A model generated the notes under the pieces. The model worked only from the letters and a program-made list of their open reading frames with translations. It was not told the origin of the DNA and ran no database searches. DNA of 37,294 bases from Candidatus Uhrbacteria bacterium (lineage in GTDB: Bacteria > Patescibacteriota > Patescibacteriia > 2-12-FULL-60-25). A program made the position numbers and the translations under genes. This document shows, one piece after another, positions 1 to 37,294 of the stretch. The stretch lies in contig JACQMO010000015.1 of the NCBI GenBank assembly GCA_016203535.1, positions 1 to 37,294 on the forward strand, given 5' to 3'. How positions within the stretch are numbered: the first letter of the stretch is position 1; every line of letters starts with the position of its first letter.

Positions 1-45
1 CTGCCCCACCAGGCCGCGACGCAGGAGGAGAACGGCGACGCATGA
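1..45 (+). CDS. C-terminal tail of an upstream gene (partial)
   Basis: Frame 1 is open from the first base and ends LPHQAATQEENGDA-stop. Its TGA overlaps the ATG of the next gene in an ATGA junction, the usual sign of translational coupling. The next gene's AGGAGG ribosome binding site lies inside this tail. Only 14 codons are visible, so no function can be given, and the reading is inferred from the junction alone. Confidence 0.4.
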   Translation: MPHQAATQEENGDA

Positions 46-1529
46 AAAAAGATTTTTTGACGGCCACGGATTTTTACCGGCTGACCAAATGTCCGCACTG
101 GCCGTATTTCGAACGCTTTGCCACGGCGGCGGAAAAGAAACTGAAGCGGAAGATGACGGACGCCGAGAAAAAACGGCTTGAAGACGGCCTGAAGCATGAA
201 GCCAAGGTCGTCCGGAAGCTGTTCAAGGGTGTGAGGGCGAAAAAAATCCGGACGACGACGCATCCGGAGAAGGATTTCCAGACGACGCTCGCCGCCATGC
301 GCGAGGGCGTTCCGCTCATCTATCAGGGGACGCTTCTGCACGGCGACTGGACCGGTCGGCCGGATTTGCTTGAGCGGCAGGAGGGGGCGTCCTCTTTTGG
401 CGCATGGCATTACGTGCCGGTGGACGTAAAGTCCTCGCACGAACTTCAGAAATACCAGAAACTCCAGCTCACGTTTTATGCTTCGCTCCTCGAGAGGGTT
501 CAGGGACGTTTCCCGGCGCGTCCCGCCATTCTGAACAGCGACGGGGAACGGATGGACTTCGTCGCTGCGGACATGCTCCGGGAATTCGAGGAGACGGTGG
601 TCGAGCTCGAACGGATCCGCGCGGGCGAGCGGCCGGATCCGGTGCTTCGCAAGGACTGCTTCGACACGGGCCCGTGGGGCGCGGCCTGTGAGCGTCTGGC
701 CACCTTCCAGAACGACATCGCGCTGCTCTACAACGTGGACGTCCGCAAGCTCCGCGCGCTCCGCGGGATCGGGATCCGCACCTTGGACGACGCGGCGGGG
801 ATGGACCCGTTCGCCCTGGACGGCGCCGCGCCCGGCCTCCGGCTCCACGGCCTTGAGGTGTGCAAATTGCAGGCGCAGTCGCTCCTGCATCGCCGCGTTT
901 TCGTCCGCGAACCGGTCGTCCTGCCGTCGCGGGGCCTCGAGATCCACTTCGACATCGAGAGCGACCTGCCGAACGACATGGATTACCTGTACGGGTTCCT
1001 CATCCGCGAACCGGCCGGCGACCGGTACGCCTCGTTCGTCGCCGAGTCGCTAGGGGAGGAGGCGGGGATGTGGCGGCGCTTCCTCGACTGGATCGGCGGA
1101 CTTCCGGAGGAGTTCACGGTCTACCATTTCGGCGCGTTTGAAAAAACGCGGCTTGGGGTGATGGAGAAGCGTCACGGCGGGAGCCCCGCGCTGGAGAGAT
1201 TCCGCGACGCCATGATCGATCTCCGGACGCTCACGTCGTCGAGCGTCGTGTTCCCCATCTATTTTTACGGGTTGAAAACCATCGCGCCATTCCTCGGGTT
1301 CCGGTGGAAGGGGAGCGTGAAAGGAGGGAGCCAGTCCATCGATGTGTATGAACGGTTTTTAAAGACGCGGAAACGGAAGCTTCTAGACGACATTATCTCG
1401 TACAATGAAGAGGACGTCCGCGCGACTGCGTTGCTCAAGGATTGGCTCGTGGCGTACGCGGGGAAGCTGGCGGCGTACGACCCGCCCTTCCCCTGGACCA
1501 CGGTATACTCTCCGAAACCGCTTCCATGA
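42..1529 (+). CDS. TM0106-family RecB-like nuclease with DEDD exonuclease domain
   Basis: This is a 495-residue cytoplasmic protein with two nuclease modules, as in the TM0106/RecB-like family. The N-terminal half has PD-(D/E)XK features: GRPDLL near residue 107, then VPVDVKSS near 127 and the QLTFYASLL helix that follows in RecB-type nucleases. The C-terminal third is an RNase H-like (DEDD) fold, with LEIHFDIES near residue 303 and YNEEDVRAT near 457 supplying acidic residues. The family is thought to act in DNA repair or nucleic-acid processing, but the substrate is not established. Length is normal for the family. The start has AGGAGG 13-18 nt upstream and overlaps the preceding stop. The next small gene also overlaps by ATGA, so the three form an operon. 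Confidence 0.85.
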   Translation: MKKDFLTATDFYRLTKCPHWPYFERFATAAEKKLKRKMTDAEKKRLEDGLKHEAKVVRKLFKGVRAKKIRTTTHPEKDFQTTLAAMREGVPLIYQGTLLHGDWTGRPDLLERQEGASSFGAWHYVPVDVKSSHELQKYQKLQLTFYASLLERVQGRFPARPAILNSDGERMDFVAADMLREFEETVVELERIRAGERPDPVLRKDCFDTGPWGAACERLATFQNDIALLYNVDVRKLRALRGIGIRTLDDAAGMDPFALDGAAPGLRLHGLEVCKLQAQSLLHRRVFVREPVVLPSRGLEIHFDIESDLPNDMDYLYGFLIREPAGDRYASFVAESLGEEAGMWRRFLDWIGGLPEEFTVYHFGAFEKTRLGVMEKRHGGSPALERFRDAMIDLRTLTSSSVVFPIYFYGLKTIAPFLGFRWKGSVKGGSQSIDVYERFLKTRKRKLLDDIISYNEEDVRATALLKDWLVAYAGKLAAYDPPFPWTTVYSPKPLP

Positions 1530-1732
1530 CGAACCATCGGAAACGCCACGATCCGCCGGTAAAGACCGTCACGAAGACCCGGGTGAAAACTTCGGTCGTT
1601 GCGCTTATTGTCGTCGGAAGCATCATCGCGCTCGCCCTCTACGTGATCTGGCAGTTTCTCCTGCCGGCCGAGGAATCGATCGAAGGGGCCGGTCTTAATT
1701 TGCGCGAGATTCTGAAACAGTTAGGGAACTAG
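1526..1732 (+). CDS. small single-pass membrane protein
   Basis: A 68-residue protein starts at an ATG that overlaps the nuclease stop codon (ATGA), so it is probably translated by coupling. The N-terminus is basic (MTNHRKRH, KTVTKTRVKTS). One strong membrane helix follows, about residues 24-45 (VVALIVVGSIIALALYV region), and then a short tail ending LREILKQLGN. The positive-inside rule suggests that the N-terminus is cytoplasmic. I recognise no family. Its stop codon shares the tetranucleotide CTAG with the stop of the convergent yibE/F-like gene. Confidence 0.6.
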   Translation: MTNHRKRHDPPVKTVTKTRVKTSVVALIVVGSIIALALYVIWQFLLPAEESIEGAGLNLREILKQLGN

Positions 1733-2919
1733 GAAGCAGGGGGACGGGGGAGTTTGATACAAGCGAGCGCCGCGAGGAGCGCCGTGATCGGGACGGTAAA
1801 GACGAGGCCGATGCTTCCCGATAGCGAGCGGACGATTTCATCCGCCACGACGTCGAAGTTCAGGAACTTCAGCCACGAGCCGCCGTATTGGGTATAGAGG
1901 AGGAGGGTGGAAAGGGACGCGCCGACGTATGCGAAGATCAGGGTGTTCGCGAGCGCGCTCATATGGTCGCGGCCGATGATCATGCCGGATCGGAACAGTG
2001 CCTTGAGCGTTGCGTGGGAATTGGCGCGCTGCACCTCGAGCACGCCGGAGGAGATGGAGACGGCGACGTCCTCGACGACGCCCATCGCGGCGATGATGAT
2101 CCCGGAAAAGAGAAGTCCCTGCGGATTGAGCAACGGATTTTTTTCGAAAAACAGCCGATCTTCATCGGACGACATCCCTCCCAGATGCGCCCAGTCTCCG
2201 AAGATGACGGAAATGATGTATGCCACGAGCACGCCTCCGAGCGTCCCGACGATCGTGACCCACGCCTTCTTGTTCCATCCCATGGAGAGGACGGACGTGA
2301 TCGTGGTGAGCACGACGGCGAGGAAGATGGCGATGGGAACCGGATTCACGCCGCGCAGGAACGCCGGGATGAGGATCCAGCCGATGAGCGCGACGGACAG
2401 GAGGATGGAGAAGGCCGTTTTCACGCCTTGCCAGCCGGACAGCAGAACGAGCGTCAGGACGAACAGCGCGACGAGCCAGAGAATCGCCCCGAGCCGGTCG
2501 AACCCTTCGATGTAGGCGAGCGGCTCGCCGCCCTCCGGATTCGGCTGGAGGAGGATGACGACGCGGTCGCCCGGCCGCGGTTCGAGCTGGTAGGGATTCG
2601 AGATGACGTCGCTCGAAAGGATTTTTGTTTGACCACGCAGCGGTCCGGAGAGGAATTCGACGCTGTACGCCTGTTTGAGCGTCCCTCCGTCCGGCGTCGC
2701 TTCGGTCGCGCTCCGCACGTCGCGTACGATCGCACGTTCGTACGTGTCGTCCGCGGAGTAGTTCTGGAACGTCCGTTCGGTCCGCGTCGAGGTTGCCGGC
2801 AACGTCGTCGGAGCGGTCGTCGTCGCGGCCGTCGTTGTCGTCTGGGCGCCGACGGCGAGAGGCAGAAGAAACGTACACATACCGAAACCGACCGTGAAAA
2901 GCAAGCCGCTCCATCGCAT
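1729..2919 (-). CDS. YibE/F-family membrane protein
   Basis: This is a polytopic membrane protein of 396 residues. After an N-terminal signal/anchor helix (GLLFTVGFGM) comes a Thr/Ala-rich stretch rich in TTTT and then a soluble beta-type region (about residues 50-140, RGQTKILSSDV, PGDRVVILL). About seven to eight membrane helices follow. GVVEDVAVSISSGVLEV near the last third is the characteristic YibE/F segment. Members are proposed transporters, but the substrate is unknown. I chose the ATG at 2919 rather than an in-frame ATG 63 nt upstream because a TTGAAA-17 nt-TACAGT promoter ends 9 nt before it; the longer start would lie upstream of the transcript. It is monocistronic and convergent with the nuclease operon. 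Confidence 0.85.
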   Translation of the reverse strand: MRWSGLLFTVGFGMCTFLLPLAVGAQTTTTAATTTAPTTLPATSTRTERTFQNYSADDTYERAIVRDVRSATEATPDGGTLKQAYSVEFLSGPLRGQTKILSSDVISNPYQLEPRPGDRVVILLQPNPEGGEPLAYIEGFDRLGAILWLVALFVLTLVLLSGWQGVKTAFSILLSVALIGWILIPAFLRGVNPVPIAIFLAVVLTTITSVLSMGWNKKAWVTIVGTLGGVLVAYIISVIFGDWAHLGGMSSDEDRLFFEKNPLLNPQGLLFSGIIIAAMGVVEDVAVSISSGVLEVQRANSHATLKALFRSGMIIGRDHMSALANTLIFAYVGASLSTLLLYTQYGGSWLKFLNFDVVADEIVRSLSGSIGLVFTVPITALLAALACIKLPRPPAS

Positions 2920-2928
2920 AGTCCGCGT

Positions 2929-2957
2929 ACTGTACCCTCCGATCCTTGCCGTTTCAA
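2929..2957 (-). promoter_or_regulatory. promoter of the yibE/F-like gene
   Basis: On the minus strand TTGAAA (2952-2957) and TACAGT (2929-2934) are separated by 17 nt, close to the sigma-70 consensus. The start codon begins 9 nt after the -10, so the mRNA would have a leader of 0-3 nt. Confidence 0.7.
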
Positions 2958-2995
2958 GGGAGTTTTGGTATCTTTTCGGCACTTCTTGGAATACC

Positions 2996-3024
2996 GTGTC
3001 GGGCTATATGCATGAGTGCTGTGT

Positions 3025-3033
<9 letters not shown>
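2996..3033 (+). repeat. direct repeat of the tRNA-Pro 5' end
   Basis: The 13-mer GTGTCGGGCTATA occurs at 2996-3008 and again at 3021-3033, where it forms the start of tRNA-Pro. The first copy diverges directly afterwards, so it is a short stub of the tRNA 5' end, 25 nt upstream of the intact gene. Confidence 0.75.
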
Positions 3034-3097
<64 letters not shown>

Positions 3098-3125
3098 CAC
3101 AGCACTGATCAATAAAGGAGGCGCG

Positions 3126-3175
3126 GTCCGATGGCCATCGGACAGGCCGTGGGTTCGAGTCCCACTAGCCCGACA
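3126..3175 (+). repeat. partial tRNA-Pro 3' half joined to an 18-bp perfect palindrome
   Basis: Positions 3144-3175 repeat, without a mismatch, the 32 nt at 3068-3099: variable loop, T arm and 3' acceptor strand of tRNA-Pro. The D and anticodon arms are missing. Immediately upstream lies GTCCGATGGCCATCGGAC (3126-3143), a perfect 18-bp palindrome. The block sits in the leader region of pyrF. It could be a relic of integration at the tRNA 3' end, a decayed second tRNA, or a structured leader element. Confidence 0.75.
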
Positions 3176-3215
3176 GGGTATTCGAAGGAAGGGTTCATTC
3201 ACACAGGAGGCAAGA

Positions 3216-4163
3216 GTGTCAAACCGAAATTTCCGTGAACTGCTGGAAGCCCAGTGGGCAAAAGGCAACTTCGTCTGCGTCGGGCTCGACAGCGAGTTCA
3301 TGAAACTTCCTGACGCCATTGGCAAAGAGAATCCTCTTGATGCGATACTCGCTTTCAACGTGGCGATCGTAGATGCCACGAGGGATCTTGCCTGCGTCTA
3401 TAAACCGAACATCGCGTTCTACGAAGCGTATGGGGATCTCGGGGCGAAGGCGCTCCGCAACACCGTCTCGCACATCAACAAGATCGCCCCGGGCGTTCCG
3501 ATTATTCTGGATGCCAAACGGGGGGACATCGGTTCGACGAATCATGGGTACGCGCGATCGGCATTCGGGGAAGTTTGGGGCTTTCATGCCGATGCGATCA
3601 CCGTGAGTCCCTATTTGGGCGGTGAGGCATTGAAACCGTTCCTGGACAACAAAGAGAAAGGGATCATCGTTCTCTGTCGCACGTCCAACCCGGGCGCCGG
3701 GGAATTCCAGGACCTGTCGGTCGAACCGACGTATGAGGACGCGATGAAATGGGGCCTGGCGATGGAATCCCCGAACCGCGATCCGGATGCATGTTGGGTC
3801 TCGAACAAGCTGCCGCTCTACCAGCACGTCGCCTACCGCGTCTCCCGCGAATGGAACGCGAATCGGAATTGCGCGCTCGTCGTCGGCGCGACGTATCCCG
3901 AAGAACTCGAAGACGTCCGAAAGATCGTCGGCGGCATGCCGATCCTCATTCCGGGAATCGGGGCGCAAGGAGGTGACCTCGAAGCGACGGTCGCGGCGGG
4001 CAAGGACAGCCGCGGGCGCGGGATGATCATCAACTCCTCGCGCGGCATCATCTTCGCCTCGAACGGTCCGGACTTCGCGGACGCCGCGCGCCGCGAGACG
4101 ATCAAACTGCGAGACGCGATCCGGCAGTGTCTCGCACGCACGGAGGAGGTGTCTCATGGATGA
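3216..4163 (+). CDS. pyrF: orotidine 5'-phosphate decarboxylase
   Basis: It converts OMP to UMP, the last step of de novo pyrimidine synthesis, in the cytoplasm. The 315-residue length fits the longer type-2 PyrF proteins. Visible motifs are VGLDSEF (22-28, substrate-binding Asp), the catalytic array LDAKRGDIG (D99, K101, D104) and the C-terminal phosphate-binding region PGIGAQGGD followed by SSRGIIFA. The start is a GTG with AGGAGG 6 nt upstream. The 3' end overlaps pyrE by 8 nt, so the two are co-translated. The gene lies directly behind the tRNA-Pro remnants; no clear -35/-10 pair is visible, so cotranscription with the tRNA is possible. Confidence 0.95.
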   Translation: MSNRNFRELLEAQWAKGNFVCVGLDSEFMKLPDAIGKENPLDAILAFNVAIVDATRDLACVYKPNIAFYEAYGDLGAKALRNTVSHINKIAPGVPIILDAKRGDIGSTNHGYARSAFGEVWGFHADAITVSPYLGGEALKPFLDNKEKGIIVLCRTSNPGAGEFQDLSVEPTYEDAMKWGLAMESPNRDPDACWVSNKLPLYQHVAYRVSREWNANRNCALVVGATYPEELEDVRKIVGGMPILIPGIGAQGGDLEATVAAGKDSRGRGMIINSSRGIIFASNGPDFADAARRETIKLRDAIRQCLARTEEVSHG

Positions 4164-4803
4164 ACGGGAAGTGCTGCAGGCCCTGGCAACGGTCGGAGCG
4201 GTGATCCGTGACAGCCACCTCGTCTACGCCTCTGGCAAGCACGGGTCCGCCTACGTCAACAAGGATGCGGTGTATCCGTACCCCGTGCTGACGTCTCGAC
4301 TCTGTCGCGTGATCGCCGAACGGTTTGCGGGTGATCGCGTGGATGCGGTGATCGCGCCGGCCATCGGCGGCGTGATCCTCTCGCAGTGGACGGCATTCCA
4401 TCTTTCCCAGATGTTCGGGAATACCGTATTCGGCGTCTACGCGGAAAAGAGCGATGCCGGCGTCGGTCTGTTCTCCATCAGGCGCGGATACGACCGGCTC
4501 ATTTCCGGAAAGCGCGTCCTCGTCGTGGAGGATGTCCTGACGACCGGCGCGTCGGCAAAAGGCGTCGTCCGGGAGGTCCGGAGCATCGGCGGCGACGTCG
4601 TTGGAGTCGGCGCGTTGTGCAACCGCGGAGGGATAACGAAACAGGATCTCGGCGAAGTCCCCGCGCTGTTTGCGCTCGTGAACGTCACGCTCGATGCCTG
4701 GGAGGAATCCGAATGCCCGCTCTGCGCGGAACGGGTTCCCATCAACACGGACGTCGGATACGGGAAATCGTTCCTTCGACGGAAACAGACGTCAAGGGTC
4801 TGA
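4156..4803 (+). CDS. pyrE: orotate phosphoribosyltransferase
   Basis: It joins orotate and PRPP to give OMP, the substrate of the neighbouring PyrF. The 215-residue protein shows the PRPP-binding loop VLVVEDVLTTGAS at 121-133, the flexible-loop region with AEKSDAGVG near 96-104, and a GKHGSAYVNK segment near 27-36. A CPLC motif near residue 193 lies in a C-terminal extension. GGAGGT precedes the ATG at a normal distance, inside the 3' end of pyrF. With pyrF it gives the final two steps of UMP synthesis; the earlier steps are not in this window. A hairpin terminator follows. Confidence 0.93.
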   Translation: MDEREVLQALATVGAVIRDSHLVYASGKHGSAYVNKDAVYPYPVLTSRLCRVIAERFAGDRVDAVIAPAIGGVILSQWTAFHLSQMFGNTVFGVYAEKSDAGVGLFSIRRGYDRLISGKRVLVVEDVLTTGASAKGVVREVRSIGGDVVGVGALCNRGGITKQDLGEVPALFALVNVTLDAWEESECPLCAERVPINTDVGYGKSFLRRKQTSRV

Positions 4804-4807
4804 ACTC

Positions 4808-4838
4808 AAGGACGTGCCATCGAATGCAGGTCCTTTTT
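4808..4838 (+). terminator. intrinsic terminator of pyrF-pyrE
   Basis: AAGGAC pairs with GTCCTT, with an inner TGC/GCA stem, and a run of six T follows. It lies 5 nt after the pyrE stop. Confidence 0.75.
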
Positions 4839-4858
4839 TATTTATTTCACCGTTCGCA

Positions 4859-4867
4859 TGATACACT
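4859..4867 (+). promoter_or_regulatory. extended -10 promoter, leaderless start
   Basis: TGA-TACACT ends 8 nt before the ATG at 4876. No convincing -35 is seen; the TGn element may replace it. Confidence 0.55.
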
Positions 4868-4875
4868 ACGGACGT

Positions 4876-5760
4876 ATGCCAAAACGCCGCCGTCCGCCGC
4901 ACACGCCTATCCCGGCGACGCCTAGACCGTTCCGGCAGGTGATCAATGCCGCCGCCATCGCCATGCTCCTGCTTGTGAGCGTGCCGATGTTTGCCGGAGC
5001 GGTGCAGGGTCAAACGATCTCGGAAACCGGAAGCTCGATCAAGGATTTGATCACGGCGCTTACCGCGCTCGGTAAAGATATCACCGGACTTCGGGAGGAC
5101 ATCCGCGCCCTTCGCGCGGAACTCGCCGCGCCGAAACCGGCAGCCGCCCCGACGCAAGAAACCGGCGCGGGAGTCCCGGAATGTTTGCAGTCCTGCCGGA
5201 ACCAGCTCGCCGCCTGTTTACAGGAACAGCAGTCGCTCTCCGTCCAGCGAGGCGGCATTTCCCCGGATCTCCTCCGGATCATCACACTCCCGACGCCCGC
5301 CCCGTCTGCCGGGATCGCCGGAATCCCGACGGCTCCCGCGACAACGACCGCGCCCCCTCCGACGACAGGCCTTCCGCCGCTTGACCGCTGTCGGCTTTCC
5401 GCGAACGACTGTCTGAACCGTTGCCGCCCGAAGACCACTACCGGGATTTCCTGCGAAGACCGATGCGCGACGGCGTTGGGCGGCTGCATCAAGGAGGCCG
5501 GAACCGACACGACGAAGCTGCAAAATTGCCGGGTGGAGAACAGCCGCTGTCTCCTTGCCGCCTGTACGGGAAAAACGCCGGACCCGGCCGCGCTCCGCCG
5601 CCTGCCGCTCGCCGCCTGCCGCGAACAGTGCGTCCGCGACCAACGGAACTGCAAAGCCGCCGCCAAATACGACGAAGCGCAGCTGAAACTCTGCGACGAA
5701 CTCGCCGAACGGTGCCTGAATTCCGTCTGTACGGAGTCGCCCGAGGCGTCTCCTCGCTAA
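4876..5760 (+). CDS. exported cysteine-rich helical repeat protein
   Basis: This is a 294-residue protein of unknown function. A basic N-terminus (MPKRRRPP) leads to one hydrophobic export helix (about 27-46, ending AGAVQG). A short predicted helical segment follows (IKDLITALTALGKDI, LREDIRALRAELAA), and then a Pro/Thr/Ala-rich linker near 130-170. The rest carries 18 cysteines in a regular pattern: three units alternating C-x3-C-x6-C with C-x6-C-x3/4-C, for example CLQSCRNQLAAC then CRLSANDCLNRC. Paired mirror-image spacings like this suggest disulfide-stapled helical hairpins outside the membrane. The start at 4876 is preferred over an ATG 18 nt upstream because the -10 box overlaps the latter. 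It has its own promoter and terminator. Confidence 0.8.
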   Translation: MPKRRRPPHTPIPATPRPFRQVINAAAIAMLLLVSVPMFAGAVQGQTISETGSSIKDLITALTALGKDITGLREDIRALRAELAAPKPAAAPTQETGAGVPECLQSCRNQLAACLQEQQSLSVQRGGISPDLLRIITLPTPAPSAGIAGIPTAPATTTAPPPTTGLPPLDRCRLSANDCLNRCRPKTTTGISCEDRCATALGGCIKEAGTDTTKLQNCRVENSRCLLAACTGKTPDPAALRRLPLAACREQCVRDQRNCKAAAKYDEAQLKLCDELAERCLNSVCTESPEASPR

Positions 5761-5769
5761 TGAGGGGGA

Positions 5770-5802
5770 CGGACGCGCTTGACCGAGCGTCCGGTTTTTT
5801 TT
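5770..5802 (+). terminator. intrinsic terminator of the Cys-rich gene
   Basis: A 7-bp stem CGGACGC/GCGTCCG with a 10-nt loop is followed by G and eight T. It begins about 10 nt after the stop codon. Confidence 0.8.
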
Positions 5803-5830
5803 ATGATTCCTATCACCTTTCGCTACCTTC

Positions 5831-6520
5831 ATGCCGACGGCTCCCCTTGAACATCTGGCCATTATCATGGACGGCAACCGCCGTTGGGCCAAAGAACAGA
5901 ACCTCCCATCCGTGCAAGGACACCTGGCCGGCTACGACCGTCTGAAGCAGGTCGGTGATTGGTGTTTGGACCGCGGGATCAAGATTCTCACCGTGTTTGC
6001 CTTTTCAACCGAGAACTGGAAGCGCGCCGAGGAAGAGGTCGGATTTTTGATGGACTTGCTCGAACGCGCGTTGACCGTGGATCTGAAGACGTTCCAGGAG
6101 AAAAACGTCCGCCTTCGGGTGATCGGCCGTCGAGACGGGCTTCGGTCGTCGGTGTTGCGCGCCATTTCCGCCGCGGAGGAGACGACCAAAGACAATACCC
6201 GCGCAACCTTCGTCATTTGCACCAACTACGGGGGGCGTCTGGAAATCGTGGACGCCTGCCGCGCCGCGATCCGTGACGGCCTCATACCGGAGGAGGTGAC
6301 CGAAGCATCGCTCACGGCCCGGATGTATTGGCCGGAGATGCCGACGCCCGACCTCATCATCCGCACGTCCGGCGAGGAGCGCACCTCCGGATTTTTGACG
6401 TGGGAGAGCGCGTACAGCGAGCTGTATTGGTGCGACAAGCATTGGCCCGCGTTTGACGAAGCGGAATTGGATACGGCATTGGAAGCGTTTGCGGCGCGGC
6501 AACGCCGGTTCGGGAAATAA
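5831..6520 (+). CDS. uppS: undecaprenyl diphosphate synthase (cis-prenyltransferase)
   Basis: It adds isopentenyl units to an allylic starter to make the C55 carrier lipid for peptidoglycan and other surface glycans. The 229 residues include IIMDGNRRWA (D14 and the diphosphate-binding GNRRW), AFSTENWKR, TNYGGR and RTSGEERTSGFLTWESAYSELYW, all diagnostic for the family. The usual 'RLSNF' is changed to 'RTSGF', a small deviation. The ATG has no evident Shine-Dalgarno site; weak TA-rich boxes lie just upstream. It starts an envelope gene run and depends on a short prenyl diphosphate, which the synthase at 13.6 kb could supply. Confidence 0.94.
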   Translation: MPTAPLEHLAIIMDGNRRWAKEQNLPSVQGHLAGYDRLKQVGDWCLDRGIKILTVFAFSTENWKRAEEEVGFLMDLLERALTVDLKTFQEKNVRLRVIGRRDGLRSSVLRAISAAEETTKDNTRATFVICTNYGGRLEIVDACRAAIRDGLIPEEVTEASLTARMYWPEMPTPDLIIRTSGEERTSGFLTWESAYSELYWCDKHWPAFDEAELDTALEAFAARQRRFGK

Positions 6521-6529
6521 AAGGAAATC

Positions 6530-6538
6530 TGATATGAT
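6530..6538 (+). promoter_or_regulatory. extended -10 promoter, leaderless start
   Basis: TGA-TATGAT lies 6 nt before the ATG at 6545. It begins 10 nt after the uppS stop, so the PBP operon can be transcribed separately from uppS. Confidence 0.65.
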
Positions 6539-6544
6539 TCCCGC

Positions 6545-7630
6545 ATGAAACGGGCTGCGCTCGGATTTATTGGATTTTTGTCGCTCGCGGCGGTAGGAGC
6601 GGCATGGTGGTTGCTCCGCGACACCCCGGAAAAAGCGCTTCGCGACGGGATGCGCGCGTTGCTCTCCGTAAAAACCGCGCGGCAGGTCGTAGCCGACGTG
6701 TCATGGACCGATGTCGCGTCGCGCGTAACGACCGGGGTCGGTTTTTCCGGTGGCGCGGACCTCCGGGAACTCCCGCGTCCGCGCACGATCGGCGTGCTTC
6801 AGCTCCATCCCGGATTGCTCGGACCGGAAGAAATCGCGGACCTGATCGTCGAGCAGGACAGATTCGCGCTCCGGCCGCGCAACGTGACGACGGATTGGCG
6901 GCAACGGTATGCGTCCCTGGGCGGGGATCCCCTTGGCGAACGGTTCATTTCGATTTTACGCGACCCGTTTTTGGACCGTCGGAGCGTCGGGTACCTCATC
7001 GCCCATGGATCGGACAAGGATCTGCGCCCCGTCCTCCAGGCGTTCGCTCCGTTGGCCCGACCGACCGGGACCTGGCAGCAATCCGCGGGGTCGGGATTCC
7101 GTCTGGCGCGCATCCCGTTCACGTTGCGTCAGGACGAACTGCGCGCGTTTCTCCTCTCTTGGTTCGAAACGTGGCAGGGGGACAACCCGACGCCGGATGA
7201 AATCGCATGGATCACTCTCGCAAGCCGGGATCTGGCCAAGGGATCCTATGCCCTGACCGTCAACCGCGACACGCGGCAGCCCGTGGCGCTCGAGGGGGAC
7301 TGGACGATGCGCGACCGGGAGGGAACGGAGATCCGCCGCGTCCGATTCACGCTCGAACTGAAGGGGATCGGACAAGCGGTCACGATCCGTATTCCAGAGA
7401 CGACGACGGATGCCACCGACGCGATCCTCGGGGGTCCGCAAACGACCTTTGCGCCCCGCGCGCTCAAGGCGTTGCCGTCCAGCGCCACGTCCGGTCCGTC
7501 GGCGCTCCTGGAAGACGGCGTGAGCGGCACGTCGTCGTTTCCCACCGCCCCGAGCCGCTTTATCAATGAAGAAGAGGTGGACCTCTGGTCGAAATACATG
7601 GAAGAATTGCGACGGAAGAAGGATTTCTGA
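6545..7630 (+). CDS. membrane-anchored extracytoplasmic protein, unknown function
   Basis: The protein has 361 residues with an uncleaved-looking N-terminal helix (about 4-23, LGFIGFLSLAAVGAAWWLL) and the rest probably outside the cell. The soluble part has charged helices and a beta-rich region around residues 230-285 (KGSYALTVNRDTRQPVALEGDW, RRVRFTLELKG), loosely like the folds of exported lipid- or ligand-binding proteins; this is only an impression. A Ser/Thr/Pro-rich stretch precedes the charged C-terminus EELRRKKDF. I recognise no family. It is transcribed from its own leaderless promoter and is followed 2 nt later by a class B PBP, which suggests a role in cell-wall synthesis or division. 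Confidence 0.75.
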   Translation: MKRAALGFIGFLSLAAVGAAWWLLRDTPEKALRDGMRALLSVKTARQVVADVSWTDVASRVTTGVGFSGGADLRELPRPRTIGVLQLHPGLLGPEEIADLIVEQDRFALRPRNVTTDWRQRYASLGGDPLGERFISILRDPFLDRRSVGYLIAHGSDKDLRPVLQAFAPLARPTGTWQQSAGSGFRLARIPFTLRQDELRAFLLSWFETWQGDNPTPDEIAWITLASRDLAKGSYALTVNRDTRQPVALEGDWTMRDREGTEIRRVRFTLELKGIGQAVTIRIPETTTDATDAILGGPQTTFAPRALKALPSSATSGPSALLEDGVSGTSSFPTAPSRFINEEEVDLWSKYMEELRRKKDF

Positions 7631-7632
7631 CT

Positions 7633-9447
7633 ATGACCGCCCCGCGGTATCCGTTTTCAGGCCTCACGAGGCGTCCCGAATCCGAGACCCGGCTGCGCGT
7701 GCTTTCGTGGCTGCTTCTCCTGCCGCTTCTTGCGGTCGTCGGCCGACTGGTCCAGTTCCAGATTCTTGAACACGAAACGTTCGCCGCCTTTGCGAGCGAC
7801 CAGCACGATCTGGAAGAAAAATTGCTGCCGAAACGCGGGCGGATTTTCGTCCGCGACCGGACGGACGAACGGCTCTATCCGCTCGCCGCGAACCGCGAGG
7901 CGTGGACCGTATACGCGGCGCCGAAATACATGAAGGATCCCGTCGCCGTGGCCCACGAGCTCGCGCCGATCCTCCAGATGCCGGACGTGGACCTCGTGGC
8001 TCGTCTGACGAAAGCGGACGATCCGTATGAACTTCTCGTGCGCCAGGCGCCGTCGGATCTCGTGGACCAGCTCAAACAGAAATCGCTCGAGGGGATCGGA
8101 TATCTCCGCACCGTCGCCCGCCTGTATCCCGAAACGTCCGTGAGCGGCCAGCTCATCGGGTTCGTCGCCATGGACGAGCAGAATGCGCTGGTCGGGAAAT
8201 ACGGGGTCGAGGGCGGGTTCCAGGAGTTGCTCGCGGGCCGTCCCGGGTCGCTCGTCGCGGAAAAGGACGCGGGCGGACGGCGGCTTGCGATCGGCGACAG
8301 CAAGATCCAGAACGCCGTAGACGGGTCGGACATCGTGCTCACGATCGACCGCGCCATCCAGTATGAGGCGTGCACGCGGATCAAGGGCGCGGTCGAGCGG
8401 CACGGGGCCGACGGCGGATCCATCGTCGTGATGGACCCCGCGACCGGCGCGATCCTCGCCATGTGTTCCTTTCCCGATTTCGAGCCGGCCGAGTACGGGA
8501 AAGTGAAGGATCTCTCGGTCTTGAACAATCCCGTCCTGTTCAGCGCGTACGAACCGGGGTCGGTGTTCAAGCCGTTCACTATGGCCGCGGCCATCGACGC
8601 GGAAAAGATCTCACCGAAGACCACGTACACGGACACGGGATCGGAGGAGATTGACGGGCATACGATCCGCAATTCGGACGGGAAGGCGAACGGCGTGCAG
8701 ACCATGACGCAAGCGCTCGAGGCGTCGCTCAACACGGCGACCATTTTTGCGGAACGGCAGATCGGGAAAGACGTCTTCCGGTCGTACGTCGAGTCGTTCG
8801 GATTCGGTACGAAAACCGGTATCGAAATCACGCCGGAGGGGAAGGGCAACATCTCGTCGCTCGCGAAGAAGGGGAGCATTTTTGCCGCCACCGCGTCGTA
8901 TGGGCAGGGGATTACGGTGACACCGCTCCAGATCCTCGCGGGATATGCGGCACTCGGCAACGGCGGTCGGTTGATGAAGCCGTACATCGTGGCGGAGATC
9001 ATCCATCCGGACGGGTCGCGGGAAAAGACGAAGCCGGTAGAGGTCTCCCGGCCGATTGGCGCGCGGACGTCGCGGCTTATTTCCGGGATGCTCGTGGCCG
9101 TGGTCGAGAACGGGCATGGCCGTCGCGCGGGCGTTCCGGGATATTGGGTGGCCGGAAAAACGGGGACGGCCCAGGTCGCAAAAAAGGACGGGGCCGGATA
9201 CGAGGAAGACGAAACGATCGGCTCGTTTGCGGGGTATGCGCCGGCGAGCGACCCGAAGTTCGCGATGCTCGTGAAGATCGACCATCCGCGCGACGTGCAA
9301 TGGGCCGAATCATCGGCCGCTCCGCTTTTCGGGCAAATGGCGAAATTTCTCCTGACGTACCTGCAAGTACCGCCGGAGCGGCCGGTGAAGGATGTCCCGC
9401 CTCCGGTATCGCCTCCGCCGGTTGCCACCACGGGAACGGCGATCTAG
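7633..9447 (+). CDS. class B penicillin-binding protein (FtsI/PBP2-type transpeptidase)
   Basis: It cross-links peptidoglycan on the outer face of the membrane. The 604 residues comprise one N-terminal membrane helix (about 22-41), a PBP dimerisation domain (about 55-215) and a transpeptidase domain. The active site is complete: S310-V-F-K313 (SxxK), S365-L-N367 (SxN) and K509-T-G511 (KTG). A Pro-rich tail ends the protein (PPPVSPPPVATTG). The arrangement resembles FtsI/SpoVD. It sits between an anchored protein and murF, a typical division/cell-wall neighbourhood. It begins 2 nt after the upstream stop, so translational coupling is likely. Only the FtsI versus elongation-type assignment is uncertain. 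Confidence 0.93.
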   Translation: MTAPRYPFSGLTRRPESETRLRVLSWLLLLPLLAVVGRLVQFQILEHETFAAFASDQHDLEEKLLPKRGRIFVRDRTDERLYPLAANREAWTVYAAPKYMKDPVAVAHELAPILQMPDVDLVARLTKADDPYELLVRQAPSDLVDQLKQKSLEGIGYLRTVARLYPETSVSGQLIGFVAMDEQNALVGKYGVEGGFQELLAGRPGSLVAEKDAGGRRLAIGDSKIQNAVDGSDIVLTIDRAIQYEACTRIKGAVERHGADGGSIVVMDPATGAILAMCSFPDFEPAEYGKVKDLSVLNNPVLFSAYEPGSVFKPFTMAAAIDAEKISPKTTYTDTGSEEIDGHTIRNSDGKANGVQTMTQALEASLNTATIFAERQIGKDVFRSYVESFGFGTKTGIEITPEGKGNISSLAKKGSIFAATASYGQGITVTPLQILAGYAALGNGGRLMKPYIVAEIIHPDGSREKTKPVEVSRPIGARTSRLISGMLVAVVENGHGRRAGVPGYWVAGKTGTAQVAKKDGAGYEEDETIGSFAGYAPASDPKFAMLVKIDHPRDVQWAESSAAPLFGQMAKFLLTYLQVPPERPVKDVPPPVSPPPVATTGTAI

Positions 9448-9481
9448 GATAATGAGCTGGGATCCGGAATGACGGGGAACT

Positions 9482-10774
9482 ATGAAAAAATTACTGCAGC
9501 GATTTCTCGGAACCTGCGCCCGCGCGGCGATTTTGCGCGAACGGCCTCGCGTTGTTGCCGTTGCCGGGTCCGTCGGAAAGTCGTCAACGAAAGAGGCGAT
9601 CGCGGTGGCGGGCGGCGCGTATGATCCCACGTCCCGCGCGCTGGTATCGCCGAAAAATTACAACAACGAACTCGGGATTCCGCTCACGGCATTCCGGACG
9701 CCGGCGCCTGGAAGATCGCCCGTCGCGTGGATCCGTTTGCTCGTGCGCGCGGCGCTCACCGCTCTCGGGGCGAAGCGCATCAATGCGTCGTCGCTCGTCC
9801 TGGAATTCGGTACGGACCATCCCGGCGACCTTGCGTATCTCATCGGGATCGCCCATCCGGACGTCGCGGTGCTCACCGCGATTGCGCCGGAACACACGGA
9901 ATTTTTCGGGAGCGTGGAGGCGGTCGCGGACGAAGAACTCGCGATCATCCGGACGTTGACGGAGGACGGCGTCGCCATCCTGAACGCCGACGACGCGGAA
10001 GTGATGAAGGGGAAGGAGATGACGGACGCGACAGTCGTCACATTTGGAGAATCTCCGACGTCCGACGTCCGATTGCTTTCCTCGGAAGTCGTGGTGGATG
10101 AACAGGATCCGGAGGCGTCCGGTTTGGAGGTACATATCATCGCCCTGGGGTTGGGTGCGCGTCTCCGTCTCCGCGGGGTGTTCGGGAAACCGCACGCGCT
10201 CGCCGCCGCCGCGGCATTGGCCGTGGTCCACGCCTTGGACATCGATTTTCATGATTCCGCGGAACAACTGAAGGCGTATCGTGGGATGCCGGGGAGAACG
10301 CGGCTCATCACAGGGATCAAGCGGACAACGCTCCTCGATGACAGCTATAATTCCTCTCCGCTCGCCGCGCTCTCCGCCGTACGCGACCTCGCGAAGTTTC
10401 CGCGGCGGGACGGCGCGAAACGAATTGCGGCGCTCGGCGACATGCTCGAACTCGGTGCGCTCGCGGACGATGCACATCGCGATCTGGGACGCGCAGTCGC
10501 CGAACTTGGGATTGACATGCTCGTCGCAAGTGGTACACTCGCGCACGCAATTGCCGACGGCGCGAAAGACGCCGGGATGCCCGAAGGTTCCATTTTTGTT
10601 TTTCCTTCAAGCGTGGAAGCCGGACGGTTCATCCAGGAGCGATTGCACGAAGGAGACGTCGTGTTGATTAAAGGATCGCAAGGCGCGCGGATGGAAAAAA
10701 TCACCAAAGAACTCATGGCGGAGCCATTGCGAGCAAAAGAATTATTGGTGAGACAGACCGAGGAATGGCAGTAA
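9482..10774 (+). CDS. murF: UDP-N-acetylmuramoyl-tripeptide-D-alanyl-D-alanine ligase (MurF-type Mur ligase)
   Basis: It is a cytoplasmic ATP-dependent ligase that completes the peptidoglycan pentapeptide precursor. In its 430 residues the P-loop VAGSVGKSSTKE lies at 28-38. The central domain has ITA/IAPEHTEFFGSVEAV, and the C-terminal domain has DDSYNSSP and ALGDMLELG, the segment typical of MurF rather than MurC/D/E. GGGGAA lies just upstream of the ATG, and a GATAAT-like box is 28 nt before it, so it may have both coupling and its own promoter. Its stop is directly followed by tRNA-Glu without a single spacer base. Confidence 0.9.
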   Translation: MKKLLQRFLGTCARAAILRERPRVVAVAGSVGKSSTKEAIAVAGGAYDPTSRALVSPKNYNNELGIPLTAFRTPAPGRSPVAWIRLLVRAALTALGAKRINASSLVLEFGTDHPGDLAYLIGIAHPDVAVLTAIAPEHTEFFGSVEAVADEELAIIRTLTEDGVAILNADDAEVMKGKEMTDATVVTFGESPTSDVRLLSSEVVVDEQDPEASGLEVHIIALGLGARLRLRGVFGKPHALAAAAALAVVHALDIDFHDSAEQLKAYRGMPGRTRLITGIKRTTLLDDSYNSSPLAALSAVRDLAKFPRRDGAKRIAALGDMLELGALADDAHRDLGRAVAELGIDMLVASGTLAHAIADGAKDAGMPEGSIFVFPSSVEAGRFIQERLHEGDVVLIKGSQGARMEKITKELMAEPLRAKELLVRQTEEWQ

Positions 10775-10849
10775 GGCGCCATCGTCTATCGGCTAGGACA
10801 CGTGGTTCTCATCCACGTAAGAGGGGTTCGACTCCCCTTGGCGCTACCA
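10775..10849 (+). tRNA. tRNA-Glu (anticodon CTC)
   Basis: The acceptor stem is GGCGCCA/TGGCGCT. The anticodon stem is CGTGG/CCACG with loop TTCTCAT, giving anticodon CTC. The T arm is GAGGGG-TTCGACT-CCCCT, and CCA is encoded. The gene begins at the base after the murF stop codon and is probably cut out of the murF transcript. A strong hairpin follows at once. Confidence 0.93.
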
Positions 10850-10882
10850 TTACAAAATCCCCATGAATTGGGGATTTTGTAA
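10850..10882 (+). terminator. strong hairpin terminator after tRNA-Glu
   Basis: A perfect 13-bp stem TTACAAAATCCCC/GGGGATTTTGTAA has a 7-nt loop. The descending arm contains TTTT and the flank is A/T rich, so it can work as an intrinsic terminator for the murF-tRNA transcript. Confidence 0.75.
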
Positions 10883-10885
10883 ATT

Positions 10886-10902
10886 CGGACGTCCGACGTC
10901 CG
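10886..10902 (+). promoter_or_regulatory. 17-nt inverted repeat, possible operator
   Basis: CGGACGTCCGACGTCCG reads the same on both strands around a central base and contains two overlapping GGACGTCC palindromes. It lies 55 nt upstream of the -10 box of the next gene. A 15-nt part of it also occurs inside murF at 10057-10071, so chance cannot be excluded. Confidence 0.3.
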
Positions 10903-10954
10903 CCAATTCTCAACTTCACCTCGAGTTGGCACTGGAGCATCTTCAATTTTTTTA

Positions 10955-10963
10955 TGCTATACT
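10955..10963 (+). promoter_or_regulatory. extended -10 promoter (TGC-TATACT)
   Basis: This near-perfect extended -10 predicts a transcript that begins close to 10970-10972, at the ATG of a nine-codon reading frame. Confidence 0.7.
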
Positions 10964-10971
10964 TATCCACA

Positions 10972-11001
10972 ATGCACTTAATTATTTTTCGCACGTTATG
11001 A
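10972..11001 (+). CDS. nine-codon leaderless upstream ORF
   Basis: ATG at 10972 lies 8 nt after the -10 box and encodes MHLIIFRTL, then TGA. The stop overlaps the ATG of the following membrane-protein gene (ATGA at 10998-11001). The geometry suggests a leaderless ribosome entry that reinitiates at the main gene, which has no Shine-Dalgarno site of its own. This is inference; the peptide itself may be meaningless. Confidence 0.45.
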   Translation: MHLIIFRTL

Positions 11002-11270
11002 AAAATACGCCTCCATTCGCGCACGCGGCGGCCATCGGGCTGATCGCCGTGCTGTTTTTTATCGTCTGCCTCTTGTGGCGGCTCACGATCACCGATCCGA
11101 TGGTCGATCAGTTCCACGTGTTGAGCTTGAAGCTTATCTTCCCCGGATTCGAGGGATATGACGCGTCGAGCATCCTGTGGGGAATGGTATTGAGCTTCGT
11201 TTACGGGTTCCTCGCCTCCTGCGCGTTCCATCTGCTGCACCCGGACTGCTGCAACATGAAGAAAAAATAA
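10998..11270 (+). CDS. small membrane protein with two helices
   Basis: The protein has 90 residues with a first helix about 10-30 (AAIGLIAVLFFIVCLLW) and a second about 58-80 (ILWGMVLSFVYGFLASCAF), joined by a polar loop, and a cytoplasmic-looking KKK end. The cysteines in HLLHPDCCNMKKK near the C-terminus could bind a metal or form a disulfide. The family is not recognised. A longer in-frame start at 10863 was rejected because it lies in the tRNA terminator and upstream of the promoter. It converges on uppP with a 3-nt gap. Confidence 0.65.
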   Translation: MKNTPPFAHAAAIGLIAVLFFIVCLLWRLTITDPMVDQFHVLSLKLIFPGFEGYDASSILWGMVLSFVYGFLASCAFHLLHPDCCNMKKK

Positions 11271-11273
11271 CGA

Positions 11274-12086
11274 TCAGCCGCGGCCGCTGACAAGCACGAC
11301 CAGGGCGGCAAGGGCGAATCGGTACCACACGAACGCGTAGAGCGTGTGGCGTTTGAGATAGCGAAGGAGGAAATGGATTGCGCCGAGGCCGACCAGAAAA
11401 GCGGTCAGGAAGCCGATGCCGATGGACGTCCAGTCAAACGGGACGGCGGGTGCAAGCAGGACGTCCGTCAGTTTTTTCAGTCCGGAACCGGCGATGACGG
11501 GGATGGAAAGTAAGAAGCTGAACCGCGTGGCCGCCTCGCGCGTGAGTCCGAGGAGTAATCCGCCGGAGATCGTCGCTCCGGAACGGGACACTCCCGGGAC
11601 GAGGGCGAGCGTTTGGAACCATCCGATCCACCATCCCTTGGGGACCGTGAGCGGTGAGCCGTGAGCGGTGAGCCTCTGTTCCGCAACCACCATGAGAACG
11701 CCGCCGAGAACAAGTGTTACCGCGACAAGCGTGACGCTGCGAAATGTGGTTTCCATGACGTCCTCGAGCAGGATGCCGACGGCCACGGCGGGGATGGTCC
11801 CCGCGACGAGCGCGAGCAGGAGGTTCCGCCGTTCCCGCGGGACTTCGCTCGCGCGGCCGGAGACGCTCAAGAGCAGATCGCGGGCGAGCTGAAGCACATC
11901 CGTTCTGAAATACAGGATCACAGCCAGAACGGTCGCGAGCTGGAGAATCGCGTCGTAGGTGAGTCCCGTGGCGGTATTCAACCCGAGCCAATCCCGCGCC
12001 AGGATGAGATGTCCGGATGACGACACCGGAAGAAATTCCGTTGCCCCCTGTACTATTCCTAGAATGAAACTGCCGATGAGAGACAT
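11274..12086 (-). CDS. uppP: undecaprenyl-diphosphatase (BacA family)
   Basis: It removes a phosphate from undecaprenyl diphosphate on the outer face of the membrane and so recycles the carrier made by UppS. The 270-residue polytopic protein carries both family signatures: ATEFLPVSSSGHL at 15-27 (Glu17, the Ser cluster and His26) and PGVSRSGATISGGLLLG in the middle. About seven to eight helices are visible, as usual. A TATTCT box ends 5 nt before the ATG, so the mRNA may be leaderless. A stable hairpin lies between it and the upstream glycosyltransferase gene. Confidence 0.94.
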   Translation of the reverse strand: MSLIGSFILGIVQGATEFLPVSSSGHLILARDWLGLNTATGLTYDAILQLATVLAVILYFRTDVLQLARDLLLSVSGRASEVPRERRNLLLALVAGTIPAVAVGILLEDVMETTFRSVTLVAVTLVLGGVLMVVAEQRLTAHGSPLTVPKGWWIGWFQTLALVPGVSRSGATISGGLLLGLTREAATRFSFLLSIPVIAGSGLKKLTDVLLAPAVPFDWTSIGIGFLTAFLVGLGAIHFLLRYLKRHTLYAFVWYRFALAALVVLVSGRG

Positions 12087-12121
12087 AAAAAAGAATAACG
12101 GGTGACACGGTGAGCGTCTTC

Positions 12122-12145
12122 TCGGACCGATAGTCCTCGGTCCGA
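12122..12145. other. perfect hairpin between two envelope genes
   Basis: TCGGACCGA and TCGGTCCGA form a 9-bp perfect stem with a 6-nt loop. No T-tract follows on either strand, so it is not a standard intrinsic terminator. It lies between the glycosyltransferase stop and the uppP promoter. Confidence 0.5.
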
Positions 12146-12179
12146 AAGGCGCGAATCGTGGCAGGACCCGTTCACCATG

Positions 12180-13520
12180 TTATACGATCATCGGCAGTTT
12201 CTCCAGTTCGATTTTTTCGCCTGTAATGATGCTTTCGATCCGATACGACCCGTGCGTCGGCGCTTCGATGTAGCCGTTCCACGCCATCCGCGCCAACCCG
12301 CCGCTGTTGATCCAATCGAACAGCCATTCGTCCGTGTATCGCGGGTCGCCCTGCGTCACGCCCGCGTTGACCGTTTTTAGCCAGATCCGGTTGAACGCTT
12401 CCTGCGATCCGATGGAGGGCGCCATGATGATGGGAAGACCGACGCCGGAATAAAAGGACATTTCGCTCGGCTTCGTCCACAGGATGTCGGTCGTCCGCAG
12501 TCGTTTGGTAAACCGATGGAAATACGTCGTGCGGTCCGGCTCCGAATCGACGTGGATGCCCTTCCCCAGACACCGCTTCAACCCGAGTTGCTTGATTTGC
12601 GTCGTGAAGTAATCGGCGACGTCCGTTTTCGTGCCCGCGGCAAGCCGCACGATGATCCGGCCCGTCTGGATCCGGTGTTTGAGACTCCGCACCATGTCGA
12701 CCCCCAGTTTTTTCTGCGCGCCCGCGCCTCCGACCGAGAACACAAGCGTGATCGGACGATGCCCGTCACCCATGGGGCAGGTGCCCGGACCGAGTTCCGC
12801 ATCGAGCGTGCGCTGGTACTTCTGACGGAAAATTCCGTTCGGGTCCAGGTTGCAGATCCGCGTGATCAGGTCCTTCTTGATGATCACCCCCTCGGGACCG
12901 CCGATGACCTCCTTCGGCAGCGGAAAGCCAGTGAGAAAAATATTTTCCGGTTTGATCCCATAGAGCTTCAGGCGTTCGACGACCCGTCCGTTCGGCGCGA
13001 AGTATTTGATCCGGCTTTTTTTCGGGTCTTTCGCCACCCACGCGCGGCTTATGTCCGCGTCGCAGATGACGAGATAGATTTCGCCGGGATACCCGTACGT
13101 TTCAGCCGCGAACGCCGGGATGAAAAACGTGCAGATAAGCGGCAGGGGTTTTTTGGAAAGTTTTTCGATGAGATGTTTTCCGAGTCCGAGTTTCTCGATC
13201 ATGAAATACGTCTGCCTGACCTGCGAGGACGGCTGCGAAAGGTCGCGGCGCGGGTAAAACGGCGCGATACGTTGCGTCTTGTCGATCAGCGAAAACAACG
13301 GGTCGCCGATAAGCGGAATCGGCTTGACCCGCGACAGCAATTCGTAAATCCGGCGGCTTTCGACCCAAAGACGCTTGTCTCCGTCCGGAATGCCCGGATA
13401 GTCGTTCGCGGTGATGATGCCGCCGCGCGCGAGATCTTTCAGCGCATACGCCGCACGCTCGTGTCCGTACCCCATGTTGACGGACACGACCCATGCGTTC
13501 GCGTGACGGTGCGAAGTCAT
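12180..13520 (-). CDS. MurG/MGDG-synthase-like GT-B glycosyltransferase
   Basis: The protein has 446 residues. VSVNMGYGHERAAYAL near residue 12 matches the N-terminal G-x-G-H-x-x-A loop of the MurG and diacylglycerol-glycosyltransferase superfamily. LVFSVGGAGAQKK near 255 starts the nucleotide-sugar-binding domain. TKPSEMSFYSGVGLPIIMAPSIGSQE near 355 corresponds to the conserved sugar-nucleotide acceptor region. It is longer than MurG (about 360), so the acceptor may be a lipid rather than lipid I. With uppP, uppS and a prenyl synthase nearby, a role in envelope lipid or glycan assembly is likely. The ATG is 6 nt after a TGG-TATACT box. A prenyl-synthase gene diverges from the same short region. 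Confidence 0.75.
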   Translation of the reverse strand: MTSHRHANAWVVSVNMGYGHERAAYALKDLARGGIITANDYPGIPDGDKRLWVESRRIYELLSRVKPIPLIGDPLFSLIDKTQRIAPFYPRRDLSQPSSQVRQTYFMIEKLGLGKHLIEKLSKKPLPLICTFFIPAFAAETYGYPGEIYLVICDADISRAWVAKDPKKSRIKYFAPNGRVVERLKLYGIKPENIFLTGFPLPKEVIGGPEGVIIKKDLITRICNLDPNGIFRQKYQRTLDAELGPGTCPMGDGHRPITLVFSVGGAGAQKKLGVDMVRSLKHRIQTGRIIVRLAAGTKTDVADYFTTQIKQLGLKRCLGKGIHVDSEPDRTTYFHRFTKRLRTTDILWTKPSEMSFYSGVGLPIIMAPSIGSQEAFNRIWLKTVNAGVTQGDPRYTDEWLFDWINSGGLARMAWNGYIEAPTHGSYRIESIITGEKIELEKLPMIV

Positions 13521-13526
13521 GGCGAC

Positions 13527-13535
13527 AGTATACCA
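13527..13535 (-). promoter_or_regulatory. extended -10 promoter, leaderless start
   Basis: TGG-TATACT on the minus strand is followed by 6 nt and then the ATG of the glycosyltransferase gene. Confidence 0.7.
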
Positions 13536-13570
13536 TTGTCTCGGCGCGGGCGATGGGATACGGTGCCGGA

Positions 13571-14533
13571 ATGACCTTCGAAGAACGATACCGCAACGCG
13601 GTCGAAGCGCTCTTTCGTGAAGACATCACGGGATTCGCGGAAGGAAAAACGTTCTGCCTCGGAGGCGGGAAGCGACTCCGTCCGCAGCTCCTCCTCGACG
13701 CGGCGGACGCCTGGGGTGCGGACACGGAAGACGCCGGCCACGCCGCCGTCGGCGTCGAGCTGCTGCACCAGTATTTCCTGATCCACGACGACATCATGGA
13801 CGGCGACGACCTGCGCCGTGACCAGCCCACCCTCCATCGGGCCGTGGCCATGCGATTCGGCGACGCTTGGGGGACGGGGGTGGCATTGGCCGTGGGAGAT
13901 CATGTGTCGAACGAGGCGTTCCGGCTATTCGCCGCATCGTCGCCGAATCCGGCCACGGCGCTCGCGGTTTGCCGTCTCGCGACGGACGTGACGGAAGAAA
14001 CCATCGCCGGACAACTCCGCGAGTACGTCACGCAGACAGCATGGACGCGCAAAGATTTGGAGCAATTCTATTGCTATAAGACAGCGGCATATTCGTTCCG
14101 GCTGCCGCTCATGATCGCGGATATCCTCGACGGAACGGACGCCGCCCGCGTCATGGACATCGAGTCCGCCGCGCGAGACCTCGGGGTCGCGTACCAGTTC
14201 CATGACGACCTCATCGAGTTCCGCGGGGAAAAGCGTCGCGCCGAAGCAGGCGGGGGCGACATCGCGCGCGGGAAAATGACGATCGTCCTCCGGTTGATCC
14301 TCGACGCGATGGAGGCGGGAGAACGCGAACGGTTGCTTCTGGAATGGAAAGCGTCCGGGCGGATCGGGGAGGAGCGCGTTCAGGAACTCCGTGAGTTCGC
14401 TCACCGCCGACATATCCTCGAGGATGTTACAAGCATGATCGCATCCAAGGTCGCGGCCGCCCTTCCGATACTGCAGCGCCTGCGCATCGCGGACGCGCCG
14501 AGCGTCCGGATGCTGCTTGAATTTTTTCGGTAG
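13571..14533 (+). CDS. short-chain trans-prenyl diphosphate synthase (FPP/GGPP synthase type)
   Basis: It condenses isopentenyl diphosphate with allylic diphosphates. Its 320 residues show KRLRPQLLL (34-42), the first Asp-rich motif DDIMD at 73-77 followed by RRDQPTLH, and a second motif HDDLIEF at 211-217, with Glu in place of the last Asp. GDIARGKMT completes the site. Aromatic residues Tyr68 and Phe69, four and five positions before the first motif, usually limit chain length to C15-C20. That would suit starter supply for UppS. A TACGGT box 6 nt before the ATG is a weak leaderless promoter; in-frame ATGs upstream would overlap it. The gene diverges from the glycosyltransferase. Confidence 0.9.
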   Translation: MTFEERYRNAVEALFREDITGFAEGKTFCLGGGKRLRPQLLLDAADAWGADTEDAGHAAVGVELLHQYFLIHDDIMDGDDLRRDQPTLHRAVAMRFGDAWGTGVALAVGDHVSNEAFRLFAASSPNPATALAVCRLATDVTEETIAGQLREYVTQTAWTRKDLEQFYCYKTAAYSFRLPLMIADILDGTDAARVMDIESAARDLGVAYQFHDDLIEFRGEKRRAEAGGGDIARGKMTIVLRLILDAMEAGERERLLLEWKASGRIGEERVQELREFAHRRHILEDVTSMIASKVAAALPILQRLRIADAPSVRMLLEFFR

Positions 14534-14546
14534 TCACCGGAGCCGA

Positions 14547-15122
14547 TTATTTCGGCGCGGGAACCGTGGAGAGAGACAGTTCGGCCCGCTCGATCATGGT
14601 CCGGCAGGCATCCCAAAAGTCTTTTTCGGAATCCGTGACGCTCAAACATTCGATCACGCTGTACGCGCTCGTGTCTCCGGGATCCGGATACGCCGCGCGG
14701 ACCACCCACCGTTTCGACCAGGCGTCATAGGCCGCGGTCGCGGACCAGTCTCCGATGTTCCCGTCGTCGAATTGGGATAACCGTTCGATCTTCCCGAACA
14801 GGTCGTGGTCTTCCTTGATCGTCCCGCCGACGCCCAACTGGACCTCGATGGATTCGCCCGGTTTTTGTCCGAGATATTTTCCGTTGTTGTCCGTGAAGGT
14901 CGGCGTCATGACGCTCTTGAACTTTCGCCCGGTGTCCCCGTCGGTAAACACGACGGAGCTTCCCCGCTGGATTGTCGCGAGGTTGACGAGTTTCAGGCCG
15001 GTCTTGTCATTCGTCCAGTTTTTCCATGTTTCGCGCGACTGGTTGGACGGTTGCGTGTTGGCGCATCCCGCGCCACCAAGTGTGACGACGAGGAGCATTC
15101 CGACGGCGAATCGAGCGTTCAT
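14547..15122 (-). CDS. predicted lipoprotein, unknown function
   Basis: The protein has 191 residues with a lipoprotein-type signal peptide (MNARFAVGMLLVVTLGGAGC, lipid-attached Cys20). The mature part begins with an Asn/Gln/Ser-rich spacer and has a compact mixed fold with WKNWTNDKTGLKL and a WSATAAYDAWSKRW segment; three Trp-rich patches are visible. I recognise no family. It begins 4 nt after the msrA stop, so the two are co-transcribed. An ATG 12 nt upstream, overlapping msrA, is an alternative start. Its tail converges on the prenyl-synthase gene. Confidence 0.75.
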   Translation of the reverse strand: MNARFAVGMLLVVTLGGAGCANTQPSNQSRETWKNWTNDKTGLKLVNLATIQRGSSVVFTDGDTGRKFKSVMTPTFTDNNGKYLGQKPGESIEVQLGVGGTIKEDHDLFGKIERLSQFDDGNIGDWSATAAYDAWSKRWVVRAAYPDPGDTSAYSVIECLSVTDSEKDFWDACRTMIERAELSLSTVPAPK

Positions 15123-15126
15123 ACCG

Positions 15127-15618
15127 TTAGACATGGCAGGTCCCAAGCCCGCGCTTGGCGAGATATTGCTGATGGTAGTCTTCGGCCGGATAGAATGTCC
15201 CCGCCGGTACGATTTCGGTCACGATCCGGGAATGGTATTTGCCGGATGCTTCAAGCGCGTCCTTCGACGCCAGAGCAAGCCGTTCCTGTTCCGGCGTGTG
15301 GTAAAAAATTGCCGACCTGTATTGCGATCCGACATCCGGCCCCTGGCGGTTCGGCGTCGTCGGATTATGGTTCCCCCAGAAGAAATCGAGCAGTTTTTCG
15401 TAGGAAATTTTGGAAGGGTCGTAGGTCACCTGGACCGCTTCGGCGTGGCCGGTCCGGTCGCTGCACACGGATTCGTATGTCGGGTTCTCTGTCTGCCCGC
15501 CCGTGTACCCGACCATCGTGGAGATGACGCCGTCGGTTTTGCGGAACAATTCTTCGACCCCCCAAAAACAACCGGCCGCGAATGTCGCGGTTTCCGTCCG
15601 TGGCTCTGTCTCATTCAT
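15127..15618 (-). CDS. msrA: peptide-methionine (S)-S-oxide reductase
   Basis: It repairs oxidised methionine in proteins. The 163-residue protein has the catalytic GCFWG motif (Cys17) and downstream family segments [23 protein letters not shown] and GNHNPTT. A C-terminal cysteine in GTCHV can serve as the resolving residue. I chose ATG 15618 instead of the ATG 9 nt upstream because a TATCAT box overlaps the latter and ends 7 nt before the former, consistent with a leaderless mRNA. The box lies in the gap after the ZIP gene. It is followed by a lipoprotein. Confidence 0.94.
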
Positions 15619-15639
15619 ATCGGACATGATAGCGCGGGG

Positions 15640-16407
15640 TTATTCGCCGAGCCATGTTTTCGACGCCCACAGGAACGCGAGTCCGAGAAGGAAGAAGAAC
15701 ATCTCGACGAGGCGTTTCCCGAGCCGCTTCTCCTCCCGCATTTCCGAGAGGAGATTGGTGCAGGCGATGTAGATGAACCCTCCGGCCGCGAACGGGATGG
15801 TGTAGGTCGTGAGCGCGGCCACGCGCGTTTGCGCCACGAACACGGCGATGATCCCAATGATCGCGGCGAGAGCGGTGACAAAATTCAGAACAAGCGCTTT
15901 TTTGGTCGTGAATCCGGAATGGACGAGGATGCCGAAGTCGCTCAATTCTTGAGGGATTTCATGCAGGGCAACGGCGATGCTTGTCGCGATGCCGAGCGGG
16001 ATGCTCACGAGAAACGACGACGCGACGATCACCCCGTCCGTGAAATTATGGACGCCGTCGCCGATCAGGTTCAGCACGCCCGCGGATTTGATAGGCGGGC
16101 AATGCGTGTGGCCGTCCCCGTGCAGCCGATGGCCCGCATGGCAGTGGTACGCCCAGATGAAGGAGTCCAGGAGAAAGAACACGATGAGCCCCGCGAGCGC
16201 CATCGGGAAGGTTGGTCCGCCGGCGTCCAGCGATTCCGGCAGGAGGTGGAAAAACGCGCCGCCGAGCAGTCCGCCCGCCGCGAACGCGACCGTGGCCATG
16301 AGGAACTTCGAGAGCCGATCGCGGGAGAGGAGCAGGCCGGCGAGTCCGGTGAAGGAAATCGCGCTGATGACGATCCCGGCGAGAAGGGCGGCGATGAACG
16401 CGGTCAT
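15640..16407 (-). CDS. ZIP-family divalent metal transporter
   Basis: This 255-residue polytopic inner-membrane protein imports zinc or a related divalent metal in characterised relatives. A His-rich cytoplasmic loop (YHCHAGHRLHGDGHTHCPP) lies between helices 3 and 4. The ZIP signature segments follow: NLIGDGVHNFTDGVIVA with its metal-binding Asn/Asp/His, and ALHEIPQELSDF with HExxxE. About eight helices are visible. The start ATG at 16407 follows a TAGAAT box by 9 nt; the GTG 9 nt upstream abuts that box. The amidoligase gene ends 30 nt upstream. Confidence 0.9.
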   Translation of the reverse strand: MTAFIAALLAGIVISAISFTGLAGLLLSRDRLSKFLMATVAFAAGGLLGGAFFHLLPESLDAGGPTFPMALAGLIVFFLLDSFIWAYHCHAGHRLHGDGHTHCPPIKSAGVLNLIGDGVHNFTDGVIVASSFLVSIPLGIATSIAVALHEIPQELSDFGILVHSGFTTKKALVLNFVTALAAIIGIIAVFVAQTRVAALTTYTIPFAAGGFIYIACTNLLSEMREEKRLGKRLVEMFFFLLGLAFLWASKTWLGE

Positions 16408-16436
16408 ATCGGCCACATTCTACACGGGACGGCCGC

Positions 16437-17525
16437 TCACGCCAAGCGGTTGAGGCGGCGGACGAACGACGCCATGGAGGGCCGGAGTTCGATGGTCTCC
16501 GTTTCTCCGATGCGGAGCAGATGGCGTCGGATGGTTCGCCATTGCGATTTCGGAACGTCCGCAGCCGCGATGGTTTTTCGGAGCGACGACGGGGCAACCA
16601 CGCGCATGGTGAGCGAGGGTGGATTGAAGAGATATTGGACGCGGATGTCCACGGAGCTGCGTAATTTGTCTTCCGTCAGGAAGAGCCAGCGGTCGAACTG
16701 TTCCCGCAGCTCGGGAAACAGGAAGAGCAGGGATCGCTCGCGGGGGACGTACTGATACCGGATTTGCCGCCACCACCATCGCGGCGCGGACCGACGCGGA
16801 GGATAACCCCTCGTCGGAATCCCAAGCTGGTCGGCGAGCGCCGCCGACGTCTCGGCGGTCCGTTTTCCGGCGAGCACGGCGGCAGTGAACGCCATGAAAA
16901 GCCGGATGGCCCGTTCGACCTGGCGAAAAACCAAACTGCCGTTCGCCAACCGATATTCGACGGTTCCGTGTTTCCAAAACGATTGGAGATTAATCCCGCC
17001 GCGCCAGGAATAGGGGAGCGGGCCGTAGATCAGCGCGCGCCGCCGCGCCGCGCTTGACGTCGCGGCATGGAAGGCTTGTTTGATCGCGAGCGTCGTCGGC
17101 GGGGTATAGATGATCCGGTGCGGCGGCGTCTGCACGAGTCCGCGCAGGGCGTGTTCGGAGCGATAGGCCGCGTCGATGAATTTTCCCAAAACGGCTTCCC
17201 CCCACGGGGCGATCTCGACGTGGATATGCGTGGAACAAGACCAGTTGGCTTTCCCGCCCGCGGCGCGGATGCGTCGCAGCATGATTTCGATCTGTCGGAT
17301 GTCGTCCCATCCGAGCGGAGGGGAAACGATTTCACCCCCGAGGAGCGAATCCTCATCGTACGTGGGGACGGCCTGCCCGCGATCATCGTATAAGGAATCT
17401 TCCGTGTGGAATTCCCACCCGGGGAGGAGCTCGATATCGCCGCGCCGCGCGTTGATGAATTCGATCTCGATCCCGAATCGAAGATCCCGCCAATCTGACG
17501 GTCGGGCGACGGATCGGGGAGGCAT
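16437..17525 (-). CDS. putative amidoligase (Amidoligase_2-like, COOH-NH2 ligase fold)
   Basis: The 362-residue protein resembles the amidoligase branch of the glutamine-synthetase/ATP-grasp-like ligases. FGIEIEF near residue 17 supplies the opening metal-binding acidic residues. CSTHIHVEIAPWG near 98 matches the conserved G/S-x-H-x-H strand, and INLQSFWKHGTVEYRLANGS near 180 matches the N-x-x-x-x-x-TVE-x-R motif. The known logic is ATP-dependent amide-bond formation; the substrate is unknown. Members often sit with peptide-modification or phage genes, but here it stands alone upstream of a ZIP transporter. Arg/Trp-rich segments near 245-260 could bind nucleic acid or polyanions. It has a good -35/-10 promoter and a leader of about 17 nt. 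Confidence 0.75.
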   Translation of the reverse strand: MPPRSVARPSDWRDLRFGIEIEFINARRGDIELLPGWEFHTEDSLYDDRGQAVPTYDEDSLLGGEIVSPPLGWDDIRQIEIMLRRIRAAGGKANWSCSTHIHVEIAPWGEAVLGKFIDAAYRSEHALRGLVQTPPHRIIYTPPTTLAIKQAFHAATSSAARRRALIYGPLPYSWRGGINLQSFWKHGTVEYRLANGSLVFRQVERAIRLFMAFTAAVLAGKRTAETSAALADQLGIPTRGYPPRRSAPRWWWRQIRYQYVPRERSLLFLFPELREQFDRWLFLTEDKLRSSVDIRVQYLFNPPSLTMRVVAPSSLRKTIAAADVPKSQWRTIRRHLLRIGETETIELRPSMASFVRRLNRLA

Positions 17526-17547
17526 ACGGCGGGGTGAATTACGTCAC

Positions 17548-17576
17548 ACCATACCGACGAAAACGCTTCGGGTCAA
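17548..17576 (-). promoter_or_regulatory. promoter of the amidoligase gene
   Basis: TTGACC (17571-17576) and TATGGT (17548-17553) are separated by 17 nt on the minus strand, 22 nt upstream of the ATG. Confidence 0.7.
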
Positions 17577-17606
17577 TCCGGACGGGAGAAATTGGGCGAA
17601 AAACGG

Positions 17607-17612
17607 TATGAT
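17607..17612 (+). promoter_or_regulatory. -10 box, leaderless start of the P-type ATPase
   Basis: TATGAT is followed by six G and then the ATG at 17619. There is no clear -35. Confidence 0.55.
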
Positions 17613-17618
17613 GGGGGG

Positions 17619-20183
17619 ATGGAGACCTCGATAATCCGCGCTCCCTGGATGAAGGACGAACGCGATATTTTTGACGTGCTCGAGTCGTCACCGAACGGAC
17701 TGTCATCAACAGAAGCGACACGGCGCGCGGAAACGGGGCCGACGAACGTAATTTCCGCCGAATGTCCGCCGACCGCCTTCGCTATCCTCGCCCGTCAGTT
17801 CAAAAGCCCGCTCGTGCTGATTCTGATCGCCGCGTCCGCCGTCTCGCTCTATCTGGGAGAGGGGACGCAGACCGCCATCATTCTCCTGCTCGTGTTGGTC
17901 GGCGGGATCCTTGGGTTCGTCCAGGAACATCGCAGCGAGGCGGCGCTGCGTCGGCTCCGGAAAAAATTTTCCCGCAAGGCGACCGTCATCCGTGACGGGA
18001 AACCGAAGACCGTCCCCGCCGAGTCGCTCGTCCTCGGGGACATCGTGGAGCTCGCGTTCGGGTCCGTCGTTCCGGCCGACCTCCGGATTCTCCGCGCGGA
18101 AGATCTGGAGATGGACGAGTCGCTGCTCACCGGTGAATCCCTTCCGGTCCCGAAAGGAATCGCTCCCATTCCGCGGGAGTCCGCCCTGCCGCAAGATCTC
18201 GCCAACATGGCGTTCGCCGGTACGCATGTCGTTTCGGGAACCGGAACGGGGGTCGTGGTCGCGGTCGGAGCGGATACCGAAGCCGGGAAGATCGGCACGC
18301 TCCTGTCTGTCCGGACGGAAGAGACGGCGTTCCAGAAAGGGATCCGCCAGTTCGGAAATTTCCTGCTCATCTTGACCCTCGTGATCGCCGCGCTCCTGAC
18401 CGTCATCCTCGGGGTGATCCACGGAACATGGACGGACGCGCTGCTGTTTTCACTCGCGCTCGCCGTTGGGATTTCCCCGGAGCTGCTCCCCGTGATCGTG
18501 ACCGTGAATCTTTCCCGCGGCGCGGACGCCATGAGCCGGAAACTGGTGCTGGTGAAACGGTTGAGCGCGATCGAGGATTTGGGCAACGTCGACGTCTTTT
18601 GCACGGATAAGACCGGAACCCTGACCGTGGGGAAACTCCGCGTCCGCGGGTCCGTGGATTCCGACGGGGCGTCTTCCGACCGACCGCTTTCCTACGCGCT
18701 GCATTGCCTCCAGAACGGGCCGAACGGCCGGCCGGGGAATCCCATCGACGGAGCGATCAGCGACGCGCTCCGTATGCGGAACGTGGCGCCAGCCGTCGCG
18801 CGGGCGTCCGTCATCGACAGCATCCCGTTCGAGTTTGAACGCCGGCGGATGAGCTGCGTCATCGGCCACCACGGCTCCGCCGACCGGACCATGATCGTGA
18901 AGGGGGCCGTGTCCGAGGTGCTCGCCGCATGCACGACGCATTCCACGGCTCACGATTCCCGTTCGCTCACCTCGGAAGCTCGTGATCGGATCCGGCGGGA
19001 TGCCGAGCGATCCGAGGAAGAAGGACATCGGTTGGTCGCCGTCGCGACGCGCGCGATCGGGGTGAAAGAACGGTATGCCGCCTCGGACGAACGGGACTTG
19101 GAACTGGTTGGGTTCATCCGGTTGAGCGACGCGCCGAAACTCACCGCAAAGCCCGCGCTGGAATCCCTCGCCGCGCTGAACACGCGGGTGCTCGTGCTCA
19201 CCGGCGACACCGAACGGGCGACCCGGCATGTTGCTGAACAAATCGGGTTCGACATCCGGGGCATCATGACCGGGGACGAACTCGAACGGATGGATGATTC
19301 GGCGCTTGCCGCGGCCGTCACGCGCACGAATGTCTTCGCGCGCATCACGCCGGCGCACAAACTCCGGATCATCCAGGCGTTGAAACAGGCCGGACATCGC
19401 GTCGGGTTCATGGGCGACGGCGTGAACGATGCGCCCGCCCTCCGCGCGGCGGACGTCGGTATTTCCTTCGAGAGCGCCGCGGATGTGGCGAAAGAGGCGG
19501 CCAGCGTCATCCTGCTCAAGAAAAAGCTGTCCGTGTTGGCCGATGGCGTGCGGGAAGGCCGCCGCACGTTCGTGAACACGCGGACGTACGTCTACGCCAC
19601 GATGAGCTCGAATTTCGGGAACGTGATCTCCCTCGTCGGGGCGTCGCTCCTGCTCCCGTTCATCCCGCTCCTGCCGGCCCAGATCCTCCTTCTGAACCTG
19701 TTGAGCGACGCGCCGCTCTTGAGCATTTCCACGGATCGGGTGTCGGACGATGAACTGAAGCAGCCGAAAAAATGGGAGATCCCGCGCATCTCCCATTTCA
19801 TGTATTTCTTCGGCGCCATCTCAAGCGCGATCGACTATTCGGCGTTCTTGTTTCTGTTTTTCGTCGTCCACGCGGACGTCGCGGTGTTCCAAAGCGGGTG
19901 GTTCGTGGTGTCGCTCCTCACCGAGATCGTCGTGATTTTCCTTTTGCGTTCGCGTCGTCTCTCCGCGGCAGAAGCGCCGAGCGCCCCGTTGGTTGTTTCA
20001 TCCGTCGGGGTCGTCGCGCTGACGTTCGCACTCTTGTGGACCGGCGCGGGGAGATCGTTCGGTCTCGTCCCTTTGCCTCCGAACATCCTCCTCATGGTCG
20101 TCGCGTTTCTCGCCGGCTATATCGTTTTGGTCGAGCTCGGCAAGGCGATGTATTACCGCTTCCATCCGGAGCGGACTGCGTGA
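17619..20183 (+). CDS. mgtA: MgtA-type cation-transporting P-type ATPase
   Basis: This 854-residue membrane pump is driven by ATP. It has an N-terminal cation-ATPase domain, the actuator motif LTGES (170-174), the phosphorylated Asp330 in CTDKTGTLT, and a hinge MGDGVNDAP. About ten helices are expected. SPELLPVIV before the phosphorylation site, the SSNFGNV segment and the C-terminal FFGAISSAIDY...FQSGWFVVSLLTE region match the magnesium-importing MgtA/MgtB branch rather than Ca2+ pumps. So Mg2+ uptake is likely, although specificity is inferred. The ATG at 17619 follows a TATGAT box by 6 nt; an ATG 27 nt upstream would precede the promoter. No MgtA-type regulatory leader can exist if the mRNA is leaderless. 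Confidence 0.88.
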   Translation: METSIIRAPWMKDERDIFDVLESSPNGLSSTEATRRAETGPTNVISAECPPTAFAILARQFKSPLVLILIAASAVSLYLGEGTQTAIILLLVLVGGILGFVQEHRSEAALRRLRKKFSRKATVIRDGKPKTVPAESLVLGDIVELAFGSVVPADLRILRAEDLEMDESLLTGESLPVPKGIAPIPRESALPQDLANMAFAGTHVVSGTGTGVVVAVGADTEAGKIGTLLSVRTEETAFQKGIRQFGNFLLILTLVIAALLTVILGVIHGTWTDALLFSLALAVGISPELLPVIVTVNLSRGADAMSRKLVLVKRLSAIEDLGNVDVFCTDKTGTLTVGKLRVRGSVDSDGASSDRPLSYALHCLQNGPNGRPGNPIDGAISDALRMRNVAPAVARASVIDSIPFEFERRRMSCVIGHHGSADRTMIVKGAVSEVLAACTTHSTAHDSRSLTSEARDRIRRDAERSEEEGHRLVAVATRAIGVKERYAASDERDLELVGFIRLSDAPKLTAKPALESLAALNTRVLVLTGDTERATRHVAEQIGFDIRGIMTGDELERMDDSALAAAVTRTNVFARITPAHKLRIIQALKQAGHRVGFMGDGVNDAPALRAADVGISFESAADVAKEAASVILLKKKLSVLADGVREGRRTFVNTRTYVYATMSSNFGNVISLVGASLLLPFIPLLPAQILLLNLLSDAPLLSISTDRVSDDELKQPKKWEIPRISHFMYFFGAISSAIDYSAFLFLFFVVHADVAVFQSGWFVVSLLTEIVVIFLLRSRRLSAAEAPSAPLVVSSVGVVALTFALLWTGAGRSFGLVPLPPNILLMVVAFLAGYIVLVELGKAMYYRFHPERTA

Positions 20184-20245
20184 TCAGCGATGATCGGGCG
20201 GCGCCCTCAAATTCCTTCGAGGCGTTTCATTTCGTGCGACGTACA

Positions 20246-21037
20246 TCAACTGACGCTTGGGCATCTCAGCCAGAAGATCGAACCTCTATTTTCAACGCTT
20301 GAAAAACCGATTTTACAGCCATGAGATTCCGCTATCTGCTTGGCGATAAACAAACCGACGCCGCTCCCTTCATTTTTTCCGAGCGATGCGTTGGAAGCGC
20401 GAAAAAATTTGGTGAAGACGCCGTTCTGTTCTTTTTTCGGTATGCCGTACCCGGTGTCTTTTACACGCAGTGTCACCGTTTTTTTATTTTTTCGTAACGA
20501 GATGGACACTTCACCGCCCGGTTTATTGTAGGTGATTGCGTTGTCGATCATGGCCAAAAGCGCGAATTTGATCTCGTCAGGGTTTCCAAGTACCTTTGTC
20601 TTCCTTGTTGGCCTGCATGAAATGCGTATGTTTTTCTTCTTGGTTTTTTCCTTGGTGGTTTTCAGTATTTCTTTGACGAGTTCGAGGATTGGAAATTCGG
20701 TTTTGATGCTGGTCCCGGACTGCTCTATGTTCAATAAATAGGTCAGATCCCTTATGACGTCGGACAGGTTTTTGGTTTTTTCCCGAAGACCGTCCAGGGT
20801 TTCTTCGTCGGTGGTTGTAGGATTCGCATTTTCAAGCGTCCACGCAAGCGACGTGACCGGCGTCGCGAGCTGGTGCGTCAGCATGGAGATGAACTGTTTT
20901 TGATTGTGCCAATTTTCGTTTTCCTGTTGAAGCGCATTCAATTCGTCGATGTATGCTGAAATCAGTTGGATGAAGCTATCCCGTTCGTATTTTTTGACGA
21001 TTTCATTTAATGTCGTTTCTGACAACGGAGCCAGCAT
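20246..21037 (-). CDS. soluble histidine kinase without a sensor domain
   Basis: The 263 residues are all cytoplasmic, with no membrane helix. Residues 1-45 form a helical coiled segment (ISAYIDELNALQQEN). The HisKA H-box FISMLTHQLATP has the phospho-accepting His55. The ATPase domain has an N box (MIDNAITYN), G1 (VKDTGYGIP), F box (FTKFFRA) and G2 (GSGVGLFIAK), so it should be active. There is no built-in sensor. The gene overlaps by 35 nt the 3' end of the diiron-protein gene upstream, implying joint expression. No response regulator lies nearby. G+C is clearly lower than in the flanking genes, which hints at separate origin. Confidence 0.9.
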   Translation of the reverse strand: MLAPLSETTLNEIVKKYERDSFIQLISAYIDELNALQQENENWHNQKQFISMLTHQLATPVTSLAWTLENANPTTTDEETLDGLREKTKNLSDVIRDLTYLLNIEQSGTSIKTEFPILELVKEILKTTKEKTKKKNIRISCRPTRKTKVLGNPDEIKFALLAMIDNAITYNKPGGEVSISLRKNKKTVTLRVKDTGYGIPKKEQNGVFTKFFRASNASLGKNEGSGVGLFIAKQIAESHGCKIGFSSVENRGSIFWLRCPSVS

Positions 21038-21767
21038 ATAATCTTTTTTTGAGATACTGTCCGGTTCTGATTTTTTTCAACGCGTCGATGTTCGGTCCGA
21101 TGGCTGTTTTTTCGATCAGCGATCCGTGTTGAGGAGCGATGAGGTCCAATTGCAGTTTTTCGAAAACGCCCATCTGGTTTTTCAGAACGTCGCCCGGCGG
21201 CATGTATGTGGAATGAAAGCGTTCCATGGCTTTCGGATACGCATCTCCCGCATAGAGACTCCAATTTTCATAAAAACTGCCGAAAACATCCGACGAAAAG
21301 AGCACTTTATTGGCGGGATCGTACGTGACGAACGCGCCCGGCGCGTGCAGGTACGGAGTCGTAATGAACTGGAATGTGCGTCCGTTGAATTGCAGAGGCC
21401 CTTCTTCAACGAATCTGTACGGCGCTTCAAATCCATAGTAGCTCGTCAAAAACGATGCACGTTCGGTCGTGATCACCCGCAGATCCTTACTGTGGATAAT
21501 TTTTTCAAACACGGGAATGTTCGCGGCAAGATCCGGATCCTGATGGTGTGCGATGATGTACTTTATTTTACGGGGCTTAATAACCGACGTGGCTTTTTTT
21601 GCCACGATCGGAAAATGCGGGAGCGAACCCGGATCTATCAAGATGCCTTCATCTCCCACTTTAATCAGATACGGATGGCAATGGAAATTCGCCACCGGGT
21701 CATAAAATCCCAGCCAATACACATCCGGCGCGATTTCTATCGCCTTCGAGTAGTCGTATGTAGGCAT
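21003..21767 (-). CDS. metallo-beta-lactamase-fold diiron protein (flavodiiron/ODP-like)
   Basis: The 254-residue protein is a stand-alone lactamase-like domain of the flavodiiron/oxygen-binding diiron type, lacking the flavodoxin part. Metal ligands are visible: HHQDPD at 74-79, His141 in YLHAPGAF, Asp160 in FSSDVFGSF and His214 in APQHGS. The proximal Glu of flavodiiron enzymes is Gln here, as in several signalling-type members. Such domains bind O2 or NO and serve either as reductases or as sensors. The overlapping histidine kinase downstream lacks any sensor, so a sensor role is attractive (inference). The promoter is TGC-TATACT with a leader of about 17 nt and no Shine-Dalgarno site. Confidence 0.82.
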   Translation of the reverse strand: MPTYDYSKAIEIAPDVYWLGFYDPVANFHCHPYLIKVGDEGILIDPGSLPHFPIVAKKATSVIKPRKIKYIIAHHQDPDLAANIPVFEKIIHSKDLRVITTERASFLTSYYGFEAPYRFVEEGPLQFNGRTFQFITTPYLHAPGAFVTYDPANKVLFSSDVFGSFYENWSLYAGDAYPKAMERFHSTYMPPGDVLKNQMGVFEKLQLDLIAPQHGSLIEKTAIGPNIDALKKIRTGQYLKKRLYAGSVVRNDIK

Positions 21768-21791
21768 ATCTAATGTTGCACAATGGTTTCC

Positions 21792-21800
21792 AGTATAGCA
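21792..21800 (-). promoter_or_regulatory. extended -10 promoter of the diiron/kinase operon
   Basis: TGC-TATACT lies 24 nt before the ATG at 21767. Here the spacing predicts a short leader, not a leaderless mRNA. Confidence 0.65.
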
Positions 21801-21815
21801 GAGTTATGGGTCAAT

Positions 21816-21849
21816 AAAAAAAAGAGCCCGTTCCGATGGAAGCGAGCTT
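21816..21849 (-). terminator. intrinsic terminator of the 110-residue gene
   Basis: On the minus strand GCTCG-C-TTCC pairs with GGAA-CGGGC (one bulge, one wobble), and eight T follow. It lies about 10 nt after the stop at 21860. Confidence 0.7.
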
Positions 21850-21859
21850 GGAGTCTCCG

Positions 21860-22192
21860 TCAGCCGATGTCGTTTTCGGCCCGTGAGGCGGGCAGGTTGC
21901 GCGGGTTCGTGAAGGAGTCGCGCCGTGTGCGGAGCAGGACGCGGGTCCGCTCCATCGGGCGCATCCGGCGGGTGATCCGTTCGGTCAAAACGAGCATCCG
22001 GTAGATGACCGTGAGAACCACGGGGTACAGGAACGGGATGTGCTTGTTGAGATCGACGGTGCCCGTCAGGATTTCGTAGGAGTCCACGAGCGACACGATG
22101 ACGATCAGGAGCGGAATGAGCCGCCGGAGCGGAAAGGGCGAAGGTTCGCGTTCGGGCCACTCGGCCTCGGGTTCGTTTTTCGGTTCGGACAC
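21860..22192 (-). CDS. small two-helix membrane protein
   Basis: The protein has 110 residues. A GTG at 22192 with AAGGAGAT 6 nt upstream is the likely start; an upstream ATG at 22249 would add an Arg-rich stretch with no binding site. The N-terminus is acidic and Pro-rich (SEPKNEPEAEWPEREPSP). Two membrane helices follow (RLIPLLIVIVSLVDSYEIL and FLYPVVLTVIYRMLVL), and then a strongly basic tail full of Arg (ERITRRMRPMERTRVLLRTRR). The topology suggests a cytoplasmic basic tail that could bind nucleic acid or acidic lipids. Family not recognised. Confidence 0.65.
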   Translation of the reverse strand: MSEPKNEPEAEWPEREPSPFPLRRLIPLLIVIVSLVDSYEILTGTVDLNKHIPFLYPVVLTVIYRMLVLTERITRRMRPMERTRVLLRTRRDSFTNPRNLPASRAENDIG

Positions 22193-22269
22193 AGGTATCT
22201 CCTTTGGTCGGTGGGCCGGTAGCGTACGAGAAAAAAATCTCCGCGTCAAGATCGGTTCGAATCCGCGTG

Positions 22270-22278
22270 TGGTATACT
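22270..22278 (+). promoter_or_regulatory. extended -10 promoter, leaderless start
   Basis: TGG-TATACT is followed by 7 nt and the ATG at 22286. Confidence 0.65.
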
Positions 22279-22285
22279 GGTTCCC

Positions 22286-22408
22286 ATGATGGGATACTAC
22301 AGCATGATGGGCTTCGGGAGCGGGATCGGCGGGATCACCGTCATCCTGCTCTGGGTGCTGATGATCCTCGGGATCGTCGCGCTCTGGAAGTACGTCAGCA
22401 AAAAATAG
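22286..22408 (+). CDS. 40-residue Met-rich single-pass membrane peptide
   Basis: The peptide starts MMGYYSMMGFGSGIGG, with four Met, two Tyr and five Gly in the first 16 residues. One helix follows (ITVILLWVLMILGIVALW) and a KYVSKK end, so the N-terminus probably faces outward. Similar tiny proteins are common in reduced bacterial genomes. The Met clusters could bind Cu(I) or another soft metal, but this is speculation. A strong extended -10 box 7 nt upstream supports that it is real. It converges on a VIT1-type metal transporter gene with an 8-nt gap. Confidence 0.7.
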   Translation: MMGYYSMMGFGSGIGGITVILLWVLMILGIVALWKYVSKK

Positions 22409-22416
22409 GCCGTCGG

Positions 22417-22920
22417 TTAATTGATCAGCGCGCCGACGAACGTCCCGGCGGCAACGGCAAGCCCTCCGAGGAGGAGCATGCGAGCGCCGTTTTTCAGGAT
22501 ATCCGCGCCGAAGTACCTCGCGCTCAAGGCGCCGAGGAGGAACAGTGCGGCAAGCGAATTGCAGATCGAGAGGATGAACGCCTGTTGGACATCTGCAAGA
22601 AGGTAGGGCCCGAGGGGGATGAAACCCGCAAGAAAGTATGAGACCAGCATGATGCCGGCGCCCGTGAGCGGCAGCCGGAGCGACCGGCCGCGGCGGAAGA
22701 TGAATTCCTCCGCAGATGATTCGGCAAGCAGGCTGCCCACGCCCATCGAAAGCGCTTCGACGACGATGAGCACCATCCCGGTCAAAAAAATCGTCGGACG
22801 GTCGACGCCGGCGATCGCGACGCCGGACACGAGTCCAACGGTTGATACGAGACTGTCTTCAACGCCGAAAATGAAATTGCGGACGTACGCCGCGCGTTCC
22901 ATCTTGGATCGTGGAGGCAT
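22417..22920 (-). CDS. VIT1/CCC1-family Fe2+/Mn2+ transporter
   Basis: The 167-residue membrane protein has the family opening RNFIFGVEDSLVSTVGLVSGVA at about 14-35, with the Asp and Gly residues that line the ion path. The VEALSMGVGSLLAESSAEEF segment follows (Met/Glu-rich helix 2 and a short cytoplasmic metal-binding stretch). Three more helices complete the five-helix core. Known members export iron or manganese from the cytosol. It is shorter than plant VIT1 but close to bacterial mini-members. A TGA-TATACT box 6 nt before the ATG indicates a leaderless mRNA. Confidence 0.88.
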   Translation of the reverse strand: MPPRSKMERAAYVRNFIFGVEDSLVSTVGLVSGVAIAGVDRPTIFLTGMVLIVVEALSMGVGSLLAESSAEEFIFRRGRSLRLPLTGAGIMLVSYFLAGFIPLGPYLLADVQQAFILSICNSLAALFLLGALSARYFGADILKNGARMLLLGGLAVAAGTFVGALIN

Positions 22921-22926
22921 GACGGG

Positions 22927-22935
22927 AGTATATCA
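22927..22935 (-). promoter_or_regulatory. extended -10 promoter, leaderless start
   Basis: TGA-TATACT on the minus strand is followed by 6 nt and the ATG of the VIT1-type gene. It overlaps the end of the upstream lipoprotein gene. Confidence 0.7.
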
Positions 22936-23910
22936 CTTTTTCCACTCCTCCAGCGCGGGCCGCGCGCTTCCGTCCGCCCGACGCAGGCCCATGTTCGTGA
23001 ACGGTTCCGGCAACGGTTGGTCGTACAAAAAGCTCCAGATTTCGAGCTGCGGATCGAACCCGGCCGTGAGCTTCCGGAATCGCGAGACGAACCGTGTCTG
23101 CTCTTCTTCGCTGCTTTCCCAACCGGCAGGGGAGGCGGCAGCGGACCATCCCAGCTCCGTGAAGGCGATGGGCCGGTCCGTGCGCTTTCGGATCTCCTGG
23201 TAATAGTCGTCGGGGATGTCGTCCGGATCCTTGTAGATGATTCCGGGGTAACTCGTGAAGGCGATCAGATCGGCTTTGGGAAATTTTTCGAGGAGCGCCC
23301 AGTCGTTTTTCGTTTCATCGTTTTTTCCGCCGAACAACCCGCCGCGCAGTCCCTTCAGCCGCTCGAGTTGGAGAACGGGAAAGATCCGCGTCTCCGGGGA
23401 CGCGCGTTTGATGGCGTCAGCGGCCTCGTCAAACAGCGCTACGAACTGGTCGAACGCGTCCGGCGACCGTTCGGCGAGCATATTTACCTCGATGCCCAGA
23501 CCGAAGAACGGCGGGTGGTATTTTTTTGCAAAAGACTCGGCCTGCGCCACGTGGGTCTTGCGTGCGTGTGGAGTCAGCGGACGACGCAGGTTGCCCGTAT
23601 CCTGGTCGAACACCTGGGCGATGATGACGGGCGTATATTTTTTCGGTTTGGCGAGTTCCGCGACGACGACGGGCGCGCCCGTTGGCGCCGCGAGCTCGAT
23701 CCAATCGCCGGCCCAGGTCACGGCGGATCCCGCGTCCGAGGCGTCACGAAAAAACGTTTCAAAATCTTCCGGGGAAAAACTTTTCGGCGAGAGCGAAACG
23801 CCGCGGAGCGTCCCCGTCGGCTGTGTCGGGAATGCGCGCGAGGTTTGGCAGCCGGCGCCAAAGAGCAGGAGGGCGGCTGCGGCGAGGGCGACCCTCACGA
23901 ACGGGCGCAT
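22933..23910 (-). CDS. glycoside-hydrolase-like TIM-barrel lipoprotein
   Basis: The 325-residue exported protein has a lipoprotein signal peptide ending LLLFGAGC (Cys21). The mature domain looks like a clan GH-A barrel, distantly like GH53 arabinogalactanases. GLGIEVNML near residue 137 would offer the acid/base Glu on strand 4, and AFTELGWSA near 248 the nucleophile Glu on strand 7. FTSYPGII and WSFLYDQPLPEP fit strands 6 and 8. Substrate unknown; it may trim a surface or host glycan, or be non-enzymatic. A weak TATTGA box lies 6 nt before the ATG. Downstream on the same strand is the VIT1-type gene with its own promoter. Confidence 0.7.
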   Translation of the reverse strand: MRPFVRVALAAAALLLFGAGCQTSRAFPTQPTGTLRGVSLSPKSFSPEDFETFFRDASDAGSAVTWAGDWIELAAPTGAPVVVAELAKPKKYTPVIIAQVFDQDTGNLRRPLTPHARKTHVAQAESFAKKYHPPFFGLGIEVNMLAERSPDAFDQFVALFDEAADAIKRASPETRIFPVLQLERLKGLRGGLFGGKNDETKNDWALLEKFPKADLIAFTSYPGIIYKDPDDIPDDYYQEIRKRTDRPIAFTELGWSAAASPAGWESSEEEQTRFVSRFRKLTAGFDPQLEIWSFLYDQPLPEPFTNMGLRRADGSARPALEEWKK

Positions 23911-23916
23911 AGAATC

Positions 23917-25185
23917 TCAATACACCATCGGACGGCGGTGGCTCCGGCCGAACGGACGACGTCCTCCGCGGGGGCGACGTGGACCCCGCTCCGGCCGTCG
24001 GGGTTCCCCGGCCGGGGCGCCCGTGTAGTTTCGGAGCGAAGCCGGCTGGAGGTGTGCAGGGAGTTCCGGAAGTTTCGATACCGGGAGCATGGTCCGGGTC
24101 AGCCGTTCGATATCGCGCACGTCGCGGCGTTGGTCCGGAGTCGCGAAGGAGATCGCATGGCCGCTCTGTCCGGCGCGTCCGGTCCGGCCGATGCGGTGGA
24201 CGTATTCCTCGGTGTGGTCCGGCAGGTCGAAGTTCACGACCAGCTCGATGCCCGTGACGTCGATCCCGCGCGCCGCGATGTCGGTCGCGACCAGCACGCG
24301 GTATTTCCCTTTTTTGAACCCGTCGAGCGCGTCGCGCCGCTGGGCGAGCGAGCGGTCCGAATGGATTTCGGCGGACGAGTGTCCCATCTGTTTTACCGCG
24401 CGCGCGATCCGTTTCGCACCATGTTTCGTCCGTGAAAATACCAGCACCGTTCCGCGATATTCGTCCAGCATTTTCTGGAGCAGCCGGAGTTTGTCTTCCT
24501 TGTTCACGAAAAAGACTTCCTGTGCGACCTTCTCCGCCGCGGTTCCGGCTCGCGCGATTTCCACTCGCACCGGAAGTTTCATGAACGACTGGGCGATGCG
24601 GACGATTTCCGTCGGCATGGTCGCGGAGAAGAGCATGGTCTGCCGTTCCGACGGGAGGTGCTGGAAGATGCGTTTGATCTGCGGCTCGAACCCCATGTCA
24701 AGCATGCGGTCCGCCTCGTCCAGGACCAGGACCTTCACGCCGTCGAGGCGGACGGTTTTCTGTTCAAGATGGTCGATCATCCGTCCGGGAGTCACGATCA
24801 GGACGTGCGGCCTTTTCCGCAATTCTTGGAGTTGGTTGTGCATGGACGCGCCGCCGATCAGCACGGCGGTGCGAAGCCCGATCGGTTTCCCGATTTTTTG
24901 GAACGTCTCGTCCACTTGGAGCGCGAGTTCGCGCGTCGGGAGCACGATGAGCCCCATTCCGCCCGTCTGCGCGAGGCGCTGGATGAGCGGGATGCCGTAG
25001 GCGAGCGTTTTTCCGGTGCCGGTCTGCGCGATCCCCATCATGTCCTTCCCTTCGATGGCGATGGGGATGGATTTGAGCTGGATCGGCGTCGGGACTTTGA
25101 ATTTGAGGCGATCGAGGATTTCCAGGAGTTTCGGTGCGATTCCAAGGCCGTAAAATCCGGGGGGGAGCTGCGTCGTGTTGTTCAT
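23917..25185 (-). CDS. DEAD-box RNA helicase (RhlE-type)
   Basis: The 422-residue ATP-dependent RNA helicase likely works in RNA folding, decay or ribosome assembly. All motifs are seen: Q motif (PTPIQ), I AQTGTGKT, Ia PTRELA, Ib TPGR, II DEAD, III SAT, then IV-VI in domain 2 (VLVFSRT, ATDIAARGID, HRIGRTGRAG). After about residue 360 comes an Arg/Gly/Pro-rich basic tail (RRPERGPRRPRGG), typical of RNA-binding extensions. I start at ATG 25185, which overlaps the upstream stop by ATGA and is followed by the normal N-terminus MNNTTQLPPGF. A longer open frame upstream is antisense-like noise inside the preceding gene. Confidence 0.94.
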   Translation of the reverse strand: MNNTTQLPPGFYGLGIAPKLLEILDRLKFKVPTPIQLKSIPIAIEGKDMMGIAQTGTGKTLAYGIPLIQRLAQTGGMGLIVLPTRELALQVDETFQKIGKPIGLRTAVLIGGASMHNQLQELRKRPHVLIVTPGRMIDHLEQKTVRLDGVKVLVLDEADRMLDMGFEPQIKRIFQHLPSERQTMLFSATMPTEIVRIAQSFMKLPVRVEIARAGTAAEKVAQEVFFVNKEDKLRLLQKMLDEYRGTVLVFSRTKHGAKRIARAVKQMGHSSAEIHSDRSLAQRRDALDGFKKGKYRVLVATDIAARGIDVTGIELVVNFDLPDHTEEYVHRIGRTGRAGQSGHAISFATPDQRRDVRDIERLTRTMLPVSKLPELPAHLQPASLRNYTGAPAGEPRRPERGPRRPRGGRRPFGRSHRRPMVY

Positions 25186-25811
25186 GGGAGGAGCGTACGC
25201 CTTTTTCGGTAAAAAAAGTAGATCATGGTGCTCAAGACCGCGGCCGCGAAACACCAGACGGACACGAAGGTGTGCCCGAAGACGATCCAGGTGACGGCGG
25301 CGGATCCGGCCAGCGCGATCCCGAACCATCGGAGGTACTGTTGGGTCGAGACGAAACAGGAACCGCACGTGACGGCTGCATAGAGGAGCGGACCCGCCCA
25401 GAGAAAGGGGATGCGGATGTGGTAGTCGATGCCCTGCGGGAGTACGCGGACCGCGAGTGGTTGGGTCAGGAGAATCGCGAGGAGCGTGAGGGTGACGAGG
25501 CCGCCGGCGGCGATGAACCACCGGAGGATGCGTTTGCGCCGTTTATTCCGTTCCAACTGGTGGACGGCGATCGGGAGGTAGACCGGCCACAAGAGAAACG
25601 CGAAAAAAAGGAACGCATACCCGAGCAGGAGGCTCCATGGGCTCGGCTTGACGGCTAGCCACTGGAGTCCTTCAAGCAGTTGTTGGATGGCGAAGAAAAA
25701 AGGGATGATCGCGAAAAGACGGGAACCCGGTTTCGCGTTGTGGACCGATGCGACCCCGACCGCCGCAACGCCGCCGCTCACGAGGAAGCTGGCGGATGCG
25801 GAGAAACACAT
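25182..25811 (-). CDS. polytopic membrane protein of the DUF6629 type
   Basis: The 209-residue protein has six to seven helices. The N-terminus MCFSASASF is characteristic of this uncharacterised family. A Gln/Glu pair in FAIQQLLEGLQWL and a WPVYLPIAVHQLERNKRRKR stretch are also conserved-looking, and two Cys occur in TCGSCF. The function is unknown. The ATG lies 6 nt after a TGC-TATAGT box (leaderless). The stop overlaps the helicase ATG (ATGA), so the pair forms an operon and the helicase is translated by coupling. Confidence 0.8.
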   Translation of the reverse strand: MCFSASASFLVSGGVAAVGVASVHNAKPGSRLFAIIPFFFAIQQLLEGLQWLAVKPSPWSLLLGYAFLFFAFLLWPVYLPIAVHQLERNKRRKRILRWFIAAGGLVTLTLLAILLTQPLAVRVLPQGIDYHIRIPFLWAGPLLYAAVTCGSCFVSTQQYLRWFGIALAGSAAVTWIVFGHTFVSVWCFAAAVLSTMIYFFYRKRRTLLP

Positions 25812-25817
25812 GGGGAG

Positions 25818-25826
25818 ACTATAGCA
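25818..25826 (-). promoter_or_regulatory. extended -10 promoter, leaderless start
   Basis: TGC-TATAGT on the minus strand is followed by 6 nt and the ATG at 25811. Confidence 0.65.
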
Positions 25827-25847
25827 GAAAAACCCTTTCCCCGCGTT

Positions 25848-27023
25848 TTACGTTCGTCGTGGGATGCAGTGGATGACAAGAAAGACCGCGGAACCGACAA
25901 ATGATCCGACCGCCGCGATTCCGAACGCAACGGACGGTGATGCGACATCCCAGATCCGTCCAAGGCCGTATCCGCCGAGAATGACGCAGAATCCGACGAT
26001 GCTGTGGAAGATGGCGTAGGCGCTCCCGCGTGATGCTTGCGGAACGAGGTCCGCGATGAATGCGCGGCCGGATCCTTCGGTGAGCGCGTAGAACAGGCCG
26101 AACAGCGCGAAGAGTCCGAGCGATGCGGGAAGCGACGGTTGGAACGCGAAGGACAGTTCGACCACCGCGAGGACCAGCCATCCTGCCGCGATAAACGGGA
26201 GTTTTCCGACGCGGTCGCTCCAAATGCCGATGGGGTAGGAGATCACCGCGTAAAGGAGCGTGAATCCGGCGAAGAGCAGGGGAATCCATGCGAGCGGGAT
26301 TCCCGTGTCGGATGCGCGGAGCAGGAACAGCGAATCGTTGATTTTCGTGAGCATGGCGATCGCGGTCCCGATCGTGAACGTCCAGAATTGCCAGGGGAAG
26401 GGGGTTTTTGCTTTTTCCGCGCCGCGCGATTCCGTCCGTGCGGGTTCGCGGATCCCGAGCCAGATCAGAAGGAGTGCGATCATGCCGGGAATGACCGCGA
26501 GTCCGAAGATGAGACGGTACGTGTCGAGCGATGTGCCGAGGGCGATGAGGAGCGCTCCGGCCAGGAGCGGCCCGAAGACGGAACCGGCCGTGTCCACCAG
26601 CCGATGGAATCCGAACGCGCGACCGCGGATCTGTTCCGATGCGCTGTCGGCGACGAGCGCGTCGCGCGGCGCGTCCTTCATTCCTTTTCCGGCGCCATCG
26701 AGCCCGCGGAGCGCGGCGACGGGCCAAAACGAACTGGTGAGTGCGAGCAACGGCCGCGAGACGGAGGAAAGCGCGTATCCGAAAAACACGAATCCTTTCC
26801 TATTTTTGAATCGGTCGGACAGGACGCCGGACACGAAACGAAACACGCTTGTGAGGCCCTGGAGGAGCCCGTCGATCACACCGATTCCGGCGCGGCTGAC
26901 CCCGAGAAGCGCGAGAAATCCCGGAAGGATCGGCGTTATGAGGTCCTGCCCGAACCCCGATGCGAGCGCGACAAACGCGACGACGAGGACGTTTCGAGGG
27001 ATGCGGCTCCGTGCGGTCACCAT
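25848..27023 (-). CDS. major facilitator superfamily permease
   Basis: The 391-residue protein has about twelve membrane helices. GVLSDRFKNRKGFVFFGY near residue 60 is the loop 2-3 MFS signature (GxxxDRxxxR), and the repeat IGIWSDRVGKLPFIAAG occurs in the second half. RGLDGAGKGMKDAPRDALVADS marks helix 4-5, a form common in efflux-type members. The substrate cannot be read from sequence. The ATG at 27023 follows TATACT by 6 nt; the in-frame ATG 18 nt upstream overlaps the promoter and is rejected. It diverges from plsC. Confidence 0.88.
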   Translation of the reverse strand: MVTARSRIPRNVLVVAFVALASGFGQDLITPILPGFLALLGVSRAGIGVIDGLLQGLTSVFRFVSGVLSDRFKNRKGFVFFGYALSSVSRPLLALTSSFWPVAALRGLDGAGKGMKDAPRDALVADSASEQIRGRAFGFHRLVDTAGSVFGPLLAGALLIALGTSLDTYRLIFGLAVIPGMIALLLIWLGIREPARTESRGAEKAKTPFPWQFWTFTIGTAIAMLTKINDSLFLLRASDTGIPLAWIPLLFAGFTLLYAVISYPIGIWSDRVGKLPFIAAGWLVLAVVELSFAFQPSLPASLGLFALFGLFYALTEGSGRAFIADLVPQASRGSAYAIFHSIVGFCVILGGYGLGRIWDVASPSVAFGIAAVGSFVGSAVFLVIHCIPRRT

Positions 27024-27029
27024 GGATCG

Positions 27030-27035
27030 AGTATA
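27030..27035 (-). promoter_or_regulatory. -10 box, leaderless start of the MFS gene
   Basis: TATACT on the minus strand is followed by 6 nt and the ATG at 27023. Confidence 0.6.
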
Positions 27036-27114
27036 GCTCATCCCTTGTCTCTTTCAGAAAAAGGGGATAGCGTGGCCTCGCCTTGACAATCAAAGGCACG
27101 GAAAGGAGGTCGTT

Positions 27115-27948
27115 GTGAGAATTCGAGAAAACGTCGCCATCGCGCTTTCTCTCGCGGTGTTCATCTGTATCTACGGCCTTCTGTGCTGGCCGATGGTGTG
27201 CGCGATCCGTCTTGACGGCTGGCTGCTTCGTGATTCGGAGCAGACGATCCGGTCGCGCGTCGCGACGTGCGCCCATTGGTGGGGGTCCATCGTGTTCTTC
27301 CTCGTTGTGCGGCTGCTTCGACTCGACGTCGAAATCGTCGTAGATGGGAAGCGCGAACTCGTGTGGGAACGGGCATGCATCGTCATCGCGAACCATCAAA
27401 GCACGCTGGACATCGCGGTGATCGCCTGGCTCATGAAACAGCTCGGCCAGACGAACGTCCGATGGATCATGAAACAACCGCTTCGGAACGTCCCGGTCAT
27501 CGGGTGGATCGCACAGCGGATCGGGTGCGCGTTCGTGTCCCGCCAGAAGAATCCCGCGGATGTCGAAGCGATCGAGCGCTGCGCGCGCATCCTGCGCGAG
27601 GATCACGCGGCGGTCATCCTTTTTCCCGAGGGGACACGGTTTTCGAAGGCGAACGCGACCGCGGAGTTCCGTCACGTGCTTCCGCCGAAAAAAACCGGCT
27701 TCACGCTGCTCCGAACCTCGCTCCCGGACGCGCCCATCGTGACGGTCACGCTCCAGTGGACGCCGCCGGTCGCCGACGGATCGCGTGGAAAAACCATCTT
27801 CCAGGCCGCGGACTTCTACGGGAAGTCTCTCTCCATCGCCGTCCGCGTCGTGACCCCCGACGAAGTGCGCGCCGACCAACACTGGCTCGAACACGACTGG
27901 AAAGCGAAAGACCGTCTCCTCGCGTCGCACGTCTCCGACTCGGCGTGA
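27115..27948 (+). CDS. plsC: 1-acyl-glycerol-3-phosphate acyltransferase (PlsC-like)
   Basis: It would transfer an acyl chain to lysophosphatidic acid, giving phosphatidic acid at the membrane. In its 277 residues, an N-terminal helix (about 8-30) is followed by acyltransferase motif I NHQSTLD (NHx4D; the catalytic His), a QPLRNVPVIGW segment for motif II, and motif III FPEGTRFS. The start is GTG with AAAGGAGGT 6 nt upstream, a full Shine-Dalgarno site. TTGACA lies upstream but no -10 fits before the start. A hairpin terminator follows. Relatives can acylate other lysolipids, so substrate choice is not certain. Confidence 0.9.
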   Translation: MRIRENVAIALSLAVFICIYGLLCWPMVCAIRLDGWLLRDSEQTIRSRVATCAHWWGSIVFFLVVRLLRLDVEIVVDGKRELVWERACIVIANHQSTLDIAVIAWLMKQLGQTNVRWIMKQPLRNVPVIGWIAQRIGCAFVSRQKNPADVEAIERCARILREDHAAVILFPEGTRFSKANATAEFRHVLPPKKTGFTLLRTSLPDAPIVTVTLQWTPPVADGSRGKTIFQAADFYGKSLSIAVRVVTPDEVRADQHWLEHDWKAKDRLLASHVSDSA

Positions 27949-27953
27949 TCTTG

Positions 27954-27980
27954 CCTTCGCATCTGCTGCGGAGGTTTTTT
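27954..27980 (+). terminator. intrinsic terminator of plsC
   Basis: CCTTCGCA pairs with TGCGGAGG (8 bp, one wobble) around a 5-nt loop, followed by six T. Confidence 0.8.
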
Positions 27981-29436
27981 ATTCCGGCGGCGTGCCATAC
28001 GTCTTTCTCGGTCCCATTTGAACCACCTCAAAATCTTTTCCGCTGATGCCGCTTTGACTGATCGTGCTGATGACCGTGGCATCCCACCGTTCGTCTTTCG
28101 TGGCGATGAGAGACCAGTCCAAGCCATCGGTGTGATCGGCGAGGATCATGCCGTATTTTTTCAGGGCGGTAAGCACGATTTGGATTTCCTGGGGTTGAGA
28201 GGAAATGTCAACCGTCGCTTTCAACCGGACGCGCATGCCCATGGGCGGCAACGCGGGGTCATACGGATCCGGCGCGGAAGAATGCCGCTCTCCTTTTGTC
28301 GCGGGGTAGACATAGTACGCGCTCGTGTCCCTGATCAAGAATCGGAGCGCATGGTTGATCGCTTTCTGCTCGACGACTTCATCGTACCGAACGAGGCCGG
28401 GGAGAATGGGGAGACCTGCGGCATCCGCCGATCCGATCGCATCCGGACGATCCACATACGCGGTCGTGACCCAGAGGACGTTCGTTCCCGCGGTCCAATG
28501 TTGCCCGCCATCCGTCGTCGTCATTTTCCAAAATTCATACAATTTTTCATTGTCACGATCAAAGACGATCGCATGGCGGTCGGTGTTGGCATCTTCGATG
28601 GGAACGTTCGGAGGAACAGGGGCGGAGGTAAAATCATTCAACACCTTATACAGATTGTTGGTCACGGGGACGAAGGGTTGCGATGCGCCAACCACGACGT
28701 ATCCGATGCCGGTCCGTTTGCCTTGTTTCAGAAGAGACGCGCCCAATAAGTTGATCGGGTCGTTCATCCCGATTTTTGCAATAAGCGCGCTGGAATCGGG
28801 ATCCACCGGCGATTGGGAAATATCCTGATTCCAATAGATCGAATCTTCAAAAAATCGCTTCCCGTGCAGGCTCGCATTCACGCCGAGATCGGGAATCTTT
28901 TGCGTGGCGCAAAATGCATCAATGATCCGTTGCGTCGCGGCGTCGGGAATGAAATCGCTCGGTGTCTGGATCGGGGCGCCAACGGTGTAATTTGAGAAGA
29001 AAGAATCGGGCAAATCATCAACCAGCGTATTCCATTCAACACCGAAAAGATCTTGTGCGACGGACTCCGATCCAAGCGGATGGAGGACGGCGCATCCGCC
29101 CACGGCGTAGACCGTCGGGCTGCTGGTTATTTTTATCAGACGCCGACCCGGCTTGTACGGAACGTTTGCCGAGAGGACAGCTCCCGACAATTCGGTTGAA
29201 GAAACGATCGTGACGCTGGAAAAGTCAGGATACCAGCTGAAGAAAATCTTTTCGTTCGGAAACGCATATCGTTTGCCGCCCCAGAGATAATAAACGGAAG
29301 AACTCTGTGCGGTTTTTACCAGCGCCCCATCCATTGCCGCGTTCGTGTTCGCCGGATTCGTCAACAGAAGAAAACACACGACAACGATCGTTGCCATGAC
29401 GCCTTTTCGAATCGCGGTGAAAGATGAGCACGACAT
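27979..29436 (-). CDS. secreted two-domain surface protein
   Basis: The 485-residue protein has a signal peptide (hydrophobic core MATIVVVCFLLLT, cleavage near NAA at about 34). Residues 37-155 match a module frequent in surface proteins of Patescibacteria, with VYYLWGGKRYAFPNEKIFFSWY, a Pro-Gly-Arg-Arg turn and VYAVGGCAVL. The second domain (about 200-480) resembles uncharacterised secreted proteins of actinobacteria and other soil bacteria: DRHAIVFDRDNEKLYEF, SADAAGLPILPGLVRYDEV, HALRF, PPMGMRVRLKA and LKKYGMILAD. No catalytic role is known; conserved Asp/His/Arg residues suggest ligand or sugar binding. No Shine-Dalgarno site is seen. A GATAAT box 20 nt upstream overlaps the preceding stop. 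Confidence 0.78.
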   Translation of the reverse strand: MSCSSFTAIRKGVMATIVVVCFLLLTNPANTNAAMDGALVKTAQSSSVYYLWGGKRYAFPNEKIFFSWYPDFSSVTIVSSTELSGAVLSANVPYKPGRRLIKITSSPTVYAVGGCAVLHPLGSESVAQDLFGVEWNTLVDDLPDSFFSNYTVGAPIQTPSDFIPDAATQRIIDAFCATQKIPDLGVNASLHGKRFFEDSIYWNQDISQSPVDPDSSALIAKIGMNDPINLLGASLLKQGKRTGIGYVVVGASQPFVPVTNNLYKVLNDFTSAPVPPNVPIEDANTDRHAIVFDRDNEKLYEFWKMTTTDGGQHWTAGTNVLWVTTAYVDRPDAIGSADAAGLPILPGLVRYDEVVEQKAINHALRFLIRDTSAYYVYPATKGERHSSAPDPYDPALPPMGMRVRLKATVDISSQPQEIQIVLTALKKYGMILADHTDGLDWSLIATKDERWDATVISTISQSGISGKDFEVVQMGPRKTYGTPPE

Positions 29437-29457
29437 GGAGACCGTTTTTTGGATGTA

Positions 29458-29778
29458 TTATCTCGCAAACAGCGCCAGTTTCAAAAAGGCAAAAAACGTG
29501 ATCAGAAATAAGAATCCTAATGTTGCCAGTAATAGCGAGACAGCGTCTTTTTTCTTGCCATCGAGATACCAAAGGACGGGTCGACCAAGGACCAATAAGC
29601 TTGTAACGGATGCAGAGAGGACAAACAGCAGCAGCATGGCAATTGGAATCAGAACCGTATCCTTTTCCTCCGGCCCAAAAATATGAGGAGCATAGAAAAC
29701 AAGTGATGCGACAAGCGCCACATAGAGCGCCGTCCCCAACGCGTTGAGTCCCGCGAATTTCAGGATGGGATTTTTCAT
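29458..29778 (-). CDS. small three-helix membrane protein
   Basis: The 106-residue protein has three clear helices (LNALGTALYVALVASLVFY; VLIPIAMLLLFVLSASVTSLLVLG; LLLATLGFLFLITFFAFLKLAL). A conserved-looking PVLWYLDGKKKDA loop joins helices 2 and 3. The protein ends FAR. It is a type often seen as a lone small gene in Patescibacteria, function unknown. A TGA-TACTGT box 8 nt before the ATG suggests a leaderless mRNA. Its stop lies 21 nt before the secreted-protein start. G+C here is about 40%. Confidence 0.72.
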   Translation of the reverse strand: MKNPILKFAGLNALGTALYVALVASLVFYAPHIFGPEEKDTVLIPIAMLLLFVLSASVTSLLVLGRPVLWYLDGKKKDAVSLLLATLGFLFLITFFAFLKLALFAR

Positions 29779-29786
29779 AGGTTTCT

Positions 29787-29795
29787 ACAGTATCA
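29787..29795 (-). promoter_or_regulatory. extended -10 promoter, leaderless start
   Basis: TGA-TACTGT on the minus strand is followed by 8 nt and the ATG at 29778. Confidence 0.5.
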
Positions 29796-29838
29796 GCGGG
29801 ATTCTCTTCCGACAATCATGGTCGCAACTCCCAATCAC

Positions 29839-30108
29839 CTACACGCGTAAACGAACGGTGATTCGCACCGTATCTCCATCATTTATTTTTTCTTTTTTTC
29901 GCAATTGGAGCTTAAGCGGCAATACGTAGGTCGAAGATTTTGAGTCAGGGAAAATGGAGGACTTCCAGGTAGATACGCCGAGCTTTGCTGTTACCGGAAG
30001 AGAAGCCCAGCCTTTTTTTACAGCAGAAATTTTTTTCTTGATCTCTGCAGACAGTTCTTGTGGAATATACGCAAACCTCCACGCCGGCATGCCCGGATAC
30101 ACAACCAC
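29839..30108 (-). CDS. DUF1905 protein with an unclear start
   Basis: The product of at least 89 residues matches the small beta-barrel DUF1905: YPGMPAWRFAYIP, then KKGWASLPVTAKLGVSTWKSSIFP, YVLPLKLQLRKKE and NDGDTVRITVRL. The function is unknown; relatives are sometimes fused to YdeI/OmdA-like domains. The start is odd. GTG at 30108 removes the first strand (SFSFESAV, visible upstream in frame), no ribosome binding site is present, and the only other in-frame candidate before the stop of the preceding gene is CTG at 30138. Both genes are in one reading frame, separated by a single TAA. A non-standard start, readthrough or sequencing error are all possible. Confidence 0.7.
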   Translation of the reverse strand: MVVYPGMPAWRFAYIPQELSAEIKKKISAVKKGWASLPVTAKLGVSTWKSSIFPDSKSSTYVLPLKLQLRKKEKINDGDTVRITVRLRV

Positions 30109-30147
30109 CGCAGATTCAAAAGAGAAACTTTTTTTCAGAAGATTTTG

Positions 30148-30333
30148 TTAGGCTGCTTCAAATCTTGCTCTGTTTTCAGTCATCCATTTTTCCATATCCT
30201 CCTGTGTGTGACCAGAATTTTTCATCAATTCGGCATGGGCCGTAGCGTAATGAGGTTTCAACGCTTCCATCCACGCTTCAAACGTTTCACCTTCCGCCGT
30301 CGCTTCACACAGGTCACATTTTACTGTTTTCAT
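30148..30333 (-). CDS. small C2H2 zinc-finger-like protein
   Basis: The 61-residue protein has CDLC at 6-9 and HYATAH at 28-33. This C-x2-C...H-x4-H spacing suits one bound zinc, with acidic helices around it (EGETFEAWMEALK, TQEDMEKWMTENRARFEAA). It may bind nucleic acid or protein; the family is not identified. A TATAAA box ends 9 nt before the ATG, consistent with a leaderless mRNA. The gene lies 71 nt downstream of tRNA-Trp on the same strand. A longer open frame upstream would run through the tRNA and is rejected. Confidence 0.68.
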   Translation of the reverse strand: MKTVKCDLCEATAEGETFEAWMEALKPHYATAHAELMKNSGHTQEDMEKWMTENRARFEAA

Positions 30334-30404
30334 AGGATGGTGTTTATAAAGAAAAATCTCTTCAGAACGTAACACAAAAGCCGTCTTTCGACGACTTTTG
30401 ATGC

Positions 30405-30479
30405 TGGCAGGGGCTGTAGGAATCGAACCTACGACGCTTCTTTTGGAGAGAAGCATGATAGCCACTTCACCAAGCCCCC
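30405..30479 (-). tRNA. tRNA-Trp (anticodon CCA)
   Basis: The acceptor stem is GGGGGCT/AGCCCCT with discriminator G and an encoded CCA end. The anticodon stem CTTCT/AGAAG encloses loop CTCCAAA, giving anticodon CCA. The T arm is GTAGG-TTCGATT-CCTAC. The first 13 bases are also the last codons and stop of the upstream HTH gene on the same strand. Confidence 0.92.
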
Positions 30480-31144
30480 GTGATTTTTTGTGCGAAGGCA
30501 TGATACAGCGCATCGAGCATTCGAGCAAGATTGGCATCGTGATATCGTACCGAAAGACAGCCCTGATAATTTTCTCGTGTTCGTTTTTTCGTATGGGGTT
30601 TGCGGTACGATTTCGTAAATTGCGACGCTGGAATATTTGATACACATGACCAAAAAATGCGCTGGGCTTTTTCATCATGATATTCATGTAGGTGCATAAC
30701 GCCTCGAAATTTCTCTTCCTGCAATTCGAAGCCCTTTCGTAGTGCGAAAAGAAACGCGCAGATTAGTTCAGGATCAGAATTCGCAAAAACCACGCTTGAT
30801 AAACCCCTCTTTCCTCCTTCGCACCAAAATAATAGTGATGCTACATGCTTCCAGTACAAAATATCCGAACGTATCAGTTGCTTCTTCACTATTCTTCGTG
30901 CTTCCACTTCACGTTCGATTTGTTTTCGTTTCCGTTCAATCTCCATAAGTCGGCGACCTTTTTCCCTTCCGGTCATAGAGTTGTTGCCTAATTGTTGACG
31001 TATCTCTGGTGGAAGAGGGACGGCAGATACCCAAAGCGAAATGGTACTTTTTGCCATTCCCAGCATTTTTGCGATACGTGGGATCGACATACCACCTCTT
31101 CGTAATGAGCCCGCCTTCGCTTTTTTTAATAACGAATACGTCAT
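30467..31144 (-). CDS. HTH protein with LAGLIDADG-endonuclease-like domain, ending inside tRNA-Trp
   Basis: The 225-residue protein begins with a helix-turn-helix (MSIPRIAKMLGMAKSTISLWVS, about 19-40), and a basic coiled region follows (EIERKRKQIEREVEARR). The C-terminal domain has LFWCEGGKRG, FANSDPELICAFLFALRKGF and GCLSVRYHDANLARMLDALY, a pattern seen in LAGLIDADG-like proteins of archaea and Patescibacteria. Whether it still cuts DNA is unclear. Its last codons ACG GGG GCT TGG and the TGA stop lie inside the tRNA-Trp 5' end (13-nt overlap). G+C is about 40%, below the window average, which suggests transfer. ATG 31144 is preferred; ATG 31162 is too close to the -10 box. Confidence 0.68.
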   Translation of the reverse strand: MTYSLLKKAKAGSLRRGGMSIPRIAKMLGMAKSTISLWVSAVPLPPEIRQQLGNNSMTGREKGRRLMEIERKRKQIEREVEARRIVKKQLIRSDILYWKHVASLLFWCEGGKRGLSSVVFANSDPELICAFLFALRKGFELQEEKFRGVMHLHEYHDEKAQRIFWSCVSNIPASQFTKSYRKPHTKKRTRENYQGCLSVRYHDANLARMLDALYHAFAQKITGAW

Positions 31145-31166
31145 AAATCGAACTTCAAGCATATAT

Positions 31167-31195
31167 ATTGTAACCCCTATCCTAACAAAAATCAA
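31167..31195 (-). promoter_or_regulatory. promoter of the HTH gene and tRNA-Trp
   Basis: TTGATT (31190-31195) and TACAAT (31167-31172) are 17 nt apart on the minus strand. As the gene runs into tRNA-Trp, this may also drive the tRNA. Confidence 0.7.
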
Positions 31196-31209
31196 ATTGC
31201 TCAATTATC

Positions 31210-31237
31210 AAAAAACCGCACCCATGATGGCGTGCGG
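31210..31237 (-). terminator. intrinsic terminator of the DHS-like gene
   Basis: On the minus strand CCGCAC/GTGCGG forms a 6-bp stem with a 10-nt loop, then six T. It lies 19 nt after the stop codon. Confidence 0.8.
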
Positions 31238-31255
31238 TGTGAAGGACGACGGAGG

Positions 31256-32725
31256 TCAGCCGCGCTCGAGTTTTTCGAGCGCGAACTTTTGCATGAACGG
31301 CCAGGCGATGGTCGCGTCGCAATGGACCTCGGCGAACTGGCCGTCGAAGTCGAATTTGCGCCAGGTCCCGCCTTCGCGGTAGGTGCAGCCGGAGAGATGG
31401 CCGAGCGACATCGGCGCCGGATCCACGCGGCAGGCGTAGAAGAAGCGACCGGCCGGTTGCTGTTCGCCGAGGCGCGCGTTGTAGATTTCGATGAGCGGCG
31501 CGACGTTCTGCGTGTTGTTGCGCGGGACGCCGCCGCCGATCGTGAAGATCCCGAGCCGCTTCGCCGAGGTCGCGAGGTCGAACAGGACCGCCGTGTCGCG
31601 TTCCTGGTTGAACACGACCGGCGCCCGCCCCTCGCGCACCCGGCGTACGTTGTGCACGAACACGTCGTTCGCGAGCTCCGAATCGGTGAACGCCGGAGTG
31701 ACGACCGGAACGCGCTGCCGGTAGGCGGCCGAGAGGATGGCGCGTTCGCCCGGAAAGTTCTTTTCGAGATACGCGCCGAGGTCCCGGTGGAACCGGCTGG
31801 AGCAGATGTCCTCGCGGCCGTCGTACCCGTCGAGCACTTCGGCCACGATCTTTTCGATGTGGTCGAAGTTTGTTTCCGGCTCGATGGTGTCGGTCACGCG
31901 GTTCAGCCCTTCCGCCGCGAGCGACTCGTCACTGAACTGCGGGTCGTACTTGTAGTGTCGGCAGCCGGAGCCCTCGACGAGGCCGTGCGCCATGAGCGCG
32001 CCGGTCGCGGCGACGTACTTCACGCGGCCGGTCTCGATGAGGTCGGCGACCAGGAGCTGCATCTTCGCGATGGTCATGGCGCCCGAGAGCGTGAGCATCA
32101 CCGTGCACTCCGGATCGCGGAGCATCTTCGTAAGCGTGTGCGCGCCGTGCACGACCTCTTTGCCGACGCCCGTGCAGATCTCGAGCGACGTCATCAGGTC
32201 CCCGACCGACGAGTATTCGCCGCGCACGCTCTCTCTCAAGACATGAAAGAGGATCGGGATGATGAGACTCGGGTCCGAGAACACTACGTCGGGGAAGTGC
32301 CCGTCGCGCACCTGCCCCGGCGTGCACTGGAAGTGGCTGTTCACGAAGATCTTGCGCTCGATCCGGCGGCTGATCTCCTGTTCGAGATAACCGGGGATCG
32401 GGCCGACGATGAGACCGTTGCCCGCCATGACGCCCGACTCGATGAAATGGGTCGCGTAGGTCGGGTGGAACGACGGGGCAAACTTCCGGATGCGGGCGAA
32501 GAAATTCCAGATCTGGTCATCGGGCCGCGCGTCGCAGATGATCTCGACGCGCCGGTTCTCGATGGCCCATTCGGTCAGTGTCTCGGCAACTTCGCCGAGC
32601 ATGCGCGCGCCGAAGGAGCACTGCATCATCCCGTTGACGATGTCGCTCACGGTGGCGCAGGCCTTGAGGTCGAGCGGGGAAAGAGGTTCGAGCTGTTCGA
32701 GGATCGTTTGACCGTTGGGTTTCAC
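31256..32725 (-). CDS. deoxyhypusine-synthase-like enzyme with an extra N-terminal DHS-related half
   Basis: The 489-residue protein is longer than ordinary DHS (about 370). The C-terminal part (about 173-489) is a full DHS-like NAD-binding domain with SLEICTGVG, LTLSGAM, AATGALMAHGLVEGSG, VVTPAFTDSE, FTIGGGVPRNNTQN and GTWRKF. Lys457 occupies the place of the catalytic lysine, and HCDATIAWPF matches the family end. Residues 25-165 look like a shortened, degenerate second copy (CSFGARMLGEVAETL at the start, VVFSDPSLIIPILF at the end) without that lysine. Bacteria have no eIF5A, and bacterial relatives act in polyamine metabolism, so a spermidine-related aminobutyl transfer is likely. GTG start with GGAGG, behind a good promoter. 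Confidence 0.85.
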   Translation of the reverse strand: MKPNGQTILEQLEPLSPLDLKACATVSDIVNGMMQCSFGARMLGEVAETLTEWAIENRRVEIICDARPDDQIWNFFARIRKFAPSFHPTYATHFIESGVMAGNGLIVGPIPGYLEQEISRRIERKIFVNSHFQCTPGQVRDGHFPDVVFSDPSLIIPILFHVLRESVRGEYSSVGDLMTSLEICTGVGKEVVHGAHTLTKMLRDPECTVMLTLSGAMTIAKMQLLVADLIETGRVKYVAATGALMAHGLVEGSGCRHYKYDPQFSDESLAAEGLNRVTDTIEPETNFDHIEKIVAEVLDGYDGREDICSSRFHRDLGAYLEKNFPGERAILSAAYRQRVPVVTPAFTDSELANDVFVHNVRRVREGRAPVVFNQERDTAVLFDLATSAKRLGIFTIGGGVPRNNTQNVAPLIEIYNARLGEQQPAGRFFYACRVDPAPMSLGHLSGCTYREGGTWRKFDFDGQFAEVHCDATIAWPFMQKFALEKLERG

Positions 32726-32760
32726 CTGAAAACCTCCATTGGTGTGAAAGGTGCCGCGGG

Positions 32761-32789
32761 ATCATTGCAGAAAAAGTGCCGTGCGTCAA
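32761..32789 (-). promoter_or_regulatory. promoter of the DHS-like gene
   Basis: TTGACG (32784-32789) and AATGAT (32761-32766) are spaced by 17 nt on the minus strand. The leader is about 30 nt and carries GGAGG before the GTG. A 7-bp hairpin (ACGGGGG/CTCCCGT, about 32788-32804) sits between this and the divergent gene. Confidence 0.75.
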
Positions 32790-32843
32790 CGGGGGTTGCT
32801 CCCGTGAGTATTTTCTCCATGCTACGATGTCGTGCATCAAGAT

Positions 32844-34121
32844 ATGATTAAAAATACCCGTACGCTTGCAACGACCAAACTCCGCCGCGACGCGCTTCGC
32901 GTACTCGATGCGGGACTCCGGGCCATTGATACGCGCAGTGTCGTCGCCGCGAACGTCAAACGCGTCGGGAACCGATTTACGATTTCGGGAAAAACGTTCG
33001 ATCTTCGCGCGTTTGATCATATCTATGTCATCGGGATCGGCAAGGCGGCAGCGGACGCGGGGCAGGAACTTGAGCGGATCCTCGGGGATCGCATTACGAC
33101 CGGCGTGATCCTGGATGTCAAAACCGTCCGGCTGAAACGTTTGAAAAGTCTCGCGGGAACGCACCCCTTCCCGTCTCTCGAAAACATGCGCGCGACCGGT
33201 GAAATCATCGGCATTCTGAAACACGTTGAGGAACACGATCTCGTGATTGCCGTCATTTCGGGCGGCGGATCCGCCCTGCTCTGCTGGCCGTATGAATTGA
33301 AATGCAACCAGCTCGTCCTGCTCACGAAGATGCTCATGCGGAACGGAGCGACGATCCAGGAGATCAACACCGTCCGGAAGCATCTGTCCGAAATCCAGGG
33401 CGGACAATTTGCAAAAATGGTCTATCCCGCGACCGTCGTCGGCCTGCTGTTTTCCGACGTTCCCGGCGACGACCCCGGCATGATCGCGTCCGGTCCGACC
33501 GTGATGGACCTCACGACGAAAAAGGATGCGGCACGCATCATGGCGAAATATGATCTCGCGAGGGCCTGTCGTTTGCCGAACTGCGAACTCCTTGAAACAC
33601 CGAAGGATCCGAAATATTTCCAGCGCGTGACGAATCACATCATCGTGAGCAACGTGCAGGCGCTTGATGCGATGTCCCGCGAAGCGAAGCGGCTCGGATA
33701 TTCTGTTCGGAAGTATTCCCAGAGTCTTTCGGGAGAAGCGCGCGAGGTCGGACGTCTGTTAGCCGGAATTCCGCAACCGGGGGAGATGGTGATTGCCGGT
33801 GGAGAGACGACCGTGACGGTCAAGGGGAAGGGGAAGGGCGGCCGGAATCAGGAAGTCGCTCTTAGCGCGCTCGCCTCGATTTCCGATGACGGGCTCGTCG
33901 CGTCGCTCGCCTCGGACGGAGTTGATAATTCTCCGGCGGCAGGCGCGTTTGTTGACGCGCGGATCCGCGAGCGCGCGAAACGGCTTCGGCTGAACCCCGC
34001 CGCGTTTCTGAATCGCAACGATTCCTACGCGTTTTTCAAACGTGCTGGCGGTCACATCCTCACGGGCGTGACCGGTGCGAACGTGTCAGATCTTTTTCTT
34101 GCCGCCCGCTCGCGTCGTTGA
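32844..34121 (+). CDS. glycerate 2-kinase (GckA/MOFRL family)
   Basis: It phosphorylates D-glycerate to 2-phosphoglycerate, feeding lower glycolysis. The 425 residues have the DUF4147 N-terminal domain (VIGIGKAAADAGQELE, GTHPFPSLENMRAT, AVISGGGSALL with the glycine-rich loop, TVRKHLSEIQGGQFAK) and a C-terminal MOFRL domain (GGETTVTVKGKGKGGRNQEVAL, ASDGVDNSPAAGAF). ATG 32844 is preferred. A GTG 12 nt upstream is only 3 nt from a TACGAT box at 32823-32828, which leaves a leader of about 8 nt for the ATG. It diverges from the DHS-like gene, and its 3' end overlaps the convergent next gene by 36 nt. Confidence 0.9.
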   Translation: MIKNTRTLATTKLRRDALRVLDAGLRAIDTRSVVAANVKRVGNRFTISGKTFDLRAFDHIYVIGIGKAAADAGQELERILGDRITTGVILDVKTVRLKRLKSLAGTHPFPSLENMRATGEIIGILKHVEEHDLVIAVISGGGSALLCWPYELKCNQLVLLTKMLMRNGATIQEINTVRKHLSEIQGGQFAKMVYPATVVGLLFSDVPGDDPGMIASGPTVMDLTTKKDAARIMAKYDLARACRLPNCELLETPKDPKYFQRVTNHIIVSNVQALDAMSREAKRLGYSVRKYSQSLSGEAREVGRLLAGIPQPGEMVIAGGETTVTVKGKGKGGRNQEVALSALASISDDGLVASLASDGVDNSPAAGAFVDARIRERAKRLRLNPAAFLNRNDSYAFFKRAGGHILTGVTGANVSDLFLAARSRR

Positions 34122-34730
34122 TTTTTTCCACTGCGTCAGGGAACCCGCGTCCTGTTCGAGCGGATCCGCGTGGCGAAGCGTCGCGCGTTGGTTCCGCGTG
34201 AGGAGAGGATAGTGTCGGACGTCGCAGAGATATTCCGGCACGTACCACACGTCTTCTTCCGACGTCATCCAGCCGCGCGCGTCGAACCGCGAAAGATCCA
34301 CGGGAAGCGCATACGACCGCAGCGTTTTTTTGCCGTGATTGTCAGTGTACTCATGGAAGTAGGATAAGACGAGTTCGCGGATCGTGCGGTAGACCGGCTC
34401 GCGATAGCGGAGCACTGCGTGGTTCGTTTTTGAAATCGCGCCCCAGTGGCCGTGCTGTTTGAAAACCGCAACGACATGATCGTGGTCGTGCGGCGCGGAG
34501 GTGAGATCGAGCACGAGCGGCCGTTCCCCTTGGAGCCGAAGCGCGAGCGCCGCAAGCATGGCGCCTTCGATGCAGTGCGCCCGCCGCTCGCGCAACACCC
34601 GTCGCGGCGACAGGCAGGTATCTCCCTCCGGCTCGAAGTTGATCGGCAGGTTCTCCAAAAAATCCTGGATTTTTCGCGGCGTATTCAATTTTTTGAGCGT
34701 TGTCATTTCCTCGCGAGTGAGACCGAACAT
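34086..34730 (-). CDS. transglutaminase-like cysteine-protease-fold protein
   Basis: The protein has 214 residues with no signal peptide, so it is cytoplasmic. RRAHCIEGAMLAALAL near residue 51 gives the nucleophile-like Cys at the head of a helix. HDHDHVVAVF near 80 and GHWGAISKTNHAVLRYREPVY near 92 could give His and Asp/Asn partners, as in transglutaminase-like hydrolases. A basic tail ends it (GGKKKI). Substrate unknown. The ATG follows TGC-TATCCT by 6 nt (leaderless). The last 36 nt overlap the end of the glycerate kinase gene on the other strand. A longer open frame upstream, across the divergent promoter, is rejected. Confidence 0.72.
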   Translation of the reverse strand: MFGLTREEMTTLKKLNTPRKIQDFLENLPINFEPEGDTCLSPRRVLRERRAHCIEGAMLAALALRLQGERPLVLDLTSAPHDHDHVVAVFKQHGHWGAISKTNHAVLRYREPVYRTIRELVLSYFHEYTDNHGKKTLRSYALPVDLSRFDARGWMTSEEDVWYVPEYLCDVRHYPLLTRNQRATLRHADPLEQDAGSLTQWKKSTTRAGGKKKI

Positions 34731-34736
34731 GGAAAA

Positions 34737-34745
34737 AGGATAGCA
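34737..34745 (-). promoter_or_regulatory. extended -10 promoter, leaderless start
   Basis: TGC-TATCCT on the minus strand is followed by 6 nt and the ATG at 34730. Confidence 0.55.
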
Positions 34746-34752
34746 CAGGAAA

Positions 34753-34781
34753 TTGACAACGCCTTCGCGAACGCATAGTCT
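34753..34781 (+). promoter_or_regulatory. promoter of the 98-residue gene
   Basis: A perfect -35 TTGACA (34753-34758), a 17-nt spacer and TAGTCT (34776-34781) precede a GGAGGA site and the ATG at 34800. It diverges from the transglutaminase-like gene, with the two -10/-35 regions almost touching. Confidence 0.75.
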
Positions 34782-34799
34782 CCGGGCGGAGGAATTCGT

Positions 34800-35096
34800 A
34801 TGCCTCGAACATTTTCGCCCGCCTGGATCCGGATCGCGGGCAACGCCATGAACATCCGCGCGGGGAAAGACAGCCGCTGGCGGTGCTACGTCAACCATGA
34901 ACCGCCGATTCTCCCGCTCGAGCGGTGGGAGCTCGTCGGATTCGCGACGCCGACGAACGTGGTCCCGGGGACGAACCCGACCGGAGACCGGCTCGGATTG
35001 AACGCCTGGATCGACGTGTTCGGCGCTCTCACGATCAGCGACGACGGCGTCGCGAGCATCCAGCTCATGGACCCGGAGAAGTATCGCCACTCCTGA
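34800..35096 (+). CDS. conserved-looking small soluble protein
   Basis: The protein has 98 residues with no signal peptide or membrane helix. Hydrophobic strands alternate with turns (RWRCYVNHEPPILPLERWELVGFATPT, LGLNAWIDVFGALTISDDGVASIQL), suggesting a small beta fold. I recognise no family. It is well supported as a gene by a consensus promoter, a GGAGGA ribosome binding site 8 nt from the ATG, and a terminator directly after the stop. Confidence 0.7.
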   Translation: MPRTFSPAWIRIAGNAMNIRAGKDSRWRCYVNHEPPILPLERWELVGFATPTNVVPGTNPTGDRLGLNAWIDVFGALTISDDGVASIQLMDPEKYRHS

Positions 35097-35097
35097 C

Positions 35098-35128
35098 GCC
35101 CCCACGCTTTACGCAGCGGGGCTTTTTT
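35098..35128 (+). terminator. intrinsic terminator
   Basis: GCCCC pairs with GGGGC, with a possible inner GCT/AGC pairing, followed by six T. It starts 1 nt after the stop of the 98-residue gene. Confidence 0.75.
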
Positions 35129-35200
35129 GTTATCTTCCCTCCGCCAGCCGCCCGGACCTGTCTCATGTGACGGGTTTCCCCGGGCAATTTGGATATTCCC

Positions 35201-37294
35201 ATGCAAGATAAAATCACCATCAAGGGCGCGCGCGAGCATAATTTGAAAAACATTTCGCTCGAGATTCCGCGCAATAAGATGATCGTATTCACGGGCTTGT
35301 CCGGATCGGGCAAGTCCAGTTTGGCGTTCGATACGATTTTCGCCGAAGGCCAGCGGCGTTACGTCGAATCGCTTTCGGCGTACGCGCGGCAATTCCTTGG
35401 GCAGATGGACAAGCCGGACGTGGACGAAATCGAAGGACTCTCACCGGCCATTTCCATCGACCAGAAAGCGCACAGCGCGAACCCGCGCTCTACCGTCGCG
35501 ACGATCACGGAAATTTACGACTACCTCCGCGTGCTCTATGCGCGCATCGGCCATCCGCACTGTCCCATCGACGGAAAGCCGATCCGAAAGATGACGGTTG
35601 AAGAGATGGTGGATGCGGTGATGAAGCGGACGGCGGAGATCCATTCCATTCCGGCGGAGATCAAGAAGCGGAAAAAGAACGAAGGGGACGAGATCATCAT
35701 CCTCGCGCCGATCGTCCGGGGTCGGAAAGGGGAGTATCACCAACTCCTTCAGGATTTGTATGAGAAGGGATTTCTCGAAGTCCGCCTCGACGGCAAATGG
35801 TATTCGCTCCGGAACCGCGTGCCGCTCGGACGGTACCAGCAGCACACGATCGAGCTCGTCGTCGATCGGATTCCGCTCGCGTGGCCGGTCGAAGGGAACA
35901 AGCAGTTGCAGAGTCGGTTGGCCGAAGCGATCGAAGCTGCGCTCGACCGCGCGGATGACACGGTGATCGCCGTCCTCGACGACGGTTCGGAACACCTCAT
36001 GTCCGCTCGCTTCGCCTGCCCGAAGCACGAATTCGCGTTTCCGGAGATCGAACCGCGGCTGTTCTCGTTCAATTCGCCGTACGGCGCGTGCCCGGCGTGC
36101 AACGGGCTTGGGACGAAATTTCTATTCTCCGAGGAACCATGCGAAGCGTGCGGCGGAAACCGCCTCCGCAAAGAAGCGCTCTTCGTGAATATCGGCGAAA
36201 AAAATATCGTGGAGACCACCGGCATCGACATCGGCGCAGCGCACGCGTTTTTCTCCTCGCTCGACTTGAACGCCACCGAAGCAAAAATCGCCGCGCCGAT
36301 TCTGAAGGAAATCCTGGCGCGCCTCCAGTTCATGCTGGACGTCGGTCTTCATTATCTCACCTTGAACCGGATGGCCGGGTCGCTTTCCGGCGGTGAAGCA
36401 CAACGGATCCGTCTCGCGTCCCAGATCGGCTCGCGGCTCGTCGGCGCGTTGTACGTCCTGGATGAACCGACGATCGGACTCCATCCGCGCGACAACACCA
36501 AGCTGGTCGAGACGCTCGAAAAACTGCGCGACGCGGGAAACACTATCATCGTCGTGGAACATGACCATGACACCATCGCGGCCGCCGATTATCTGGTGGA
36601 CATCGGGCCGGGCGCGGGAAAGCACGGCGGAGAAATCGTCGCGGCCGGTCCCATGCCGAAAATTCTCCAGAACGAACAAAGTCTCACGTGCGAATATCTG
36701 CGCGGGGACAGGGAAATTCCATATCCGAAAAAGCGCCGGCCATCCGCGAAAGAAATCATCACGGTCAAAAAGGCATCGGAGAACAATCTGAAAAACATTA
36801 CGGTGAAGATTCCGCTCAAGCGGTTCGTGTGCGTGACCGGCGTTTCCGGTTCGGGAAAATCCACGCTGCTCATCGACATCCTCTATCGCGCCATGGCAAA
36901 AAAACTTCATGGCTCGACCGTGACGCCCGGGAAGCACGGCGGGATCGAGGGGATCGACTGGCTGGACAAAATCGTGGACGTTGATCAGTCGCCGATTGGC
37001 CGCACGCCGCGCTCGAACCCCGCGACCTACACCGGCATCTGGAATCACGTGCGCGACCTGTTCTCACTCACGCCGGAAGCGCGAATGCGCGGGTACAAGG
37101 TCGGTCGCTTTTCCTTCAACGTGCCCGGCGGGCGCTGCGAACACTGCGAGGGAAACGGGCAGATCGCCATTGAGATGCATTTTTTGCCCACGGTCTACGT
37201 GGCATGCGACGTGTGCAAAGGGAAACGGTTCGACCGCGAAACGCTGGAAGTGACGTACCGCGAAAAGAACATCGCCGACGTTCTCGGGATGACG
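35201..37294 (+). CDS. uvrA: excinuclease ABC subunit A (partial, 3' end outside window)
   Basis: This is the damage-recognition ATPase of nucleotide excision repair, partner of UvrB. About 698 of an expected 900-950 residues are present. Visible are Walker A GLSGSGKSS near 32, RRYVESLSAYARQFLGQ, the ABC signature GSLSGGEAQRIRLA, Walker B LYVLDEPTIGLHPRDN, the second Walker A GVSGSGKST near 550, and the zinc module CEHCEGNGQ...CDVCKGKRF near 646-670. The first zinc module is altered: its first pair reads CPKH rather than C-x2-C, while the second pair CPAC is normal. The ATG at 35201 has no clear Shine-Dalgarno site; a GATATT box ends 3 nt before it. The frame stays open to the window end. Confidence 0.95.
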   Translation, partial: MQDKITIKGAREHNLKNISLEIPRNKMIVFTGLSGSGKSSLAFDTIFAEGQRRYVESLSAYARQFLGQMDKPDVDEIEGLSPAISIDQKAHSANPRSTVATITEIYDYLRVLYARIGHPHCPIDGKPIRKMTVEEMVDAVMKRTAEIHSIPAEIKKRKKNEGDEIIILAPIVRGRKGEYHQLLQDLYEKGFLEVRLDGKWYSLRNRVPLGRYQQHTIELVVDRIPLAWPVEGNKQLQSRLAEAIEAALDRADDTVIAVLDDGSEHLMSARFACPKHEFAFPEIEPRLFSFNSPYGACPACNGLGTKFLFSEEPCEACGGNRLRKEALFVNIGEKNIVETTGIDIGAAHAFFSSLDLNATEAKIAAPILKEILARLQFMLDVGLHYLTLNRMAGSLSGGEAQRIRLASQIGSRLVGALYVLDEPTIGLHPRDNTKLVETLEKLRDAGNTIIVVEHDHDTIAAADYLVDIGPGAGKHGGEIVAAGPMPKILQNEQSLTCEYLRGDREIPYPKKRRPSAKEIITVKKASENNLKNITVKIPLKRFVCVTGVSGSGKSTLLIDILYRAMAKKLHGSTVTPGKHGGIEGIDWLDKIVDVDQSPIGRTPRSNPATYTGIWNHVRDLFSLTPEARMRGYKVGRFSFNVPGGRCEHCEGNGQIAIEMHFLPTVYVACDVCKGKRFDRETLEVTYREKNIADVLGMT

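Follow-up and report, generated by a model that had tools for sequence, protein, structure and literature searches.

The locus

The window, by which we mean the whole stretch of 37,294 nucleotides of Candidatus Uhrbacteria DNA that was analysed, carries on its minus strand a gene for a fused DHS-like protein. A catalytic C-terminal half (C half) is preceded in the same chain by an N-terminal half (N half) that bears the marks of a second, degenerate DHS copy (Table 1). Homologues use the same GTG start, which is further backed by the GGAGG stretch and by the promoter-like match in front of it.

Table 1 Features of the fused DHS-like gene, in window coordinates
Feature	Position	Strand	Basis
Promoter-like TTGACG-17-AATGAT	32761..32789	minus	9/12, consensus match only
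GGAGG, ribosome-binding-like site, 7 nt upstream of GTG	32733..32737	minus	read from sequence
Whole gene, fused DHS-like protein, 489 aa, GTG start	31256..32725	minus	ORF and full-length homologues
DHS N-terminal module kept in N half, residues 10-52 (LEPL..LDL...CSFGARMLGEVA)	32570..32698	minus	hhalign and HMM
Fast-evolving alpha/beta stretch, residues 53-131	32333..32569	minus	mean pairwise identity 0.26; AlphaFold
Relic of DHS C-terminal strand and helix, residues 147-168	32222..32287	minus	profile alignment
Second, diverged copy of DHS N-terminal helices at start of C half, residues 172-203	32117..32212	minus	profile alignment and conservation
Catalytic DHS domain, residues 187-478	31292..32167	minus	Pfam DS, E 2.8e-60
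Lys457, equivalent of catalytic Lys329 of human DHS	31355..31357	minus	alignment
Terminator-like CCGCAC..GTGCGG hairpin, then six T, just past the stop	31210..31237	minus	read by eye; automated scan did not list the hairpin

The upstream neighbour is a glycerate-kinase-like gene on the plus strand (DUF4147 and MOFRL; window 32832-34121), divergent and 106 bp from the start of the DHS-like gene, while a reading frame containing an HTH lies downstream. Elsewhere in the window are a DUF6938 protein (12180-13520, 18 kb from the fused gene) and a protein matching PD-(D/E)XK and RNase_H_2 (42-1529); at a different locus, L039, a DUF6938-related gene (8171-9508) directly adjoins a fused DHS gene. The host genome is represented by an 811-kb assembly that is 88% complete, and the closest named full-length relative of the window protein is likewise from a Candidatus Uhrbacteria bacterium.

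The C half as the catalytic domain

The match to Pfam DS (PF01916) reaches 204.5 bits against a gathering score of 27 and is restricted to residues 187-478. Lys457 is invariant across the fused family and stands in an SW.K motif with W455; E451 is also present. The original prediction held that this domain keeps all expected motifs, which is right for Lys457 but too strong as to completeness: in the alignment Asn353, Asn403 and Leu444 take the places of human Asp243, His288 and Asp316. The protein also misses the NCBIfam cut-offs for the DHS equivalog (188 bits against 434), PRK00770 (127 against 450) and PRK02492 (149 against 500).

One of these replacements is already known from a polyamine-coupling DHS homologue. 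CdmS, the caldomycin synthase of Thermus thermophilus, has the catalytic lysine together with Leu at the position of human Asp316, and acts on agmatine (PMC10981699). It differs at the position of human Asp243, which is Phe in CdmS and Asn in the window protein, and the accessible text of its description mentions no extra half.

An N half derived from DHS at both ends

Searched alone, the N-terminal ~170 residues find no sequence match in Pfam or the PDB. Profile comparison with single-domain relatives does find the DHS N module: residues 10-52 align with the DHS N terminus of these relatives at an hhalign E of 1e-12 (score 74, against a maximum of 20 in 60 shuffles). With an HMM of this module, each of the 10 N halves scores 25-46 bits, and no C half is matched convincingly. 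At the other end, the tail (residues 147-168) falls on the C-terminal DATI..WP..ER segment of DHS in four profiles, always at the right place (p 0.0007 with close relatives, 0.0003 with all, 0.012 with typical DHS and 0.011 with the protein's own C half). There are 93 columns between these ends where DHS has 278, which means that about 185 residues are gone. The lysine loop went with them, and SGAMT, TGA, PAFTDSEL and SW.K, the NAD-side motifs included, are absent from residues 1-170.

The start of the C half tells the complementary part. Compared through the single-domain relatives, the helix at residues 25-52 of the N half (p 0.0003) and the one at residues 172-203 of the C half (p 0.0007) both land on DHS columns 41-71, so this helix is present twice. 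A direct hhalign comparison of the two halves gives no significant match and the helix comparison a p of 0.06; because this comparison is weak alone, the repeat is visible mainly through the intermediates.

It had been proposed from the DNA that the first ~165 residues repeat the start and the end of the DHS fold without its lysine. Tested via the single-domain relatives, both repeats prove real (p 0.0003-0.012) and the lysine is indeed missing, so that a degenerate DHS-derived half is fused in cis, matching DHS at both ends within one chain. Nor is this stretch an ordinary DHS N terminus, as the single-domain relatives have no such extension. Descent of the N half from a DHS copy is thus, judged by these alignments, well supported at both ends.

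The middle of the N half

What lies between the two ends is harder to place. Residues 53-145 give z values of 0.1-1.1, not significant, against three DHS profiles in a dynamic-programming test, and for the middle as a whole (53-146) no sequence match reaches significance. AlphaFold predicts an alpha/beta structure for residues 1-180 with a mean pLDDT of 73 and a block of 77-92 over residues 51-130, and the predicted order of secondary structure elements fits a shortened DHS. A Foldseek search with this model returns weak matches with phosphosugar isomerases (SIS-type) on top; the Pyrococcus DHS 7cmc appears at ranks 22, 33 and 37 (E 0.04-0.06) in alignments of 298-309 columns. Such alignments span the whole DHS, as would be expected, if not decisively, of a DHS missing a large part of its centre. 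The sequences used for folding were those of the window and related loci, with loci from the genome searches left out; the full-length model, built on a three-sequence alignment, reached a mean pLDDT of only 41 and was unusable, and a fold search from it is meaningless. In the fold modelling that the original prediction called for, the alpha/beta structure thus has 7cmc among its matches, but the top matches are phosphosugar isomerases. The predicted fold is not clearly that of an unrelated domain, though its middle lacks a family match.

These observations could also be accounted for by an insertion, in which an unrelated alpha/beta (Rossmann-like) domain broke into a single DHS behind its N module, the N-terminal helix pair alone was duplicated at the junction, and the tail match is a coincidence. 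The missing DHS match of the middle and the lead of the SIS-type isomerases speak for it. A coincidence would have to recur on the DHS C terminus in four different profiles, however, and both the secondary structure order and the whole-length 7cmc alignments sit better with a shortened DHS. We regard an insertion as unlikely, while still the strongest competitor to a duplicated DHS copy.

Comparison with separate and fused dead partners

Trypanosomatids offer a close known parallel to a degenerate DHS copy, in that a catalytic DHS is paired with a lysine-less, DHS-derived partner, DHSp (PMC3663545). The Trypanosoma brucei DHSp, whose DHS fold is complete and still includes an NAD site, is a partner in the tight dimer (PMC3663545, PMC7432094, PMC7581365) and activates the catalytic DHS 3000-fold (PMC3663545). 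The two trypanosomatid proteins are encoded by separate full-length genes and their substrate is eIF5A, whereas the window protein is fused in cis and its N half has lost about 185 residues, NAD-side motifs included. The comparison with this system, drawn when the gene was first read, thus stands for a lysine-less DHS-derived partner that is fused; the mechanism as stated finds no support for a half without the full fold.

This matters for the idea of a cis prozyme, in which the tight dimer would consist of an N half and a C half, the former directly completing or activating the active site of the latter. In its favour are the DHSp precedent and an N half that is catalytically dead by sequence, fused, and under purifying selection at its ends (see below). 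Each active site of ordinary DHS is made up jointly by the two subunits of the tight dimer (PMC7432094). With SGAMT, TGA, PAFTDSEL and SW.K gone, the N half cannot supply a half-site of the DHSp type, which keeps its NAD site (PMC7432094), and complete sites could come from two C halves by themselves. We therefore consider direct activation improbable; for an N half that has lost the NAD-side and lysine motifs, assembly or gating would be likelier than shared catalysis.

An active and a degraded copy of a polyamine enzyme are also joined in one chain in fusions of SpeD with degraded SpeD and in eukaryotic class 2 AdoMetDC (PMC10407285). That family is unrelated, and its degraded copy is C-terminal, where that of the window protein is N-terminal.

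Distribution, phylogeny and selection

Full-length fused genes were found at nine loci (the window, L002, L003, L004, L005, L007, L008, L009 and L049). Their reading frames are all open, their hosts belong to more than one class and to several families, and they encode proteins of 484-505 aa, single-domain relatives having about 320-400 aa. A clade of Patescibacteria (candidate phyla radiation) has kept the fused layout, which is sparse at the level of the order, where 5 of 41 genomes have it. A maximum-likelihood tree of DHS domains unites the nine in a single group (support 100/98), whose sister (96/93) consists of nine single-domain genes. L002 shares its contig with L006. The sole candidate for a stand-alone N half, L023, was rejected; this only N-only match is a fused gene truncated where its contig stops, and the first part of a C half can already be read in it. 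Neither the viral contigs searched nor phage records yielded a relative, and the open-access literature searched contained no description of this fused DHS layout.

Conservation is distributed unevenly along the chain. Mean identity is 0.56 in the N module, 0.53 in the tail and 0.54-0.57 in the catalytic core, against 0.26 in the middle, and the N-terminal helices of the C half are conserved much less than module, tail and core. Where measurable, dN is well under dS in the ends of the N half. A pair of fused genes from one genus (L004 and L007) is 93% identical at residues 10-52 and 79-87% in the core, against 43% at residues 53-131, so the middle would appear to change unusually fast or to have been exchanged.

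The rapid evolution of the middle is what one would expect if the N half were functionless, decaying baggage. Reading frames that stay open in nine full-length genes across such taxonomic breadth, with ends as conserved as the core and dN below dS, make this very improbable. An assembly artefact joining two genes, for which we found no point in favour, is refuted by the same layout in the independent assemblies of all the other full-length loci.

Substrate and genomic context

The host had been said to have no eIF5A, and this is upheld: eIF5A/aIF5A (PF01287) has no match in 18 genomes, with archaea alone matching among the controls. Going by gene content, hypusination by the fused enzyme is very unlikely, and with eIF5A missing the window protein is probably an enzyme of the homospermidine or guanidopolyamine type. 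Here SpeY, the bacterial DHS homologue that acts as a homospermidine synthase, is a close comparison, sharing the DHS fold, the catalytic lysine and a genome without eIF5A; the fused proteins differ from it by their length and degenerate half.

The sister clade points the same way. An arginase-family (agmatinase-family) gene is present in 8 of its 9 genomes, each time on the contig of the DHS-like gene and at a short distance from it, and several of these clusters also contain a PLP or pyruvoyl (arginine) decarboxylase. They match published speY clusters with decarboxylase and agmatinase genes (PMC10407285) and the agmatine route to homospermidine (PMC10981699). In one cluster a saccharopine-dehydrogenase-like gene (L042:4692-5858) is flanked by the single-domain DHS-like gene and a pyruvoyl arginine decarboxylase, and is possibly a second polyamine enzyme.

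Among the fused genes, that of L003 is directly downstream of an agmatinase-like gene, and that of genome G130 adjoins a SpeD homologue in divergent orientation. Another fused-DHS genome, G227, encodes elsewhere a SpeD-SpeE fusion (L098:757-1839), that is AdoMet decarboxylase and spermidine synthase in one chain. The check for polyamine genes suggested earlier for the host found no precursor gene: its 88% complete genome yielded neither a ureohydrolase nor SpeD, no spermidine synthase and no decarboxylase of the PLP or pyruvoyl type. The fused genomes of Uhrbacteria type, including that of the window, gave no match to ureohydrolase, SpeD or PLP decarboxylase, and one of them (G022) has a pyruvoyl arginine decarboxylase. 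Missing data or polyamine import could explain the absent precursor genes.

A proposed history and mechanism

A DHS N signature kept in the N half alone and catalysis kept in the C half alone point to tandem duplication, fusion and complementary degeneration. An ancestral DHS-family gene would have been duplicated in tandem and the copies fused; the first copy would subsequently have shed its catalytic loop and the greater part of its core, with the N-terminal helices of the second left free to drift. The order of these steps is our reconstruction.

The most probable outcome, in our assessment, is a duplicated and fused DHS-family polyamine enzyme with the C half as catalyst and the N half as a non-catalytic relic serving the oligomer or gating. 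This reading draws on ends in register, a single clade, ends conserved as strongly as the core, the complementary HMM pattern, polyamine-gene neighbours and the leucine shared with CdmS. We counted against it the middle without a DHS match, the isomerase-led fold matches, the failure of the three-sequence model and the missing host precursor genes.

In such an enzyme the C half, using NAD and acting through Lys457, may move an aminobutyl- or guanidinobutyl-type group onto a second amine and so make a homospermidine-like product. Its N-terminal module and tail would be what the N half is kept for, most likely holding the oligomer together or gating the active-site tunnel, as the N-terminal region does in ordinary DHS. 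Tetramer formation and activity both depend on that region (PMC12868627, PMC7581365), and removal of the first 52 residues leaves human DHS as an inactive dimer (PMC7581365); a module moved to the fused half would thus make that half needed. Two C halves may form the active dimer, with the N halves replacing the second dimer or gating the tunnel. More tentatively, and with less than even confidence, complementary degeneration may have left the halves mutually dependent, a dimer of fused chains mimicking the DHS tetramer with two active sites and the N half acting as a cis-fused pseudoenzyme regulator. A regulatory role of the N half is plausible.

Implications for polyamine enzymes

The novelty of the fused gene is a new architecture inside a known enzyme family. 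Dead partners have been gained repeatedly by polyamine enzymes, as seen in the trypanosomatid DHSp, the AdoMetDC prozyme and the fused degraded SpeD of class 2 AdoMetDC. To these the window protein adds a bacterial case from the DHS family in which the dead partner lies in cis, and its single-domain sisters allow a direct comparison. The fused degenerate half persists in tiny genomes, which would be expected to shed superfluous sequence. With its catalytic parts gone and its two ends under strong selection, the shortened second copy could be a built-in dead partner of the working half.
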